A stretch of 64,000 bases of DNA from contig CASDWE010000002.1 of NCBI GenBank assembly GCA_949284685.1, positions 660,106-724,105 on the forward strand, given 5' to 3'. Below the pieces are notes generated by a model. It was not told the DNA's origin. It saw nothing but the letters and a program-made list of their open reading frames with translations, and searched no databases. Numbering within the stretch: the stretch's first letter is position 1; each line of letters starts with the position of its first letter. A program made the translations under genes and the position numbers. The stretch comes from an uncultured bacterium (lineage in GTDB: Bacteria > Bacillota_I > Bacilli_A > RFN20 > CAG-826). This document shows, piece after piece, positions 1 through 64,000 of this stretch.

Positions 1-270
1 GGTGAGATCACAATTAAAAAGAGCGGTATAGAAGACAATGCAACAATGCATGATGTAATGATTAACGAAGGTTTAATTGATTATTCTTATAACGATTTAC
101 ATTTCTTCAAAGATCCAAATATTCCTGACCATGAGCAAGTTGTGCATAAGGCACATGATCCATATATTGAAGCTATGGTTGGAGCTGTGTATTATGATTC
201 AGGAAATTATGATACGACTAAACGCTGGATTCTAAAGTGGTTATTACCTCTTTTAGAGAAGTATAAATAG
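1..270 (+). CDS. RNase III-family endoribonuclease, C-terminal part (5' end outside window)
   Basis: The reading frame is open from base 1, so the gene starts before the window. The visible 89 residues match the second half of an RNase III catalytic domain: the segment HDPYIEAMVGAVYYDSG corresponds to the family's ADAxEALIGAIYLDGG helix, whose Glu is a metal ligand. The enzyme class cuts double-stranded RNA during rRNA and mRNA processing. The protein ends about 38 residues after this helix, so the dsRNA-binding domain usual in RNase III is absent. It could be a catalytic-domain-only RNase III or a truncated copy. The assignment rests on a short stretch. Confidence 0.55.
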   Translation, partial: GEITIKKSGIEDNATMHDVMINEGLIDYSYNDLHFFKDPNIPDHEQVVHKAHDPYIEAMVGAVYYDSGNYDTTKRWILKWLLPLLEKYK

Positions 271-578
271 CACTAATTCTTAATTCAAATAATGTTAGTT
301 ATTTGTATCTCAAAATGACATTTAATTGAAAGTAATGGAAATACTATACTAAAACCTGTCGTTTAGGTGAAAAATTTAATTTAACAAATTTAAGGTCAAA
401 TAACTATAGAGTGATTGACACTTAAATAGATATAAAGGTAGGAGTGATTCTTACCTTTTTTTCTTTTTACAACATAGCTACTATCTAGGTCGTTAATTGA
501 AAAGTATTATCTTAAGCAAATTATATTTACTAGATAAATCTAGTAAAATGGAAGCAATAAAAAAGGCGTGGTGGTAAT
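271..578. other. Intergenic stretch with one terminator and no gene
   Basis: I see no coding sequence on either strand here beyond spurious short frames. It holds the hairpin at 434-462 and, at its right end, a purine-rich stretch that could be the ribosome site of the truncated frame beginning at 579. Confidence 0.5.
434..462 (+). terminator. Rho-independent terminator
   Basis: AAAGGTA (434-440) pairs with TACCTTT (452-458) around an 11-base loop and runs into a T tract. It is 160 bases after the RNase III-like stop, so it may end that transcript. Confidence 0.6.
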
Positions 579-770
579 TTGGATAAGAAAGAATATTTAA
601 GTCGATATCATAATTTAATAGAAAAGATAGAAAGAAAGAAGCAGTATATTGCTTTTTGTGAAGAAAGATCACAATCAATACCTGGACAGGACTTTTCTCA
701 AGAAAGGGTTGATTGCCTTGTGTCTACTTTCAGGTTACCACTTCATACCACTTCATACGTTAGAAGATAA
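579..770 (+). pseudogene. Truncated phage-like small regulator (DUF1492-type N-terminus)
   Basis: A TTG-started frame of 63 codons begins with MDKKEYLSRYHNLIEKIERKK, a charged helical N-terminus like the DUF1492/ArpU-type small proteins of prophages, which resemble sigma-70 region 4 proteins. After about residue 47 (ERVD) the sequence stops looking like the family and ends in a short duplicated segment ('accacttcata' twice). The helix-turn-helix half is missing. I read it as the stub of a prophage gene cut off near the ATPase cassette that follows. The family call is by general resemblance only. Confidence 0.4.
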
Positions 771-797
771 ATTTCAAAATAGGAAATCTGTCATAAT

Positions 798-866
798 GAA
801 AATATGCAGCCATATACTTCGAAAAATAACAGCCATATGCTATGAAAATATGCAGCCAAATTTTAC
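798..866 (+). repeat. Three 23-bp tandem direct repeats upstream of ATPase gene
   Basis: Copies at 798-820, 821-843 and 844-866 share the pattern GAAAATATGCAGCCATAT plus five variable bases; a fourth partial copy starts at 867. The array ends 52 bases before the ATPase start codon at 919, a good place for an operator or for iterons bound by the adjacent protein. Confidence 0.8.
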
Positions 867-918
867 GAAAATATTAAAAAAGCTTGATATTTTCAATCAT
901 TTTTAATAATATAATAAC

Positions 919-2202
919 ATGAGTACAAAATATATAAATAGAATTGTTGAAAAATTAATAAAACGAAAACTTAATTCGAGTGGTGCACTATTAATTGCGG
1001 GTCCAAAAGATGTCGGTAAAACAACAACTGCAAAACAATTTGCAAACACAATTTACGCTTTTGATGAGAAATCGAAGATTGATTTTTTCAAAATTAATCT
1101 TTCTTCTACTTTACAAGGAGATAAACCCATATTAATTGATGAATGGCAAAATATTTTAGAAATATACGATTTAATTAGAATTAAGGTTGATGAAGATAGC
1201 AATTTTGGTGAATTCATTTTGACAGGCTCAATTATTCCTTTTGAAGATGAAGAAATAGAGGAAAAAATATTTCACAGTGGTGCTGGTCGTTTTTCTTTTA
1301 TTGAAATGTATCCAATGAGCTTATATGAATCAAATGAATCTTTAGGCAATATTTCTTTAAGTGAATTATTTAAAAATAAAGATTTTTCATTTTCGATGTA
1401 CGAATCTCCTTGTTCATTAGAAGATATAGCTTTTTATATATGTCGAGGCGGTTGGCCAATATCACTAAAAATAGAAGAAAAAGAATATGCTTTAGAAGTT
1501 GCTAGAAACTATTATGATGCAATTTTAAATACTAAAACAAATAAAGGCAAACGCTATTTTAAAAATACTAAATTAGCAGAAAAAATGTTAATTGAATATG
1601 CTAGAAATATTTCTAGTGAGGCTAGTTTGTCTAAAATGTTTGACAATTTAAAAAGCAAAAACGCTTCATTCACTAACTATACATTTAATAATTATTTAGA
1701 AAAGTTTGAAAATCTTTATATATTAAAAGATATATCGTCGTGGAATCCAAATTTGAGAAGCAAAGTTATTACAAGAGGAGCACCAATTCACCATTTTGTA
1801 GATCCTTCTTTAGGAATTGCAGCTTTAGATATTTCGCCATCTGATTTATTAAATGATTTAAACACATTCGGTTTGTTTTTTGAAGATTTAGTTATTAGAG
1901 ATTTAAGAGTTTATTCTGAATATTCTTTAAATGCATCTATTAAACATTATAGAGATAAAAACGGACTTGAAGTTGATGTTATAATAACACGAAGGAACGG
2001 AGAATGGGCTGCTATTGAAATTAAACTTGGCGGAGAAGAAAATATAATGAAGGGCTTAAATTCTTTGCGTGCTTTAAAAAACAAAATCGATTATCAAAAC
2101 GAAAAAGAGCCTTCTTTTTTAGCTGTTATTACTGCGATAGGGCCATCTTATAAAACTAGTGATGGTATTTATGTATTTCCTATAACTCAATTAAAAGATT
2201 AG
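919..2202 (+). CDS. AAA family ATPase with C-terminal DUF4143 / PD-(D/E)XK nuclease-like domain (ATPase 1)
   Basis: A 427-residue protein of the AAA_14-DUF4143 group. Walker A is GPKDVGKTT (residues 28-36), Walker B ILIDE (71-75), and FILTGS is the sensor-1-like strand. The C-terminal part carries EVD (351-353) followed by IEIK (366-369), the spacing and residues of a PD-(D/E)XK nuclease core with its Lys present. These proteins are common, often multicopy and of unknown role. No Shine-Dalgarno site precedes the ATG; instead -10-like sequences (TAATAT 907-912, TATAAT 910-915) lie directly upstream, suggesting a leaderless or nearly leaderless message. A 23-bp repeat array lies just upstream. 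Three related genes occur at 47-50 and 62 kb; ATPase 4 shares the intact nuclease motif. Confidence 0.85.
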   Translation: MSTKYINRIVEKLIKRKLNSSGALLIAGPKDVGKTTTAKQFANTIYAFDEKSKIDFFKINLSSTLQGDKPILIDEWQNILEIYDLIRIKVDEDSNFGEFILTGSIIPFEDEEIEEKIFHSGAGRFSFIEMYPMSLYESNESLGNISLSELFKNKDFSFSMYESPCSLEDIAFYICRGGWPISLKIEEKEYALEVARNYYDAILNTKTNKGKRYFKNTKLAEKMLIEYARNISSEASLSKMFDNLKSKNASFTNYTFNNYLEKFENLYILKDISSWNPNLRSKVITRGAPIHHFVDPSLGIAALDISPSDLLNDLNTFGLFFEDLVIRDLRVYSEYSLNASIKHYRDKNGLEVDVIITRRNGEWAAIEIKLGGEENIMKGLNSLRALKNKIDYQNEKEPSFLAVITAIGPSYKTSDGIYVFPITQLKD

Positions 2203-2210
2203 ATAAATCT

Positions 2211-2234
2211 ATAATAATAATAATAATAATAATA
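2211..2234 (+). repeat. Trinucleotide microsatellite (ATA)8
   Basis: Eight perfect ATA units begin nine bases after the ATPase stop codon. Such tracts can vary in length by slippage; nothing suggests a coding role here. Confidence 0.85.
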
Positions 2235-2372
2235 TATAGTTTTTTTTATTCATAATTTAAAAAAAAGTTAAATTAAATATTTACAAACATGAAATTCGAC
2301 ATATTTAAATAAATTTTGAACTAATCAACAATTTTTACACACCGTATATTAGTTTGTTGAAAAGAAGGTATT

Positions 2373-2525
2373 CTGGTTATTGATATTAAAGAATTTTTGC
2401 TAAATGAAAATAGCTTAGATATTAATAATTATATAAGAAGGAAACAAAACTTTTGATACTTCATCTTTAGATAAAAAATAGAAAATTTAAATAGTGAATC
2501 ATTAATTAAAAAAGGAAACGAGTAA
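2373..2525 (+). pseudogene. Decayed small ORF upstream of the GGCT-like pseudogene
   Basis: Reading from a CTG (in place of ATG) behind AGAAGG gives VIDIKEFLLNENSLDINNY, then continues as a sensible charged protein (NFDTSSLDKK, IENLNSESLIKKGNE) only if one base is removed near 2453 and one added near 2479. The frame ends at TAA 2523-2525, just before the next gene. It therefore looks like a once-intact protein of about 50 residues, possibly translationally coupled to the following GGCT-like gene. I do not recognise the family. Confidence 0.4.
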
Positions 2526-2528
2526 CTT

Positions 2529-2946
2529 ATGAAAAAATATTATTTAGCATACGGCTCAAACTTAAATCTAAATCAGATGCAATATAGGTGTCCAAACGCC
2601 ATACCAGTTGGAACTTATTATTTAAAAGGTTATTCTTTAGAATTTAGATATTATTTAACAATAGTTAAAAATGAAAATGGTGTTGTACCTCTAGGCATAT
2701 TTGAATTAGATGATGAAGAAGAAAAATATCCTGATAGATATGAGGGGTATCCTATTCTTTATCGCAAAGAAATATTTAAAGTTAAATTAAATGATAAAGA
2801 TATCGATGCTTTAATTTATATTATGAATGATGATCAATATCCAAAAACAAAACCATCAAAAACATTATTTAGATACTTGTTTAGAGGGCTATAAAGATTT
2901 TAAATTTGATAATAAGTATTTATTAGAAGCGTTGGATAAAGTTTAA
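2529..2946 (+). pseudogene. Gamma-glutamylcyclotransferase-like (AIG2 family) protein, frameshifted
   Basis: The N-terminus KKYYLAYGSNLNLNQMQYRCP has the YGSNL substrate-binding loop of the GGCT/AIG2 fold, which cyclises gamma-glutamyl-amine conjugates to 5-oxoproline. The open frame stops at 2894, but the reading continues smoothly in another frame (YLDTCLEGYKDFKFDNKYL) to a TAA at 2944-2946. A single extra base near 2867 explains this. Full-length members of this group are about 140 residues, matching the repaired product. The neighbourhood (2373-3249) is full of similar lesions, so real decay is likelier than a lone sequencing error. Confidence 0.7.
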
Positions 2947-2961
2947 TATATATCTTAAAAT

Positions 2962-3249
2962 TTGAATCTTACAAATAGAAAAGAGAATAATACAATAAAT
3001 AATATGGATAATGAATTGCCTTTAAATAACAAAATTAGGTTAGAAGTATTATTAAAGAAATTTGTTTTTAGATGCCGATGTAGATTATGGAAAATAACAA
3101 TTGTAGATTCTAAATCAAATTATAATCCCGATACGGAGAGAACGTAATCACATTTTATTTGCTATTTTCTAAACTAGCAATTAAGAAATCGTAGAAGAGT
3201 TAAAGTAAGAGTAGAAGTTATGAAGAAACGAAACAAAAAAGACAATTAA
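2962..3249 (+). pseudogene. Remnants of an unidentified decayed gene
   Basis: A TTG-started frame runs to 3147, but coherent protein-like stretches lie in several frames (LDADVDYGK, then ITIVDSKSNYNPDTER, then EIVEELK and RVEVMKKRNKKDN ending at TAA 3247-3249). This is the pattern of a gene broken by several indels. No family is recognisable. It lies between the GGCT-like pseudogene and the ferredoxin gene on the other strand. Confidence 0.3.
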
Positions 3250-3975
3250 TTAATAATATAATTCGATTTGATTATGTCTTTGGTTTTTTAAATATGCTTT
3301 TAATATTTTGTTCATTTTATAATCCAATGCATTATTAGGACAATTACAAATACATTTTAAACATCGGATACAATTACTATTAATCACTCCATTTTTAATA
3401 GCCTTGTTTGAACAATTAATGCCACATAAATTGCATGAGATACATTTATTTTTATCTAAAACAATTTTAATGCTCAGTTGCGCTCTTAATTTAGGGAAGA
3501 AGTTATGTCCTAGCGTGGACTTACTTTTTTTAATATCAATAAATTTAGAATCTTCATTATTAAATGCGTTTAATAAAGGAATCAAATCATCATAATTTGG
3601 TTCAAATTTATCATTTTTTAAATACGAATGCTTAGTTGGAAAATAACACGCACCAATTAATGGCATTATAAACTTATAACGTAACTTAAATAAAGAATTC
3701 CCATGTTTTATTCTCCCATATGTAGCAATTACAATCATTTTATTGCATTTAATGTTTTTTAATAAATTGTAAAGATTTTTAGGTATGTCTTGACTATGAA
3801 TTGGATAGACTAACAAAACATTGTTGTATTTTATATTTAGATCAACTTTTGAAGCTTCTATAAGTTTATAATTTAAGAATTGATTGCAAAAAAGAGCAAC
3901 TTTTTTTGAATTAAAAGTATAAGATAAATAAATTAACACATCTATTTTTGGAAATATTTTTTCATTATTTGGCAT
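3250..3975 (-). CDS. EFR1-type flavodoxin-like / 2[4Fe-4S] ferredoxin protein
   Basis: 241 residues. The first two thirds resemble a flavodoxin fold (VLIYLSYTFNSKKVALFCNQF, VLLVYPIHSQDIPKNL, KMIVIATYG). The C-terminus has two Cys clusters of bacterial ferredoxin type, CISCNLCGINC and CIRCLKCICNCP, each able to hold a 4Fe-4S cluster. Such EFR1 proteins are thought to pass electrons in anaerobes; the acceptor is unknown. The start overlaps the end of the PP-loop gene by 34 bases, so the two are co-transcribed and probably work together, for example by supplying electrons to the PP-loop enzyme's reaction (inference). Confidence 0.75.
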   Translation of the reverse strand: MPNNEKIFPKIDVLIYLSYTFNSKKVALFCNQFLNYKLIEASKVDLNIKYNNVLLVYPIHSQDIPKNLYNLLKNIKCNKMIVIATYGRIKHGNSLFKLRYKFIMPLIGACYFPTKHSYLKNDKFEPNYDDLIPLLNAFNNEDSKFIDIKKSKSTLGHNFFPKLRAQLSIKIVLDKNKCISCNLCGINCSNKAIKNGVINSNCIRCLKCICNCPNNALDYKMNKILKAYLKNQRHNQIELYY

Positions 3976-5336
3976 TCTTCTACTTCTTTTAAACTAAATC
4001 CTAAATTTTCTTTTATTTCTTCTATTGCTTCTTCTTTTGAAATATTTTTATCTCGACTCGCTAACGAAATCTCTAATGCACTAAAAGGAATCATTGATGA
4101 TTTCATATTATAAAAGCGTATAAATTGGCTATATTCTTTGCATTTTTCGATTTGACAAGATGTATGTAAACCTTTTGATAAACTTTCGCTAGCAACAAAA
4201 CCACATTCATTTTTTAAAATATCTATAATTTTTCTCCAATTATAAACGCCATCTTTTGAAACATCATTTAAATCTACTTGAATAAAAGCAGGGATATTTC
4301 CACTCCATGAACTTCTTTTAATAGCTCGTTTTAATGGTTTTAAAATAGAAGGAACTTCCTTAATAGCGGTGCAAACATTTGTCAATAAATCATTTTTATA
4401 TCCCATTATTTTTTTAAAAATATTATCTCCATAAGCAAGTTGTTTCATTGTAAGAAGTGTTTGCAATTGTCCTTTTTTAAATGGGGGATGTAAAGTTAAA
4501 ATTCTTCCTAAAGAAATTAAAAAATTTAAAAATTTAAAATTAGCAAATTTATAGGCGATTTTAGGAGTCATATTATTATAGTAAAGTCCTTTTATTTGAA
4601 CAGGTTCATTACCTGCGACAAAATATGGTACTTTTTCATCAACTAGAATTTCATAAAATAAAACATACGCTAAAGAAGGACAAGCACAAGTGTTTTCACT
4701 TAATTCATAAAGTTTTGAATATATTCTTTTTAAAGATTTGTTATCGATTTTTCGAGAAACAAATTCAACTTTATCTAAATTTTTCTTTGCTCCTTCTATT
4801 GACAATTTTGCGGATAAAGACATATAAGGTATTTCCCAAGTCAAAGCTAAAACTCTTAAATTTTTAATTTTGGAAAGATAATATAACAAAAATGTTGAAT
4901 CCTTACCACCAGTATAAAAAACCGCCACATCAAAACGAGATTTTTTACAATGAGGAATATCATTTAATATTGGAGTAACCGCTTTCATCCATTTTGTATC
5001 ATCTTTTGTTTGACACATTGGACATAAACCATTTTCATCAAATTCAATTCCTGGTATCATAAAGTCATTTGCGGCACAATTTTTGCAAAAACGAGCTTTT
5101 TTTAATGAAGTTGGGATTTTTTTGTAGTTTTTTTCTTCTACAACAGCAATATCTATAATTTTATTTCCTAAAATTCTTTTTTCTTCAATAGACAATTCTT
5201 TAGGCAATTTATTAATAACACTAAGTTGTTTTTTATTTAATTTAATAAAATTATTAAACAAATTTTCTTTATTTCTTAACCCGTAATAATGTAAAGAAGA
5301 ATTTTCTATTTTATAACGTGATTGAAGTACATACAT
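3942..5336 (-). CDS. PP-loop ATP pyrophosphatase (adenine nucleotide alpha hydrolase-like) with zinc ribbon
   Basis: 464 residues. TGGKDS (142-147) is the PP-loop that adenylates a substrate in thiolases, amidotransferases and related N-type ATP pyrophosphatases. A zinc ribbon made of C84/C87 and C105/C108 precedes it, as in the WbpG/N-acetyl-sugar amidotransferase and tRNA-thiolation groups. Two more Cys (SCQIEKCKEY) lie near the C-terminus. It is the first gene of a two-gene unit with the ferredoxin protein and is divergent from a glycosyltransferase. The substrate cannot be named: a surface sugar, a tRNA or a cofactor are all possible. AAAGG lies upstream of the start codon. Confidence 0.7.
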   Translation of the reverse strand: MYVLQSRYKIENSSLHYYGLRNKENLFNNFIKLNKKQLSVINKLPKELSIEEKRILGNKIIDIAVVEEKNYKKIPTSLKKARFCKNCAANDFMIPGIEFDENGLCPMCQTKDDTKWMKAVTPILNDIPHCKKSRFDVAVFYTGGKDSTFLLYYLSKIKNLRVLALTWEIPYMSLSAKLSIEGAKKNLDKVEFVSRKIDNKSLKRIYSKLYELSENTCACPSLAYVLFYEILVDEKVPYFVAGNEPVQIKGLYYNNMTPKIAYKFANFKFLNFLISLGRILTLHPPFKKGQLQTLLTMKQLAYGDNIFKKIMGYKNDLLTNVCTAIKEVPSILKPLKRAIKRSSWSGNIPAFIQVDLNDVSKDGVYNWRKIIDILKNECGFVASESLSKGLHTSCQIEKCKEYSQFIRFYNMKSSMIPFSALEISLASRDKNISKEEAIEEIKENLGFSLKEVEECQIMKKYFQK

Positions 5337-5526
5337 TTTCTAATAACCTTTTATTAGTTTATCATTAAATGAATTAATAAAAAACGCCAAATAAGTAAAA
5401 GCCGCTCAATTGTTAATTTTTTGAAATATTTAAAATAATTGTTGAACTTTGTTAATGCAAGCATATAAAAATAAAAAATTGAATTTATCTTAACACTATA
5501 AATATAAAGTGTGTTGTGGCTTGTTA

Positions 5527-5535
5527 TGTTATAAT
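5527..5535 (+). promoter_or_regulatory. Extended -10 promoter, leaderless layout
   Basis: TGT-TATAAT is an extended -10 element. Nine bases separate it from the ATG at 5545, so transcription should begin about three bases before the start codon. No clear -35 is seen at 16-18 bases. Confidence 0.6.
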
Positions 5536-5544
5536 ACAAAGGTA

Positions 5545-6714
5545 ATGAAATTAAGAATTTATCTTGGTATTGATTCCTTTTTACCGATGCGGGATGGAAA
5601 CGCTGTAGTCGTGGATGCACTTGCTAAAGCTTTTAAAAAAAGAGGTCATGAAATATTTGTTATTACCCCAAATCGAAAAGCAAAAGCAAAAAATTTAGAA
5701 TATGAAGTACTTTATTCTCCTTCATTTTTAAAAAGTAATAACTATCCAATAGCGAAACTTCATCTTTCAAATAGCATAAAGAAACATATTTTAAATAGTG
5801 ATTTGCCCACTATAGTAAATATGCATTCTTCATATTTTTTATGCTATTCATTAGGAAAATTCGTAAAAAAGAATAATATTCCTTCTTTATACACACTACA
5901 TACAAAACTTGCCATTGATTTTATGAATTTTACTCATTCTAGAGCCATTACAAAATTGTTAGTAAAAAAACAAGTAGGATGGATGAAAAATTATGATAGT
6001 TTAAGTTCAATTTCAAAAAAGACATATGAAAGTCTTATCCCTTACGGTTTGAATAATAAAGTAACGTGTATTACCAATGGAACTAGCATTCATTTGCCTA
6101 CTGATTTTCCTTTAACTAATACTCAATTTAAAGAAAAATACGGAATTAATAAAAATGATTTTATTTTGCTTCATGTTGGTCATCTTACATGGCAAAAAGG
6201 TTTTAAAGTCATCATCGATACATTAAAACAATTAAAGGATAAACAATTTTCTTTTACATTTTTATCAGTAGGAGAAGGAAAAGATGAAAAAGAAATCAAA
6301 AAATACGCTAAAAAAGTCAATGTGTTAGATAAAATGCATTTTTATGGTCAAGTCAATGATTTATCAACATTAGGTATGTTTTATTCATATAGTGATTTAT
6401 TTTTCTTCCCATCTACTTTTGATAGTTTTTCATTAGTGTCTAGAGAAGCAGCTTTTTATAAATTACCAACTCTTACGATAGAAGATTGTGATATTTCCTA
6501 TCTTATGGAAGATGGAAAAAATGCCTTTTTAACAAAAGAAGATTCATCTACTTTTGCAAATAAAATAATAAAAATTGCAAATATGGATAAAAAAAATTTA
6601 AAAATAATCGGCGAAGAAGCTAAAAAGACCCTTATTGTTTCTTGGGATGATATCGCTATCGAATATGAAAAGTTATACATAGATATCATTAAATCAAAAA
6701 AAATGATACAATAA
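5545..6714 (+). CDS. Glycosyltransferase family 4 (GT-B), glycolipid type
   Basis: 389 residues from the ATG at 5545; an in-frame ATG at 5509 lies upstream of the -10 box and is rejected. The N-terminal Rossmann half shows DSFLPMRDGNAVVVDALAKAF and the C-terminal half shows LLHVGHLTWQKG and the donor-binding EX7E-like region SFSLVSREAA, both hallmarks of GT4. The family transfers nucleotide-activated sugars to diacylglycerol or polysaccharide acceptors at the inner membrane face. The mono- and diglucosyl-diacylglycerol synthases of cell-wall-poor relatives belong here, a plausible but unproven role. It is followed 6 bases later by a lipoprotein gene. Confidence 0.85.
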   Translation: MKLRIYLGIDSFLPMRDGNAVVVDALAKAFKKRGHEIFVITPNRKAKAKNLEYEVLYSPSFLKSNNYPIAKLHLSNSIKKHILNSDLPTIVNMHSSYFLCYSLGKFVKKNNIPSLYTLHTKLAIDFMNFTHSRAITKLLVKKQVGWMKNYDSLSSISKKTYESLIPYGLNNKVTCITNGTSIHLPTDFPLTNTQFKEKYGINKNDFILLHVGHLTWQKGFKVIIDTLKQLKDKQFSFTFLSVGEGKDEKEIKKYAKKVNVLDKMHFYGQVNDLSTLGMFYSYSDLFFFPSTFDSFSLVSREAAFYKLPTLTIEDCDISYLMEDGKNAFLTKEDSSTFANKIIKIANMDKKNLKIIGEEAKKTLIVSWDDIAIEYEKLYIDIIKSKKMIQ

Positions 6715-6720
6715 AACAAG

Positions 6721-7245
6721 ATGAAAAAAATATTGATATTTGCTTTTATTACAATTATATCGCTAAGTAGTTGTATTAATATTTATAAACTAGATTTTAC
6801 GCCTAGCAAAGTATATGGTTTTTCACGTTATCCAATTAATCACGAAGATATTAATTATGAAGAAAAAATAATTTTTGAAAACTATGAACAACTAGTAAAT
6901 TTTTATAGTGATAAAAGCAAATTTTATGATACATCCACTGATGATGAAATATTTATTAAGATTCGTGATGAAGTTGATTTTAAAAATAATAATTTATTAA
7001 ACATATGTCAATATGAAGGAACTAGTTCTTGTATTCATTTTATCGAAGTCAAATATAATAATATTATTGTTCATGATTTTTGTCCTGAGATGGTAACAAA
7101 TGATATCACTTTTGATCACTTATTAATCCAAATTGATAAAAATATTTCTCTGGACGAGATAAATATAGAATACCAATCAGAAGTCTTAAATTATGATATG
7201 TTTAATAATTTGATTTACAGTTATAGTAGTGATTATTATTTTTGA
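6721..7245 (+). CDS. Small lipoprotein of unknown function
   Basis: 174 residues with a type II signal peptide: KK, a hydrophobic core, then the lipobox SLSSC (Cys18). The mature part has many Asp, Glu, Tyr and Asn and two later Cys (ICQYEGTSSC) that could form a disulphide outside the cell. No family recognised. An extended -10 (TGA-TACAAT, 6704-6712) overlaps the end of the glycosyltransferase gene and sits eight bases before the ATG, so it may have its own leaderless transcript as well as read-through. Confidence 0.65.
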   Translation: MKKILIFAFITIISLSSCINIYKLDFTPSKVYGFSRYPINHEDINYEEKIIFENYEQLVNFYSDKSKFYDTSTDDEIFIKIRDEVDFKNNNLLNICQYEGTSSCIHFIEVKYNNIIVHDFCPEMVTNDITFDHLLIQIDKNISLDEINIEYQSEVLNYDMFNNLIYSYSSDYYF

Positions 7246-7254
7246 TAAGGAAAA

Positions 7255-7282
7255 TTGAATTAGTTTTAAAGATTGATATAAT
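7255..7282 (+). promoter_or_regulatory. Complete leaderless-type promoter
   Basis: TTGAAT (7255-7260), a 16-base spacer, and TATAAT (7277-7282) preceded by TGA. Nine bases then lead to the ATG at 7292, leaving a leader of about three bases. Confidence 0.7.
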
Positions 7283-7291
7283 TAGATTTAC

Positions 7292-9229
7292 ATGAAAAGC
7301 GATTTTATTAAGAAAAAGTTCTCGTTTATAGTAGTATTGCTAGCCGTCTTATCTTTAACTGCTTGCAATTTTAATTCTAGTAGTTCTACTAGTATTTTTA
7401 ACACTTCTTCAACATCCTCGTTCGTGGATAAACCAAGCATCACAATTAATAATGGTAATGAAATTGATTTGTTAGTTGGTCAAAAAGTCCAACTCGATGT
7501 ATCTTTAAATCGTATTACAGGAACAATTAAGTATAGAAGTTTAAATGAAAATGTGTGCACTATTGATGATAATGGTTTGATAAGTGCTGTTAGTGAGGGA
7601 AGAACTACTGTAATTGCTTCCGCTGGAGGATATTCAGATAGTATTGTTATAAATGTTAGCGAGAATAAATCACCTATTGTTAATATTATTACTCCAAGTC
7701 CTTTTCAAATATATCAATATAATTTGAAATTAATTGAATACGAAGTTCTTAACTATGATGGTTCTGTTGATGTAACTAGTTCACATCCTGATATTGTAAG
7801 TGTCGATGAAGTTTATTCAAATATGATAGCAGTCAGCGGCTTAAAAATTGGCTCATCAACTATTACAGTTTCACTTGATAGTGGTGAATCAGATAGCATT
7901 GTTGTAAATGTTGTAGAAGAAAGTATTGAAACGCTTTCAATATCATTTTTAGATGATGAAATTAGAGTTGGCTCATTTACTTCGTTAAATGTAAGAATTG
8001 AACCTGCTAGTTTTATAAATCGTGTTTCTTACAATGTTTTAAGTGGAAGTGATTTGATTGAATTTGAAGGCGATAGCATTTATGCAATTGGATCAGGCGA
8101 AGTAGAAATTCAAGCTGAATGTGATGGCTTAAAATCCAATATCGCCACTTTAAATATTTACGATTTTGAAATAAAGGTTGATGATCCAGTTATTAATGTT
8201 GGTGATCATGAACGAATTCGTGATAGTTTTTATCAAGGTCAATTGAAAAATTTAAAAGCAAATATCGAAGATGAAAATATTATATCTGTTACTTTTGCAC
8301 AGACAGTTGTTGATGCTTTTTATGTTGATGCTTTAAGTGTTGGAACAACAAGTTTTTATTTATATGATGATGATGGATTGATTTCTAACACCTTAGAAAT
8401 AGAAGTTATTGATGGAAATCCTTATGAAAATGTTGATAAAGAAGAATTTTATAATGATTATACAAGAGCAAATAGTTACACTGACGCGATGTTTAGAAGC
8501 GAATATTATTTAATGTCTGGCAGTATCGCTTTGCAAGATCAAGAACCCACTATTGCTAAAAATCAGCCTAAAGCATCTGATGGTAAATTAATTCATAATT
8601 CAAAAACACATTATTCTAATTATGGAAATACTTATACCGTTTATGATAGTAACGGAGAAGAGGCATTCCAAGTTTATTATGGTGCGGCTTATGTTTCTTT
8701 AGAAGAAGTCGCTGCTTATATTTATGCATGGGGAGATGTTCCAATTAATTATAATGAAGGAAAATCCGCTAGCCCAGCACTTTCGCCATGGGGAGAATAT
8801 TTAAGATTAAATAATAGCAAATTTTCTGGAGATGTTGATAGTTATCCTTATGAACCAGTTCTTCCTGATATTTCTGGTTGTGGTGGGAATTTAATTTACT
8901 ATGAAATAGATATTGGAACAACAGGAACGGATTGTGATCCAAATTATACACCCGCAATTTACAATGACGGATATTATATTACACGTGGTGCGGCTAGAAT
9001 CGTATATTCCCGCTATTACGAAGATACTGGAGAACCAGTCAATTCTTACGATCGCTATGTTTTCTATACTTATAATCATTACAACGATTTCCAAGAATAC
9101 CTAAATTATGAAAATGGTTGGGGAGAAATGTTTGGAAATATTACTGGTGGTGGAGTAATTTCAAGCAAAAATCCTAATTTATGCAACCCAACTCCTTACG
9201 TTGAAACTGTCAGAATGGACTTATTTTAA
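7292..9229 (+). CDS. Lipoprotein with BIG2 (bacterial Ig-like) repeats and a barnase-like RNase domain
   Basis: 645 residues. The signal peptide ends in the lipobox SLTAC (Cys25), followed by a Ser/Thr linker. Residues about 45-290 hold repeated BIG2-type Ig-like units (for example NENVCTIDDNGLISAVSEG). The C-terminal 180 residues resemble microbial RNases of the barnase/RNase T1 superfamily: YEIDIGTT matches barnase's READINYTS, ARIVYS matches DRILYS, and YNHYNDF matches DHYQTF. These would place the catalytic triad at Glu538, Arg569 and His596. The protein would be a surface-anchored RNase for nutrient scavenging or antagonism. No barstar-like inhibitor gene is seen next to it. The barnase match is mine by eye and needs a profile test. 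Confidence 0.75.
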   Translation: MKSDFIKKKFSFIVVLLAVLSLTACNFNSSSSTSIFNTSSTSSFVDKPSITINNGNEIDLLVGQKVQLDVSLNRITGTIKYRSLNENVCTIDDNGLISAVSEGRTTVIASAGGYSDSIVINVSENKSPIVNIITPSPFQIYQYNLKLIEYEVLNYDGSVDVTSSHPDIVSVDEVYSNMIAVSGLKIGSSTITVSLDSGESDSIVVNVVEESIETLSISFLDDEIRVGSFTSLNVRIEPASFINRVSYNVLSGSDLIEFEGDSIYAIGSGEVEIQAECDGLKSNIATLNIYDFEIKVDDPVINVGDHERIRDSFYQGQLKNLKANIEDENIISVTFAQTVVDAFYVDALSVGTTSFYLYDDDGLISNTLEIEVIDGNPYENVDKEEFYNDYTRANSYTDAMFRSEYYLMSGSIALQDQEPTIAKNQPKASDGKLIHNSKTHYSNYGNTYTVYDSNGEEAFQVYYGAAYVSLEEVAAYIYAWGDVPINYNEGKSASPALSPWGEYLRLNNSKFSGDVDSYPYEPVLPDISGCGGNLIYYEIDIGTTGTDCDPNYTPAIYNDGYYITRGAARIVYSRYYEDTGEPVNSYDRYVFYTYNHYNDFQEYLNYENGWGEMFGNITGGGVISSKNPNLCNPTPYVETVRMDLF

Positions 9230-9236
9230 ACAACAT

Positions 9237-9275
9237 TAAGCAAACTGTCTATTAATTAATATAGTGTTTGTTTAA
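9237..9275 (+). terminator. Possible weak terminator hairpin
   Basis: CAAAC and GTTTG with further partial pairing (TCTAT with ATATAG) bracket an AT-only loop, followed by a T-rich stretch, between the RNase lipoprotein and the next gene. The stem is imperfect. Confidence 0.3.
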
Positions 9276-9318
9276 GTTATATTATTTTGTTAGAATAATT
9301 AGGCAGGATTTAAACAAC

Positions 9319-10632
9319 ATGTGGTATGAAATTTTATATCAAGTTCTCAGTGCAATTAATTATGTTGTGCTTTTAATTATTGCTATACCATTATTGGTTC
9401 AAATTCTTTATGTTTTGTTTGCTTGGGTAAAGAAAAAAACTTATCCGCATTCTGATAAAAAAGGAAAAATAGCTTATATAATTCCTGCTTGTAACGAAGA
9501 AAGTGTAATTTTTAATACTGTTAAATCTATTATCGACAAACAAAATTATCCAAGGGATTTATTTGATGTTTATGTCATCGCTAATAATTGTCAGGATAAC
9601 ACTGCAAAATTAGCAAAAGAAGCTGGAGCAATTGTTTGGATATACGATGACCCAAATCCTGAACATCACATTGCTGCGTATCCTTTAAAATATGGTTTTG
9701 ATAAAATAATGGCAATGGAAAAATATGATATGATTATTAGAATTGACGCTGATAATCATATTAACGATGATTTTTCTAAACTAATGAATGATGCATATCA
9801 AAGCGGAGTGGATTTTGCTCGTCCATATGAAGGGGCCTTAAATGCTAAACAAAATTTTTATACGAAAGCTTGTACCTTGTTTTATACTTTTGATTCTCGT
9901 TATGGTTCAAGAGTTCGTGAACGTTTAAATATTGCCGCCCATATTAATGGAAGTGGATCAATGATGTCGACAAAAATGTTAAAAGCATGCGGAGGGTATA
10001 ATACTCTTACTATTACTGAAGATGCTGAATTTAATTTTGATCGAATGTTAGAAGGATATAAAGGACACTATGTTGAAGATGCAATTATATATGAAGACAT
10101 GCCGTCTTCATTTGAAGATACAAAAAATAGAAATAAAAGAATATATAGCGGCAGCATGAAACTTTTAAAAAGCAAATTATTATTGATGTTAGGCAAATTT
10201 TTTACGACTGGTAGAATATCTTATCTTGAGATGTTTATGTCTTATATTTTTATATTTTTATCTGTTATTTTATGTACTTGGATACCTTTATATTATATTT
10301 ATGATTTTACTTTTATTGCATTATGTGCAAATGGAACAATACCTGTAAGTATGTTTTCACCAGGTTATTATGATAGTGTAATGTGGACCACAATTTATGC
10401 GATGATAGGAATATTATTATCTCTATTTGTATTTTTTGGAATTATACAAGGACTAGTCTTGGTTTTAATTGATTATAAAAAAATGGGTGCAGATTCTCCA
10501 AAAGAGTTAATTTCCGCGGCGTTATTATTTCCTTGTTTTTTGTTTATTTATGTGATTACTTTATGTATGGGAGCTTTTTCAAAAAAAGTCGTTTGGAAAA
10601 AAATAAAAAGGAATCCGAAAAATGAAAACTGA
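9319..10632 (+). CDS. Membrane glycosyltransferase family 2 (cellulose-synthase-like)
   Basis: 437 residues from the ATG at 9319; a TTG at 9268 would add a basic 17-residue extension without support. An N-terminal membrane helix is followed by the GT-A domain (IIPACNEESVIFNTVKSI), the DAD motif (RIDADNH) for UDP-sugar/metal binding and TEDAEF, the TED acid motif of processive GT2 enzymes. Two to three helices close the protein. It probably polymerises or transfers sugars across the membrane to make a surface glycan. The usual QxxRW motif is not evident (KNRNKRIYSG in its place). It overlaps the next ABC gene by 11 bases. Confidence 0.85.
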   Translation: MWYEILYQVLSAINYVVLLIIAIPLLVQILYVLFAWVKKKTYPHSDKKGKIAYIIPACNEESVIFNTVKSIIDKQNYPRDLFDVYVIANNCQDNTAKLAKEAGAIVWIYDDPNPEHHIAAYPLKYGFDKIMAMEKYDMIIRIDADNHINDDFSKLMNDAYQSGVDFARPYEGALNAKQNFYTKACTLFYTFDSRYGSRVRERLNIAAHINGSGSMMSTKMLKACGGYNTLTITEDAEFNFDRMLEGYKGHYVEDAIIYEDMPSSFEDTKNRNKRIYSGSMKLLKSKLLLMLGKFFTTGRISYLEMFMSYIFIFLSVILCTWIPLYYIYDFTFIALCANGTIPVSMFSPGYYDSVMWTTIYAMIGILLSLFVFFGIIQGLVLVLIDYKKMGADSPKELISAALLFPCFLFIYVITLCMGAFSKKVVWKKIKRNPKNEN

Positions 10633-11629
10633 ATACGCTTTAGTAGTAGAACATTTAGCAAAAACATATGGCAATCCTTTAATGATAAATGCTATCCCTT
10701 CTAAACAGGAAAAAAAGAAAGGAAAAAACGCTGTTGTCGCAGTGGATGATATTTCTTTTAAAGTCAAAAAAGGGTCTTTGTTTGCTTTTCTTGGTATAAA
10801 TGGTGCAGGTAAATCCACAACCATAAATATCATTTGTTCAATATTAAACAAAGACCATGGCAAAATATATGTTGATGGGAAGGATTTAGATAAGGATAGT
10901 TTTGATATTAAAAATGAAATTGGTATTGTTTTTCAAACTAGTGTTTTAGATCAAGAATTAACAGTCAAAGAAAATCTTGATATCCGAACGTCTTTTTATC
11001 GTCTTAGCAAAAACGAAAAAAAAGAAAATATTGACATGATTGTTAAACTACTTAATTTGGGACCTATTTTAAATCAACCAATAAAATCATTAAGTGGCGG
11101 ACAAAAAAGACGTGTTGATATTGCAAGAGCGATGGTTCATAAACCAAAGCTGTTAATTTTAGATGAACCCACTACCGGATTAGATCCTAAAACAAGATTA
11201 ACTGTTTGGACATTAATTGATAAAATTCAAAAAGAAACAGGAATGACTGTCTTTTTAACTACTCACTATCTAGAAGAAGCTGATAAAGCTAGTTATGTAA
11301 TTATTATGGACAAAGGTAAAATCATTGCTGAAGGAACGCCTAATGAATTAAAAAATTTGTATTCTAGCGATTATATTTTATCTTATATGGATTTAAATGA
11401 AGAATTCGAATTTTTGTTAAAAAAAGATCATGTTTCCTTTATATATGATGATGAAAAGAAAGCATATAAAGTTAATGTTGGTCAAACAAAAAAGGCTAAA
11501 GATTTTGTTAAGAAATATACAACATATATGAATGATATAGAAATATTAAAAGGCAACATGGATGATGTATTTTTAAATGTTACAGGAAAAAATCTTACAC
11601 TAGAGGTTGAAAATGAAAAGAAGGATTAG
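10622..11629 (+). CDS. ABC transporter ATP-binding protein (DrrA/ABC-2 type)
   Basis: 335 residues. Walker A GINGAGKST (58-66), signature LSGGQKRR, Walker B LLILDEPTTGLD and the H-loop TTHYLEEAD are all intact. A C-terminal extension (SSDYILSYMDLNEE onward) is typical of ABC-2 exporters. The N-terminus contains an unusual Lys-rich insert (SKQEKKKGKNAV) between the first strands. It overlaps the glycosyltransferase upstream and its own permease downstream, so the three are one operon; export of a glycan or lipid made by the glycosyltransferase is a reasonable but untested link. Confidence 0.9.
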   Translation: MKTEYALVVEHLAKTYGNPLMINAIPSKQEKKKGKNAVVAVDDISFKVKKGSLFAFLGINGAGKSTTINIICSILNKDHGKIYVDGKDLDKDSFDIKNEIGIVFQTSVLDQELTVKENLDIRTSFYRLSKNEKKENIDMIVKLLNLGPILNQPIKSLSGGQKRRVDIARAMVHKPKLLILDEPTTGLDPKTRLTVWTLIDKIQKETGMTVFLTTHYLEEADKASYVIIMDKGKIIAEGTPNELKNLYSSDYILSYMDLNEEFEFLLKKDHVSFIYDDEKKAYKVNVGQTKKAKDFVKKYTTYMNDIEILKGNMDDVFLNVTGKNLTLEVENEKKD

Positions 11630-12572
11630 CGATGCAATAAATGTTTTTTATCAACTCACAAAAAGACATTTTTTAGTATTTTTTAAAAACAAAGTTAGAG
11701 TATTTTATACAACGATGGTTCCACTTATTATCATCGCTGTTTATATAGTGTTTTTAAGATCTTTAGAACTTGGTACAGTAGAAAATATATTGCTAGAAAA
11801 TAATATTAAAATTGAAGATAATAATCAACTTTGGAAAATGATAGAAGCGGTCGTAGATTCTTGGATGTTATCTGGAATATTAGTATTATCCACAATTACT
11901 ATTTCCATTCAAACAAACAATATAATAATTAATGATAAAGAAAATGGTGTAAATCGTGATTTTGCAAGTTCACCAATTTCTAGAAAATTTTTAATCGGAA
12001 GTTATTTTGTTTTTAACTTTATTGTCACATTATTAATTTGTTTTATAGTTTTGATAATATGCTTTTTATACCTTGCTTTTATGAACGAATTTTATTTGAC
12101 ATTTACAGATGTTGTAATGATTATTGCAATATTGATATTGTCAACTATTACATCAACTTTAATGACTATTTTTATTTGTTCATTTATTAAAAAAGAATCT
12201 ACACTTGGTAGTATCATCGCTGTATTTAGTGCAGTAGCAGGATTTTTAATTGGTGCGTATATGCCTCTTAGCATGTTTCCATCCGTTTTAAGAAATGTAT
12301 GTTGTTTTATGCCTGGAACTTATTCGGTTGGATTAATGCGTTTTGCTTTTATGAACACCGGTTTAGAACAACTTCAAAGTATGTTGACTACTTTAAATGT
12401 TGATCCATCATTATTTGATGCTTTGACTGAAAATTTTGGATTCAGTTTAGAAGTTTTTGATTATCCATTAGAAGTAGGATATCAAGCAATTGTTAATATC
12501 GTATGCGTTTTGATTTTAGCGGTTATGAATATATTTTCCGCTAAATATCTTGCAAAAGTTACTTCTAATTAA
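11613..12572 (+). CDS. ABC-2 type transporter permease
   Basis: 319 residues from the ATG at 11613, which has AGAGG six bases upstream; a TTG at 11607 is less likely. About six hydrophobic helices are visible, with a cytoplasmic start (RRISDAINVFYQLTKRHFLVFF) and the conserved ABC-2 region near NRDFASSPISRKFLIGSYF. It overlaps the preceding ATPase gene by 17 bases, so translation is coupled and the two form one exporter. The substrate is unknown. Confidence 0.85.
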   Translation: MKRRISDAINVFYQLTKRHFLVFFKNKVRVFYTTMVPLIIIAVYIVFLRSLELGTVENILLENNIKIEDNNQLWKMIEAVVDSWMLSGILVLSTITISIQTNNIIINDKENGVNRDFASSPISRKFLIGSYFVFNFIVTLLICFIVLIICFLYLAFMNEFYLTFTDVVMIIAILILSTITSTLMTIFICSFIKKESTLGSIIAVFSAVAGFLIGAYMPLSMFPSVLRNVCCFMPGTYSVGLMRFAFMNTGLEQLQSMLTTLNVDPSLFDALTENFGFSLEVFDYPLEVGYQAIVNIVCVLILAVMNIFSAKYLAKVTSN

Positions 12573-12580
12573 ATTTAATA

Positions 12581-12609
12581 TTGACATAACACAACAGATA
12601 ATACAGAAT
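12581..12609 (+). promoter_or_regulatory. Promoter of the GntR-ABC operon
   Basis: A perfect TTGACA (12581-12586), a 17-base spacer and CAGAAT (12604-12609). The ATG of the repressor follows only five bases later, so the start of transcription should fall at or beside the start codon. Confidence 0.55.
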
Positions 12610-12614
12610 AAGGT

Positions 12615-12962
12615 ATGAACTTTGTTTCTAATATACCTTTATTTTTGCAAGTCAGCGATTATTTTAAGCATCTAATTGACGTTGGGGCATATAAAGAAAA
12701 TGAAATGTTACCATCTGTTAGAGAAGTTGCAAATACTTATAATATTAATCCAAATACTGTTTTTAAAGCTTATGAAATATTAGTTAAAGACGGATATATT
12801 TATAGCGTTTATAAAAAAGGTTTTTATGTTAAAAAAAGTATAGAAAATAATAACCAATTATTTTTAAAAGAAAAAATAGATGAATTATTAACGGCAAATT
12901 ATAGTATTTCAGAAATTATTGAATATTGTCAGTCTCTTCAAAAGGAGAAAAATAAAAAATGA
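12615..12962 (+). CDS. GntR-family transcriptional regulator, YtrA subfamily
   Basis: 115 residues, the length of the short YtrA subgroup. The winged helix-turn-helix is clear: IPLFLQVSDYFKHLI, then LPSVREVANTYNINPNTVFKAYEIL and a wing ending KKGFYVKK. There is no large effector domain, only a short C-terminal helical tail for dimerisation. Such regulators repress adjacent ABC transporter operons and respond to cell-envelope stress. The stop codon overlaps the next start (ATGA), so it is co-expressed with the transporter it probably controls. No clear operator palindrome was found around the promoter. Confidence 0.88.
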   Translation: MNFVSNIPLFLQVSDYFKHLIDVGAYKENEMLPSVREVANTYNINPNTVFKAYEILVKDGYIYSVYKKGFYVKKSIENNNQLFLKEKIDELLTANYSISEIIEYCQSLQKEKNKK

Positions 12963-13852
12963 TTGAAGTTAAAAATGTAACTAAAAATTTTTTTGATGTG
13001 TGTGCAATCGATGACTTGAGTTTAAAAATATCAAGAGGGATTGTTGGATTAGTGGGGCAAAATGGTTCAGGAAAATCAACATTATTAAGATTAATTGGTA
13101 ATGTTATTTATCAAGACAGCGGGGAAATTTTTATCGATGGAATATCCAACAATGATAAAGAAAGCAAAGAAAAAGTTTTCTTTTTAAGTGATAATCCTTA
13201 TGTTCCATATTTTTCTAATGTTGATGATTTGATTGAACTATATTCATCGTTATATAAGTTGAATAAAGATAAATTTTATTCAATTGTTAATAGTTTTTCT
13301 CTTCCAATCAATCGAAGAATATCAGGGTTTTCTAAGGGAATGAAAAGACAACTATTCATCGCTCTTACTCTTTCTATTGATGCAAAATATTATCTTTTAG
13401 ATGAAGTATTTGATGGCTTAGATCCATTAGTTATGAACATTATTAAAAATGAGTTTTTAAAATTATCAGAAGAAGATAAAGTTATTGTCATTTCTTCTCA
13501 TAATATAAATGCTTTACAAAGAATGGCAGATCGCTTTTTGATTTTATACAAAGGTAAAATTATTAAAGATGATGATTCTTCTAATGAAACTAAGAAAGCA
13601 GAATTTTTAAAATATCAAATTATTAGCGATAAGCCTCTGACGGAAAGCATATTAAAAGAATTACATTTTAATGTTTTATCTTTTAATAAATTAGGCAGTG
13701 TTTGTCATGCGATATTTGTTAATGAAGAAAAAGCTTCATTAGAAGAAAAAATTAATAAATATTTTACACCTAAATTTGTAGAGGAAATTCCAATAGACAT
13801 GGAAGAAACCCTTTCTTTAGAAATGCTATTGGCTAAAAAGGAGGAAAAATAA
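12959..13852 (+). CDS. ABC transporter ATP-binding protein of the GntR-linked module
   Basis: 297 residues. Walker A GQNGSGKST and Walker B YYLLDEVFDGLDP are clear; the signature is the variant FSKGMKRQ rather than LSGGQ, as is frequent in YtrB/BcrA-like ATPases. The H-loop is VISSHNINAL. The acidic C-terminal 80 residues are diverged. It overlaps the GntR gene by four bases and lies three bases before its permease gene, so the three form one operon. Confidence 0.9.
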   Translation: MIEVKNVTKNFFDVCAIDDLSLKISRGIVGLVGQNGSGKSTLLRLIGNVIYQDSGEIFIDGISNNDKESKEKVFFLSDNPYVPYFSNVDDLIELYSSLYKLNKDKFYSIVNSFSLPINRRISGFSKGMKRQLFIALTLSIDAKYYLLDEVFDGLDPLVMNIIKNEFLKLSEEDKVIVISSHNINALQRMADRFLILYKGKIIKDDDSSNETKKAEFLKYQIISDKPLTESILKELHFNVLSFNKLGSVCHAIFVNEEKASLEEKINKYFTPKFVEEIPIDMEETLSLEMLLAKKEEK

Positions 13853-13855
13853 TAT

Positions 13856-15049
13856 ATGAAGCTTAAGTCATTTATTAAATGGCAAGTTAAGCAATGGTTG
13901 CCTTTATTTATTTTAGCCATTTTATTTATGGGTTCATTTGTTTTACTTTGGACAACTTTTGGTAATGTTATGAATTGGGTTAGCGATTTATCAAGACCAC
14001 CTGTTTCTAACGATAATTATGACGGAATTATGGTATTTTTTGGCGAGACTAGTAGCTGTCTTTCAATTATGATACCGCTTTTATTTGTTATTAGTTTAAT
14101 TATGCCGATGTTTGTATATAGTTATCGCTTTAATAGACGACAAACCGACACATTTATGCAAGCACCTTTTTCTAAAAATAACTTTAGAATTACAAGGATT
14201 TTGATTGGTTTAGCACTAATTTTAATTAGTTTTAGTATTGTTTATTTTTTAGGAGTTTTAATAATTGGAGTTCGTCAATTATCCTTACCTGATGTTCGTG
14301 AAGTAAATGATGGGGTATTATATTTAAAAAGATTTAATTTTGGCCATTATTTCACTGCATATTTATTTTTTATTTTAATCGCATCACTGCAATATTTTAT
14401 TAATTGTATGATTGTTTCTTTTGCTGATTCAATATTAGATGCAATACTATTATTATTTTTTGTCCATTGCATATTAATTTTTGCAGAATTTGTTTTAGCA
14501 TCAACGATTATTACGCTTGGTGCTAGGTATTATTTAAATGGTCCATATGTCGATAGTTATGAAATTTTAAATTTAATTTTATTTTCACCATCAATGTTAT
14601 ATTTCTTCTTTTTAGGATCTAATATTTTTGAACCGCTTATCACAGGAGAGTATGTCATGATGAGTATTGTTCATTGTCAAGATTATATTTATATATTGAA
14701 TGGTATTATATTTGCATTATTAAGCGGCGTTAGTATTTATAAAATTTTCTTTGTTCGTGATCCAAGTGGCGAATTTGCTGGAAAAGGTGGGCCTAGAAAA
14801 TATCCAATATCTTTATTAGTTCATGGTTATTTTTTAATGATTGGTCTTTTATATAGTTTTGTTGGAATTACAGGTATTTTAGTTTTAATCATATTATTTT
14901 TTGTTTGTTATTCGATTTCTTATTACGCTGTTATTGCTATATATAATAGAACGTTTAAAATTAATAAAGCACAAATAATTACTATGTCTTCTATAGCAGG
15001 AGTGTCTTTGCTATTTACAATAATTTATTCTTGTTTAGGCATCTGGTAG
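13856..15049 (+). CDS. Membrane subunit of the GntR-linked ABC module
   Basis: 397 residues, about nine to ten hydrophobic segments, starting with KLKSFIKWQVKQWLPLFILAILF, the short cytoplasmic helix and first membrane span seen in ABC-2-like permeases of the YtrC type. The motif NRRQTDTFMQAPFSKNNFRITRI sits where these permeases contact the ATPase. AAAGGAGG lies just upstream. No family name can be given beyond ABC-2-like permease. Confidence 0.75.
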   Translation: MKLKSFIKWQVKQWLPLFILAILFMGSFVLLWTTFGNVMNWVSDLSRPPVSNDNYDGIMVFFGETSSCLSIMIPLLFVISLIMPMFVYSYRFNRRQTDTFMQAPFSKNNFRITRILIGLALILISFSIVYFLGVLIIGVRQLSLPDVREVNDGVLYLKRFNFGHYFTAYLFFILIASLQYFINCMIVSFADSILDAILLLFFVHCILIFAEFVLASTIITLGARYYLNGPYVDSYEILNLILFSPSMLYFFFLGSNIFEPLITGEYVMMSIVHCQDYIYILNGIIFALLSGVSIYKIFFVRDPSGEFAGKGGPRKYPISLLVHGYFLMIGLLYSFVGITGILVLIILFFVCYSISYYAVIAIYNRTFKINKAQIITMSSIAGVSLLFTIIYSCLGIW

Positions 15050-15151
15050 TTTATTAATTTTTATTTTAAGTTAAATTTATTATTAAAATAAGTTTGAATT
15101 TCATAAGAAAATGATAAAATCATTTTATGAAAGGAATGTATTATTTTTAAT

Positions 15152-16381
15152 ATGAAAAAATCTTTAATAAAAAACTACGCAAAATTAATCGTAGATGTTG
15201 GTGCAAATGTTAAGAAAGGTCAAGATGTTGTAATTTATGCATCAGTGGAAAATCCTGAATTTGTTTCTTATTTAGTGGAATATTCTTACAAAAGAAAAGC
15301 TAATAAAGTTGAAGTAAGATGGACAGATCAAAATATTGATAAACTGCATTATAAATATCAATCTTTATCCACTCTTAGCGAAGTAAGACAATGGGAGTTA
15401 GAAAGAAAAAAATCTGATTTAGAACATTTACCATGTCATATTTATATTGAAAGCGATGATCCTAATGGTTTAATGGGTATCGACCAAAATAAATTAATGT
15501 CATCATCAATGGCAAGAAGCAAAATTTTTAAACCAATAAGGGACGCTATGGATAATAAATATCAATGGGTTATAGCAGGTATTCCCTCTTTAAAATGGGC
15601 AAAAAAATTATTTCCAAATGAATCAAATAAAAAAGCAATTGATAAACTTTGGGAAGCAATTTTAAAAACTTCAAGAGCATATGATGGAAATCCAATTGAA
15701 AATTGGAAGAATCATAATGAAAACCTTGCAAAAAAGACTTCTTTTTTAAATTCTTTAAATCTAGATTATTTACATTATTATTCTAAAAATGGTACAAATT
15801 TTAAGGTTTGGTTACATGATGATGGTTTGTGGTGTGCTGGTAGTGAAAAGACCTTAAATAAAAACATTGTGTTTAATCCAAATATTCCTAGTGAAGAATG
15901 TTTTACATCTCCCGTCAAAGGAAAAGCCGAGGGTATAGTTTATTCTAGCAAACCTCTTTCTTATCAATCGCAATTGATTGAAAATTTCTCTATACTTTTT
16001 AAAGATGGAAAAGCAGTTGAAGTTCACGCTGAAAAAAACGAAGACTTATTAAAACAAATGATTAATTACGATGAAGGATCGGCATATCTTGGTGAATGTG
16101 CATTAGTTCCATTTGATTCGCCAATTAATAATACGGGTATTTTATTTTTAAGCACTCTTTATGATGAAAACGCTTGCTGCCATTTAGCGTTAGGTGCAGG
16201 CTTTAATAACTGCATTAAAAATTATGAAAAATATAGTCTTGATGAATTGCATAAAAAAGGAATAAATGATTCTTCAATGCATGTAGATTTTATGATTGGC
16301 ACTAGTGATTTAAATATTGATGGTTACACTAAGGATGGTAAAAAAGTTGCTATATTTAAAGAAGGGAATTGGGCATTTTAA
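15152..16381 (+). CDS. M29 family metallo-aminopeptidase (AmpS/PepS-like)
   Basis: 409 residues, the usual length of thermophilic-type aminopeptidases. The N-terminal half ([19 protein letters not shown]) and the metal half with [17 protein letters not shown] and HLALGAGF carry the Glu, Glu and His ligands of the M29 dinuclear site; the final [15 protein letters not shown] supplies the last His and Asp. The enzyme trims N-terminal residues from peptides in the cytoplasm. An extended -10 (TGA-TAAAAT, 15112-15120) lies upstream; AAGGAA is 16 bases before the ATG, farther than usual. The stop overlaps the glyA start (TAATG). Confidence 0.9.
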
Positions 16382-17610
16382 TGGATCTTTATCACGACGA
16401 CATCGAAACTTATAAAATAATATCAAAAGAAAAACATCGCCAAAAATATAATATTGAATTGATAGCTAGCGAAAATTTCGTTTCAAAAGCTGTCATGCAA
16501 GCGGTTGGATCTGTTTTAACAAACAAATACGCTGAAGGATATCCAAATAAACGATATTATGGTGGATGTAAATATGTTGATCAAGTTGAAACTTTAGCTA
16601 CTGAAAGATTGAAAAAATTATTTAATGTTAAATTTGTTAATGTTCAACCACATTCTGGCTCACAAGCTAACATGGCCGTATATCGAGCGCTGTTAAATTA
16701 TGGCGATGCTATTTTAGGAATGGATTTAAATGCTGGAGGTCATTTGACTCATGGCTATAAGTTATCTTTTTCTGGCCAAGATTATAAAGCGTATAGCTAT
16801 GGATTAAATAGTGTAACTGAAATGCTTGATTATGAAGAAATTCGTCAACTTGCTTTAAAAATCAAACCAAAGATGATAGTAGCGGGAGCAAGTGCTTATC
16901 CTCGCAAAATCGATTTTAAAAAATTTCGTAAAATAGCAGATGAAGTCGGTGCCTATCTTTTTGTTGACATGGCACATATTGCTGGCTTAGTAGCAGCAGG
17001 TCTCCATCAAAATCCTTGCGATTGGGCAGATGTTGTATCATCAACAACCCACAAAACATTAAGAGGTCCAAGAGGTGGAATAATTTTAACTAATAATGAA
17101 GACATCGCAAAAAAAATTAATAAAGCAGTATTTCCATGTTCTCAAGGCGGACCATTAATGCATATTATTGCCGGAAAAGCTGTTTGTTTTAAAGAAGCAT
17201 TAAGTGATGAATTTAAACTTTATCAACAACAAGTAATTAAAAATGCTCAGGCTTTAGCAAATCAATTAATGAAACTTGGTTACCATGTAATATCAAATGG
17301 TACTGATAACCACATTGTTTTAGTCGACGTTTATAAAACTAGTAATATTTCAGGGAAACAAGCAGAACAGCTGCTTGAAAAAGTCAATATTACTTGTAAT
17401 AAAAATGCAGTTGTTAATGACACGTTACCTCCGATGGTTTCAAGCGGAATTCGTCTTGGAACACCAGCGATGACAACAAGAGGATTTAAAGAAAAAGATT
17501 TTATTAAAGTTGCAAATCTTATCGATGAAACTTTAAAAAATAAAAGATCATTAAAAGAGATAAAAAAAGATGTTATCGATATGGTAAAAGATTTGGACTT
17601 GATAATGTAA
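16381..17610 (+). CDS. glyA: Serine hydroxymethyltransferase
   Basis: 409 residues starting at the ATG that shares a base with the upstream stop (TAATG), preferred to a TTG at 16369. It interconverts serine and glycine while charging tetrahydrofolate with a one-carbon unit. Visible landmarks: [46 protein letters not shown] and [13 protein letters not shown], in which Lys225 forms the PLP Schiff base. Translational coupling to the aminopeptidase is likely. No glycine riboswitch is seen upstream. Confidence 0.97.
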
Positions 17611-17670
17611 TTATCACTTTAAAATAAAAAATATTTTATATATAATACTATTGTCAAAAAGGAGATATAA

Positions 17671-18981
<1,311 letters not shown>

Positions 18982-18994
18982 TTATTAATTATAA

Positions 18995-19026
18995 GGGCTC
19001 CGTGTGATTGCGGAGCTTTTATTTTT
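18995..19026 (+). terminator. Rho-independent terminator of eno
   Basis: GCTCCG (18997-19002) pairs with CGGAGC (19011-19016) around an 8-base loop and is followed by TTTTATTTTT. It is the most GC-rich stem in the region. Confidence 0.9.
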
Positions 19027-19105
19027 GTACTTATTTTTGTTCATAAATTCAAAATTTATTAAAAAAATTAGATTTATGTAGTATAAAAAAAGAGAAGGAC
19101 AATTT

Positions 19106-19312
19106 ATGAAACTTGCAGCGTTTATTTTATGTTTAATCGCCACTATTGAAATGGGTATATTTTTAATTCCGCTCGCGTGGTGTATTCCAATGACTATTAG
19201 TGTCTATAAAGCATATAATGGCGAAGAATATTTAAGTGCAGGTTTTAAAGTTTGCACATTGCTATTTGTAAGTATGATAGGTGGTATACTATTACTTTGT
19301 GATAACGATTAA
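19106..19312 (+). CDS. Small membrane protein, 68 residues
   Basis: Two hydrophobic helices (AAFILCLIATIEMGIFLIPLAW and FKVCTLLFVSMIGGILLL) flank a short polar loop with KAYNGEEYLSAG. GAGAAGGA precedes the ATG at good spacing and a terminator follows, so it is a single-gene transcript. The pattern resembles small uncharacterised membrane proteins common in Bacilli; no function can be given. Confidence 0.75.
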   Translation: MKLAAFILCLIATIEMGIFLIPLAWCIPMTISVYKAYNGEEYLSAGFKVCTLLFVSMIGGILLLCDND

Positions 19313-19334
19313 TATTTCTTTTTTATCCCTTTTT

Positions 19335-19363
19335 AAACCCTGATTAATTTTAGGGTTTTTTAT
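19335..19363 (+). terminator. Rho-independent terminator
   Basis: AAACCCT (19335-19341) pairs with AGGGTTT (19352-19358), followed by a T tract. It ends the small membrane protein gene. Confidence 0.85.
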
Positions 19364-19403
19364 TTATAAACTTAATTTATAATTATTAGTAGGGAAAATT
19401 AAA

Positions 19404-20774
19404 ATGGAAATTAAAGATATTGTTCAAAAACAAAGAGATTTTTTTAACTCACATCAAACATTTGAAGTTGAATATCGATTAATAGTTTTAAAACAATTAA
19501 AAAAATTATTAATCAAATATGAACCAAAATTTAAAGAAGCTTTTATTAAAGATTATAACAAGCATGAATTTGATTTTTTATCTACGGAATTTATGCTGGT
19601 AATGGATGAATTAAATTATATGATTAAGCATATAAAAAAATTATCAAAGCCAAAGAAAGTTAAAACATCTTTAATTAATTTTCCTAGCAAAGGGAGAATC
19701 TTGGCTGAGCCATATGGTGTTTGTCTTATAATGGCTCCTTGGAATTATCCTTTACAATTAACACTTTCTCCATTAGTGGGAGCTCTAGCAGCAGGAAATT
19801 GTGTCATATTAAAACCAGCATCATATACTAAAAATGTTTCTAACGTTTTATATGAAATGATTAATGAATTAAATTTGCATGAAATTGTTTATGTTGTTTT
19901 AGGCGGAAGAAAAGAAAATCAGGATTTATTAGATCAAAAATTTGATTATATTTTCTTTACGGGTGGCGATACAGTTGGAAAATTAGTTTTAGAAAAAGCT
20001 GCAGTTAATTTGACTCCTGTGTCATTAGAATTGGGAGGAAAGTCTCCTTGCATTGTTACAAAAGATGCGGATGTTGACTTAGCCGCTAAAAGAATTGTAT
20101 GGGGCAAATTTTTAAATGCTGGTCAAACTTGTGTTGCTCCTGATTATATTTGTGTTCATAAGTCAATACACACGATTTTTGTTGATAAGGTTAAAAAATA
20201 TATTTTGAAATATTATTATGATGATAAGATGAAACTTAATGATGATTTTGTTCATCTTATAAATGAAAAACATTTTAATAAAGTAACTTCACTAATTGAT
20301 AAAAGCAAAGTTGTATTTGGTGGAAAAAATAATGGTTTATGTTTAGAACCTACAGTAATAGATAATGTTAAATTTTCTGATCCGATAATGAAGGAAGAAA
20401 TTTTTGGACCTTTAATGCCAATTATTATTTATGATGATATTTATGATTTATTAAGAACTATAAGCAACATGGATAAGCCATTAGCGTTTTATTTATTTTC
20501 AAAAGATAAAAAATTTTCTAAAACAATATTTGAAATCATGTCTTATGGTGGTGGTTGTTATAATGATGTCATTATGCATTTGACTAATCAAAATCTTCCT
20601 TTTGGTGGTGTAGGGCGTTCTGGTATGGGAGCGTATCATGGTAAAAAAACTTTTGATACTTTTACACATTATAAAAGCATTCTTTTAAAAGGAAAAAAAG
20701 AATTAAATTTAAAATATCCGCCTAATAATAAGTCAAAAACTAATCTTCTTAAAAAAATGATTGGAATTAAATAA
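19404..20774 (+). CDS. NAD(P)-dependent aldehyde dehydrogenase
   Basis: 456 residues, the length of the fatty-aldehyde/coniferyl-aldehyde subgroup. MAPWNYPLQLTLSPL and LKPAS bind the cofactor; LELGGKSP supplies the general base Glu209 and LNAGQTCVAPDY the catalytic Cys243; EEIFGPLMPI closes the fold. It oxidises aldehydes to acids. The C-terminal tail is basic (KKELNLKYPPNNKSKTNLLKKM) and may touch the membrane, as in class 3 fatty aldehyde dehydrogenases. AGGGAAA lies upstream. The specific substrate is unknown. Confidence 0.92.
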   Translation: MEIKDIVQKQRDFFNSHQTFEVEYRLIVLKQLKKLLIKYEPKFKEAFIKDYNKHEFDFLSTEFMLVMDELNYMIKHIKKLSKPKKVKTSLINFPSKGRILAEPYGVCLIMAPWNYPLQLTLSPLVGALAAGNCVILKPASYTKNVSNVLYEMINELNLHEIVYVVLGGRKENQDLLDQKFDYIFFTGGDTVGKLVLEKAAVNLTPVSLELGGKSPCIVTKDADVDLAAKRIVWGKFLNAGQTCVAPDYICVHKSIHTIFVDKVKKYILKYYYDDKMKLNDDFVHLINEKHFNKVTSLIDKSKVVFGGKNNGLCLEPTVIDNVKFSDPIMKEEIFGPLMPIIIYDDIYDLLRTISNMDKPLAFYLFSKDKKFSKTIFEIMSYGGGCYNDVIMHLTNQNLPFGGVGRSGMGAYHGKKTFDTFTHYKSILLKGKKELNLKYPPNNKSKTNLLKKMIGIK

Positions 20775-20779
20775 AAATA

Positions 20780-21499
20780 TTATTTTCTTTTTAAAAAATA
20801 ATGGAAATCAGATTGTCGCATTAAATAATCGTAATAATTGCTATTTTTATAATTTATAACTAATTCTTTAGTGGTCTTAATTTTGTAATTTACAAAATAT
20901 TTATCATTAGATAAAAATCTTTTAAAAGAAATAATATCTAAAATTATTTTTTCATTTTTAATTGCATTTTTGCATTTTATATTGAAAATAATTCCACATA
21001 TACATTCAAAAGATAAAACTATAAATATTATTAAAATTATAGTTATAAGCGCTACTGAATTTTGATTGAATAAATCAACAAAAAAGTTATTGTAATAATC
21101 AAATATAAAAAAGGAAAAAATAAATATAGAAATTGAATAAAATATGGCAAAAATCAAATAAATAATCCATTTTTGCTGAATTTTTAATATATTTTGATAA
21201 TTTTTATAAATATTAAATTTCGTTTTATTGATTAAATTTATAATGTAATTTGCACCAAAAAATATTGTTGCTACTATTAATGAAGATAACAAATAATTAA
21301 TATATTTAAAATTTGTATAATTAATCAAATTAAGACAATAAATTAAAGAAAACAACAATCCGTTTTTAAAATCAAATGGAAGAATAAAATTGTTAATATT
21401 AATTAATTTTTTATTAATAATTATCGATACAAGATTTATTAATATTGAAAATAGGAATCCTGTAAGAATTGATAATAGAAGATATAAAATAAAATCCAT
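20780..21499 (-). CDS. Multi-spanning membrane protein of unknown function
   Basis: 239 residues, rich in Ile, Asn, Phe and Lys, with roughly six hydrophobic spans (for example FILYLLLSILTGFLFSILI and ILIIFIVLSFECICGIIF) and a basic C-terminal tail. No conserved motif recognised. It is convergent with the aldehyde dehydrogenase (five bases between stops) and divergent from the YqeY-like gene. Composition is lower-complexity than its neighbours, so function is open. Confidence 0.6.
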   Translation of the reverse strand: MDFILYLLLSILTGFLFSILINLVSIIINKKLININNFILPFDFKNGLLFSLIYCLNLINYTNFKYINYLLSSLIVATIFFGANYIINLINKTKFNIYKNYQNILKIQQKWIIYLIFAIFYSISIFIFSFFIFDYYNNFFVDLFNQNSVALITIILIIFIVLSFECICGIIFNIKCKNAIKNEKIILDIISFKRFLSNDKYFVNYKIKTTKELVINYKNSNYYDYLMRQSDFHYFLKRK

Positions 21500-21555
21500 A
21501 AATCTTACCGCTATGACTAATTAAATATTATAATATTTATAAGGAGAACAAGATA

Positions 21556-21987
21556 ATGATTTTAGAAGAATTAAAAAAAGAAAATATAAATGCATTAAAA
21601 CAACACGATAATGTTTTAAGAGGCATTTTAAGTGTTTTATTAAACAAAATCAAATTAGCGGAAGTCGAAAAAAGAATTAAAAATGAAGAAATAGGGGACG
21701 CTGACATAATTAACATTATAATGAAAACTTGCAAAGAATTAGAAGATGAAAAAGCAGGATATGAAAGTGTTAATAATCTTCAAAAAGTAGAAGAAATTAA
21801 TCGACAAAGCGAATTTATTAAACAATATTTACCAAAAATGTTAACTTATGAAGAAATTGTTAACAAAATCAATAACTTAGAAGACAAATCAATACCAATA
21901 GTAATGAAATATTTTAAAACAAATTATGCTGGTCAAGTCGATATGGCATTAGTTAATAAAGCAGTTAAAGAAATTAACAACAAATAA
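21556..21987 (+). CDS. GatB/YqeY domain-containing protein
   Basis: 143 residues, the normal size of the YqeY family. The start LEELKKENINALKQHDNVLRGILSVLLNKIKLAEVEKR and later ADIINIIMKTCKELEDEKAGYES and FIKQYLPKMLTYEEI follow the family throughout. The domain also forms the tail of the GatB amidotransferase subunit and binds tRNA there; stand-alone YqeY is thought to act in tRNA-dependent amidation or tRNA handling. AAGGAGA precedes the ATG. It lies directly before the tRNA-Trp gene. Confidence 0.9.
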   Translation: MILEELKKENINALKQHDNVLRGILSVLLNKIKLAEVEKRIKNEEIGDADIINIIMKTCKELEDEKAGYESVNNLQKVEEINRQSEFIKQYLPKMLTYEEIVNKINNLEDKSIPIVMKYFKTNYAGQVDMALVNKAVKEINNK

Positions 21988-21991
21988 AATC

Positions 21992-22020
21992 TTGTTAAAA
22001 GCGCTAACATTTTATATAAT
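21992..22020 (+). promoter_or_regulatory. Promoter of tRNA-Trp
   Basis: TTGTTA (21992-21997), 17 bases, TATAAT (22015-22020). The segment GTTAAAAGCGCT (21994 on) and AGCGCTTAAC (before the tRNA) form an inverted repeat around the -10 box. Confidence 0.7.
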
Positions 22021-22039
22021 TTATAAGCGCTTAACATAT

Positions 22040-22113
22040 AGGGGTGTAGTACAATGGTAGTACAATGGTCTCCAAAACCACTGACGCGAGTTCGATTCTT
22101 GTCACCCCTGCCA
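22040..22113 (+). tRNA. tRNA-Trp (CCA anticodon)
   Basis: Acceptor arms AGGGGTG (22040-22046) and CACCCCT (22103-22109) pair perfectly; D stem GTAC/GTAC; anticodon loop CTCCAAA gives CCA, reading UGG; T loop TTCGATT with stem GCGAG/CTTGT. Discriminator G and CCA end are encoded. With in-frame UGA codons serving as stops across the window, this supports the standard code. Confidence 0.95.
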
Positions 22114-22127
22114 CAGAAACCAGTAAT

Positions 22128-22150
22128 TGCTCGTTAAATCGGGCATTTTT
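22128..22150 (+). terminator. Terminator after tRNA-Trp
   Basis: TGCTCG (22128-22133) pairs with CGGGCA (22140-22145), one G-U pair, six-base loop, then a T run. Confidence 0.8.
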
Positions 22151-22859
22151 TAATTTTAGGAGTTTTGCTAGTAGATTAAAATTTTGTTCGAACTTGCAAG
22201 ATTTTAAAAATTTTGTTTTACTAGAAAATGAAAGCCTACTAGAAAAACGATACCCTATCAGAGAAGTGTATTTTATACTTCATGATAGCCGCAAGTAGTG
22301 ATGAAAATTTTAGGTATTTAATAAATAATTTATAAACTTGTTTTTAAACTTTTATATAATCAAGTTGTAAGTGATGGTGTTTTATGAATTTAACAAATGA
22401 AATCGCAATTATCAGCGAGGTCCTACAAATAAACGAGTTCGATCTCTCAGGTAAATTAGGTGTCTGATAAACACATATGATGTGAAAGCATTATAGGTTT
22501 TTACCAATTTATGTTAGCTATGTCTATCCTATTTTATGGTCCTATTATAGCCATTGAAAATAATCTTTTAACTGAGATAAACAGATTGAAATTTTTAATA
22601 CTTTAAATAATTAAGGCTATAAAATTTTTAAAAGTATTGGAAGTTAAAAAAGATATTTTATGAACAAAATCAGTCATAAACAGCAATTTTGATAAAGAAT
22701 TATTTATGAATAAATCCGACAAGAAAGTAGCACAGTCTAATTTAATAGTGCTATTCGATTATAAAAATATAAATATATTTTTATATAAGAATATGTGTCC
22801 TATATGCATTTTATGGATTGATTTTTTTAAAATGTATGATTAAATTGTAAGGAAAACAT
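22151..22859. other. Gene-poor stretch downstream of tRNA-Trp
   Basis: No convincing intact gene. It holds an imperfect inverted repeat (CTAGTA at 22168 with TACTAG at 22219), a hairpin from TATCA (22256) to TGATA (22287) whose inner arms are GAAGTGTAT and ATACTTC, and a stub reading frame at 22384-22467. From 22468 to 22859 I see nothing that can be named. This could be the remains of an element inserted beside the tRNA. Confidence 0.45.
22384..22467 (+). pseudogene. 27-codon stub resembling the N-terminus of an XRE-type helix-turn-helix protein
   Basis: The frame reads MNLTNEIAIISEVLQINEFD then LSGKLGV and stops. The spacing of LQINEFDLSGKLGV is like the first two helices of XRE-type repressors or DUF-type antitoxins, but the recognition helix is missing. 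The call is weak because the match is short. Confidence 0.3.
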
Positions 22860-23009
22860 ATGAAAAATAGAATCTCAGGTTATAAAATCTTTATTTTATC
22901 TAATTTAGTTGTTTTATCTTTCTCTTTTGCTGGAAATAAAACGTTCAACAATATGACATCAGCCCGAGATTTTAATGAATTAAGTTTGCAATCTAGATCA
23001 TTGAATTAA
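22860..23009 (+). CDS. Possible exported 49-residue peptide
   Basis: A good ribosome site (AAGGAAAA) precedes the ATG. The product has a basic start, a hydrophobic core (IFILSNLVVLSFSFAG) like a signal peptide, and a polar tail of about 25 residues. No lipobox Cys. It could be a small secreted peptide or the stub of a larger exported protein, since the polar tail (SARDFNELSLQSRSLN) looks like a mature N-terminus cut short. Confidence 0.4.
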   Translation: MKNRISGYKIFILSNLVVLSFSFAGNKTFNNMTSARDFNELSLQSRSLN

Positions 23010-23069
23010 ACTAATATAATCGATTTATCTTACTAATAGAATGAATATAACAACTGCGGAGTATTAATT

Positions 23070-23769
23070 ATGGTTGAAGAAACTAAAAGGAAAACAATTA
23101 AAATTATCATCAGTGTAAGTACGTGTATTTTATCTTTAGGATTGGGTTTTGGTGTTGGCTATGGAGTCTATAAAGCAGTGAATCGAGGAGTGCCTAACGA
23201 CATTGTTAAAAATTATTATGAAAATGGAGAGTATCATTTTGAATATGAGTTAGGAGAAAGGCCATCGTTTTTAAAATTAGATTCCGCTATAGAAGATGCA
23301 AGTATTACTTTAGATTCTAATATTAGTAACTATGATTTTAATATTAATAATTGGAGTAGTAATAATTATACTGGCTTATGGTACATTCAATAATTTTACT
23401 ATTCCTAAAATCAATAATGCCCAAGGTGATAAATATTCTATTTTTGATGCTTTTACACCTTTTGCTTTTACTTATCAAAATGAAACTCATATTTTATGTA
23501 TTTTAGGAAGAGAATATGCTTCATATGATGAAAATGGTAAAGCTTTAGGTTATTATTTATCAGTAAAATTAGAATTTTGTCATTATGATTATGATAAAGA
23601 ATTTGATTATGATGATTACGCTAATACTAAATTAAAGCCGTATTACATTATAAATTTCAGACTCAACGATGAATTATATGAAGATTCCAAATGCTATGAT
23701 AAAGATTATAAAAATCTATATGCAATAACAAAAGATTTTGATAAGGAGGAAAGTAATAGTGCAAATTAA
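23070..23769 (+). pseudogene. Membrane-anchored extracytoplasmic protein, broken by one frameshift
   Basis: The first frame (23070-23393) encodes a basic start, one membrane helix (IIISVSTCILSLGLGFGVGYGVY) and a soluble stretch ending near NINNWSSNNYTG. The second frame (23332-23769) continues the same kind of protein from AYGTFNNFTIPKINNAQGD to DFDKEESNSAN. Joining them near 23375 with a one-base change gives one protein of about 230 residues: a signal anchor and an acidic, Tyr-rich outer domain. No family recognised. AAGGAGGA at its 3' end belongs to the next small gene. Sequencing error is an alternative to real decay. Confidence 0.55.
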
Positions 23770-23884
23770 AACAAAAAAAGCCTTACTAATTACTGGATGT
23801 GTTGTTTTATTGATCTTGCTTTTTGCTTTAGGTTTTTCTATGGGCATGTTATTAGGTGCTGCAACGACTCCTGCTTTTTTATAA
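23759..23884 (+). CDS. 41-residue single-span membrane peptide
   Basis: A GTG start lies behind the strong ribosome site AAGGAGGAAAG. The product is MQIKTKKALLITGCVVLLIL continuing to LFALGFSMGMLLGAATTPAFL: a basic start and one long Gly-containing helix. It overlaps the end of the preceding broken gene by 11 bases and is followed directly by a terminator, so it is the last gene of that unit. The preceding protein also begins with a Gly-rich helix, hinting at a helix-helix pair (inference). Confidence 0.55.
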   Translation: MQIKTKKALLITGCVVLLILLFALGFSMGMLLGAATTPAFL

Positions 23885-23905
23885 AAAGTAGTAAATAAAA
23901 TTAAT

Positions 23906-23930
23906 AAACGCTCATCATGAGTGTTTATTT
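23906..23930 (+). terminator. Rho-independent terminator (copy A of a repeated module)
   Basis: AAACGCTCA (23906-23914) pairs with TGAGTGTTT (23918-23926) across a three-base loop. The hairpin and about 13 flanking bases are almost identical to those at 25801-25835. Confidence 0.8.
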
Positions 23931-24169
23931 GCAACTTATAATTTATTCAAGATTAACATTTATCTTTTAACATAAAATCAGTAATATAAAATTTTAAAAT
24001 CATTGATGTTATCTATAACTATGTTTATTATTTTGGATTATTCTAGAAAGATTTTATATTAAAATATTAATCTATGATTAATAAAAATTATGTTTTAAAC
24101 AAATTATTTATTTTATTTAATTTACTAATATAATTGTTAGTATATTTTTATTTTTAAAGGGGAAAAAAT

Positions 24170-25801
24170 ATGAAAAAAATTTCTATTTTATCATTTGTTA
24201 GTGCAACACTTATGATATTAAGTGGCTGTGTCAGCGTAGATAATTCATCATCTTCGTTAAGCTCAAAACCAACATCTATCCTTCCGCCATTTTCTAGCCA
24301 AACTTTGTTAGAAAATTTAAGAGCAGATTTATCTATAAGTGGTACATTGACAAAAATCAATTTAACTAATAATGTTGAAACCAATAGCAATCTTAAAACA
24401 TTTATTGGAAGTAATGAATTTTATTTAAATGAAACTGATAAGACCAGTGGGGAAAATATTACTAATCTTCACTATTTTAAGGACAAAGAAGGATCATTGA
24501 CTACGAAAAAGATTGATAATCATAATGAAGTTGTTTCAGTAAAAATGGTTGATGAAACATCGGGCGATTTAGTGGATTTTGATGATTTGATTATCAATCC
24601 ATTTTCATTATTAGATGCTGATGATTTTAATGTTTCTAGACCGGATTTTAAAAGCGTATCGGTTGATATGAATAAACTAACTTCGGACAATATTATCGCC
24701 TCTTTAATTACTGGATATGAATTTGAAATTAATGAGATGATAATTGATTTAGATGATAATTATTTGCCTAACAAAATCACTTTAAATAGTGTAAGCGAAA
24801 ATGAATCGTTAACATATCAATATGTTGGTAATTTTACTAATAAACAGCAATTAAACATCGAAGAAATTAAACCATATGAGCATAGTAGCGATAACGATTT
24901 GCTAAAAGAAGCATTGGAGGCTTTAAAAAATCAAAACTACACATTAACTCTATATAGTAGTGCATATTCTTTGGAAGAACCGCATTCAAAACTTATATCA
25001 ACAAAAATTGGTTATTTAGTATCTTCTGTTGGAGTTAGTAATACATATGGCATGATTCAAGAGCCAAATGGTGGAGTTGCTGCTGTTGAAGTTGAATCAA
25101 ACTCTTTAGGAGATTATTTAAAAGGCGTTGAAGAAATAAATAGAGATGATTCAATATCAAATCATTTATTTAATCTTGATTTCAGTGCTGATTTGTTTAG
25201 AAAGACTGATGCAGGATATGAACTTATCGATGGATATGAATATCTCAATCTATTATTGCCTGAATGCATATATAATATGATTTACTTATATATTTCTTCT
25301 CCTTTAATTTTTACTATTGAAGAAGATTTATCAAAAATTACATACACTTATGATTTTAATTTTTTAAATCAAGGAACAATTAAAGCTGAGATTATTAGTA
25401 TAGGAACAACAGTGTTCCCGTTTGATTTACTAGAACAATATGAGCCATATTTTATGCCTAAAAATTGGACAGAATATGATAGTGATTTAAAAGAAGAATG
25501 TGATGCATTATTTGGTAAAGACATGAATGAAGTAGTGCCATTTTATTTTCCTGTTGAAGAAGGAAAATATAGTTATAGCGGAGTTTGGGGAAATGAACTT
25601 CAATTAGAGATAACTACAGAAACTCAAGAAAGAGCAGATGAAATTATAGCCGAATACAAAGAGTTAGCATTAGACATGGGCTATACGTATAATCAAGAGC
25701 TCGATCAATATGAAAACGCTGATGGAATAATATTAAAAATAGAAGTAATCGATTTCTTTGGCCAAATCACTGTTAGATTTACATTTTCAATTGCTGAATA
25801 A
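24170..25801 (+). CDS. Large lipoprotein of unknown function
   Basis: 543 residues. Signal peptide with lipobox LSGC (Cys20) and a Ser-rich linker (SSSSLSSKPTS). The long mature part is acidic with repeating beta-type sequence (ENVETNSNLKTFIGSNEFYL, YEFEINEMIIDLDDNYLPNKI), resembling LolA/LppX-like lipid-carrier or other large outward-facing lipoproteins of gut Bacilli, but no motif fixes this. The C-terminus has a separate alpha/beta segment (ITTETQERADEIIAEYKELALDMGYTYNQ). AAGGGGAAA precedes the ATG. It is transcribed alone and ends at a strong terminator. Confidence 0.7.
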   Translation: MKKISILSFVSATLMILSGCVSVDNSSSSLSSKPTSILPPFSSQTLLENLRADLSISGTLTKINLTNNVETNSNLKTFIGSNEFYLNETDKTSGENITNLHYFKDKEGSLTTKKIDNHNEVVSVKMVDETSGDLVDFDDLIINPFSLLDADDFNVSRPDFKSVSVDMNKLTSDNIIASLITGYEFEINEMIIDLDDNYLPNKITLNSVSENESLTYQYVGNFTNKQQLNIEEIKPYEHSSDNDLLKEALEALKNQNYTLTLYSSAYSLEEPHSKLISTKIGYLVSSVGVSNTYGMIQEPNGGVAAVEVESNSLGDYLKGVEEINRDDSISNHLFNLDFSADLFRKTDAGYELIDGYEYLNLLLPECIYNMIYLYISSPLIFTIEEDLSKITYTYDFNFLNQGTIKAEIISIGTTVFPFDLLEQYEPYFMPKNWTEYDSDLKEECDALFGKDMNEVVPFYFPVEEGKYSYSGVWGNELQLEITTETQERADEIIAEYKELALDMGYTYNQELDQYENADGIILKIEVIDFFGQITVRFTFSIAE

Positions 25802-25812
25802 ATAAAATTAAT

Positions 25813-25835
25813 AAACGCTCATTATGAGCGTTTTT
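25813..25835 (+). terminator. Rho-independent terminator (copy B of a repeated module)
   Basis: AAACGCTCA (25813-25821) pairs with TGAGCGTTT (25825-25833) across TTA, then T5. It nearly duplicates the hairpin at 23906-23930. Confidence 0.85.
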
Positions 25836-26034
25836 ACTAGCTAAAATTGGCTTTTAAATTTAAATCATGGCTTTTGTAAAATAAAACAATGATAAAAGAT
25901 AAATAAATGTAATTGATGTAACACCGATAATATAATTAAAGTTATTGCATTTAAAAATAAGGGAATAAGATATTTAATTTTTCTTTTGAATAGCAATGAT
26001 AGCATTTATACGTTATTATATATTATTTTTTAAA

Positions 26035-26083
26035 GTGCATATTGCACTTTGAAATTGCACTTTGAAATTGTGTTATTTATAAT
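26035..26083 (+). promoter_or_regulatory. Fic gene promoter with repeat-built operator
   Basis: GTGCATATTGCAC (26035-26047) is a perfect palindrome; its right half begins two tandem 13-bp copies of ATTGCACTTTGAA (26041-26066). The second copy supplies the -35 (TTGCAC, 26055-26060), 17 bases before TATAAT (26078-26083). A bound repressor would cover the promoter. The ATG follows six bases after the -10, so the message should start at the A of ATG. Confidence 0.75.
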
Positions 26084-26089
26084 ATATAT

Positions 26090-27055
26090 ATGAAAAAAAC
26101 AAAATATCTTATTGAAACAGGAATAGGTTTACAAGATGTCGATCAACTAAGCAATTCGACATATTTTTTAAATGAAGCAAATCGATATATAAATGGTGAA
26201 ATTTCATTAGATGAATTAGATAATATTGTTTCTGCATATTATGTAAATAAGTCTAGCATTGGAGATCGAACAGAAGAAGCCGACAAAATATCTATCCGTA
26301 TTGCCAAACTTATTTCTGAAAATTCATTTACATTTACTGTCGGACAATTATTAACAATTCATAAAATTCTTTTTGATGGGATTTTAAAACATCCTGGTGA
26401 AATGAGAAAATATAATTTTTCTAAAAAAGAATGGGTGCTTGATGGTGCTAGTGTAGTTTATGGTGACTATCGAGAATTAGAGAGAACTCTTCAATTTGAT
26501 TTTGAATTAGAAAAAAAGTTTAATTATAAGGATTTATCAATTGATGAAATTATTGAGCATCTTGCAATATTTATTTCCAACCTTTGGCAAATTCATATCT
26601 TTGAAGAAGGAAATACAAGAACTGTTACAGTATTTTTTATTAAATATTTAAAAAGTCTTGGTTTTGATACCACTAACGACACATTTGCGAAGAATTCTTG
26701 GTATTTTAGAAATGCTCTAGTTAGAGCAAATTATAGCAATATTGCGAAAGGTATCTTTCAAGATAGATTGTTTTTAATTAAATTTTTAAGAAATCTCATT
26801 TTAGGAGAAACTAATATTTTGCAAAATAAAGATCTTCATATATCGCAAATTAAAGCACAAGACAAAGATGTTTTTCGACAATCTAGAATTATAAATATGG
26901 TAAAAAATAATCCGAAAATTACCATAGAAAAACTTGCTAAAGAAATAGGCGTTTCAGTCAGAACAATAAAGTCTGTTTTAAAAGTCATGGAAAATAATCA
27001 ACAAATTAAAAGAATTAACGGCAAGCGTTATGGATATTGGGAAGTTTTAAATTAA
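26090..27055 (+). CDS. Fic family protein (AMP-transferase fold) with C-terminal helix-turn-helix
   Basis: 321 residues. The Fic motif is HIFEEGNTRT (His169 to Thr178), a variant of HPFxxGNxRT in which Pro is Ile; the catalytic His, acidic residue and Asn-x-Arg are kept. Upstream HPGEMRKYNF and GASVVYGDYRELER fit the flap region. The last 55 residues (NNPKITIEKLAKEIGVSVRTIKSVLKVMENNQQI) form a DNA-binding domain. Fic enzymes transfer AMP from ATP to Ser/Thr/Tyr of a target. With a fused DNA-binding domain and an operator on its own promoter it probably controls its own expression (inference). No Shine-Dalgarno site; expected to be leaderless. Stands alone without an antitoxin partner. Confidence 0.88.
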   Translation: MKKTKYLIETGIGLQDVDQLSNSTYFLNEANRYINGEISLDELDNIVSAYYVNKSSIGDRTEEADKISIRIAKLISENSFTFTVGQLLTIHKILFDGILKHPGEMRKYNFSKKEWVLDGASVVYGDYRELERTLQFDFELEKKFNYKDLSIDEIIEHLAIFISNLWQIHIFEEGNTRTVTVFFIKYLKSLGFDTTNDTFAKNSWYFRNALVRANYSNIAKGIFQDRLFLIKFLRNLILGETNILQNKDLHISQIKAQDKDVFRQSRIINMVKNNPKITIEKLAKEIGVSVRTIKSVLKVMENNQQIKRINGKRYGYWEVLN

Positions 27056-27282
27056 TACATGATTATTTTTAGAAATCATGTAAAGCTTCGTATTAAAATT
27101 GATTAAATTAAGTTTAAAGCGTCGCAGTGTAATTTTAAAATATAGCGTATCTTTTGATAATGCAATTATGAAAATAGAATTTATATAAAATAGTTATCAA
27201 AAAATATTTTACTTTATTAAAAGTTATGTTTTTTATGATTTAATATGCTATTATTTAAATAGTTATTTAGGAAAGTAAAAAA

Positions 27283-29604
27283 ATGAAAATATTGACACTT
27301 ATAACTCTTGGTATCTCTCTTATATCGTTTAATGGATATTTAAATCAAACTCAACCAGAAAATTTAAGATCAATTTCAATATTAGAAAATGAAGAATTAG
27401 ATTATGAAAATGAATTTTTTGATGATTTTGTTAACGGGATAGATCCAGATAACTGGTATATTTCTAAAAGGGTCTGGGGCGAAGTTAATGGTAGAATAAA
27501 TGGTGGTGTCATCCCTCAAAATGTTGGATATTCAACTGAAAATGGTGGTTTTGCAAGATTATACGCTAGAGGTGAATATTATTTAAAAAATGAATTTAAT
27601 GGTGTTGGAACTGTTAAAGATGGCTCTTTAACCGGGAGCGCTTTGATTTTAAAACAAGATACCGGTCCAGGGAGATATGAAATACGAATGAAAGTCGCAC
27701 CACGTGTTGGTATTTGCAATGCTTTTTGGACATATACAGAAGATGAAAATGGCAATAATCATGAAATTGATATTGAATTACCTGGCAATGTTGATGGTCA
27801 TAATAGTTTTAAAAATGTTTTGTTTACAAACTATATTGGAAAAGCAACATCAAATACGTCTATTTTGGACTTTTATTTAAATGATAATGAATATCATACT
27901 TACGGATTCGATTGGTATTATTCAAATAATAATAAGTTAATAAATTATTATATTGACGGACAATTATTAGCAACTTCTACAACTAATATTCCGTTTTTAA
28001 ATACAAGATTATGGTTAGGAGTATGGATTCCAAACAATCCTGATTTTGTTGGCGAGCCATTATTTGAAACAGCTTACATGGATGTTGATTATGTTAGATA
28101 TGTTCCTTTTAAAAATCAAATAAGTGTTGAAAAAACAACTTCAGTAGGGCAAGTTGCTAATCTAGATGAATATCCATCAACGCCAATTGATAATAATGAT
28201 GATAATAGAATACCAAATGGTGATTTTGAATATTATCAAAATAATCCGACATACCAAGGAAGTGGTCTTTATTATACAAACGCTAAATCTATCGATAGAT
28301 TATATGGAAATAATAGTTATGGACTTAGACTAATTAATGGCAGTGTATCTAGTAAAATCGATTCTTGTTATGAAGTTAATAAATTCAATTTATATATTGA
28401 TTATAAGGGCGAAGGAAATATTAAAATTGAATATCATTCAAGCGAGGATATCTTGCTTAAAAGTGATGAATTCATATTAAAAGAAAACGATATTTATACC
28501 AGATTCAACACATCTTTAACATGTCCAAATAATAGTTTTTATATTATTATTAGTGTTAATACTTTATCAACAATAGATATTGATAATTGGTATTTGGGAG
28601 AAAATTTAGCCTTTGAAGAAGATGATCCAATCAATGAAGATTTAGAAAGTTATGGTGTAAATATTTCTTATAATGAAAACATTACATTTACTAATCCGTA
28701 TAATGGCATCGCCCGTTTAGATTTTACTAACACTAATCAGGAGTGGGTTATCTCTAATGGTGGATATTATACGAATCAATTTCCTTTAATATTAAGCTGT
28801 GCAGAAGGAACACCATCAACGTCAAATCTTGCAAGCATTCATCTTTTAATTGGCAATAGTAAAGAAGAAATAATATTTAAAAATATTAATGATGCGATTT
28901 TAAAAGAGCCATCAATGAATAACGAACAACACTTTGTTCAAGCGATGTATATGGACTTTGATATTAAAGATTTTAATGATATCACTTTTTATATTAATGG
29001 TTATAGCGAACCAAGTGGAATTTATTATCGCAATGTTATTTTATATTCAATAGATGAAGGAAATTCATGGGAAGTTTTAAATATAAATATGGTAAAAGAT
29101 AGTCAAGGACTAGCTTCTTCTTATATGGACAATTATCAAATTGTTGCAAATAAAGATGATTTAAATATAAATTCATTTAACCAAATCCGTTTTGCTTATG
29201 CTTATATTTCTTTTACTGTTGGAGGTGAAGGAGTTAGATTAAGTGGAATTTCCATTAATAGATATAATGATTTTATTAACAAAATTGATAACGACATTAA
29301 TATATGCAATTATTCGTTAGGGAAACAAGATTTTTTAAAAACACAATATAACAATTTAACTAGTGAAGAATTTAATTTAATCGAAAATACAAATCGAAAA
29401 AATTCTGATAGTGAAACATATTTAAAAGGCTATGAATACTTATTAGCGTATTGGACAAACTCTGATAGTTTAAAAATAAATGATATAGCATATTCATCAA
29501 ATAACAACACGAGCATAATCATAATTTCAATATGCATATTTGTGATGACTTCAAGCATTTTGACTTATGCAATTTTAAGAAAAAAAAGAATTAAAAACAC
29601 CTAA
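27283..29604 (+). CDS. Cell-surface GH16 beta-glucanase with C-terminal membrane anchor
   Basis: 773 residues. An N-terminal signal peptide is followed by a GH16 domain (about 40-275) with the catalytic signature HEIDIELPG: nucleophile Glu161, helper Asp163, acid/base Glu165. GH16 enzymes of this type cut beta-1,3 or mixed beta-1,3/1,4 glucan. Residues about 305-430 (NGDFEYYQNN) look like a carbohydrate-binding beta-sandwich, 440-660 a second one, then a helical stretch and a final membrane helix with a basic stop (ISICIFVMTSSILTYAILRKKR). It therefore sits outside, anchored at its C-terminus. TAGGAAAG is the ribosome site. It heads the glucan locus. Confidence 0.88.
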   Translation: MKILTLITLGISLISFNGYLNQTQPENLRSISILENEELDYENEFFDDFVNGIDPDNWYISKRVWGEVNGRINGGVIPQNVGYSTENGGFARLYARGEYYLKNEFNGVGTVKDGSLTGSALILKQDTGPGRYEIRMKVAPRVGICNAFWTYTEDENGNNHEIDIELPGNVDGHNSFKNVLFTNYIGKATSNTSILDFYLNDNEYHTYGFDWYYSNNNKLINYYIDGQLLATSTTNIPFLNTRLWLGVWIPNNPDFVGEPLFETAYMDVDYVRYVPFKNQISVEKTTSVGQVANLDEYPSTPIDNNDDNRIPNGDFEYYQNNPTYQGSGLYYTNAKSIDRLYGNNSYGLRLINGSVSSKIDSCYEVNKFNLYIDYKGEGNIKIEYHSSEDILLKSDEFILKENDIYTRFNTSLTCPNNSFYIIISVNTLSTIDIDNWYLGENLAFEEDDPINEDLESYGVNISYNENITFTNPYNGIARLDFTNTNQEWVISNGGYYTNQFPLILSCAEGTPSTSNLASIHLLIGNSKEEIIFKNINDAILKEPSMNNEQHFVQAMYMDFDIKDFNDITFYINGYSEPSGIYYRNVILYSIDEGNSWEVLNINMVKDSQGLASSYMDNYQIVANKDDLNINSFNQIRFAYAYISFTVGGEGVRLSGISINRYNDFINKIDNDINICNYSLGKQDFLKTQYNNLTSEEFNLIENTNRKNSDSETYLKGYEYLLAYWTNSDSLKINDIAYSSNNNTSIIIISICIFVMTSSILTYAILRKKRIKNT

Positions 29605-29639
29605 AATTTATCTATTTTTTAAGTTTATAAAAAAATGCA

Positions 29640-29668
29640 TTGATTTTCTTAAAATAATCATTGATAAT
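29640..29668 (+). promoter_or_regulatory. Leaderless-type promoter of the phosphoglucomutase gene
   Basis: TTGATT (29640-29645), 17 bases, GATAAT (29663-29668), then nine bases to the ATG at 29678. Confidence 0.6.
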
Positions 29669-29677
29669 AATGGCAAG

Positions 29678-31114
29678 ATGATTAATTTTGGTACTGGTGG
29701 TTTTCGTGGTGTTATAGGCGATGACTTCACAAGAGAAAATATTGAACTTATCGCTCAAGGGTTAAGTGATATCATTAACGAAGATGGTAATGCAAAACCT
29801 ATCATTATAGGATATGACAATCGTTTTATGTCTGATTTTAGTGCACGTTGGTTTGCACAAGTCTTAGCAGCGAACAATATTAAGTCTTTTATATATACAA
29901 GCAGTGTACCAACCCCATCAGTAATGTCAGCGACTCGCGATTTAGGTAATGATTATGGAGTTATGATTACCGCTAGCCATAATCCTTATTATTTCAACGG
30001 AATTAAAATATTTTTAAAACAGGGTTATGACGCTGATATAGAATTTACCAATAAATTAGAACAATATATCAAAAACGTTAAACACGTTAAAACAATGGAT
30101 ATAAATTTGGCAAGAAAAGAATGGCTCATTCAAGATTATTCGAATACAAATATGTATTTGAATCATATCAAAATGTTTATTGATAAAAAAACTTTAGAAA
30201 ATAATAATTTAAAAGTTATATATGACAACATGAATGGCGTTGGTGTTGTTGGTTTAAAACAATTAGCTAAAGATTTAAAAATTGAACAATTTGATATTAT
30301 ACATGGCGAACACGACGCTTTTTTCAATTTTAATTTACCAAACCCAACAGATGAAGCTTTAAGCACTGGTTTTAAAGATATGGTTATTAATGGCCATTAT
30401 GATTTTGGTTTAGCAACCGATTCTGATGGGGATAGATTAGGAGTTATTGATGAAAAAGGTTCGTATGTTTCAAATAACGAAATTCTTGCCTCATTATATT
30501 ATTATTTAGTTAAAATTAGAGGATTTACCGGTGATATTGTTAAAAACTGCGCAACATCTATTTTAGTTGATAAAATTGCAAAAAAATTAGGATATAAATG
30601 TCATGAAGTAGATGTTGGTTTTAAAAACATTACTGCTGGAATGAAACAATATAACGCTTTGATGGGCGGCGAATCTAGCGGTGGATTAACACTGCGAGGT
30701 TATTTATATGGAAAAGACAGTGTTTTTTCTAGTGCGATGTTTATGGAAATGGTCGCTTATTTTAAAAAACCAGTTAGCGAAATTATAAATAACATAAAAA
30801 AAGAAGCAGACTATCATCATTATTTTTGTGAAGACTTCCTAACTTTAACCGCGGATGTTAATAAAGTTATTGATTATTTAAATAAGAATCAACCAAAATT
30901 TAGCCAAAAATTGGTGCGTTTTGAACACTTTACAAGAAATTTTAAGTTTTATTTTGATAACGAATCTTGGATGTTGATTAGACTCTCAGGCACAGAGCCA
31001 GCCTTTAGAATATTTGCTGAAATGGAAAATAAAAAAGATGCTGAAGAATGTGTTTTAGAGTTAAAAAAATATATCGAAAATGTTCAGTTAAAAATAGAAG
31101 GAGGAAAAAATTAA
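29678..31114 (+). CDS. Phosphoglucomutase/phosphomannomutase family protein
   Basis: 478 residues in the four-domain alpha-D-phosphohexomutase fold. The phosphoserine loop is TASHNP (Ser100), the metal loop DSDGDRLG, the sugar loop GGESSGG and the phosphate loop RLSGTEPAFRI, all intact. It would convert glucose-1-phosphate to glucose-6-phosphate (or mannose/glucosamine equivalents). In this locus the natural source of glucose-1-phosphate is the GH94 phosphorylase at 32-35 kb. No ribosome site: a -10 box lies nine bases upstream of the ATG. The next gene starts one base after its stop, so the two are coupled. Confidence 0.93.
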   Translation: MINFGTGGFRGVIGDDFTRENIELIAQGLSDIINEDGNAKPIIIGYDNRFMSDFSARWFAQVLAANNIKSFIYTSSVPTPSVMSATRDLGNDYGVMITASHNPYYFNGIKIFLKQGYDADIEFTNKLEQYIKNVKHVKTMDINLARKEWLIQDYSNTNMYLNHIKMFIDKKTLENNNLKVIYDNMNGVGVVGLKQLAKDLKIEQFDIIHGEHDAFFNFNLPNPTDEALSTGFKDMVINGHYDFGLATDSDGDRLGVIDEKGSYVSNNEILASLYYYLVKIRGFTGDIVKNCATSILVDKIAKKLGYKCHEVDVGFKNITAGMKQYNALMGGESSGGLTLRGYLYGKDSVFSSAMFMEMVAYFKKPVSEIINNIKKEADYHHYFCEDFLTLTADVNKVIDYLNKNQPKFSQKLVRFEHFTRNFKFYFDNESWMLIRLSGTEPAFRIFAEMENKKDAEECVLELKKYIENVQLKIEGGKN

Positions 31115-31115
31115 A

Positions 31116-32285
31116 ATGAAAACTAAACATTTATTTTTAATGGGCATCAGTGCTGCTTTACTTTTAGCAGGATCTATTTCAAACGTTGGATTGAATATGG
31201 ATAAAGTTTATGCAGCTGGTGAAGAAAACACCACTAACAATTGCTATTACGCTGTTGTTGATTATGGTTCTGATTTAATTTCCAAATATCCTACTAATTG
31301 GCAATACAAAAAAGATGTTTCAGTTAAATTTAATAATGATTTAGATTTGACATGGACAGTTTCTTTTGCAAGAAGAACATCAGGACATCAATTAGCATTA
31401 GGAAATATCAATGACATAGCTGATAACTATGAAAACGGAATCGCCATTAGTCCTGCTGAATCTACTATAACTGCTAATGAAGATCCTAATTCTGATTATT
31501 TTAAAATTTCAGAAGCCTTAGGATATGCTGGCGATACTACAAAATATGTTACCGCAGTCATTTCTGATGATTTTATTAGTGAGATTAGTGATATTAACTT
31601 TTATTTTAGTGGAGCGGAAGCTGGCTATGTTACTATTTTATATCAAGAAGAAGTTGATGGTGATTGGACAGTTGTAAGACAAGATAATGGCGAAAAATCA
31701 AATTTTGCTGGCACAAATGGAAACGTCGATGGAAGTGGTGTAGCTAATAGTTGGAATCAACACGCTGCTGTTATGACCATTTTAAATGATTGGAACTATA
31801 ATAATATTAAGGATAAATCTGTTCGTATTGCATTTACTTTTGAATCTTATTCACCAGGTGCAAACAATTTGAATTTCCGTGGTATTAAAATTAACACCTT
31901 AAATAGTGCTAAACATTATTTAAATAAGTTAGCAAACGAAGAAGGTATTTGTGAAAAATTAACAAATAATACTGCTTCTTATAAAACAACACTTGAAATG
32001 ATTAATTACAAAATAAGTAATGAAAATTTGCAAGCACTTGCTGATATGCCTATTATTGGTAACACTAATGAAAGTACATATTATGAATTCAATTCATATT
32101 TAAAAGAATATGTTGGTTTAGGCGAAGTTGATCCATTGGGTTTATATTTAAGTGGAAGTTTTGTTAACAACAATAATAATATGACCATTATAATTACTGT
32201 TGTTAGTTTCAGTGTTGCTGTTGCAATTAGTTTGGTTTTGTTTTTCATCATTAAAAATAAAAAACAAAAAAGCCACACAAAATAA
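31116..32285 (+). CDS. Secreted, C-terminally membrane-anchored protein of unknown function
   Basis: 389 residues. Signal peptide (FLMGISAALLLAGSISNVGL, likely cut after VYAA), an outer beta-rich domain, a helical segment (AKHYLNKLANEEGICEKL) and a final membrane helix with basic stop (VVSFSVAVAISLVLFFIIKNKKQK). The arrangement matches the last third of the GH16 enzyme at 27283: sandwich, helical hinge with conserved Cys, Asn-rich spacer, anchor. It may be a glucan-binding surface partner of that enzyme. GGAGGAAA lies at its start. Confidence 0.7.
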   Translation: MKTKHLFLMGISAALLLAGSISNVGLNMDKVYAAGEENTTNNCYYAVVDYGSDLISKYPTNWQYKKDVSVKFNNDLDLTWTVSFARRTSGHQLALGNINDIADNYENGIAISPAESTITANEDPNSDYFKISEALGYAGDTTKYVTAVISDDFISEISDINFYFSGAEAGYVTILYQEEVDGDWTVVRQDNGEKSNFAGTNGNVDGSGVANSWNQHAAVMTILNDWNYNNIKDKSVRIAFTFESYSPGANNLNFRGIKINTLNSAKHYLNKLANEEGICEKLTNNTASYKTTLEMINYKISNENLQALADMPIIGNTNESTYYEFNSYLKEYVGLGEVDPLGLYLSGSFVNNNNNMTIIITVVSFSVAVAISLVLFFIIKNKKQKSHTK

Positions 32286-32310
32286 GATTAAAAAGAAGAC
32301 ATAATTAATA

Positions 32311-32338
32311 AAAGCACTCCAAATGAGTGCTTTTTGTT
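32311..32338 (+). terminator. Rho-independent terminator (possibly bidirectional)
   Basis: AAAGCACTC (32311-32319) pairs with GAGTGCTTT (32325-32333). A T run follows on the plus strand. It separates convergent units and may also end the GH94 transcript. Confidence 0.85.
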
Positions 32339-32361
32339 TAAAAACTTTAATTTAATAAAAA

Positions 32362-34863
32362 CTAATCTACGATTTCGATATTGATAATACCATTATCATA
32401 AGTATTTAAATCAAAAGTATCTTTTGAGTCTATGCCATTGATTTTAATTGTTCTTTTGCCTTGATATTTATTTAAATAAACGATATTTAAAAGTTTATTT
32501 CTTACTCTAATTTTTAAACTAGCATCATCGCAAGGGAAATAATTTGAAGGTGATATTTTAACTATATTATCTAAAGATACATGCAAACCAAACACATCAA
32601 AGACAATTGTTTTAATCAATGTATTTGACGCACCAGTATACCAATCATTCATTGATTCGCCATCAACTCCTATTTCAGGATTATATATATATGAATTTGG
32701 CATAACAAAAGGAGTGGAGCTTATAAAATCATGCGTAATTGGTAAAATCTTATATATTTGTTTAAACGCTAATTCACCTTCTCCTAACATAAATAATGAT
32801 TTGATGGCAAAAACTGTACTATGAATGTAAGTAGCAGCGTTTTCTGCTGTTCCTTTTGGCAAATTTATAATACGTCCAACTTTATAAGCATCGCGATCAA
32901 AAAAGACATCGAATGTTTTTAATCCATATTTAGAATCTAAACAATTATAAGCATTTAAAATATCCTTTTTTAAACTCGGATTTGACTCGTATAGATTGGA
33001 TATGACATAAAAAGCATTCGAAGTTAAAGAATGTCTGCTTTTATTATCGACATCTAAAAAACTACCGACATAAAAACTTCTATTTTCACCCCAACCATGG
33101 ACAATTCTTTTCTCGTTATTTTTAGTTATAATACAACGTTTATTTGCACTTTCTTTTACTTTTTTAGCGATATCTAAATAATAATTAATTTTATTAGTGT
33201 CGTTATTATAATATTTAACAATTTCCGCCATTTCATTAAGATTTTTATATAAATGGAAAGTAGCCATAGAAGAAACACCATTAGAAAATTCTTTTTGGCT
33301 TAGATATGATCTTCCTAATCCATCAATAGCGTCATTCCAATCGCCATATAACGTTTTAAGACAGCCAGTATCTTCATCGATATTTAAAATCAAATAATTA
33401 ATAATTTTTTCTAAATGCAAATATAAAGAATCTTTAACATTTAACATTTTTCCGCTTTTTAATCCTTCTAATTCGCAATAAGTGCAATTTTCATCTAATA
33501 ATGTTTTATCATCACTAAAAGATAAATAAGTGTAAATAGTGGATATTATCCATTGTCCTTGATCAATAAATTGTCTATTGTCCATTAACACTTTTTCAGA
33601 ACCATTTGGCATAGAAAATTGTCTAGGACATCGACCAGAAGGATCAATAAAGTTCATGCTGTTTAAAATTATTTTTCTTGCACTTTTTAAATCCCACATT
33701 AAAGATGCTTCAACCATTTGATAAACATCGCGAATACCTAATAGCATCAAAGATGAGTTTTTAGAATTAGCACCATAATCAACTTGCTTAATAACATAGC
33801 TTAAAAAATTATTTAATAAGTTGTTATCTAGTTGATAATCTTTGATTTTTCCAAAATGAATAGAAAAATCATTAATATTAGATGGTTCCATTTTTAATTT
33901 TAAAAAAGTAGCATCATTTTCATTTATTAAAAATGGTGTATTTTCATATAATTTTATATCTTTTTGATTAAACGCTAATTCAATTTTATAATCAACTTTT
34001 AAATAATCATTTTGTTTAATAGCAGTGCATATAATATCTGAATAAGCGGCTGTTTCAGAAAATGATGTCACTTTTTTATTTGTTGGTAACTCACCATTTA
34101 ATAATGCTTTTGAATGTCCTATTGATAAATGCAAACCATCACTAAATTCCTTTCTTGAAGATGAAGCAGATATTTGTACATCATTTTTATTAATTGCTCT
34201 TTTAAGACAAGCATAATTTGTTAAATGAGTATTTCTTGAAACATCTTCAATGCCTAAAAAAGTTGCACCATTTTTGTTTAACGTACATTTTTTAAACCAT
34301 TTGCTCTCCTCACTATCACATGCGTTGTGTTCCATGATAGGATTGATAAAAGATGATAAATAAACATCACATCTTTTATTAGAATTATTAATTGCATATG
34401 TGGAGAAGAGGATGTTTTTATTATTATCAATTGCTAATCTTACAGCAAATATAATGTCATCTTTTTCGTTAATATAATAACAATATTTTTTGCCATAGAC
34501 ACAATAAACAGGGTAATTATCATCAATATCACTTAAAACGCCTGTTATAGATGTCGGTGTATATCTATTATCTTTTTTAATTCCTCCAAAAAACGCTATT
34601 CGTGGTTCTCTTCCTTCTAAGGCAGGCGGGATAAAATAAAATGAAGATTCATTTATAGATATATAACCAGAACTATGTACCCACATTGTTAAACCATCAT
34701 AAGAATAAGGATAACGACTATCGCCATCTTTTCTTGGCATAGCTAACACGTAATCATCATTTAAAAAATAACAATTGCCAGGTAAAGTTTTATCCGATGG
34801 TTTTGTTTTTATAACATTTTTAATTTGTTTTAATAAATCAAGTATTTCAATTTTAAAATCCAT
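32362..34863 (-). CDS. GH94 family disaccharide/oligosaccharide phosphorylase
   Basis: 833 residues. GH94 landmarks: GIRDVYQM (376-383), DNRQFIDQGQWI (428-439) and the catalytic-acid region GDWNDAIDGLG (507-517, Asp511 the likely acid), then a long (alpha/alpha)6 barrel and beta C-domain. Inverting phosphorolysis of beta-glucosides releases alpha-glucose-1-phosphate. Laminaribiose and beta-1,3-oligoglucan phosphorylases of this family are known from Acholeplasma laidlawii, which fits the GH16 glucanases here; cellobiose or chitobiose phosphorylase are alternatives. No signal peptide, so it acts in the cytoplasm on imported sugars. It is three bases downstream of the solute-binding protein gene and shares its transcript. 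Confidence 0.85.
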   Translation of the reverse strand: MDFKIEILDLLKQIKNVIKTKPSDKTLPGNCYFLNDDYVLAMPRKDGDSRYPYSYDGLTMWVHSSGYISINESSFYFIPPALEGREPRIAFFGGIKKDNRYTPTSITGVLSDIDDNYPVYCVYGKKYCYYINEKDDIIFAVRLAIDNNKNILFSTYAINNSNKRCDVYLSSFINPIMEHNACDSEESKWFKKCTLNKNGATFLGIEDVSRNTHLTNYACLKRAINKNDVQISASSSRKEFSDGLHLSIGHSKALLNGELPTNKKVTSFSETAAYSDIICTAIKQNDYLKVDYKIELAFNQKDIKLYENTPFLINENDATFLKLKMEPSNINDFSIHFGKIKDYQLDNNLLNNFLSYVIKQVDYGANSKNSSLMLLGIRDVYQMVEASLMWDLKSARKIILNSMNFIDPSGRCPRQFSMPNGSEKVLMDNRQFIDQGQWIISTIYTYLSFSDDKTLLDENCTYCELEGLKSGKMLNVKDSLYLHLEKIINYLILNIDEDTGCLKTLYGDWNDAIDGLGRSYLSQKEFSNGVSSMATFHLYKNLNEMAEIVKYYNNDTNKINYYLDIAKKVKESANKRCIITKNNEKRIVHGWGENRSFYVGSFLDVDNKSRHSLTSNAFYVISNLYESNPSLKKDILNAYNCLDSKYGLKTFDVFFDRDAYKVGRIINLPKGTAENAATYIHSTVFAIKSLFMLGEGELAFKQIYKILPITHDFISSTPFVMPNSYIYNPEIGVDGESMNDWYTGASNTLIKTIVFDVFGLHVSLDNIVKISPSNYFPCDDASLKIRVRNKLLNIVYLNKYQGKRTIKINGIDSKDTFDLNTYDNGIINIEIVD

Positions 34864-34866
34864 ATT

Positions 34867-36279
34867 TTAAATGCCTGCTTGTCTTTTCCAATCTTCCCAT
34901 TGTCTTTGTGTTTCTGTTTTTATTGTCTCAAAAGCACGATCAACAGTGGAAGTATTAGATAAAATCCCATTAAAAGGACGCATCGCAGAAGTACCCCAAA
35001 TATCAATGATATTATTAAGATATAATAAACTTGATGAGAAATTTGTAAAAGTTGATGTAGTGGCATTCTTATATTCGATTAATGATTCGACAAAGGAATT
35101 TGGAGCTTCATAATTTTCATTGTTCCATTTATACGCCATTAACCCGTTAGCGGTACTAGTAAAATTTTCGCAACCCCAATCGCTAACTAATAACTTAATA
35201 AAAGATTTGGCTAATTCTGGTTTGGCAGTTGTTGCAGGTATGGCGATGTATTGGTCTTCACCAACTATATAAGAAATGTTTTCTTCGACAGCGTTATTAA
35301 CTTTTGGTGTCTTCATAATTTTTAAATCAAAAGATTCTGGTAAGACGCCATTTTCCATATAACCAACTATTTCATTGTAACACCATTCGCCATTAAACAT
35401 CATCGCCGAATAACCATTCAAAAAATCTTGTTGAGCTTGGTGATTAGTTTTAGAAAGTGAGCCTTCAACATAATTGCTCGAATCAGAGAAAATGTTATTC
35501 CATAAATTGACAGCTTCTTTTAAATGAATGTATGCACCATCATTATCTTCATAATCAAAAACAGAATAATCACTATAAGTTAAAAATTCATCCACTTTTT
35601 CTTTACCTGCTAATTGACCCCACCAAGTTAAAACAGTGTAATCAAAATAATCAGTATTTTGGCCTGTATAAACTAATGGTTTAACAGTTGCTTGTAAATC
35701 TCCTTCAACAGGAATACGCGCGTCTTTAATAGTATTAATTAATGTTATCAATTCATCATAAGTAGTAGGAACTTGCCAACCATTTTCTTCAAACATTGCT
35801 GCATTATAATATATACCACCAACGCCGCTTGTCCAAGGTAAACGATAAGTATGTGTTTCGCCATCTAAATTAGTAAAATAAATTGATTTTTTATATTCAT
35901 CATTAACTTTATCTTTAATTTTAACGCCATCAACTTCTTCTTCGATTAAATCATCTAATGGAAGAAGGGCACCGCTAGCAGCATAGGTTCGCCAATCTGT
36001 TCCAACACTAATATATAAATCATCGGTATTATGAGAAGAAGCCATGTGGCGAGAAATCAAGCTTTTTGCATCTTCGCTTGCTTCTAAATTAATTTTATAA
36101 TCAGGATTTTCATCTTCCCATTTAGCGACAGCGTTTCTAATCCAAGTATCACCATAACCTAAATTTAAACAAATAATATTTAATGTTGTGGGGTCATTTT
36201 CAGTCTTATCACAACTTACCAAAGTTGTTAAAGAAAGTAATACCGCAGGTATAAATAAGTAAATTGCACTTTTTTTCAT
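34867..36279 (-). CDS. ABC sugar transporter solute-binding lipoprotein (family 1)
   Basis: 470 residues. Signal peptide with lipobox LVSC (Cys23), then the family 1 sugar-binding fold (TLNIICLNLGYGDTWIRNAVAKWEDENPDYKI, LPLDDLIEEEV, YNAAMFEENGWQVPTTYDEL). It captures oligosaccharide outside the cell and passes it to the permeases encoded divergently at 37.9-39.8 kb. AAGGAG precedes the ATG. The -10 is TATAAT (minus strand, 36326-36331) with a TTGTTT-like -35. Confidence 0.92.
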   Translation of the reverse strand: MKKSAIYLFIPAVLLSLTTLVSCDKTENDPTTLNIICLNLGYGDTWIRNAVAKWEDENPDYKINLEASEDAKSLISRHMASSHNTDDLYISVGTDWRTYAASGALLPLDDLIEEEVDGVKIKDKVNDEYKKSIYFTNLDGETHTYRLPWTSGVGGIYYNAAMFEENGWQVPTTYDELITLINTIKDARIPVEGDLQATVKPLVYTGQNTDYFDYTVLTWWGQLAGKEKVDEFLTYSDYSVFDYEDNDGAYIHLKEAVNLWNNIFSDSSNYVEGSLSKTNHQAQQDFLNGYSAMMFNGEWCYNEIVGYMENGVLPESFDLKIMKTPKVNNAVEENISYIVGEDQYIAIPATTAKPELAKSFIKLLVSDWGCENFTSTANGLMAYKWNNENYEAPNSFVESLIEYKNATTSTFTNFSSSLLYLNNIIDIWGTSAMRPFNGILSNTSTVDRAFETIKTETQRQWEDWKRQAGI

Positions 36280-36325
36280 TTTGTAAAACTCCTTTTTTTA
36301 GTTTGTAAAATAAATCCTAATGAAC

Positions 36326-36353
36326 ATTATAATATAATTAAAATTTAAAACAA
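36326..36353 (-). promoter_or_regulatory. Promoter of the binding-protein/GH94 operon
   Basis: On the minus strand TTGTTT (36348-36353), a 16-base spacer and TATAAT (36326-36331). Divergent from the promoter at 36395-36423. Confidence 0.55.
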
Positions 36354-36381
36354 TAGAAAAAAATAAACAATATTTTTTCAT

Positions 36382-36423
36382 AAAATAAAAAAATGCTTTA
36401 TTTTTAAAAAAATCATATATAAT
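36382..36423 (+). promoter_or_regulatory. Promoter and candidate operator of the glucan operon
   Basis: TATAAT (36418-36423) with a weak -35 (GCTTTA, 36395-36400) at 17 bases. The inverted repeat AAAATAAA (36382-36389) and TTTATTTT (36397-36404) straddles the -35, a natural site for the ROK regulator encoded in the operon. Confidence 0.5.
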
Positions 36424-36447
36424 TAATATAGAAAACGAGGTTTGACT

Positions 36448-37887
36448 ATGAAACGTTTTAAATTAATAAATATTTTATTTGTAATGTCTTGTAGTTGTCT
36501 TTTGGTTGGTTGTGATAATGATAATATTTCAACAAGTCAAATTATTGATACAGATATTGAAGTAGGTGATTCCTTAAGATTATTAGGAGATGTTACTTTT
36601 GACGAATCAAAATTATTTTTTGATGATTTTACTGATGGTGTTAATTATGATAATTGGATTATTGGTAATGGCGCATGGGGAAATGGCAATGGTGGAGTTA
36701 TTCCAGAAAATGTCTTTTACACTGACGATGGTGTCTTATTATTAAGAGGAAATGGCTTATATTACGCTAAAGATGAAGTTAAGGGCGTTGGAATGTTAAA
36801 AGATGGAAGAAATACTGGAGCTGCACTAATTTCAAAATTTTTAACCGGTCCTGGCCGTTATCAAATTAAGATGAAACCATTAGGTAGATTGGGTGCTTGT
36901 TCAGCGTTTTGGACTTATAACAACACAACAGATCCTTTGGGTGGCGAAAATCTTAACCATGAAATTGATATTGAATTACCAGGCGGTAAAAGTGATGGTG
37001 TCATATCTTTTAAAAATGTTTTAAATACTAACTATATAACCGAATCATATTCAACTTCAAAAGATGTTAATTTTTCTTCGATTCAAGGTGAGGAAATTTA
37101 TTTAAACGACGGTCAATTCCATACTTTTGGTTTTGATTGGTACACTAATCCTGAAATTATTGTTTATCATTTGGATGGTGTTGTAACAGCGGTAAGTGAT
37201 GTTTTTATTCCAACCCTATCATCAAGATTATGGCTTGGAGTTTGGTTTCCAAATAATGCAGGTTTTGTTGGAGAATCATTATTTGAAACCGACTATATGG
37301 AAGTTGATTGGGTAAAATATTTACCATTTGATAGTAGTCAATCATACGAAGAAAAAGATGCTTCTATTTCTGTTAATGCTGCTTTAGAAAGTCAATATCC
37401 GACTACTCCAACATATTATCCTGATGTTGATTTAATCGCTAATGGGGATTTTGAATATCTAGCAGATTATAATCAAGATGGTTATGGATGGTCTTATTCT
37501 AGATTGAACACTGAAGATAAAGAAGTTAGCGAAGTTTGTTATCCTTTAAGTGATGGTGGTTTTCAACAATCTTATGGTGCGGTCATAAAAGATGGCGGAT
37601 ATTTGTCAACAAATGTTGATTCTGTTTATGAAGGATATGAATATCAATTGTCATTTAAAGCTAAAAGCGATGGTGAAGATTCTAATGCTGTTTTAAATTT
37701 TGTTAGTGCATCATCTTCACGCGCAATAGAATCACACCCAGTCACAATTAAATCTAACGAATGGGAAACATATACTTTAAATATTACTGCACCTAAAGAT
37801 TCTCATTCTATTAGATTAGAATTTTATAACACTTTAAGTGCATCTACACTTCAAATAGATAATGTAAAGTTGGTGAGAACAAAATGA
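36448..37887 (+). CDS. GH16 beta-glucanase lipoprotein with carbohydrate-binding module
   Basis: 479 residues from the ATG at 36448 (CGAGG upstream; an in-frame TTG two codons earlier is ignored). Lipobox LVGC (Cys22) anchors it. The GH16 domain (about 45-300) has HEIDIELPGG with Glu172, Asp174 and Glu176 in the catalytic positions and is closely similar to the enzyme at 27283. The last 140 residues (IANGDFEYLADYNQDGYGWSY) form a CBM4/9-like sandwich. It would trim surface-bound beta-glucan for the transporter. It is the first gene of an eight-gene operon and overlaps the first permease by four bases (ATGA). Confidence 0.9.
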   Translation: MKRFKLINILFVMSCSCLLVGCDNDNISTSQIIDTDIEVGDSLRLLGDVTFDESKLFFDDFTDGVNYDNWIIGNGAWGNGNGGVIPENVFYTDDGVLLLRGNGLYYAKDEVKGVGMLKDGRNTGAALISKFLTGPGRYQIKMKPLGRLGACSAFWTYNNTTDPLGGENLNHEIDIELPGGKSDGVISFKNVLNTNYITESYSTSKDVNFSSIQGEEIYLNDGQFHTFGFDWYTNPEIIVYHLDGVVTAVSDVFIPTLSSRLWLGVWFPNNAGFVGESLFETDYMEVDWVKYLPFDSSQSYEEKDASISVNAALESQYPTTPTYYPDVDLIANGDFEYLADYNQDGYGWSYSRLNTEDKEVSEVCYPLSDGGFQQSYGAVIKDGGYLSTNVDSVYEGYEYQLSFKAKSDGEDSNAVLNFVSASSSRAIESHPVTIKSNEWETYTLNITAPKDSHSIRLEFYNTLSASTLQIDNVKLVRTK

Positions 37888-38900
37888 GCGACATTTCTAT
37901 AGAAAATAATAAAACAGAAAACAATAAAAAAGATAAGTCTTCTAGAAGAAAATTCTTTAATTTTGATTCTAAAAAGCATTTATCTAAAAAGACAAGAGAT
38001 TATATTTTTGTCATTATTATGCTTTTATATCCAGTTTTACAATTTGTCATTACTTGGGCTTTTGTTAATATAAATTCTTTAATGCACGCTTTTCAATATG
38101 GGAGAATTGACGGCACATATGAATGGGCGGGATTTGATCAATTTGTTAAAATATTTGATGATTTATTTAATTCGCAGTTAAACACTACCGGTGTTAGTTG
38201 GCTAAATAATACATCAGTAATTTTATTAAATTCTTTAGGTTTTGCTGTTATTACTATTTTTATTTCTTTGCCTTTATCACTTTTATTTTCTTATTTCTTG
38301 TCAAAGAAAATGCCATTGGCAAATGTTTTTAGAGCAATATTTTTCTTACCAAATATTATTCCTGTTGTCGCTTTAACATTTGCTTTTGCTATGGGATTTG
38401 ATTCTACGTATGGTTATTTATACGAGTTTATGCGTATGATTGGATTTTCTGATAACTTTTTTAGCGTTTGGCCTACATCTCAAATCATGGTCTATATTTA
38501 CTGTATTTGGGCTGGTTTAGGCTATAACATCATTCTTTTATCAGGCGCGATAGGTCGTATACCAAAAGAATTATTTGAATCGGCAAAATTAGATCATGCT
38601 GGATATTTTAAAGAATTTTTCCATGTTGTAATACCTTGCATTTGGCCCACTATTGTGACATTAGTCATTTTAGGAATGACCAATGTCTTAACTTTATATT
38701 TACAACCTTTGTTGCTTACAAATGGCGAAGGAAATACTTATACAATTTCATTAGACATCTTTCTTGCTACAGCTTCTTATTCGCCTGCCCAATATTGTTC
38801 CGCTGCCGCAAAAGGTTTGCTTTGTTCTGCTATTTGGGCACCAGTTATTATGCTAGTAAGACATTTTATGTCTAAAAAATATCAAGGAGTGGATTATTGA
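37884..38900 (+). CDS. ABC sugar transporter permease, UgpA/LacF type
   Basis: 338 residues with six membrane spans and an extended basic N-terminus. The EAA-like loop that docks the ATPase is LFESAKLDHAGYFKEFFHVVIPCIWP. This is the first of two permease subunits; partners are the permease at 38902, the ATPase at 43962 and the binding lipoprotein at 34867. Start overlaps the GH16 stop (ATGA). Confidence 0.93.
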   Translation: MSDISIENNKTENNKKDKSSRRKFFNFDSKKHLSKKTRDYIFVIIMLLYPVLQFVITWAFVNINSLMHAFQYGRIDGTYEWAGFDQFVKIFDDLFNSQLNTTGVSWLNNTSVILLNSLGFAVITIFISLPLSLLFSYFLSKKMPLANVFRAIFFLPNIIPVVALTFAFAMGFDSTYGYLYEFMRMIGFSDNFFSVWPTSQIMVYIYCIWAGLGYNIILLSGAIGRIPKELFESAKLDHAGYFKEFFHVVIPCIWPTIVTLVILGMTNVLTLYLQPLLLTNGEGNTYTISLDIFLATASYSPAQYCSAAAKGLLCSAIWAPVIMLVRHFMSKKYQGVDY

Positions 38901-38901
38901 T

Positions 38902-39807
38902 ATGGAAGATTTAAAATTAGCGTATCAAGGCGATATTAAAAAGAAAAATAAGAAAAAAATCGATTTTGGATACCATTTTGGAAAATGGTTTGTCTTTTGT
39001 TTGTTTGTAATTTATGCTGTTACTCTTTTGTTTCCTTTTCTTTGGATGTTAATAAATTCATTTAAAACTGGTGAAGAATTTATAACCGGCAATATTTTTG
39101 GTTTTCCAAAACAATGGTATGGATTAAATTTTGTTGAAATATTAACTTATGAAGTGGAAGGACAAACTGTTTGGTCAATGATACTTCTATCTTTAGTTGT
39201 CACAATATTAGGGACAGTTATTAATGTCTTTTTATCAGCGTGTGCTGCTTATTGTTTATCTAAATATAAATTTCCTGGTCGAAATATTATTTATGGTTTA
39301 GCAATTTTTACAATGGTTGTTCCTATTGTCGGTACTCTTCCTAGTCAAGTTGTTATGTTAGAAACATTTGGAATTGATGAATCTTTAATTGGCGTATTGT
39401 TTTTATACTCTGGTTGTTTTGGTTTTAATTTCATTTTGTTATATTCTTCTTTTTCTAGTATTTCTAATAGTTACATAGAAGCCGCTCAAATTGATTGTGC
39501 GGGTCGCTTTAAAACATTTTTTACTATTATGCTTCCGATGGCTAAAGGTCCATTGATTGCTTGCTCAATTTTACAAGCGATTACTTATTGGAACGATTAT
39601 TCTACACCTCGACTATTTATGCCATCAGATATGACAACATTAGCGGTTGGTTTACAAAAATTACAAGAAAGTCTTGGATCTGGAAGTGGTGATTATCCGA
39701 TGGTTTTCGCCTCAATGCTTATTGCCATTTTCCCAATTCTTATTTTATATCTTTGTTTTCAAAAACGAATTATTGAAAGCACAAATGCTGGAGGTCTTAA
39801 AGGATGA
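38902..39807 (+). CDS. ABC sugar transporter permease, UgpE/LacG type
   Basis: 301 residues, six spans. The EAA loop is YIEAAQIDCAGRFKTFFTIMLP, typical of the second permease of carbohydrate uptake transporter family 1. The start is one base beyond the previous stop with GGAG nearby; the stop overlaps the next start (ATGA). Confidence 0.93.
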   Translation: MEDLKLAYQGDIKKKNKKKIDFGYHFGKWFVFCLFVIYAVTLLFPFLWMLINSFKTGEEFITGNIFGFPKQWYGLNFVEILTYEVEGQTVWSMILLSLVVTILGTVINVFLSACAAYCLSKYKFPGRNIIYGLAIFTMVVPIVGTLPSQVVMLETFGIDESLIGVLFLYSGCFGFNFILLYSSFSSISNSYIEAAQIDCAGRFKTFFTIMLPMAKGPLIACSILQAITYWNDYSTPRLFMPSDMTTLAVGLQKLQESLGSGSGDYPMVFASMLIAIFPILILYLCFQKRIIESTNAGGLKG

Positions 39808-42773
39808 AAAAAAGTATTTTGTTTGGTTTATCTTTATTGATATTCCCGTTTTTAAACGGTTGTCAAAACAACAAAGCAATCACCGACCTAACTTTTTCAC
39901 AAAGCGAATATACGATTAAAAATAATGATATTATTAAGGTTGATCAAGAAAATGATAATATTTTATATTCTTTTGCTAGTGATGTTCCAGTTGGAGTTAG
40001 TTTAAATAACAAAACCGGTCAAATAAGTTTTGATGATACTGTTAAAAATTATAGTCAAGTTTTATATTATGCCTATTTAGATAACAGCGATGTTAAATCT
40101 GATTATGTTGTTTTGACATTGAGTCAAGATATTCAAGAAGCGACTTTAACTTTTACTAATCCAATCGATTATATTAGTGATGGAGATTATATATTAGCCT
40201 CTAATTCCAATAATCAAGCTATTAAATATGAATTAGATGGTGAACCAATTGGTATTAGTATTGATTCTATAAGCGGTCGCGTTTCGTTTACTGACAAAGT
40301 AAGTAATGGTGAACAATTTGATGTTATTATATCTAGCTATGGTGTTTCACTTAAAAAAACATTTATTGCTGCAACAACACAATTGGCAAAAGTCGAAAAT
40401 ACAATCCAATCAGCGGAAATTGATAGCAAATCTCCTGTTGCGTATATTTTAGATTTTTCTGATATTACATCTTCTGAATATCAAAAAGAATTTATTGGAA
40501 TTATGTATGGCAAAACTTCGATAGATTCTAGTAATTATTCTTATAATGAAACAAACAATCAAATTACTTTATCGCCAGAATTTTTAAAAACATTTACTCC
40601 TGGTGAAAATGAATTGATAATAGTAACTTCTAGAAATACCATCATTGTTAAATTATTAATCGCTAATAAATTTATTAAGACACCGCAAGATTTAGCTTCT
40701 ATTGGTGAATCTCGCGATGCTTTGAAAGGATATTATATTCTTTTAAATGATATTGATTTAACAGATTATTTGTCAATGAATGGTGAAGGATATAATGATG
40801 GCAAAGGTTGGAATCCAATTGGCATTTATCATGATGTTACGGATGGGACAGCTTTATTAGATACTTTCCAAGGTACTTTTGATGGAAATGGTTACACCAT
40901 TAGCGGTCTATATATAAATAGAAGTGATGAATTGGCATATAATGCTGGATTATTTGGATATGTTTCAAACATGGGTGTTATTAAAAATTTAGGTGTTAAA
41001 GGTTTGCCGGGTACCACTAATAGTGTTCGCTCCTATAGCGGTGGTTTAGTTGGATTTAATGCTGGAACAATATCAAATTGTTGGGCTGATGTTGATTTAA
41101 CAAACTATTCAGGCGAAAATATTTTTAAAATTATTGGTGGCTTTGTTGGAAGAAATGAAGGCACAATTACAAATTGTTTTAGTTATGGTATGGTCAGTGG
41201 CGATGAATCTGTCGGTGCTTTTGCAGGATATAATTCTGGCACAATTAATAATTGCTATGCTTTAAAAGAAAATGGTGAATTATTTATCGGTGATGGTTTA
41301 AATAGCGATACTTCGATTTTATTTGAAACATTACAAGATTTAATTAATTATGATTATTCTGATATTTTAGATTCTACATATTGGACATTTGATAATATTA
41401 ATACGCCTACTTTAAATCATTATTTAAAATATTATTTTGTTTACGATATTGAAATTTCTAATAAAGATTTAACCGCAAATAGGGGAGATGAAGTAGAAAT
41501 TTTAGTCAATATTAATCCAAGTGATTTATATGATCAATATATCAACGATGTTAAATATTATGTTGATGGTGAAGGCTATTCAATTAATGAAAATATTATT
41601 AACACATATGACGCTAAAGAATATGAATTTATCGTGACAATATCTTTAACAATTGACGAACAAACTTTCACAAATAGTAAGATATTTAAATTATATGATA
41701 ATGTTGAATCAGTTAGCATTTCTGAATCAGTACCATTGGTAATGGAAGCCGATCAATCTTATCAATTGTCATGTAATATTTCACCTTTAACCGCTAGACA
41801 AGATGTTGAATATCGTCTATCTCCATCTACGATTGATGGTGTTACTTTAGATGGTGATATTATTACTTTAAGCGAAGATATTGCAGTCGATTCATTTAAG
41901 CTATACGCTCGCGCGGATAATAAAAATTCATCAATGATTACTATCAGTGTTAAAAAATTCACATTCTTAGAAGAAAAATATACTTATAATCAAAACACAA
42001 TTGAAAACAACATTGAATTTAAATTACCTAACAATCCTTCTTTAGATGACTTAGTTGTTTTAGAAAATAATGAAGAAATTGACTTTAAAGTTAATAATGA
42101 CACTATTCTTGTTTCTTCTAATAATTTAAAGTCTAATCCTGATGTATCATTTAAATATACATTTAAAACAAGCGATGGCAATTTATATAGAGCTTATGCG
42201 ACATATTTAGATCGACCTAATTACGATTTAGACTATTTAAAAGGGCAAGAATACTACACAATTAATTCAGTAGAAGATTTTTATAAATATTTTAATGTCA
42301 AAGATTATGATTCGACTCGTTATGATAAATATTATTCTAAAACATTTATTTTGACTAATGACTTAGATTTTAATAATGAAACACTATATGGCATTGGTTA
42401 TGAAGGTAGGAGTTTCACTGGCAAAATATATGGTCAAGGGCATGTAATTAAAAATGTTAATATTAATGAAAACGAACAGTATTTTACTTTAGATGAAGCC
42501 GGTCAATTAGATAATTATCGTCCATCTAAATACGCTGTTGGTTTCTTTGGAGCTTTTGATGGACAAATCTATGATGTAACGTTTGAAAATATTAATGTTT
42601 ATGCAAACAATTGGGTTGGAACATTTGCATGTTCTATCCTAAATAATGCCACTTTAGAAAACATTTATTTTATAAATTGTTCATCTATTGCTGATGGCGG
42701 CATTCAAGATGATATCGCTCCAACAAATAATGGTAAATTAAATGCGGTATACTATGATTTTATCGCTAGATAA
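39804..42773 (+). CDS. Large surface lipoprotein with GLUG repeats
   Basis: 989 residues. Lipobox FLNGC (Cys20). The N-terminal 280 residues are repeated Ig-like sandwiches (ISFDDTVKNYSQ, RVSFTDKVSNGEQ). About residues 300-490 hold GLUG-type beta-helix repeats (NAGLFGYVSNMGVIKNLGVKG, GGLVGFNAGTISNC, GGFVGRNEGTITNC, GAFAGYNSGTINNC), and another GLUG-like block closes the protein (GYEGRSFTGKIYG to VGFFGAFDGQIYDVTFENI). Such proteins are usually surface adhesins or glycan binders. Its place inside a transporter operon suggests it captures the same glucan. Translation is coupled to the permease gene (ATGA). Confidence 0.85.
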   Translation: MKKSILFGLSLLIFPFLNGCQNNKAITDLTFSQSEYTIKNNDIIKVDQENDNILYSFASDVPVGVSLNNKTGQISFDDTVKNYSQVLYYAYLDNSDVKSDYVVLTLSQDIQEATLTFTNPIDYISDGDYILASNSNNQAIKYELDGEPIGISIDSISGRVSFTDKVSNGEQFDVIISSYGVSLKKTFIAATTQLAKVENTIQSAEIDSKSPVAYILDFSDITSSEYQKEFIGIMYGKTSIDSSNYSYNETNNQITLSPEFLKTFTPGENELIIVTSRNTIIVKLLIANKFIKTPQDLASIGESRDALKGYYILLNDIDLTDYLSMNGEGYNDGKGWNPIGIYHDVTDGTALLDTFQGTFDGNGYTISGLYINRSDELAYNAGLFGYVSNMGVIKNLGVKGLPGTTNSVRSYSGGLVGFNAGTISNCWADVDLTNYSGENIFKIIGGFVGRNEGTITNCFSYGMVSGDESVGAFAGYNSGTINNCYALKENGELFIGDGLNSDTSILFETLQDLINYDYSDILDSTYWTFDNINTPTLNHYLKYYFVYDIEISNKDLTANRGDEVEILVNINPSDLYDQYINDVKYYVDGEGYSINENIINTYDAKEYEFIVTISLTIDEQTFTNSKIFKLYDNVESVSISESVPLVMEADQSYQLSCNISPLTARQDVEYRLSPSTIDGVTLDGDIITLSEDIAVDSFKLYARADNKNSSMITISVKKFTFLEEKYTYNQNTIENNIEFKLPNNPSLDDLVVLENNEEIDFKVNNDTILVSSNNLKSNPDVSFKYTFKTSDGNLYRAYATYLDRPNYDLDYLKGQEYYTINSVEDFYKYFNVKDYDSTRYDKYYSKTFILTNDLDFNNETLYGIGYEGRSFTGKIYGQGHVIKNVNINENEQYFTLDEAGQLDNYRPSKYAVGFFGAFDGQIYDVTFENINVYANNWVGTFACSILNNATLENIYFINCSSIADGGIQDDIAPTNNGKLNAVYYDFIAR

Positions 42774-42783
42774 GGAGTTAAAT

Positions 42784-43947
42784 ATGGACAATAAACAATT
42801 AGGCAAAGATCAGACTTATTCAAGATTATTAAACAATAGATTAGTAATTTCTAAATTACAGCAAAAAAATTATTCGGCGACAGATTTAGCAAATGAGTTG
42901 CATCTTTCTAATGCAACAATGTCTTCAATTGTTAAAGAGTTATTAAACAAAGGATTAATTAAAGTTAATAATTCTTCTTCTAAAAAGGAAATAGGCCGTA
43001 AACAAGTATTTTATACAATCAATGAAAATTATGGTCTAATCTTAGCGGTCAATATTTCAAATTATCAAGCTAAAATATCCATTTCTAATTTGAAAGAAGA
43101 AATACTATTTACCGAAATATTAGATGTTGAAAAATATGATGCGAAAACCATTTATCTTATTTTATTAAAAGCCAGTCAAATACTCATGAATGAAAAATTC
43201 AAGAGTTTTCCTTTAAAAAATATTGTGATTTCTTTACCTGGTCGTGTTAATCGCAATAGCGGGGAATTGCTTTTATCAAAACAATTTGATCCAGAACTTT
43301 TTAAAGAACAAAACTTTATTCATCATGTTTTTTCTTTACAATTTCCCAATGTTCCAATTTTTATTTCTAATGACGTTAATGTTTCAGCGTGGGCAGAAAT
43401 TAAAAAAGGTGCTTTAGTTGATGTTAAAAACGCTATTTACATTTCTATTGATATCGGTATAGGCGGAGCCTTGATTTTCAATTCTTCTTTATTTGAAGGC
43501 GATAAAGGCTATGCTGGTGAATTTGGTCTTATCAAAGTATTTTATGATAATAAATACGACTATTTAGATGAAGTAGCGTCATTGCGTGTTTTAATTGATA
43601 AAGCCGAAAAAATTAGTAATGAAAATTTAAATAGATCAAGAACTAGATTAATTGAACTATATAAAGAAAATAGCAAAGTTAAAGAAGAAGTTTTAAAAAG
43701 CGCTAGTGCGGTTGGCGAAGCTTTAAGTCAATTAGTGGAATCATTAGATGTTTCAACAATTGTTATAGGTGGAAGAGCGACAGAATTAGGCGATGAATAT
43801 TTAAAAGCGATTCAAGAAGCGACAAATAGTCATTTAATTTATACTCCAACAATTAAATTTTCGACTTTAGGACGCGATTCTAAGATTATAGGTGCTACCG
43901 CGGTAGGAGTAGACTATGTCTTAAATCATAGTTGTAAAAAAGATTAA
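42784..43947 (+). CDS. ROK family transcriptional regulator
   Basis: 387 residues from the ATG at 42784 (AAGGAG upstream); an ATG at 42742 lies inside the preceding gene. N-terminal winged helix (NYSATDLANELHLSNATMSSIVKELLNKGLIKV), then the ROK sugar-kinase fold (YISIDIGIGGALIFNSSLFEGDKGYAGEFG). The GHxxx zinc motif is changed (EFGLIKV where EIGHxxV is usual) and the CxCGxxGC cluster is absent, so it is a sensor without zinc rather than a kinase. It probably represses the operon until sugar is present. The palindrome at 36382-36404 is a candidate site. Confidence 0.88.
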   Translation: MDNKQLGKDQTYSRLLNNRLVISKLQQKNYSATDLANELHLSNATMSSIVKELLNKGLIKVNNSSSKKEIGRKQVFYTINENYGLILAVNISNYQAKISISNLKEEILFTEILDVEKYDAKTIYLILLKASQILMNEKFKSFPLKNIVISLPGRVNRNSGELLLSKQFDPELFKEQNFIHHVFSLQFPNVPIFISNDVNVSAWAEIKKGALVDVKNAIYISIDIGIGGALIFNSSLFEGDKGYAGEFGLIKVFYDNKYDYLDEVASLRVLIDKAEKISNENLNRSRTRLIELYKENSKVKEEVLKSASAVGEALSQLVESLDVSTIVIGGRATELGDEYLKAIQEATNSHLIYTPTIKFSTLGRDSKIIGATAVGVDYVLNHSCKKD

Positions 43948-43961
43948 AAGAGGTAACTATA

Positions 43962-45197
43962 ATGGAATTAAAATTAATAAACGTTTCAAAAATATATAAA
44001 GGCAAAAAGAAAAACGAAGAAGTAGTTGCTGTTAAAGATTTTAATTTGTCAATTAACAAAAAAGAATTTGTTGTTTTTGTCGGTCCTTCTGGATGTGGTA
44101 AATCAACAACTTTAAGAATGATTGCAGGTCTAGAAGACATTTCTAAAGGCGAACTTTATATGGATGGCGAATTGATGAATAAAGTTGAACCAAAATTTAG
44201 AAATGTTGCCATGGTTTTCCAAAATTACGCCTTATATCCACATATGACTGCTTATCAAAATATGGCGTTTGGTTTAAAAAACATGCACATTGCTAAAGAT
44301 GAAATTGATAAAAGAATTAATCAAGCAGTCAAGATTTTAGATATCGAACATCTTTTACATCGTAAGCCAAAAGCGATGAGCGGTGGTGAAAGACAAAGAG
44401 TTGCTTTGGGTCGCGCAATTGTTAGAACACCTCGTTTGTTTTTATTAGACGAACCTTTATCAAATCTTGATGCTAAATTAAGAGCACAAATGCGTGTTGA
44501 AATTACAAAATTATATGAAAAATTAGATACACCATTTATATATGTCACTCACGATCAAGTTGAAGCGATGACTATGGGCACGATCATTGTCGTTATGCGT
44601 AAGGGTATCATTCAACAAATTGATCGTCCTGAAGCCTTATATGATTTTCCAAACAATCGTTTTGTAGCCGGATTTATTGGAACACCTCAGATGAATTTTT
44701 ATGAGGTTACTATTAAAAAAATTCGACAATCATTGCAAATTGTTTTGCCAGAAAATAATGTCTTGCTAGTAGCGTTAAAAGATTTAAAGAAAATTAAGGA
44801 TGAATATTTAGATGGTCAAGAACATAAAGCAATACTTGGAATTCGTCCTGAACATATTCAAATTGTTGAAAATGCCGATAAAGATACTTTCCAAGTTGAA
44901 ACTTCTATTTGTGAAAATTTAGGAAGTGAAACGCTGGTATACGCTGATTTTGCGTTAGGAAAAGATTTAAATATTCGTGAATCAACATCTTCTATTGTTA
45001 TTAAAAGATATGAACGCGATGTTTTCTTAACAAAACAAAATATCTTTATTAAATTTGAAAAGAAAAAAATACATCTATTCTCAAATGATGAAAAAGAAGA
45101 AACAATTTATAAAACTGAAGATGGAGAAATGTCTAATAATGATAAACCATCTTTGAACGTTTTATCAGAAGAAGTAATACAAGAAACTACTAAATAA
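43962..45197 (+). CDS. ABC sugar transporter ATPase, MsmK/UgpC type
   Basis: 411 residues. Walker A GPSGCGKST, Q-loop NYALYPHMTAYQNM, signature MSGGERQRVALGRA, Walker B LFLLDEPLSNLDA, H-loop VTHDQ, then the C-terminal TOBE regulatory domain (LGIRPEHIQIVE). This class powers carbohydrate uptake and may serve several permease pairs. A 30-residue acidic tail (KEETIYKTEDGEM) is longer than usual. Confidence 0.95.
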   Translation: MELKLINVSKIYKGKKKNEEVVAVKDFNLSINKKEFVVFVGPSGCGKSTTLRMIAGLEDISKGELYMDGELMNKVEPKFRNVAMVFQNYALYPHMTAYQNMAFGLKNMHIAKDEIDKRINQAVKILDIEHLLHRKPKAMSGGERQRVALGRAIVRTPRLFLLDEPLSNLDAKLRAQMRVEITKLYEKLDTPFIYVTHDQVEAMTMGTIIVVMRKGIIQQIDRPEALYDFPNNRFVAGFIGTPQMNFYEVTIKKIRQSLQIVLPENNVLLVALKDLKKIKDEYLDGQEHKAILGIRPEHIQIVENADKDTFQVETSICENLGSETLVYADFALGKDLNIRESTSSIVIKRYERDVFLTKQNIFIKFEKKKIHLFSNDEKEETIYKTEDGEMSNNDKPSLNVLSEEVIQETTK

Positions 45198-45212
45198 AAA
45201 AGGAAGATAATC

Positions 45213-46265
45213 ATGAAACAATTAGACTTTAAAAAACTACATATGTATGAAGAAATTCATCAACAAGCTGATGCGGTCAAGATAACTAAGGAAATTAATT
45301 TAGATAAAATCAAATTAATTGCAAAAAAAATTAAAGAAAAAAATATTACTAATGTTGTTTTATCCGCTCGCGGTTCTAGCGATAATGTTTGTGTTTATTT
45401 TAAATATATGTGTGAAATATTCGCGGGTTTACCATGCGGATTTGCTGCACCTAGCGTATCGACGGTTTATGGTGGAAAATTAAATTATAAAAACACTTTA
45501 GTTATCGGTGTATCTCAATCAGGACAAGGTCTTGATATATTAAATGTCATTGAAGAAGCAAAAAAAGCAGGAGCTTTGACTATTGCTATTACAAATTATG
45601 AGACATCTTTATTAGCTCAAGCTGCTGATTATCATCTTTATTTAGGATGTGGTGTAGAAAAATCTGTAGCGGCAACAAAAACTTTTATTACCGAAATGTA
45701 TGTTTTAGGTTTAATGTGTGCCGAAATCGCCAATAGCGACTATCTTAGAAAAAATCTTGATTTGGTTCCCTCACTTTTAAAAGAAACTTTAAAAGAAGAA
45801 GAAAATATTTTTAATTTAGCAAAATCTTGTGTTGATATGTACGATTGTTATTTTTTAGCACGTGGTATTAACTATGTTTCTGTCTTAGAATCGGCTTTAA
45901 AATTACAAGAAACTACTTACGTTAAATCAAAAGCATACTCGGTCAGCGACTTTTATCATGGACCTTTTGCGGTCGTAGATGAAACACAAAATATTTTCTT
46001 ATTACATGGTTTTGGCCGTTGCAATATGAATTTATATGAGATGTTTGAAAAATTAATGGACGCGAAAGCTAATGTATATGTCATTTCAAATGATTCATAT
46101 TTTACCGATTATTCAAAAACTTTGTTTGTTCCAAGATGTGAAGAATGTATCTCACCTTTTGCAATTATAGAAGCAATGCAAATATTTTCTTGTTTCCTTT
46201 CTGTTTTAAAAGGCAATAATCCTGATATACCAAGAGGTTTAAAAAAAGTAACAGTAACTCGTTAA
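45213..46265 (+). CDS. SIS-domain sugar-phosphate deaminase/isomerase (NagB-II/GlmS-isomerase type)
   Basis: 350 residues with two SIS domains, like the isomerase half of GlmS without the glutaminase. Motifs: SARGSSDNVC, GVSQSGQGLDILN (phosphosugar-binding Ser loop), SVAATKTFITE, and DFYHGPFAVVDE. Members with this build are glucosamine-6-phosphate deaminases (NagB-II), including GlmD of archaeal chitin breakdown, or fructoselysine-6-phosphate deglycases. The presence of a PIG-L deacetylase next door favours an amino-sugar substrate. AAGGAAGA is the ribosome site. Confidence 0.85.
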   Translation: MKQLDFKKLHMYEEIHQQADAVKITKEINLDKIKLIAKKIKEKNITNVVLSARGSSDNVCVYFKYMCEIFAGLPCGFAAPSVSTVYGGKLNYKNTLVIGVSQSGQGLDILNVIEEAKKAGALTIAITNYETSLLAQAADYHLYLGCGVEKSVAATKTFITEMYVLGLMCAEIANSDYLRKNLDLVPSLLKETLKEEENIFNLAKSCVDMYDCYFLARGINYVSVLESALKLQETTYVKSKAYSVSDFYHGPFAVVDETQNIFLLHGFGRCNMNLYEMFEKLMDAKANVYVISNDSYFTDYSKTLFVPRCEECISPFAIIEAMQIFSCFLSVLKGNNPDIPRGLKKVTVTR

Positions 46266-46296
46266 TTTTATAAAAAATATAAAGGAAGAAATTAAT

Positions 46297-47127
46297 ATGG
46301 AATTGAATAAAGGTTTTATTTATATACCCAAAAACGCAAATAAAAATAAAGTCAAATATTTATGCATAGCCGCTCATCAAGATGATGTTGAAATCATGGC
46401 GTATCATGGAATTTTAAAAGGATGGTTTTCAAAAAAATATTCTTTTAGTGCGGTTGTCACTTGTGATGGTGCTGGTTCAGCAAGAACTGGTGAATTTAAA
46501 GATTATACTGATGAAATGATGAAAAAAGTTAGAATCAAGGAACAGCAAGAAGCTAGTGAAATAGGTAAATATCATTCTTTATATATGTTAAATTACACTT
46601 CCGCGGAAGTTAAAAATAAAGATGATGATAGCGTCATTAATGACTACATTAATATCATTAAAGAATTAAGACCAGAAGTTATTTATACTCATAATTTATT
46701 AGATAAGCATCCTACTCATCTTGGTGTTGTTATTAAAGTTATCAAAGCATTAAGAAAATTAGATAAAAAATATCATCCTAAAAAAGTGTTAGGATGTGAG
46801 GTATGGCGCGATTTAGATTGGGTTGATGATGATTTAAAATATGTTTTAGATGTATCAAAAAAACCCAAACTTGCTAAAGATATATTAAATGTATATAAGT
46901 CACAAATCATAGGTGGAAAGCGTTATGATTTAGCAACAATTGGAAGACGATACGCAAATGCGACATACGCTGCTTCTCATAGTGTTGATAAAGCTAAAAT
47001 GGTTAATTTTGCTATTGATTTAACACCTTTAATAAATTCTACAAATCTTGATATCAAACAATATGCACTTAATTATATTGATAAATTTTATCAAGATGTT
47101 AAAAACCAATTAACGGAATTAATATAA
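46297..47127 (+). CDS. PIG-L family N-acetyl-sugar deacetylase
   Basis: 276 residues. The zinc motif is AAHQDDVE (His27, Asp29, Asp30) and the third ligand lies in HPTHLGV. These LmbE-like enzymes remove acetyl groups from GlcNAc-containing molecules, including diacetylchitobiose in archaea and bacillithiol/mycothiol precursors elsewhere. No signal peptide, so the substrate is intracellular. As the last gene of the operon with a SIS deaminase, it would feed glucosamine to that enzyme. Bacillithiol synthesis (BshB) is unlikely here because no bshA/bshC partner is near. Confidence 0.85.
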   Translation: MELNKGFIYIPKNANKNKVKYLCIAAHQDDVEIMAYHGILKGWFSKKYSFSAVVTCDGAGSARTGEFKDYTDEMMKKVRIKEQQEASEIGKYHSLYMLNYTSAEVKNKDDDSVINDYINIIKELRPEVIYTHNLLDKHPTHLGVVIKVIKALRKLDKKYHPKKVLGCEVWRDLDWVDDDLKYVLDVSKKPKLAKDILNVYKSQIIGGKRYDLATIGRRYANATYAASHSVDKAKMVNFAIDLTPLINSTNLDIKQYALNYIDKFYQDVKNQLTELI

Positions 47128-47196
47128 CATTTAGCAAATATTACATTTTTATTAATAAAAATTTTAAAAATATTTTTCATATGTTTTTTGCATTAA

Positions 47197-47240
47197 AGTG
47201 TTACAAATTCAAAATTATTTTAATTTTATAACACATAAAT
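47197..47240 (+). repeat. 44-bp palindromic direct repeat, left copy
   Basis: Identical in 43 of 44 positions to 48501-48544. The unit is itself an imperfect palindrome with ends GTGTTA and TAACAC. It ends 37 bases before the ATPase 2 start codon. Confidence 0.9.
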
Positions 47241-47277
47241 GCGTTTTTTGTGATATATTATATTCGAGGCCAATAGT

Positions 47278-48501
47278 ATGTTAATCAAAAGAAAACAATA
47301 TTTAGAAAATATTAGAAGATTTTATGAATCCAATTTAATTAAAGTTTTAACTGGTGTAAGAAGATGTGGCAAAAGTGTTTTGCTAAATCAAATTAAGGAG
47401 GAATTACTAGCGGAAACTAAAATAAGAGAAGATCATATTATATCTATCAATTTTGAAGATATTAAATTTTCTAAAATTAAAAACTGTAATAAATTAAATG
47501 ATTACATATTAAAAAGAATTCTTGATGAGAATAAATATTATATTTTCTTAGATGAAATTCAACATGTTAGACAATTTGAAAAAGTACTAGCGTCTCTTAA
47601 AGCAACTAAAAATGTATCTATATTTGTGACTGGTAGTAACTCAAAGCTATTATCAGGCAAACTTGCTAGTCTACTTGTTGGTAGATGCAAAGAGTTTAAG
47701 ATAATGCCATTTAGTTATAGCGAATTTGTTAAATACTATGAGGAAAATGGATTAATACTTCCAAATAAACCTTTGCAAAACTACTTGCGATTTGGTGGAA
47801 TGCCTCAACGTATGGATTATAATTTGGAAGAAGACATTAAAGAATATTTGAAATCTATTTATTATGGAATTATTGACAAAGATATATGTAACGCTAAGTC
47901 TAAAATAGATAAAGAGACATTTTTTACGATATCTAAATATATTATAAGCAATGCTTCTAAAGAGTTTTCGACATCTAGTGTTGTCGAATATTATAATAAA
48001 AACAACTCAGATAAGATTTATAGTGAAAATGTTTATAGATATTTAGATAAATTAGAACAAGCGTGTTTAATATCTAGAGTAAAAAGATATGATATTTCTA
48101 GCAAAAGAACATTAAAACATATCGAAAAACAATTTGTTGTTGATAATGGGTTTTTGCTTGCTTGTAATGATTCTAATAAAATATTGATATCCCATGCTTT
48201 AGAAAATCTTGTTTACAATGAATTGATATTTAGAGGATACGATGTTAAGATTGGTAAAACTTATAAAGGAGAAATTGATTTTGTTGCTATAAAAGATGGA
48301 AAAAAATGTTTTATACAAGTAGCGTATTTATTAGCAAATGATGATGTGATAAAAAGAGAATTTGGTGCTTTTGATTCTGTTCGTGATCCATCGCCAAAAT
48401 ATGTATTTAGTTTAGACGAATATGATATGTCTATGAAAGGAATAACACACTTTAATATTGAAGATTGGCTTTTAAATAGAGTCGATATATTTTTATCATA
48501 A
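47278..48501 (+). CDS. AAA family ATPase with DUF4143-type C-terminal domain (ATPase 2)
   Basis: 407 residues. Walker A GVRRCGKS (26-33), Walker B IFLDEIQ, sensor-like IFVTGSNS. The nuclease-like C-terminus shows EIDFVAIKDGKKCFIQVAYL: the acidic pair is kept but the Lys of the PD-(D/E)XK core is replaced (QVA), so it may bind rather than cut DNA. GAGG lies eight bases before the ATG. The gene sits exactly between two copies of a 44-bp palindromic repeat; the right copy begins on the last base of its stop codon. It is closely related to ATPase 3, which follows on the other strand. Confidence 0.85.
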   Translation: MLIKRKQYLENIRRFYESNLIKVLTGVRRCGKSVLLNQIKEELLAETKIREDHIISINFEDIKFSKIKNCNKLNDYILKRILDENKYYIFLDEIQHVRQFEKVLASLKATKNVSIFVTGSNSKLLSGKLASLLVGRCKEFKIMPFSYSEFVKYYEENGLILPNKPLQNYLRFGGMPQRMDYNLEEDIKEYLKSIYYGIIDKDICNAKSKIDKETFFTISKYIISNASKEFSTSSVVEYYNKNNSDKIYSENVYRYLDKLEQACLISRVKRYDISSKRTLKHIEKQFVVDNGFLLACNDSNKILISHALENLVYNELIFRGYDVKIGKTYKGEIDFVAIKDGKKCFIQVAYLLANDDVIKREFGAFDSVRDPSPKYVFSLDEYDMSMKGITHFNIEDWLLNRVDIFLS

Positions 48502-48544
48502 GTGTTACAAATTAAAAATTATTTTAATTTTATAACACATAAAT
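48501..48544 (+). repeat. 44-bp palindromic direct repeat, right copy
   Basis: Matches the left copy at 47197-47240 with one mismatch (C to A at position 14). It starts on the final A of the ATPase 2 stop codon and could also act as a weak terminator hairpin. Confidence 0.9.
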
Positions 48545-48656
48545 AATAGTTTTTAACTAGAAAATGCAGATAAATAATAAGTTATATTAATTAAACATCA
48601 ATAAATAAAAATTGCATATATTTTTGTAACGCTGAAAACGCGTATGTTTTAGATAT

Positions 48657-48699
48657 TATATATAATGATTTTTATAAATAGTGGAGCAAATCGCAAAAT
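48657..48699 (+). repeat. Degenerate copy of a promoter/ribosome-site segment
   Basis: About 37 of 43 bases match 50237-50279, the segment bearing the -10-like TATAAT, GGAGG-like site and start of the lipoprotein at 50278. Here GGAGG has become GGAGC and the ATG is lost. Confidence 0.65.
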
Positions 48700-48749
48700 A
48701 ATCTTTCCACCAACATACCAGCAGATACATCACGTATAAAATAATGTGA

Positions 48750-49949
48750 TTAATATTCATCATTTAAAAGAAAATCCGCTAAATGGATAATTTTAATACC
48801 TTTAATATTACCTGACGCTAGTTCATCTAGAGTTATTATATATTTTTGATAATTATCTTTGATTTCAAGAAGATTATCAATTTCTCGATTCGATATTTCT
48901 GGCAATCTGCTGCATACTTGAATATAGATACGTTCGTCACGCCTTACTGCCACAAAATCAATCTCTTTTGTCTTGTTTTTTCCAATGTATACTTCATATC
49001 CTCTTCGGCGTAGTTCAAAATATACGATATTTTCTAACATGGCAGCAATGGAGGTAGGATTAAAACCCATCATACAATATTTTAAAGAAGTGTCGGCTAG
49101 ATAAAATTTTTCCTGAGTTTTTAGTATGGATTTCCCTTGTAAGTCATATCTTTGACAACGATAAATTACAAATGCTTTTTCTAGCCAGCTTAAATAATTA
49201 TAAATTGTTTCTATAGATAAAGATCGACCTTCACTTTTAAGAAATTTAACAATTGAATTAGCTGAAAAAGTTTTACCAACGTTTTCTATTATGTATTTAA
49301 CAACGCAGTTAAACAAATCGATATTTGTGACATTGTGTCGTTTTGTTATATCGTTAGTAATCACTGAATTATAGATTCCTTCTACAATCTGATATGCGGA
49401 GTGTGCATCAAAATTACCTATTGCTACTATTGGGAATCCACCAAAACGTATGTATTCATTTAGCAAATCTTTCGGTGATTTTAAATCTTGTTTTTTAAAA
49501 TCTAGATATTCTAAAAAAGACAAAGTATAGACAGGTATTGAAATATATCGTCCTGTTAAATAGGTAGATATTTCGCTAGACATTAGTTTAGAATTAGAAC
49601 CAGTCACATAAATATCGCTATTAGTGTGTTCTAATAAACTATTTATTGCTTTTTCCCAACCAAAAATTTCTTGCACCTCATCTAGCAGTAAATAATAACG
49701 TTTATCGTCTATCATTTGTTTTTTGATATTATCATACATATCTTTATCAGTCATGCCATTATCAAAATCTTCTGAAGTGTATGAAACACTAATTATATGA
49801 TCTAAACTAATTCCGCTTTCAACCAAATCATCACGTAGCATATCTAAAATAGTTGATTTACCGCAACGTCTAATTCCCGCTAATATCTTTACAAGCGGAA
49901 CATCGCGATAGGTTTTTAACGTTTTTAAGTAGTATGGTCTTATGATCAT
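48750..49949 (-). CDS. AAA family ATPase with DUF4143-type C-terminal domain (ATPase 3)
   Basis: 399 residues. Walker A GIRRCGKS (25-32), Walker B LLLDEVQE, sensor-like IYVTGSNSKLMS. The C-terminal EIDFVAVRRDERIYIQVCSRL keeps the acidic pair but, as in ATPase 2, has QVC in place of the EVK of active nucleases. GAGGAGG is well placed before the ATG. It is tail-to-tail with ATPase 2. A 31-bp-arm inverted repeat lies just upstream of its start, and the gene lies between two copies of a 43-bp promoter-like segment. Confidence 0.85.
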   Translation of the reverse strand: MIIRPYYLKTLKTYRDVPLVKILAGIRRCGKSTILDMLRDDLVESGISLDHIISVSYTSEDFDNGMTDKDMYDNIKKQMIDDKRYYLLLDEVQEIFGWEKAINSLLEHTNSDIYVTGSNSKLMSSEISTYLTGRYISIPVYTLSFLEYLDFKKQDLKSPKDLLNEYIRFGGFPIVAIGNFDAHSAYQIVEGIYNSVITNDITKRHNVTNIDLFNCVVKYIIENVGKTFSANSIVKFLKSEGRSLSIETIYNYLSWLEKAFVIYRCQRYDLQGKSILKTQEKFYLADTSLKYCMMGFNPTSIAAMLENIVYFELRRRGYEVYIGKNKTKEIDFVAVRRDERIYIQVCSRLPEISNREIDNLLEIKDNYQKYIITLDELASGNIKGIKIIHLADFLLNDEY

Positions 49950-49984
49950 ATCAATACCTCCTCGTTTGTCATTTATAGTGTAAC

Positions 49985-50055
49985 AAAAAACTTATGAAAT
50001 TTGAATAGTTTTTACTTTTCAAACGTAAAAACTTTATAAAATTCAAAACTTTTTT
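49985..50055. repeat. Long imperfect inverted repeat upstream of ATPase 3
   Basis: Arms 49985-50015 and 50025-50055 match in 25 of 31 positions around a nine-base centre; the inner GTTTTTAC/GTAAAAAC is perfect. It begins 35 bases before the ATPase 3 start and could be a protein-binding site overlapping its promoter. Confidence 0.7.
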
Positions 50056-50236
50056 ATATATAGACAGAAAGATAATTAAAATTTTATGAAATATTTGTGT
50101 GTAATTAGTATTTTGATACAATTTTATATAATCTTATCACGAGTGTTATAAACTTAAAATATTGCAAACAAATAAAAATTTAGCACGGCTTATATAAATA
50201 AAATTGAATATTTTTCACTTTAACTTGCATCTTGCA

Positions 50237-50279
50237 TATATATAATGATATTTATAGAAAATGGAGGAAATCATAAAAT
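50237..50279 (+). repeat. Promoter/ribosome-site segment, intact copy
   Basis: Contains TATAAT-like sequence and GGAGG ten bases before the ATG at 50278. Its degenerate twin is at 48657-48699, on the far side of ATPase 3. Confidence 0.65.
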
Positions 50280-50771
50280 GAAAAAAACAATCATGTCATC
50301 ATTGTTTTTGACTGTTTTGTTAGTGTTGGCTGGATGTGATAATAATCTAACCAGCTCATCATCTATTGGTAGTGGAGGAAGCACTACTAATGTTACTTCA
50401 TCAGTGGGTGGAGGAGAACATGTCCATTTTGTAATAATCCAGGTTTAGAATCCTATGATATTTATTTGCCAACAAATGCTACCACTGTTAAAGCAGAAGC
50501 TATTTCACTAGCGTGGCATTGGCAAGTAACAAATATTCCTATCTTTAATATTTATATTCCAGAAGGAGTTAAAAATATTGAAAGCAAAGGTATTTATATT
50601 GGCGCTAATAGCGACAATACAATGAAACAAGACGTTATTATAAATATTAATTTAGAAGCTAACAGTATACCTTCTTCTTGGGCTAGCGATTGGTATTATT
50701 TAGATAAAGGTACAACTGACGACACATTTAATAAAACTATTATTAATGTCAGATACAATCAAACTTTTTAA
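50278..50771 (+). pseudogene. Lipoprotein gene broken by a frameshift
   Basis: The ATG at 50278 has GGAGG upstream (an earlier in-frame ATG at 50245 lies in the promoter). The first frame gives a signal peptide with lipobox LAGC (Cys19) and a Ser/Gly linker, then stops at 50448. The next frame carries on from about 50420 as CPFCNNPGLESYDIYLPTNATT through IPEGVKNIESKGIYIG to 50771. One base change restores a single protein of about 160 residues, partly like BspA-type surface repeats. No function known. Confidence 0.6.
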
Positions 50772-50852
50772 GACCTAATGAAATTAAAACTATAGAATTT
50801 AAGGTGGTGTATCAATTTGGTATATCGCCTTGTTTTTTATTATATGAATTGG

Positions 50853-50861
50853 TGATAAAAT
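50853..50861 (+). promoter_or_regulatory. Extended -10, leaderless layout
   Basis: TGA-TAAAAT ends nine bases before the ATG at 50871, the same geometry as at 5545, 7292 and 59276. Confidence 0.55.
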
Positions 50862-50870
50862 ACAATTTGT

Positions 50871-51710
50871 ATGGACAAAAAATTAATTTTACCTTTAAAT
50901 ATCCATGGACCTGTTCTTATTTATGAAATAGCAGGGGACAATTTAGTTCCACATATTGCTGGTAATAAGTCTTTTTGTGGTGAATGTTTAAATGTTAACG
51001 AATTTGATGGTTTAGATTATGATGATTTTGTCAGTTGTTTTGGTTGTTTAAATAATAGAAATATTTCTTTTAAAGAATATGAAAAAGAGTGCTTAGATAA
51101 AGATAATGAATCCATAAATAAAGTCAAAGAATATTATCAAATAGCAATTAATAAACAATATTTTGATTCTACTTCTTATATCGCTAAAGAATATGTTGAT
51201 GTAATTGAAAAATACGAAGAATTTTCAAAAACAGCGAAACAAAATAAAAAATTTTATAAAAACCCAATTTATTTAAATTATCGAGATTTTGTTAAAAATC
51301 ATCCTCAAATCGATAACCCATTAGACATTAGATTTAATAATTTTTATAGTGAAGAATTAATAGATGATCCTAAACGTCCTAATGTTAAAATGGTATCGCA
51401 TTTTTATGATGCTAATCCTAAAGTTGACTATGATACATATAAAGAATTTATCGATTATTCATATCCTTTACTTTTAAAAAGAACAAAAGAAAACACCAAT
51501 TCTAATGTTAATGAAATCAAGTGTGAATTTAAAATTATTGTTAATCAAATAAAATCAATGCTTAAAGAACATGATAAAGTTGGTCTAGTTTATTTATTTA
51601 GTGATAGAGAAATGCGATATTTAGAAAAAGATTTTAAAAAAATTGACGATTTTACAATTGATGATTTTGTTAAATTACATTATCGAACGATTTATTGGTT
51701 TAATAAATAA
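50871..51710 (+). CDS. Uncharacterised cytoplasmic protein with a Cys-rich N-terminus
   Basis: 279 residues, no signal peptide or membrane span. The first 60 residues contain FCGECLNVNEFDGLDYDDFVSCFGCLNN, with CxxC and CxxC pairs that could bind zinc; the rest is charged and helical (EEFSKTAKQNKKFYKNPIYLNY, DVNEIKCEFKIIVNQIKSML). It starts without a ribosome site, nine bases after a -10 box. I do not recognise the family. Its monocistronic layout between ATPase 3 and the XRE cassette suggests accessory DNA. Confidence 0.6.
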   Translation: MDKKLILPLNIHGPVLIYEIAGDNLVPHIAGNKSFCGECLNVNEFDGLDYDDFVSCFGCLNNRNISFKEYEKECLDKDNESINKVKEYYQIAINKQYFDSTSYIAKEYVDVIEKYEEFSKTAKQNKKFYKNPIYLNYRDFVKNHPQIDNPLDIRFNNFYSEELIDDPKRPNVKMVSHFYDANPKVDYDTYKEFIDYSYPLLLKRTKENTNSNVNEIKCEFKIIVNQIKSMLKEHDKVGLVYLFSDREMRYLEKDFKKIDDFTIDDFVKLHYRTIYWFNK

Positions 51711-51786
51711 TAAAAAATTTATTTGAATGATAATTAATAATTTATAAAATTAGTATTTTAAGTCATAAAATTTGGTTTTTAATTTA

Positions 51787-51815
51787 TTGAAATTATGACA
51801 AATAAATTCTATAAT
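51787..51815 (+). promoter_or_regulatory. Promoter of the XRE-ImmA-PIN operon
   Basis: TTGAAA (51787-51792), exactly 17 bases, TATAAT (51810-51815). A normal leader with AAGGAG (51827-51832) follows. Confidence 0.75.
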
Positions 51816-51843
51816 TAAATCACAATAAGGAGCAAATTATTTT

Positions 51844-52185
51844 ATGGATGCAATTGTAAGAGAAAATTTTAAGAAATTGCGTGAACAAATTGGCCTTTCG
51901 CAAGAACAAATGGCGCAATATTTAATGTTAGAACAAAGTAGCATTAGTAAATTTGAAAATGGTTCAAGACCATTGCAAATGAATAGTCTTGAAAAAGCGT
52001 GCTCTCTTTTTGGCATCCCTGTTAATGAATTGTTTAAAAACGAATTAAAGATTAAAGTTTTAGCTCCATCATTTAGAAAAAGTGAACTTAGTAATTCATC
52101 TTTAGATGATATAGCTAAAATTAATAAAATTGCATCTAATATTATTGAAATGAAAACAATATTGGAGAAACATAATAATGGATAA
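51844..52185 (+). CDS. XRE-family helix-turn-helix regulator (antitoxin-like)
   Basis: 113 residues. The DNA-binding domain is NFKKLREQIGLSQEQMAQYLMLEQSSISKFENGSRPLQ in the first 50 residues, followed by a helical tail (LDDIAKINKIASNIIEMKTIL). Start overlap with the ImmA gene is eight bases. In such cassettes the XRE protein represses the operon and is cut or held by the ImmA partner. Confidence 0.9.
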   Translation: MDAIVRENFKKLREQIGLSQEQMAQYLMLEQSSISKFENGSRPLQMNSLEKACSLFGIPVNELFKNELKIKVLAPSFRKSELSNSSLDDIAKINKIASNIIEMKTILEKHNNG

Positions 52186-52915
52186 TGTTATTTTATTACG
52201 ATATTCAAATGAAGTTAGACAAAAGCTTGGCGCTGATGATAATTCTCCAATTGATATTATTAGTTTAGCAAATTCTTATCCCGGATTGACTTTGGTTTTT
52301 TTTCCATTTGATGAAGAAATAAGTGGAATTTGTGTCAAATCAGCAAACTTAATTGCTATAAATTCAAATTCGACTTTGGGTAGACAATCTTTTTCAATTG
52401 CTCACGAACTATATCATTATTTTTTTGATAAAGAAAAAACAACGATTAGTTATATTGTCGATAAATCAAATAGCAAAGTGGAAAAAGACGCTAATACTTT
52501 TGCATCTTATTTATTAATGCCAGATTCAACATTTACACGTTTTTGTAACAAACTTACAAACAATAGACAAAATAATATTGAATTAAAACACATATTAGAT
52601 TTAGAACAATATTTTAAAGTCAGCAGAAATGCTGTATTAATTCGATTAATTCAAGATGGTTACATATCAAAAGAAGAATCCGAACAATATAAGATTGATA
52701 TAATTAAAAATGCTAAAAAATACGGATATGATGTTAGTTTATATTTGCCATCTGAAACAAATAAATTAATAACATATGGTTCATATTTAAAATATGCGAT
52801 GCAATTAAAAAACTTAGGATTAATTTCTAATGGTAAATATGAAGAATATTTATTAGAAGCTTTTCGCGATGATATAGTGTTTGATAATAACAGCGATAAA
52901 GAAATATATGACTAA
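52178..52915 (+). CDS. ImmA/IrrE family metallopeptidase
   Basis: 245 residues. The zinc site is HELYH (His76, Glu77, His80) with a downstream acidic KDANTFASYLLMP that supplies the third ligand, as in COG2856. ImmA cleaves its partner repressor in mobile elements; the family also forms toxin-antitoxin-like pairs with XRE proteins. It overlaps the XRE gene by eight bases and the PIN-like gene by eight, so all three are made together. Confidence 0.9.
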   Translation: MDNVILLRYSNEVRQKLGADDNSPIDIISLANSYPGLTLVFFPFDEEISGICVKSANLIAINSNSTLGRQSFSIAHELYHYFFDKEKTTISYIVDKSNSKVEKDANTFASYLLMPDSTFTRFCNKLTNNRQNNIELKHILDLEQYFKVSRNAVLIRLIQDGYISKEESEQYKIDIIKNAKKYGYDVSLYLPSETNKLITYGSYLKYAMQLKNLGLISNGKYEEYLLEAFRDDIVFDNNSDKEIYD

Positions 52916-53435
52916 AATAATATTTTTTGATACGGATTGTATTTGTTGTTTTCTTTGGACTCAATCTGAAAATTTATTAAAACTACGTTTTAATAAAAAC
53001 ATGATTATTCCAAAACAAGTTTACGATGAAATTTGTTTTGTTCCATATTTAAAACAAAGAATTGATATGATGATAAACGATGGCTTTGTTTTAATAGAAG
53101 ATATACCAAATGAAATTTTAAGTATTAATCTTTATTTAAATTTGACTCAACTATCATCAACATTACCATTAATTGGACGAGGTGAAGCTGCTGCGATTGT
53201 TTTAACAAAAAGGCATAAAGGGATTTTAGCAAGCAACAATTTAAAAGATGTCAAACGCTATGTCAAAATGTATAATCTTGAACATATTACAACCGCAGAT
53301 ATTATTCATCGATGTGTTAAAGATCAATTTATAACACAACGAAAAGCTAATATAATTTGGAAACAAATGATATCAAAAAGAAGAAAACTTCCTTTTAATA
53401 CTTATTTTGAATATCTTACCAGTTTAAAAAAATGA
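52908..53435 (+). CDS. PIN-like RNase protein (DUF3368-type)
   Basis: 175 residues from the ATG at 52908, which overlaps the ImmA stop; an ATG at 52881 is inside that gene. IIFFDTDCICCF gives the first acidic residues of a PIN domain, GRGEAAAIVL the central Glu, and ILASNNLKDVKRY the third acidic region. PIN proteins are Mg-dependent RNases and common toxins. With XRE and ImmA upstream it forms a three-gene cassette in which the PIN protein may be the effector. Confidence 0.75.
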   Translation: MTKIIFFDTDCICCFLWTQSENLLKLRFNKNMIIPKQVYDEICFVPYLKQRIDMMINDGFVLIEDIPNEILSINLYLNLTQLSSTLPLIGRGEAAAIVLTKRHKGILASNNLKDVKRYVKMYNLEHITTADIIHRCVKDQFITQRKANIIWKQMISKRRKLPFNTYFEYLTSLKK

Positions 53436-53444
53436 TATTAAAAA

Positions 53445-54179
53445 TTAATTTTTTAAAGCATCACTTAATACATAGAGATATTTTTCAAAATTAACGCCAT
53501 AACACAAACTATCTTCTTTGTTTTCAATTGTATCTTTAATAGATAAATCGAGAAATTTTTGTGTTATTTTTAAAGCTTTTTCATCATCGATTCCATTCAT
53601 TGATAGTCCAATATAACTTGAGGCGAATAAATCACCAGTACCATGAAATAATTCATCATAGTATGGTGTATTTTCTAAAATATATTTTTTAGTTTTAGTG
53701 TTGAACACTAATGATGTCAATTCATTGTTTTTTAATTTTAATCCTGTAATTACTATTTTTTGAATATTAAACAAACTCAATTTTTCTAAAATTATAAGTA
53801 TTTCATCTAAAGTAAAATTATCTTTATAAGGTGTATTTGTTAAAAAACACGCTTCGCTTATATTTGGCAATATAACATCCGCGAATTGAAGTAATTGTTT
53901 AATTGCTGATATATGGTCTTTATCAAATCCTTGATACATTTTTCCATAATCAGCAAAACAAGGATCAACATAAACTAAATTATTTTTATTTTTAAATTTT
54001 TTAAATATTTTTTTAATTATTGGTATTTAATGAGTTGGTAAATACCCAGTATATATTGCATCAAAATCATGTTTATAATCATCCCATTTATTAACCATTT
54101 CCAATAAATGATTACTTAAATCTAAACATGTCCATGATTTATATCCAGCGGTGTGATTAGATAGCAGCATTGAAGGAAC
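53445..54179 (-). pseudogene. Pyridoxal/pyridoxamine kinase, N-terminus deleted and with an internal stop
   Basis: The open part (53445-53939) has HGTGDLFASSYIG, the phosphate/ATP loop of PdxK-like ribokinase-fold kinases, and ADVILPNISEACFLT. The same frame continues upstream as NLVYVDPCFADYGK, then a TAA at 54027-54029, then SNHTAGYKSWTCLDLS and DFDAIYTGYLPTH, all characteristic of the family. The first 35-40 codons are missing; homology ends near 54180 where another gene begins on the other strand. The lesions make it a clear pseudogene of vitamin B6 salvage. Confidence 0.85.
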
Positions 54180-54796
54180 GCCCAAATAATGTTATTGAAA
54201 TTATTGAGGAAAATATCGATATTAATGGTTTGCAAGTTGTAAGAAAAGAACATTTTGCGCATACTTATGATCCATCAATTTCAATTAAGAAGAAAGGAGT
54301 ACGTTTTAGTTCATCTTTAATACAAAAATTAATTGATGTTTATGATGTTATATTTTTAATCAATCCAATTAATATGAAACTAGTTGTAAAGCCAGCGTCG
54401 CGAGATGATAGAGATTCTGTTACTTGGGCAAGAATAGAAGCTAAAACTGGTAAAAAAGTTCCAAAAGAAAACATTGCCGCGGCTAGACTTACACAAAAAA
54501 TTTATAATGATATGAATTGGGATATTAATACTTGGTATAAAATTATTGGCACTGTTGTAAATTCTAATGGTGAAATTTTAGTCGTCTTTAATCTTAAAGA
54601 TGCTGAACAACATATTGTTACAAACGATAATAGAAAAGTACTTTTGCCAAAAGAATGGGGAAATAGTTATGGTTATATTTTTACTGAAAGAGATAAATAT
54701 ACAAGCATTGGTGTTTTAAATGATTATCAAAAAATGGAAAACATCATTAAAAGAGTTAAAAAAATAGAAAATAATGCTCCCATAAAGGAGGACTAA
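54170..54796 (+). CDS. Uncharacterised protein, apparently 5'-truncated (paralogue of next gene)
   Basis: A 208-codon frame from a TTG with no ribosome site; the preceding in-frame stop is at 54158. Because the divergent kinase also lost its 5' end at the same place, this gene's true start was probably deleted too. The core (FSSSLIQKLIDVYDVIFLINPINMKLVVKPASRDD, then YNDMNWDINTWYKIIGTVV and ILVVFNLKDAEQH) matches the next gene's product block for block. Alternating beta strands suggest a small beta-barrel, seen in mobile-element proteins; function unknown. Confidence 0.5.
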   Translation: MKERPNNVIEIIEENIDINGLQVVRKEHFAHTYDPSISIKKKGVRFSSSLIQKLIDVYDVIFLINPINMKLVVKPASRDDRDSVTWARIEAKTGKKVPKENIAAARLTQKIYNDMNWDINTWYKIIGTVVNSNGEILVVFNLKDAEQHIVTNDNRKVLLPKEWGNSYGYIFTERDKYTSIGVLNDYQKMENIIKRVKKIENNAPIKED

Positions 54797-54800
54797 TATA

Positions 54801-55163
54801 ATGCAAAGAATCAATGTTACTATAAGAGCAAAAGCGCCATCATGTATAAGAATCTCAATCGGAGCACTAAAATTAATTGGATCTCCATCTTATATTAGAA
54901 TATTATTTAATCCGAATACGAAAGAGATTGGTTTTCAAGCATCATCACGCGAAGACACTAAATCTTTAAAAATTGTATACAATAAATTTTATGTATTTAT
55001 ATGCACAAAAATGTTTTCAAATCGAATATTTGATTTATGCAAATGGGATGTAAATGGTACATATAGAATTAAAGATTGTTATATAACACCAGAAAATATT
55101 TTAATGTTCAAACTTGATTCAGCTAAAAATTATGGAAGATATTTAAATTGTTTAGATGATTAA
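54801..55163 (+). CDS. Uncharacterised small protein, paralogue of the preceding gene
   Basis: 120 residues. ISIGALKLIGSPSYIRILFNPNTKEIGFQASSRED aligns with the middle of the preceding protein, and NRIFDLCKWDVNGTYRIKD with ILMFKLDSAKNYG aligns with its second half. AAGGAGG is well placed, four bases separate the two genes, and both are probably translated from one message. The pair might form a heterodimer. No family recognised. Confidence 0.6.
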   Translation: MQRINVTIRAKAPSCIRISIGALKLIGSPSYIRILFNPNTKEIGFQASSREDTKSLKIVYNKFYVFICTKMFSNRIFDLCKWDVNGTYRIKDCYITPENILMFKLDSAKNYGRYLNCLDD

Positions 55164-55258
55164 AATTTATTGTTATGTACAATTTATTACTCTAAAACAA
55201 TCCGGCATTTACACGATTTTACTAAATGATAAAATATTACCATATAAGGAATTAGTAT

Positions 55259-55573
55259 ATGCTTTCAGATAAAACAATAAAGAGAATAAATCAGTTCAAT
55301 ATTGATAGAGATTGGGAAAAATATCATAACGGAAAAGATTTAGCAATTTCTTTATCTTTAGAATCTGCTGAATTATTAGAAATTTTTCAGTGGAGTGGTG
55401 ATAATTTAGATTGTGTAAACAAAATAGATAAAATAAAGGAAGAATTAGCAGATATTTTTATTTATGCTGTTCAAATTGCGGAAAAATATAATTTAAATAT
55501 CGATGAAATTGTTAATAATAAAATATCCAAAAATTCTTTAAAATATCCTCTTGATAAGGAGAATAAATTCTAA
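55259..55573 (+). CDS. MazG-like nucleotide pyrophosphohydrolase
   Basis: 104 residues. KDLAISLSLESAELLEIFQW and EELADIFIYAVQIAEKY contain the paired EExxE-type and EExxD metal-binding acids of the all-alpha NTP pyrophosphatases; NKISKNSLKYP is the typical C-terminus. It removes pyrophosphate from (d)NTPs. An extended -10 (TGA-TAAAAT) and AAGGA lie upstream. The stop overlaps the next start (TAATG); MazG-like proteins next to DUF2075 proteins are a recurrent pairing in defence-rich regions. Confidence 0.88.
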   Translation: MLSDKTIKRINQFNIDRDWEKYHNGKDLAISLSLESAELLEIFQWSGDNLDCVNKIDKIKEELADIFIYAVQIAEKYNLNIDEIVNNKISKNSLKYPLDKENKF

Positions 55574-57462
55574 TGATTGTTTATCAAAATACTAAAGGTG
55601 GTTTTATCGATGATGTTAGAAATGGAATATTAGCGGACATTATCGAAGAAGAGATGAGCAAACATCATATTCCATATAGTCATGAAAGCGAGTATAGAGC
55701 GTGGGCAAATTCACTTCAATTCATGCGTGATGTACTTGACGATAACGACATTTCTAATTCTTGTAGATTAGCGATAGAGTATCAAATACCTTTAACTTCA
55801 AAGCGTGTTGATTTTTTAATTTCAGGTTGCGATGAAAATGATTCAAATAATGTTGTAGTAGTCGAATTAAAGCAGTGGGAAGATAGTAAACAAACTAATC
55901 GACAAGACGTTGTTTATGCTTTTACGGGTGGCGCTGAACGTTTCGTTTGCCATCCTTCGTATCAAGCTTATTCTTATGCAAAAATTATCGAAAATTTTAA
56001 TGAATCTATTCAAAAAAATAATATAACTATAAAGCCATGTGCGTACTTACATAATTATCGCGAAATTAATCGTTTACACATCGATAATGATTTTTATAAA
56101 GAAGCAATTACATTGGCTCCTTTATTTTTAGGTAGAGATGAAGTTAAATTAAGAAATTTTATTAAAAAATTCATTAAGAAAAAAGATAATATCGATATTT
56201 TAATGCAAATTGAAAATGGAAAATTAAAGCCATCTAAATCTTTGCAAGACGCTATTAAAGGAATGTTTGATGGAAATAAAGAATTTTATTTGATTGATGA
56301 ACAAAAAGTTGCATATGAGGTAATAAAATCTATTGTTAATAAAAGTTTAAAATCCACGAACGATTTAAAAAGTGAAAGTGGTAAATATACAATAATCGTC
56401 AAAGGCGGTCCTGGAACTGGAAAAAGTGTTATAGCAATTCAATTGCTACGCGATTTAATAATGGATAAAAAATCTGCTGTATATACTTCAAAAAATAGTG
56501 CCCCAAGAGAAGTATATTTTGAAAAATTAATGGGGAAGCAATATAAGAAACGTTACTTAAAAAATCTTTTTGTTGGTTCTGGAAGCTTTGTTAATTCTCC
56601 ATTGAATCAATTTGATTGTATATTATGCGATGAAGCTCATAGATTAAATGCAAAAAGCGGCATGTATAAAAATCTTGGCGAAAATCAAATAAAAGAAATT
56701 ATTCATTCTTCTAGAGTTTCTGTATTTTTCATCGATGAGGATCAAATAGTTACCGCATCAGATATTGGTTCGATTGAAGAAATTAAAAAATGGGCACATA
56801 TTGAAAATAGCAAAGTGATTTATGATGATTCATTAAACCTTACTAGTCAATTTAGATGTAATGGATCTGATGGATATTTGGCTTTTTTAGATAATTTATT
56901 AGAAATTCGTAAAACCGCAAATTACGATTTTGATTTGGACTATGAAATAAGATTATTTAATAGCCCATCTAAAATGCGCAAAGAATTAGAAAAGAAAAAC
57001 ATTAACAACAAAGCTCGTATGCTCGCGGGATATTGTTATAATTGGATTACAAAACAAGCAATATATTCTAATGAATATGATATAAATTTAGAAGATGATT
57101 TTCATGCAAAATGGAACTTTAATAACACAACAACTTGGGCAATTGATGAAGATAGTTTTGCACAAGTTGGATGTATACATACTTCACAAGGTTTAGAATT
57201 TGATTATGTTGGTGTTATAATCGGACAAGATTTAAGATATGAAAATAACCGTGTTATTGCGGATGCATCAAAAAGAGCTAAAACCGATAAGTCGTTATAT
57301 GGAATTAAATCACAACCAAATTATAAAGAAAAAGCTCAAAGAATAATAAAAGATACTTATAAAGTATTGCTATCACGAGGACAAAAAGGTTGTTATATAT
57401 ATTGTGAAGATAAAAAATTATTAAAACATATCAGCGAAATGACAAAAGTGGAGATTGAGTAA
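55573..57462 (+). CDS. DUF2075 helicase-like protein with N-terminal PD-(D/E)XK nuclease domain
   Basis: 629 residues. The N-terminal 240 residues contain RVDFLI (78-83) and VELKQW (97-102), a PD-(D/E)XK pair. The helicase part has Walker A GGPGTGKS (278-285), a DEAH box (LCDEAHRLNAKS), QFRCNG and the late motif VGCIHTSQGLEFDYVGVII, which is superfamily 1-like. Translation is coupled to MazG (TAATG). The build suggests a nucleic-acid-processing defence protein; no characterised system can be named with certainty. Confidence 0.85.
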   Translation: MIVYQNTKGGFIDDVRNGILADIIEEEMSKHHIPYSHESEYRAWANSLQFMRDVLDDNDISNSCRLAIEYQIPLTSKRVDFLISGCDENDSNNVVVVELKQWEDSKQTNRQDVVYAFTGGAERFVCHPSYQAYSYAKIIENFNESIQKNNITIKPCAYLHNYREINRLHIDNDFYKEAITLAPLFLGRDEVKLRNFIKKFIKKKDNIDILMQIENGKLKPSKSLQDAIKGMFDGNKEFYLIDEQKVAYEVIKSIVNKSLKSTNDLKSESGKYTIIVKGGPGTGKSVIAIQLLRDLIMDKKSAVYTSKNSAPREVYFEKLMGKQYKKRYLKNLFVGSGSFVNSPLNQFDCILCDEAHRLNAKSGMYKNLGENQIKEIIHSSRVSVFFIDEDQIVTASDIGSIEEIKKWAHIENSKVIYDDSLNLTSQFRCNGSDGYLAFLDNLLEIRKTANYDFDLDYEIRLFNSPSKMRKELEKKNINNKARMLAGYCYNWITKQAIYSNEYDINLEDDFHAKWNFNNTTTWAIDEDSFAQVGCIHTSQGLEFDYVGVIIGQDLRYENNRVIADASKRAKTDKSLYGIKSQPNYKEKAQRIIKDTYKVLLSRGQKGCYIYCEDKKLLKHISEMTKVEIE

Positions 57463-57465
57463 AAA

Positions 57466-59220
57466 ATGCATTTATATGATAGATTAAATAATTTTATTAA
57501 TTCGGATACAAAGCATGCTTTTTTGTTATACGGACCATGGGGTAGCGGTAAGACGTATTTGATGGACAAATGGCTTAAAAATTTATCAGCAGGTAACAAA
57601 TATAAGAAAAAATATGAAATTATAAAATTGTCTCTATTTGGAATTTCTAATGTTTCGGAATTGAATATTCTTGCTTTAAATTCGGAAACATTTAAAAACA
57701 GATTTATCAACAAATATAAAAAATTAGATCAAAACGTATCTTTAGGTGCTTGTGGTATTACAATTCAGTTACCACTTAATGGAATAATTTCTTCTTTTCT
57801 GGAAGAAAAACACGGCAAAGATAATTATCTTTTTGTTTTGGACGATATCGAAAGGAAAGATAATAAATTAAGCATGGAAGAATTATTTGGTTTTGTGGAT
57901 ACTCTTCCAACTAAAAACACAAAAGTAATTTTAATTGCAAATTTGGATAAAATGATTGATAAAAATGATTTTAAAAGATTTAAGGAAAAAGTTATTCAAG
58001 ATGATTATTATTTAGAGTTGCCGGAAACAAAAGCCATAGAAAACATAATTGGTAAGAAATATTCTCATTTATTTGCAAATGCAAAATTACCACCAAAAAA
58101 TTTACGAACATTAATCAAATGTAAAGAAGTAATAGATAATTTGGAAAATAATGTAGAGGATAATTTGGTAATGTGTATTTATTATTGCTATTTAAATATA
58201 TTGGAAGGATACTATAGCAAGGAAGATTTGATTAACAATCTAAAAGCACACGAATATTATTTGTTAGAAACATCTCTAAATCAAAATCAGAATGAAACAT
58301 TAGAAAATAAAATTAATAAATATATAGGAAACTTCTCGCAAGAATGGCAATTTTTATGTGAAAATATTAGAATTTTAAATCTTTTACCAAATATTGAAGA
58401 AAACGAATTGGAAAATTTAGTTAAAAATGTTTATGTTTCATTAGTAAATTATGACTTTTCAAATTTAATGAGCATTAAGATTCATTTAAGACCAAAAGCT
58501 TTAAAAAAATGCGATGAATATGGAAATAGTGTCTTTTTTTCTAAAAATCCAAATAAAGAATATGAATCTATTATGATTAAATTTGAAGAATTATTTAAGT
58601 CAGGCGAATATAATCTTTTTGAATTATTTGCTAGGAATTTCTATGTAACAATAGAAAAGAATAAAAATTATGTTTCTATCAATTCTCGAGGAAAGAAAAT
58701 AGAAAAGCGAATTATAGAGAATTGTCCACCTTTAATAGCAAAATATATTTTTTATCACCAAAATGGAAATTATCGTTCTATTTATGAGTTTATACTTTTA
58801 ACAAATATTGCTGATTGGGCAATAGAAGTGAATAAAAAAACAAATTCTGAATATCTTCGTTTAATTAACTGTCATTATCTTTCGCAAAGTAAAATAAGTG
58901 AAAAAATGGATTTTGATACTTTTAAAAAAAGATTGTATGTTGCAGAAAAATATTCAAAAGAAACAAAAATCGATATCAAAGATTATATAATGGCGGATAA
59001 TATTTGCAAAAATTTAATATTAAATTCCAAAAATTATTTAATGGGCGATGTCAAAATAGAGGACTTTGAATATGTAGATAACGTGTTTAGTTTAATACAT
59101 GATTTTAAAATTAATAATTATGTTTTAACTAAAACACTTGACATAATTAAAAACTACGCTTCGATAAATAGCATTTTTGGAAAAAGAGTTAAATTGTTAA
59201 ACAAAAAATGGTTAATATAG
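57466..59220 (+). CDS. KAP-type P-loop NTPase
   Basis: 584 residues. Walker A YGPWGSGKT (22-30), Walker B YLFVLDDIERK followed by LPTKNTKVILIANLDKM, as in KAP/STAND-like P-loop NTPases. The long C-terminal 350 residues are helical and unrecognised, perhaps a sensor or effector. KAP NTPases occur in phage defence and membrane-associated complexes; no membrane span is seen in the usual KAP insert position, so this is the soluble kind. It starts three bases after the DUF2075 stop and belongs to the same operon. Confidence 0.75.
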   Translation: MHLYDRLNNFINSDTKHAFLLYGPWGSGKTYLMDKWLKNLSAGNKYKKKYEIIKLSLFGISNVSELNILALNSETFKNRFINKYKKLDQNVSLGACGITIQLPLNGIISSFLEEKHGKDNYLFVLDDIERKDNKLSMEELFGFVDTLPTKNTKVILIANLDKMIDKNDFKRFKEKVIQDDYYLELPETKAIENIIGKKYSHLFANAKLPPKNLRTLIKCKEVIDNLENNVEDNLVMCIYYCYLNILEGYYSKEDLINNLKAHEYYLLETSLNQNQNETLENKINKYIGNFSQEWQFLCENIRILNLLPNIEENELENLVKNVYVSLVNYDFSNLMSIKIHLRPKALKKCDEYGNSVFFSKNPNKEYESIMIKFEELFKSGEYNLFELFARNFYVTIEKNKNYVSINSRGKKIEKRIIENCPPLIAKYIFYHQNGNYRSIYEFILLTNIADWAIEVNKKTNSEYLRLINCHYLSQSKISEKMDFDTFKKRLYVAEKYSKETKIDIKDYIMADNICKNLILNSKNYLMGDVKIEDFEYVDNVFSLIHDFKINNYVLTKTLDIIKNYASINSIFGKRVKLLNKKWLI

Positions 59221-59257
59221 TATAACTTCATTCTATCTACTAATATTTACTATCTTC

Positions 59258-59266
59258 TGATATACT
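59258..59266 (+). promoter_or_regulatory. Extended -10, leaderless layout
   Basis: TGA-TATACT ends nine bases before the ATG at 59276, repeating the geometry of four other genes in the window. Confidence 0.6.
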
Positions 59267-59275
59267 GTAGTAGCG

Positions 59276-60507
59276 ATGAAAACATTATTTCAAAACATAT
59301 TGAATGGTTATTTATCTCTTTCTAACAAAGTCGACAATACTAGCTTGTTGTATAAAGAACTTGTTAGGGAATTGCCAAAAGAAATATTTTTAAATTTGGA
59401 TCAAAGAAAAGAATTTTTGGTTAAAGGTTCAATGGGTCAAGGTAATAAAACAGATTATCCTTGGGTTCTATTTTAAATAAAAATATCACGCATTCTACTC
59501 AAAATGGTATTTATGTTTGTTATTTATTTAAAAGAGATATGAAAGGATTCTATCTTGTTTTGACGCAAGGTATTACATATTTTGAAAGAGAATATGGAAG
59601 AAACAAATACAAGATCGCGGAACTTGTTTCTGATTATATAAAATCAGAAATAGACACTAATACTTTTTCAAAAGAACCTATTGATTTAAATTCTAAAAGA
59701 TCTTCTTTAGGTTATGGATATGAAAAAACTACGATAATTTCAAAATATTATCAATCAAATAGATTAAACGAAGAAGAACTAATTAATGATTTAAAAGAGA
59801 TTATTAAAATATATGATTTTATCTTGAACCATTTTAAAACAAATAAATATGATGAAATTATTGAAAATATTTTAGAATATGAACGATTAATTAATGGTAA
59901 AGGTTTAATGGTGGACGCTGATAAAGCAGAAAAAATAATAAAAGATAGTATAGATGAAGAAGGAATAGAACCATACGATTTAAATAGAAAATTAAATGAA
60001 GTAGAACCAAAAGTAGATAGAAGTCAAAAATTTGAAAGAATCACATCTCCTATTCCCAAGAAAATCGATTATCTTAAGAAAGCTCAAGAAGATGCAAAAA
60101 CTGGATTAATTGGTGAACAGCTTGTTTTAGATTACGAAAAAGATAGATTATCTAATAACGAGTTATTGTGTGAATACGTTGATAAGATTGAATGGATATC
60201 CACAAAATCTGATTATTATGGTTATGATATTAAATCATATGATATTATCGATGGCAAGGTTAAAGAAATTCACATCGAAGTTAAAACAACAAAAAGCAAA
60301 ATAGATACAAAATTCCAAGTATCAAAAGGAGAAGTAGAAGCTTCCAAAAAAGATAAAGAAATATATTTTGTCTACCGCTTATATAATATAAATTCCACAA
60401 ATGTTTCGTTTTATCGTGTCAATGGTGAAATAGAGGATAATTTTGAATTAGATCCTATTACTTTTTTAGCATCATATAAAGGAAATATGACGAAAAGTAT
60501 TGTTTAA
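59276..60507 (+). pseudogene. MrcB-N (DUF3578) / DUF3883 restriction-like protein, frameshifted
   Basis: The first frame ends at 59476 in KGSMGQGNKTDYPWV; the frame 59461-60507 takes over with ILNKNITHSTQNGIYVCYLFKRDMKGFYLVL. Together they make the continuous MrcB N-terminal domain found in modification-dependent restriction proteins. One missing base near 59465 explains the break. The C-terminal DUF3883 domain (TGLIGEQLVLDYEKDRL, IEWISTKSDYYGYDI, HIEVKTTKSK) is a nuclease-like fold. If intact it would bind modified DNA and restrict it. It may be inactive, or the base may be a sequencing error. It overlaps the WYL gene on the other strand by four bases. Confidence 0.75.
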
Positions 60508-61484
60508 TTATATTTTTTCAGCATTTCTTCTGCAGCTTTTTTAATATTTTCAATCATTTCTTTTGGTGAAACGACTCTGATATGTTCGCTATATTGCATA
60601 GCCCAATAAAAGAAAGCTTTTTCATTACATTTTATTTTGGCAAATAAATGATTATCTTTTTTATATATTTTAGCGTTCGTGCCAAACCAATCATTAACAT
60701 AAGTTAATGAACGTGGATTAAATACTTCAATGATTGCGTGAATGATTTTTCCACCAAAAGGATAAATGTGATCATTGATATAATCAGATATATTTTTATA
60801 TGATTTAAATTCATCAACTTCATTTATAGGTATACGTTGTCTATCATCCATTTCATAAATATTTTTCATATAATCAACACGAAAGATATTAATATTTTTA
60901 TATTTGTTTCTTTGTGCTAATAAATAGTAACGGCCTTGATTATTTATTAAAAAGCAAGGAGAAGCATGATATACATAATTATTAAACGCTAGTGTTTGTT
61001 TACCATCTTCATCATATGTTAAATATTGAAAACCTATCCATTTATTATTTTTAATAGCTTTTTTAATTGTTTCTATATTTAAAAATATTTCTTTATTATT
61101 AGTACGATTAATACTTTTTGACTCCATTATATAGTTATAATCTTGTTTGCTATTTTCACTTAAAGTATTTTTTAATTTATCAGCGATTTGTAAAGCATAA
61201 GAACCAGTTATTGATTTGCTTGATAACAATAAATCAATAATATATTGAACTTCGCTTTCTTCAAAAACGCGATCAATATAAGCACATCCTTTATTAGTTT
61301 TAATAATGTCATAATCTAAATCTTGTAATAATTTAATAGAAGATGAAACACTTTTTCTTTCTAACTTTAAATCATATAACGATTGTAATTTATCAATTAT
61401 ATCTTGCTGTGTCATCAAATGATTTTCATCACTAAATTGTTGCAAAATTTTTAATATTAGAAGTGGTGCGGATTTCTTATTCAT
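60504..61484 (-). CDS. WYL-domain transcriptional regulator
   Basis: 326 residues. N-terminal winged helix-turn-helix (LMTQQDIIDKLQSLYDLKLERKSVSSSIKLLQDLDY), WYL domain (WIGFQYLTYDEDGKQT, PCFLINNQGRYYLLAQ, FRVDYMKNI) and a C-terminal WCX-like extension (FNPRSLTYVNDWFG). WYL proteins sense nucleic-acid ligands and control defence islands, fitting its place beside the restriction-like genes. On the minus strand TATAAA (61494-61499) lies nine bases before the ATG, again the leaderless layout. Confidence 0.9.
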   Translation of the reverse strand: MNKKSAPLLILKILQQFSDENHLMTQQDIIDKLQSLYDLKLERKSVSSSIKLLQDLDYDIIKTNKGCAYIDRVFEESEVQYIIDLLLSSKSITGSYALQIADKLKNTLSENSKQDYNYIMESKSINRTNNKEIFLNIETIKKAIKNNKWIGFQYLTYDEDGKQTLAFNNYVYHASPCFLINNQGRYYLLAQRNKYKNINIFRVDYMKNIYEMDDRQRIPINEVDEFKSYKNISDYINDHIYPFGGKIIHAIIEVFNPRSLTYVNDWFGTNAKIYKKDNHLFAKIKCNEKAFFYWAMQYSEHIRVVSPKEMIENIKKAAEEMLKKYN

Positions 61485-61587
61485 TAATAATATTTTATAT
61501 ATGTAGATAGTTATAGTAAAAACAAAATATCTTCAATGTGTAAAAAAAGTCACATATTAGAGAATATATTTATTATTTTCAGTCACC

Positions 61588-61716
61588 AAAAAATAACAAA
61601 AAATTGTAAAAATAATGTAAAAAATATAACTAAAAAATGTAAAAAACATTAAAAAAATATAACTAAAAATTGTAAAATATGGCAAAAAAACATACCTAAA
61701 AAATGTGAAAACATTG
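61588..61716 (+). repeat. Four tandem imperfect repeats of 31-33 bp upstream of ATPase 4
   Basis: Units at 61588-61618, 61619-61650, 61651-61683 and 61684-61716 follow the pattern A6-TATAACT-A5-TGT-A5 plus a short variable end. The array ends 71 bases before the ATPase 4 start codon. The high A content lowers certainty about the exact unit borders, but CATACCT/TATAACT and TGTAAAA/TGTGAAA recur at fixed spacing. Confidence 0.7.
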
Positions 61717-61787
61717 AAAATTTTGTTTATTATGATAAAGTTATTATTGCATAGATGCTAATATTTGCAAAATGAGGTATTTAAAAT

Positions 61788-63134
61788 ATGTTAAGAAGAA
61801 AAATAGATGTATTTTTAAAGCAATGGAAAAACGACACCAATCACTTGCCGCTTATAGTTTATGGTGCAAGACAGGTAGGTAAGACAACTTCGATCTTAAA
61901 ATTTGGCCAAGAAAACTATAAAAAAGTTATCGTGATTAATTTTATTGAAAATCCTGAATACAAAACCGCTTTTATTGATTTTAGCGTCAATAATATTATT
62001 AAAAGACTTACTTATATGAATCCGAATTTTAGTTTCATACCGAATGAAACTTTAATATTTTTTGATGAAATACAATCTTTTATGGATGTTATGACCTCTT
62101 TAAAATTTTTTGCAATAGATAAGAAGTACGATGTTATTTGTAGTGGTTCGGCACTTGGAATAAACAATAATCATATTTCATCGATTTCTGTTGGATATCA
62201 GCAAGAATATATTATGTATCCACTTGATTTTGAAGAATTTCTTTGGGCGGTAGGATATGGTGATGACTTTATTGATATTCTTAGAGAAAAACTTTGTAAT
62301 TTAGAGCCATTAGATAAATTAATTCTAAGCATAATTAATGAAAAATTTGATGAATATATAATTTTAGGTGGCATGCCAAAAATAGTAAGCGAATATATAA
62401 AATGCAAAAATTTTTCAAAACCATATTATTTGCAAAAACAACTTAGAAAAGATTATTCGAATGATATAAAGCAATATGTTGATGATTTAGACAAATCTAA
62501 AGTTGAAAAAGTTTATAACAATATTGCTTTACAATTAGGAAAAGAAAATCACAAGTTTCAATTTACAAAATTAGGACATGGTGCTAGATTTAATAGCTAT
62601 TTTGGCTGTTTTGAATGGTTAAAGAGTGCTGGAATAGTACTGGTATGTAATAATGTTATCGACATTCGTTATCCACTGCCTCTTTATGAAGAGGAAGACA
62701 ATTTTCGAGCGTATTATCTTGATAGCGGTCTTTTCATTTCTTTTTTTGATACCGACACTAACAAACAACTTCGTGTAGAAAATGAATTTTCAGCATATAA
62801 AGGTGCTTTATATGAAAATGTTGTTTTAAGCGAATTATATAAATCTGGTTTTGAAAATATCTTTTTTTATCGTAGTAAAGATTCTACAATCGAACTTGAT
62901 TTTTTATTGCAATATAATAGCGAAATAATACCAATCGAAGTAAAAACAAAAAAAGGCAAAACATTATCATTAAATACCGCAATTAATAAATTTGAAGAAA
63001 TTAAATATTCAATCAAATTATCACGACAAAATATTGGTTATACTAATAAAATAATAACTTTGCCTTATGCTTTAACTTTTTTGTTAAAAGATTTTTTAAA
63101 TAGTAATAATTATAAAAAATTAATTAATCAATAA
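61788..63134 (+). CDS. AAA family ATPase with DUF4143 / PD-(D/E)XK nuclease-like domain (ATPase 4)
   Basis: 448 residues. Walker A GARQVGKT (26-33), Walker B IFFDEIQ (90-96), sensor-like CSGSALG. The C-terminus has ELDFLLQYNSEIIPIEVK with IEVK at 383-386, a full PD-(D/E)XK core with its Lys. It belongs with ATPase 1 in the apparently active class and apart from ATPases 2 and 3. TGAGG lies 10 bases before the ATG. The stop codon falls inside the 3' end of the copper ATPase gene on the other strand (11-base overlap). Its own tandem repeat array lies upstream. Confidence 0.85.
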   Translation: MLRRKIDVFLKQWKNDTNHLPLIVYGARQVGKTTSILKFGQENYKKVIVINFIENPEYKTAFIDFSVNNIIKRLTYMNPNFSFIPNETLIFFDEIQSFMDVMTSLKFFAIDKKYDVICSGSALGINNNHISSISVGYQQEYIMYPLDFEEFLWAVGYGDDFIDILREKLCNLEPLDKLILSIINEKFDEYIILGGMPKIVSEYIKCKNFSKPYYLQKQLRKDYSNDIKQYVDDLDKSKVEKVYNNIALQLGKENHKFQFTKLGHGARFNSYFGCFEWLKSAGIVLVCNNVIDIRYPLPLYEEEDNFRAYYLDSGLFISFFDTDTNKQLRVENEFSAYKGALYENVVLSELYKSGFENIFFYRSKDSTIELDFLLQYNSEIIPIEVKTKKGKTLSLNTAINKFEEIKYSIKLSRQNIGYTNKIITLPYALTFLLKDFLNSNNYKKLINQ

Positions 63135-63327
63135 CTTCATAACCAGCGTTTTTAACCGCGGTTTTTAATTCATCTAGATTTAAATTTAGACCTTTAACTT
63201 CCGCGGATTCATTTTCTAAAGAAACATTAACTTCTTTAACTCCTTGGACGACCTTTAATGCGTTAGTGACATGCATAACACAATGTTGACACATCATACC
63301 TTTAATTTTTAATGTTAAATTTTCCAT
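63124..63327 (-). CDS. copZ: Nested CopZ-like copper chaperone frame inside copA
   Basis: An in-frame ATG at 63327 begins MENLTLKIKGMMCQHCVMHV and runs to the copA stop, giving 67 residues, the normal CopZ length with the CxxC copper site. AGGAGG lies at 63336-63341 (minus strand), eight bases before the ATG, a near-ideal Shine-Dalgarno site that is rare by chance inside a coding region. Internal initiation would make a free chaperone that hands Cu(I) to the pump. The alternative is that the site is a relic of a recent gene fusion. Confidence 0.55.
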   Translation of the reverse strand: MENLTLKIKGMMCQHCVMHVTNALKVVQGVKEVNVSLENESAEVKGLNLNLDELKTAVKNAGYEVID

Positions 63328-64000
63328 CTTTTCTTCCTCCTTTTGTTTAACATTTTCTATAATTTTGTTTTCTTTAAATTTAAATAAATTTATTGTTAAG
63401 GCATTTAAAACAACAAAAACACTAGAAATAGACATCGCTAAAGATCCAATCATTGGATTAAGTTTTAATTCAGGATTTAAAGGATAAAACATTCCAGTCG
63501 CTAATAAGACACCTATACAGTTATAAAAGAAAGCCCAAAACAAATTACCTTTAATTGTATTTAATGTTCTTTTAGATAATCTAATCGCATTAACAACACC
63601 GATAAGATCATTTTTAATTAAAACTATATCAGCACTTTCTTTTGCAATATCGCTACCTCCTCCAATAGCAATTCCTAAATCAGCGCTTGTTAAAGCTAAA
63701 GCATCATTAACACCATCACCAACCATCGCCACTAAATGTTTATTGTCTATTTTTAAAGAATTAATAATAGTGGATTTTTCAATTGGCAAAACTTCGCTAT
63801 AAACTTTATCAATACCAACTTCATTAGCGATTGCTTGTGCAGTTTTTTGATTGTCTCCTGTTAACATTACAACTTTAATTTGCATATCTTTTAATAACTT
63901 AATTGCGTATTTGCTATTTTCTTTGATTTCATCTTTTAATGCTAAAATAGCTAAAACTTCTTTTTCATCAGCGACATATAATATAGTTTTGCCTTGACTA
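63124..64000 (-). CDS. copA: P1B-type copper-transporting ATPase with C-terminal HMA domain (5' end outside window)
   Basis: The frame is open to the window edge, so the first half is missing. Seen here: MLTGDN and VGDGVNDALAL of the HAD ATPase core, ESADIVLI, then two membrane helices with AMSISSVFVVLNAL, the MxxSS copper site of CopA. It ends in an HMA domain (KIKGMMCQHCVMHV) with the CxxC metal motif, attached at the C-terminus instead of the usual N-terminus. CopA pumps Cu(I) out of the cell. A strong internal ribosome site lies exactly before the HMA domain (see nested copZ). Confidence 0.92.
   Translation of the reverse strand, partial: SQGKTILYVADEKEVLAILALKDEIKENSKYAIKLLKDMQIKVVMLTGDNQKTAQAIANEVGIDKVYSEVLPIEKSTIINSLKIDNKHLVAMVGDGVNDALALTSADLGIAIGGGSDIAKESADIVLIKNDLIGVVNAIRLSKRTLNTIKGNLFWAFFYNCIGVLLATGMFYPLNPELKLNPMIGSLAMSISSVFVVLNALTINLFKFKENKIIENVKQKEEEKMENLTLKIKGMMCQHCVMHVTNALKVVQGVKEVNVSLENESAEVKGLNLNLDELKTAVKNAGYEVID

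What the first reader, a model, noticed from the sequence alone, without database searches (positions are those of the whole stretch)
47197..48544. ATPase 2 is bracketed exactly by 44-bp palindromic direct repeats
Two copies with one mismatch lie 37 bases before the start and on the stop codon of the gene. Each copy is itself palindromic (GTGTTA...TAACAC). This makes a compact cassette of gene plus repeats, as expected for a unit that can be gained or lost by recombination or by its own activity.
Basis: seen in the sequence. Interest (0 to 1): 0.82.

Follow-up and report, generated by a model that had tools for sequence, protein, structure and literature searches.

The report
Single-gene ATPase cassette with palindromic ends
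A bacterial ATPase gene sits between two copies of its own 37-letter palindrome, and comparison with relatives shows that the gene-plus-palindromes unit moves between genomes as an exact block and can be missing with just one palindrome left behind, which looks like a mobile unit without any known recombinase.

Summary
In detail: 45-bp direct repeats (47196-47240, 48500-48544; one mismatch), each a 37-nt imperfect palindrome, bracket one AAA_14-wHTH-DUF4143 gene (47278-48501). They are the only two copies in the 1.11-Mb genome. The arrangement is an inherited architecture. About 20 homologues at unrelated sites have one palindrome ending 32-51 nt before the ATG and usually a second starting on the stop codon. 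Palindrome sequence differs between loci but matches within a locus. Between homologues the DNA similarity stops at the palindromes (gene 79%, flanks about 33%, background). A sister species has the same site with exactly one palindrome and no gene; a second genus repeats this (G118 occupied, G112 and G117 with one palindrome). The protein is up to 97% identical where RpoB is 69%. The upstream palindrome takes the -35 position, so it is probably also the gene's operator. Some distant paralogues, and unrelated Schlafen-AlbA_2 genes, show the same layout with unrelated repeats; 0 of 263 control genes do. Best reading: a one-gene mobile unit whose palindromic ends are the encoded protein's binding sites and the points of gain and loss. 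Shown: unit boundaries, transfer, one-palindrome empty sites. Inferred: binding, autoregulation, any catalytic role.

The parts
47196..47240 (.). upstream 45-bp direct repeat (37-nt palindrome 47198-47234 plus 2 nt left and 6 nt right)
   Evidence: homologous palindrome at the same place in about 20 other loci
47229..47234 (+). last 6 nt of the palindrome (TAACAC), in the -35 position
   Evidence: spacer to the -10 box 15-19 nt, mostly 17-18, in 25 homologous loci
47254..47259 (+). -10 box TATATT of the cassette gene
   Evidence: 5 of 6 match to TATAAT, 19 nt after the palindrome; conserved in homologues but not after the downstream copies
47278..48501 (+). cassette gene: 407-aa AAA_14 ATPase - winged helix - DUF4143 (PD-(D/E)XK-like) protein
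   Evidence: Pfam AAA_14 3.9e-34, DUF4143 3.1e-11; AlphaFold2 pLDDT 91.5; conserved K32, D92, E93, Q95, E309, E332, D334, Q347, E361
48500..48544 (.). downstream 45-bp direct repeat on the stop codon (palindrome 48502-48538)
   Evidence: starts 0 or +1 nt after the stop codon in homologues
46297..47127 (+). left neighbour of the insertion site: PIG-L deacetylase gene
   Evidence: 98% aa identity in sister species G001, where one palindrome follows it
48750..49949 (-). right neighbour of the site: second AAA_14-DUF4143 gene (36% identical to the cassette gene)
   Evidence: 95% nt identity in G001
49985..50055 (.). separate 71-nt imperfect palindrome just upstream of the second ATPase gene (probable operator of that gene, no downstream partner found)

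Best explanation
It is a single-gene mobile unit of about 1.35 kb: palindrome - promoter - ATPase gene - palindrome. The encoded AAA+ / winged-helix / PD-(D/E)XK-like protein binds its own palindrome. The upstream copy covers the -35 box, so binding also represses its own promoter. The two copies are the ends of the unit: recombination between them, or between the single palindrome of an excised circle and a solo palindrome in a genome, removes or inserts the gene and leaves one or two copies. The protein probably pairs the palindromes and cuts or remodels DNA there, with host recombination finishing the job. SHOWN: the repeats, their conserved places, within-locus matching, unit boundaries, horizontal transfer, one-palindrome empty sites. 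INFERRED: binding by the protein, autorepression, circle intermediate, any catalytic role of the protein.
For: Palindromes at fixed places in about 20 homologues. Within-locus identity of the two copies 29.6/37 against 25.8 after re-pairing, p about 5e-5. Symmetric arm covariation, 35 both-sided changes against 16.3 shuffled. Similarity ends at the palindromes: mean gene identity 0.79, flanks 11-40 nt outside 0.35/0.34, 77 pairs. Transfer: protein 96.6% with RpoB 69.4% (G162/G264), 93.4% with RpoB 74.0% (G082/G161); correlation with RpoB 0.16; in G162 and G082 rpoB lies on the same contig as the element. Empty sites with exactly one palindrome: G001, G112 and G117 against G118. Operator geometry. 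AAA+ plus winged-helix fold, nearest SSO1545 and Orc1/Cdc6. Unrelated repeats in the same layout around some distant paralogues and AlbA_2 genes, 0 of 263 controls.
Against: No recombinase domain, and the usual Lys of (D/E)XK is missing (Q-V-A/S/T/C), so nuclease activity is doubtful. The downstream copy is degenerate in a third of homologues with an intact gene. No site with neither palindrome nor gene was found, so insertion itself was not seen. Many distant relatives, including those on plasmids, lack the paired repeats.
Confidence: 0.5

Rival explanations
1. The palindromes are a pair of regulatory sites for an ordinary accessory gene: the protein represses itself through the upstream site, and the site on the stop codon strengthens this by DNA looping or blocks transcription into and out of the gene. 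Transfer is by general means, and loss is plain RecA-type recombination between the two repeats.
For: Upstream copy sits on the -35 box; winged helix; the same layout in an unrelated family, AlbA_2, with iteron-like repeats; plain recombination between 45-bp repeats is enough to give the one-palindrome site.
Against: Similarity stops within a few bases of the palindromes in nearly all pairs at different sites, which general transfer does not predict; solo palindromes without the gene keep paired arms.
Confidence: 0.3
2. The palindrome is an attachment site or hotspot used by some other recombinase; the ATPase is one of several cargoes that land between two copies.
For: In G259 (L171) two such palindromes bracket another gene (198-aa membrane protein), where G027 has one solo palindrome. 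In several genomes the palindrome lies downstream of different tRNA genes with or without the ATPase.
Against: Palindrome sequence tracks the ATPase subfamily, and unrelated paralogues have unrelated palindromes. No common recombinase gene was noticed beside the sites that were read, though neighbours were not surveyed systematically.
Confidence: 0.12
3. The repeats are transcription terminators or RNA hairpins at gene ends, duplicated by chance.
For: A 15-17 bp hairpin can be drawn; one copy follows each of two genes.
Against: A+T-rich stem without the G+C-rich stem and U tract of an intrinsic terminator; the upstream copy lies before the -10 box and is not transcribed from that promoter; only two copies in the genome; within-locus matching.
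Confidence: 0.05

Closest known systems
AAA_14 / DUF4143 (COG1373) ATPases
   Same: The gene is a clear member; COG1373 appears in a list of COGs of horizontally transferred gut genes (PMC10782964).
   Different: No function or flanking palindromes found described: the only open-access paper holding 'DUF4143' is on Thermus Argonaute, and none holds it with 'palindrom'.
IS200/IS605 and REP/RAYT units (single gene with palindromes)
   Same: Small single-gene unit with a palindrome near each end.
   Different: Here the protein is AAA+/wHTH/PD-(D/E)XK-like with no HUH Y1 match; the empty site keeps one palindrome; not high-copy.
Integrative elements with att sites; integron and pdif cassettes
   Same: Two direct core copies when occupied, one when empty.
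   Different: No Tyr or Ser recombinase in the unit; the 37-nt palindrome is specific to the gene subfamily.
Homing endonuclease genes
   Same: One gene, nuclease-like domain, site-specific empty alleles.
   Different: Insertion does not destroy the site: two full sites flank the gene.
Archaeal Orc1/Cdc6 and SSO1545 ATPases
   Same: Nearest solved folds (2fna, 2qby): AAA+ plus winged helix, DNA binding in Orc1.
   Different: Low TM-scores (0.49, 0.33); nothing seen here ties the gene to a replication origin.

Membership tests
AAA_14-DUF4143 (COG1373) protein family | Pfam AAA_14 and DUF4143 above the curated cut-offs in one chain | tested here: met
   117.9 bits (cut-off 27) and 43.7 bits (cut-off 28.1)
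AAA_14-DUF4143 (COG1373) protein family | Walker A and Walker B residues intact | tested here: met
   K32, D92, E93 at 99-100% in 127 genes
PD-(D/E)XK nuclease | catalytic (D/E)-X-K | tested here: not met
   E309, D334, Q347 conserved but Q-V-A/S/T/C instead of (D/E)-X-K
IS200/IS605 or REP/RAYT | HUH Y1 transposase | tested here: not met
   Only AAA_14, DUF4143 and ATPase_2 match
IS200/IS605 or REP/RAYT | empty site without any terminal palindrome | tested here: not met
   G001, G112 and G117 keep one palindrome
Integrase-type (att) element | two core copies when occupied, one when empty | tested here: met
Integrase-type (att) element | Tyr or Ser recombinase encoded in the unit | tested here: not met
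   single gene
REP/terminator repeat | many copies per genome, independent of the gene | tested here: not met
   2 copies in this genome; 1-3 strong places per positive genome, 55 of 273 genomes
Self-mobile element | excised circle or new insertion seen | not testable with these tools
   needs reads or a bench assay

The most novel reading that the evidence does not exclude
A large, unrecognised class of one-gene mobile units: a DNA-binding protein without any known recombinase (AAA_14-DUF4143, and separately AlbA_2-HATPase) carries its own gene-specific palindrome or iteron set as operator upstream and as a second end on the stop codon, and moves or is lost through these ends.
Probability: 0.4. 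Interest if true: 0.9.

Novelty: categorically new. Interest (0 to 1): 0.78.

Why it matters
AAA_14-DUF4143 genes are widespread unexplained accessory genes, with up to 19 matches in one genome in this survey. If their ends are dedicated palindromes recognised by the encoded protein, this would explain why they spread and vanish so readily, would give their function a first handle (operator and ends), and may describe a way to move a gene without a classical transposase. The pattern can be tested at once in any genome collection by comparing the DNA upstream of the start codon with the DNA at the stop codon.

Tried and rejected
Flanking repeats around the other AAA_14 genes of this genome: mostly none; the D4 repeat (48657/50237) is a duplicated promoter-RBS and not a bracket; a 27-bp repeat around the gene at C2:843960 is not palindromic and was left. 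Phages: only distant relatives; plasmids: 232 records with distant relatives, but the ten plasmid and phage regions read showed no paired palindromes. Viral contigs: neither the palindrome nor a close relative. Zero-palindrome empty site: tried in the genera of G112 and G090, flanks not conserved enough. tRNA-tail att repeats on the far side of the tRNA-adjacent sites: none. Terminator/REP reading: rejected. Solo palindromes as promoter sites of neighbouring genes: nearly all lie between genes, few with a good -10 box.

Full report
OBSERVATION. The two repeats are real and a little longer than stated: 45 bp, 47196-47240 and 48500-48544, one mismatch, 1304 bp apart. Each contains a 37-nt imperfect palindrome. 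No shuffle of the window gives such a match, and the whole 1.11-Mb genome has only these two copies even with three mismatches. The bracketed gene (47278-48501) is an AAA_14-DUF4143 protein.

THE ARCHITECTURE IS CONSERVED. Close homologues (67-87% identical) were found in many uncultured Bacilli-type genomes. Nearly all have a palindrome of the same 37-nt build upstream, ending 32-51 nt before the ATG, and usually a second one starting 0 or 1 nt after the stop codon. The sequence varies between loci (GTGTCAC..., GTGTTAC..., GTGCCCC..., CGTTAC...), and the two arms change together (12 of 17 pairs with both-sided changes; 35 such cells against 16.3 in shuffles). The two copies in one locus resemble each other more than copies from different loci (29.6/37 against 25.8, p about 5e-5; this test does not correct for relatedness). 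In 8 of 24 homologous units the downstream copy was scored as degenerate or shifted.

IT IS THE UNIT OF TRANSFER. In 77 pairs of homologues with at least 72% gene DNA identity, mean gene identity is 0.79 and palindromes are 0.77/0.69, but the flanks 11-40 nt outside the palindromes are 0.35/0.34 and further out 0.32/0.31, which is background. For example L052 and L181 share 94% of the gene and nothing outside. Exceptions are L148/L185 (about 170 bp of left flank shared) and L067/L068 (shared right flank). The protein does not follow the species tree: G162 and G264 (different genera) share 96.6% of it with RpoB 69.4%; G082 and G161 (different families) 93.4% with RpoB 74.0%; correlation 0.16 over 120 pairs. 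In G162 and G082 rpoB is on the same contig as the element, so misbinning does not explain those two.

EMPTY SITES KEEP ONE PALINDROME. Sister species G001 (RpoB domain 100% identical; flanks 95-96%) has the PIG-L gene, then one copy of the repeat, 43 bp identical to the upstream copy of the window, then the second ATPase gene, with no cassette. In genus g17, G118 has the unit while G112 and G117 have one palindrome at the orthologous place; those two solo copies differ by a paired change in the arms. A covariance model of the palindrome found it in 55 of 273 genomes of the order, about 15 as pairs about 1300 bp apart and some 20 as solo copies without an intact gene, lying between genes (one overlaps a doubtful 95-codon ORF). 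One related pair, in G259, brackets a different gene where G027 has a solo copy.

OPERATOR. In 21 of 25 homologues a TATAAT-like box (4 or more of 6) lies 15-19 nt, mostly 17-18, after the upstream palindrome, so the palindrome end takes the -35 place; the downstream copies lack such a box at a fixed spacing. An autorepressor operator is the natural reading. It is inferred, not shown.

PROTEIN. AlphaFold2 (pLDDT 91.5) shows an AAA+ domain, a winged helix (about 212-287) and a C-terminal restriction-endonuclease-like fold (the domain reading of the secondary structure is mine). Nearest solved folds are archaeal SSO1545 and Orc1/Cdc6 on origin DNA, at low TM-scores. In 127 related genes the Walker residues and E309, E332, D334, Q347 and E361 are conserved, but the Lys of (D/E)XK is not. 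Cleavage is therefore uncertain.

GENERALITY. Upstream and stop-codon DNA were compared in 127 AAA_14-DUF4143 genes. Strong matches (score 40 or more): 18 of 27 close homologues, 7 of 25 at 40-60% identity, 6 of 75 below 40%, against 0 of 263 other genes. The distant cases have unrelated sequences, e.g. L223, 41 of 41 identical, L205, L214, L039, L168. Among 27 Schlafen-AlbA_2 genes, an unrelated family, 5 show long matched, iteron-like repeats in the same two places. By my own arithmetic the exact probabilities against the controls are about 1e-4 (below 40%) and 5e-6 (AlbA_2). In most checked cases the downstream copy does not lie close before another gene's start, so it is not simply the next gene's operator; L299, L209, L148, L289, L223 and L039 have a short or nearby ORF and are less clear.

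MECHANISM. Two readings survive. (a) The palindromes are the ends of a one-gene mobile unit and the protein acts on them. (b) They are a pair of regulatory sites, and transfer and loss are by general recombination. Exact boundaries, one-palindrome sites and paired arms in solo copies favour (a); the lack of a recombinase, the doubtful active site, the degenerate downstream copies and the AlbA_2 parallel favour (b). I put (a) at 0.5 and (b) at 0.3.

NOVELTY. No open-access paper was found that joins DUF4143 with palindromes; subscription papers and preprints were not searched. The unit fails the defining tests of IS200/IS605, integrase-type elements and REP. The label 'categorically new' applies to the mobile reading; under the rival it would be an unusual regulatory layout.

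Noticed in passing
L306, L298, L277, L299, L289 (G044, G125, G042, G087, G029): Schlafen-AlbA_2 genes with long matched iteron-like repeats upstream and at the stop codon (up to 80 bp), the same layout as the ATPase cassette but another gene family.
   Followed up: partly
L185, L149, L146, L147, L150, L161, L164: A shared noncoding stretch (about 350-500 bp) runs from the 3' end of different tRNA genes (Phe, Lys, Leu, Ala) to the palindrome, with or without the ATPase gene; G037 and G072 have it without a tRNA. No tRNA-tail repeat was found on the far side.
   Followed up: partly
L171 5028-6019 against L170 4951-4987: A palindrome pair of the same type 955 bp apart brackets a gene for an unknown 198-aa membrane protein in G259; G027 has one solo palindrome at that site.
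   Followed up: partly
window 49985-50055: 71-nt imperfect palindrome just upstream of the second ATPase gene; no matching copy at that gene's stop codon.
   Followed up: partly
window 48657-48699 and 50237-50279: 43-bp, 84% repeat that is a promoter plus ribosome site; the second copy precedes a short lipoprotein-like reading frame, the first is a remnant.
   Followed up: no
window 50143-50186: Possible decayed palindrome of the cassette type (GTGTTATAAACTTAAAATATT...TTTAGCAC).
   Followed up: no
G000 C2:843481 and 845357: 27-bp non-palindromic direct repeat (one mismatch) 422 bp before and 140 bp after another AAA_14 gene; only two copies in the genome.
   Followed up: no
L168 571-1621: A Fic gene with similar sequences just upstream and at its stop codon (score 36, the best of the control genes).
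   Followed up: no
plasmids collection: 174 Acinetobacter plasmid records carry a distant AAA_14-DUF4143 gene; the two read showed no paired palindrome.
   Followed up: partly
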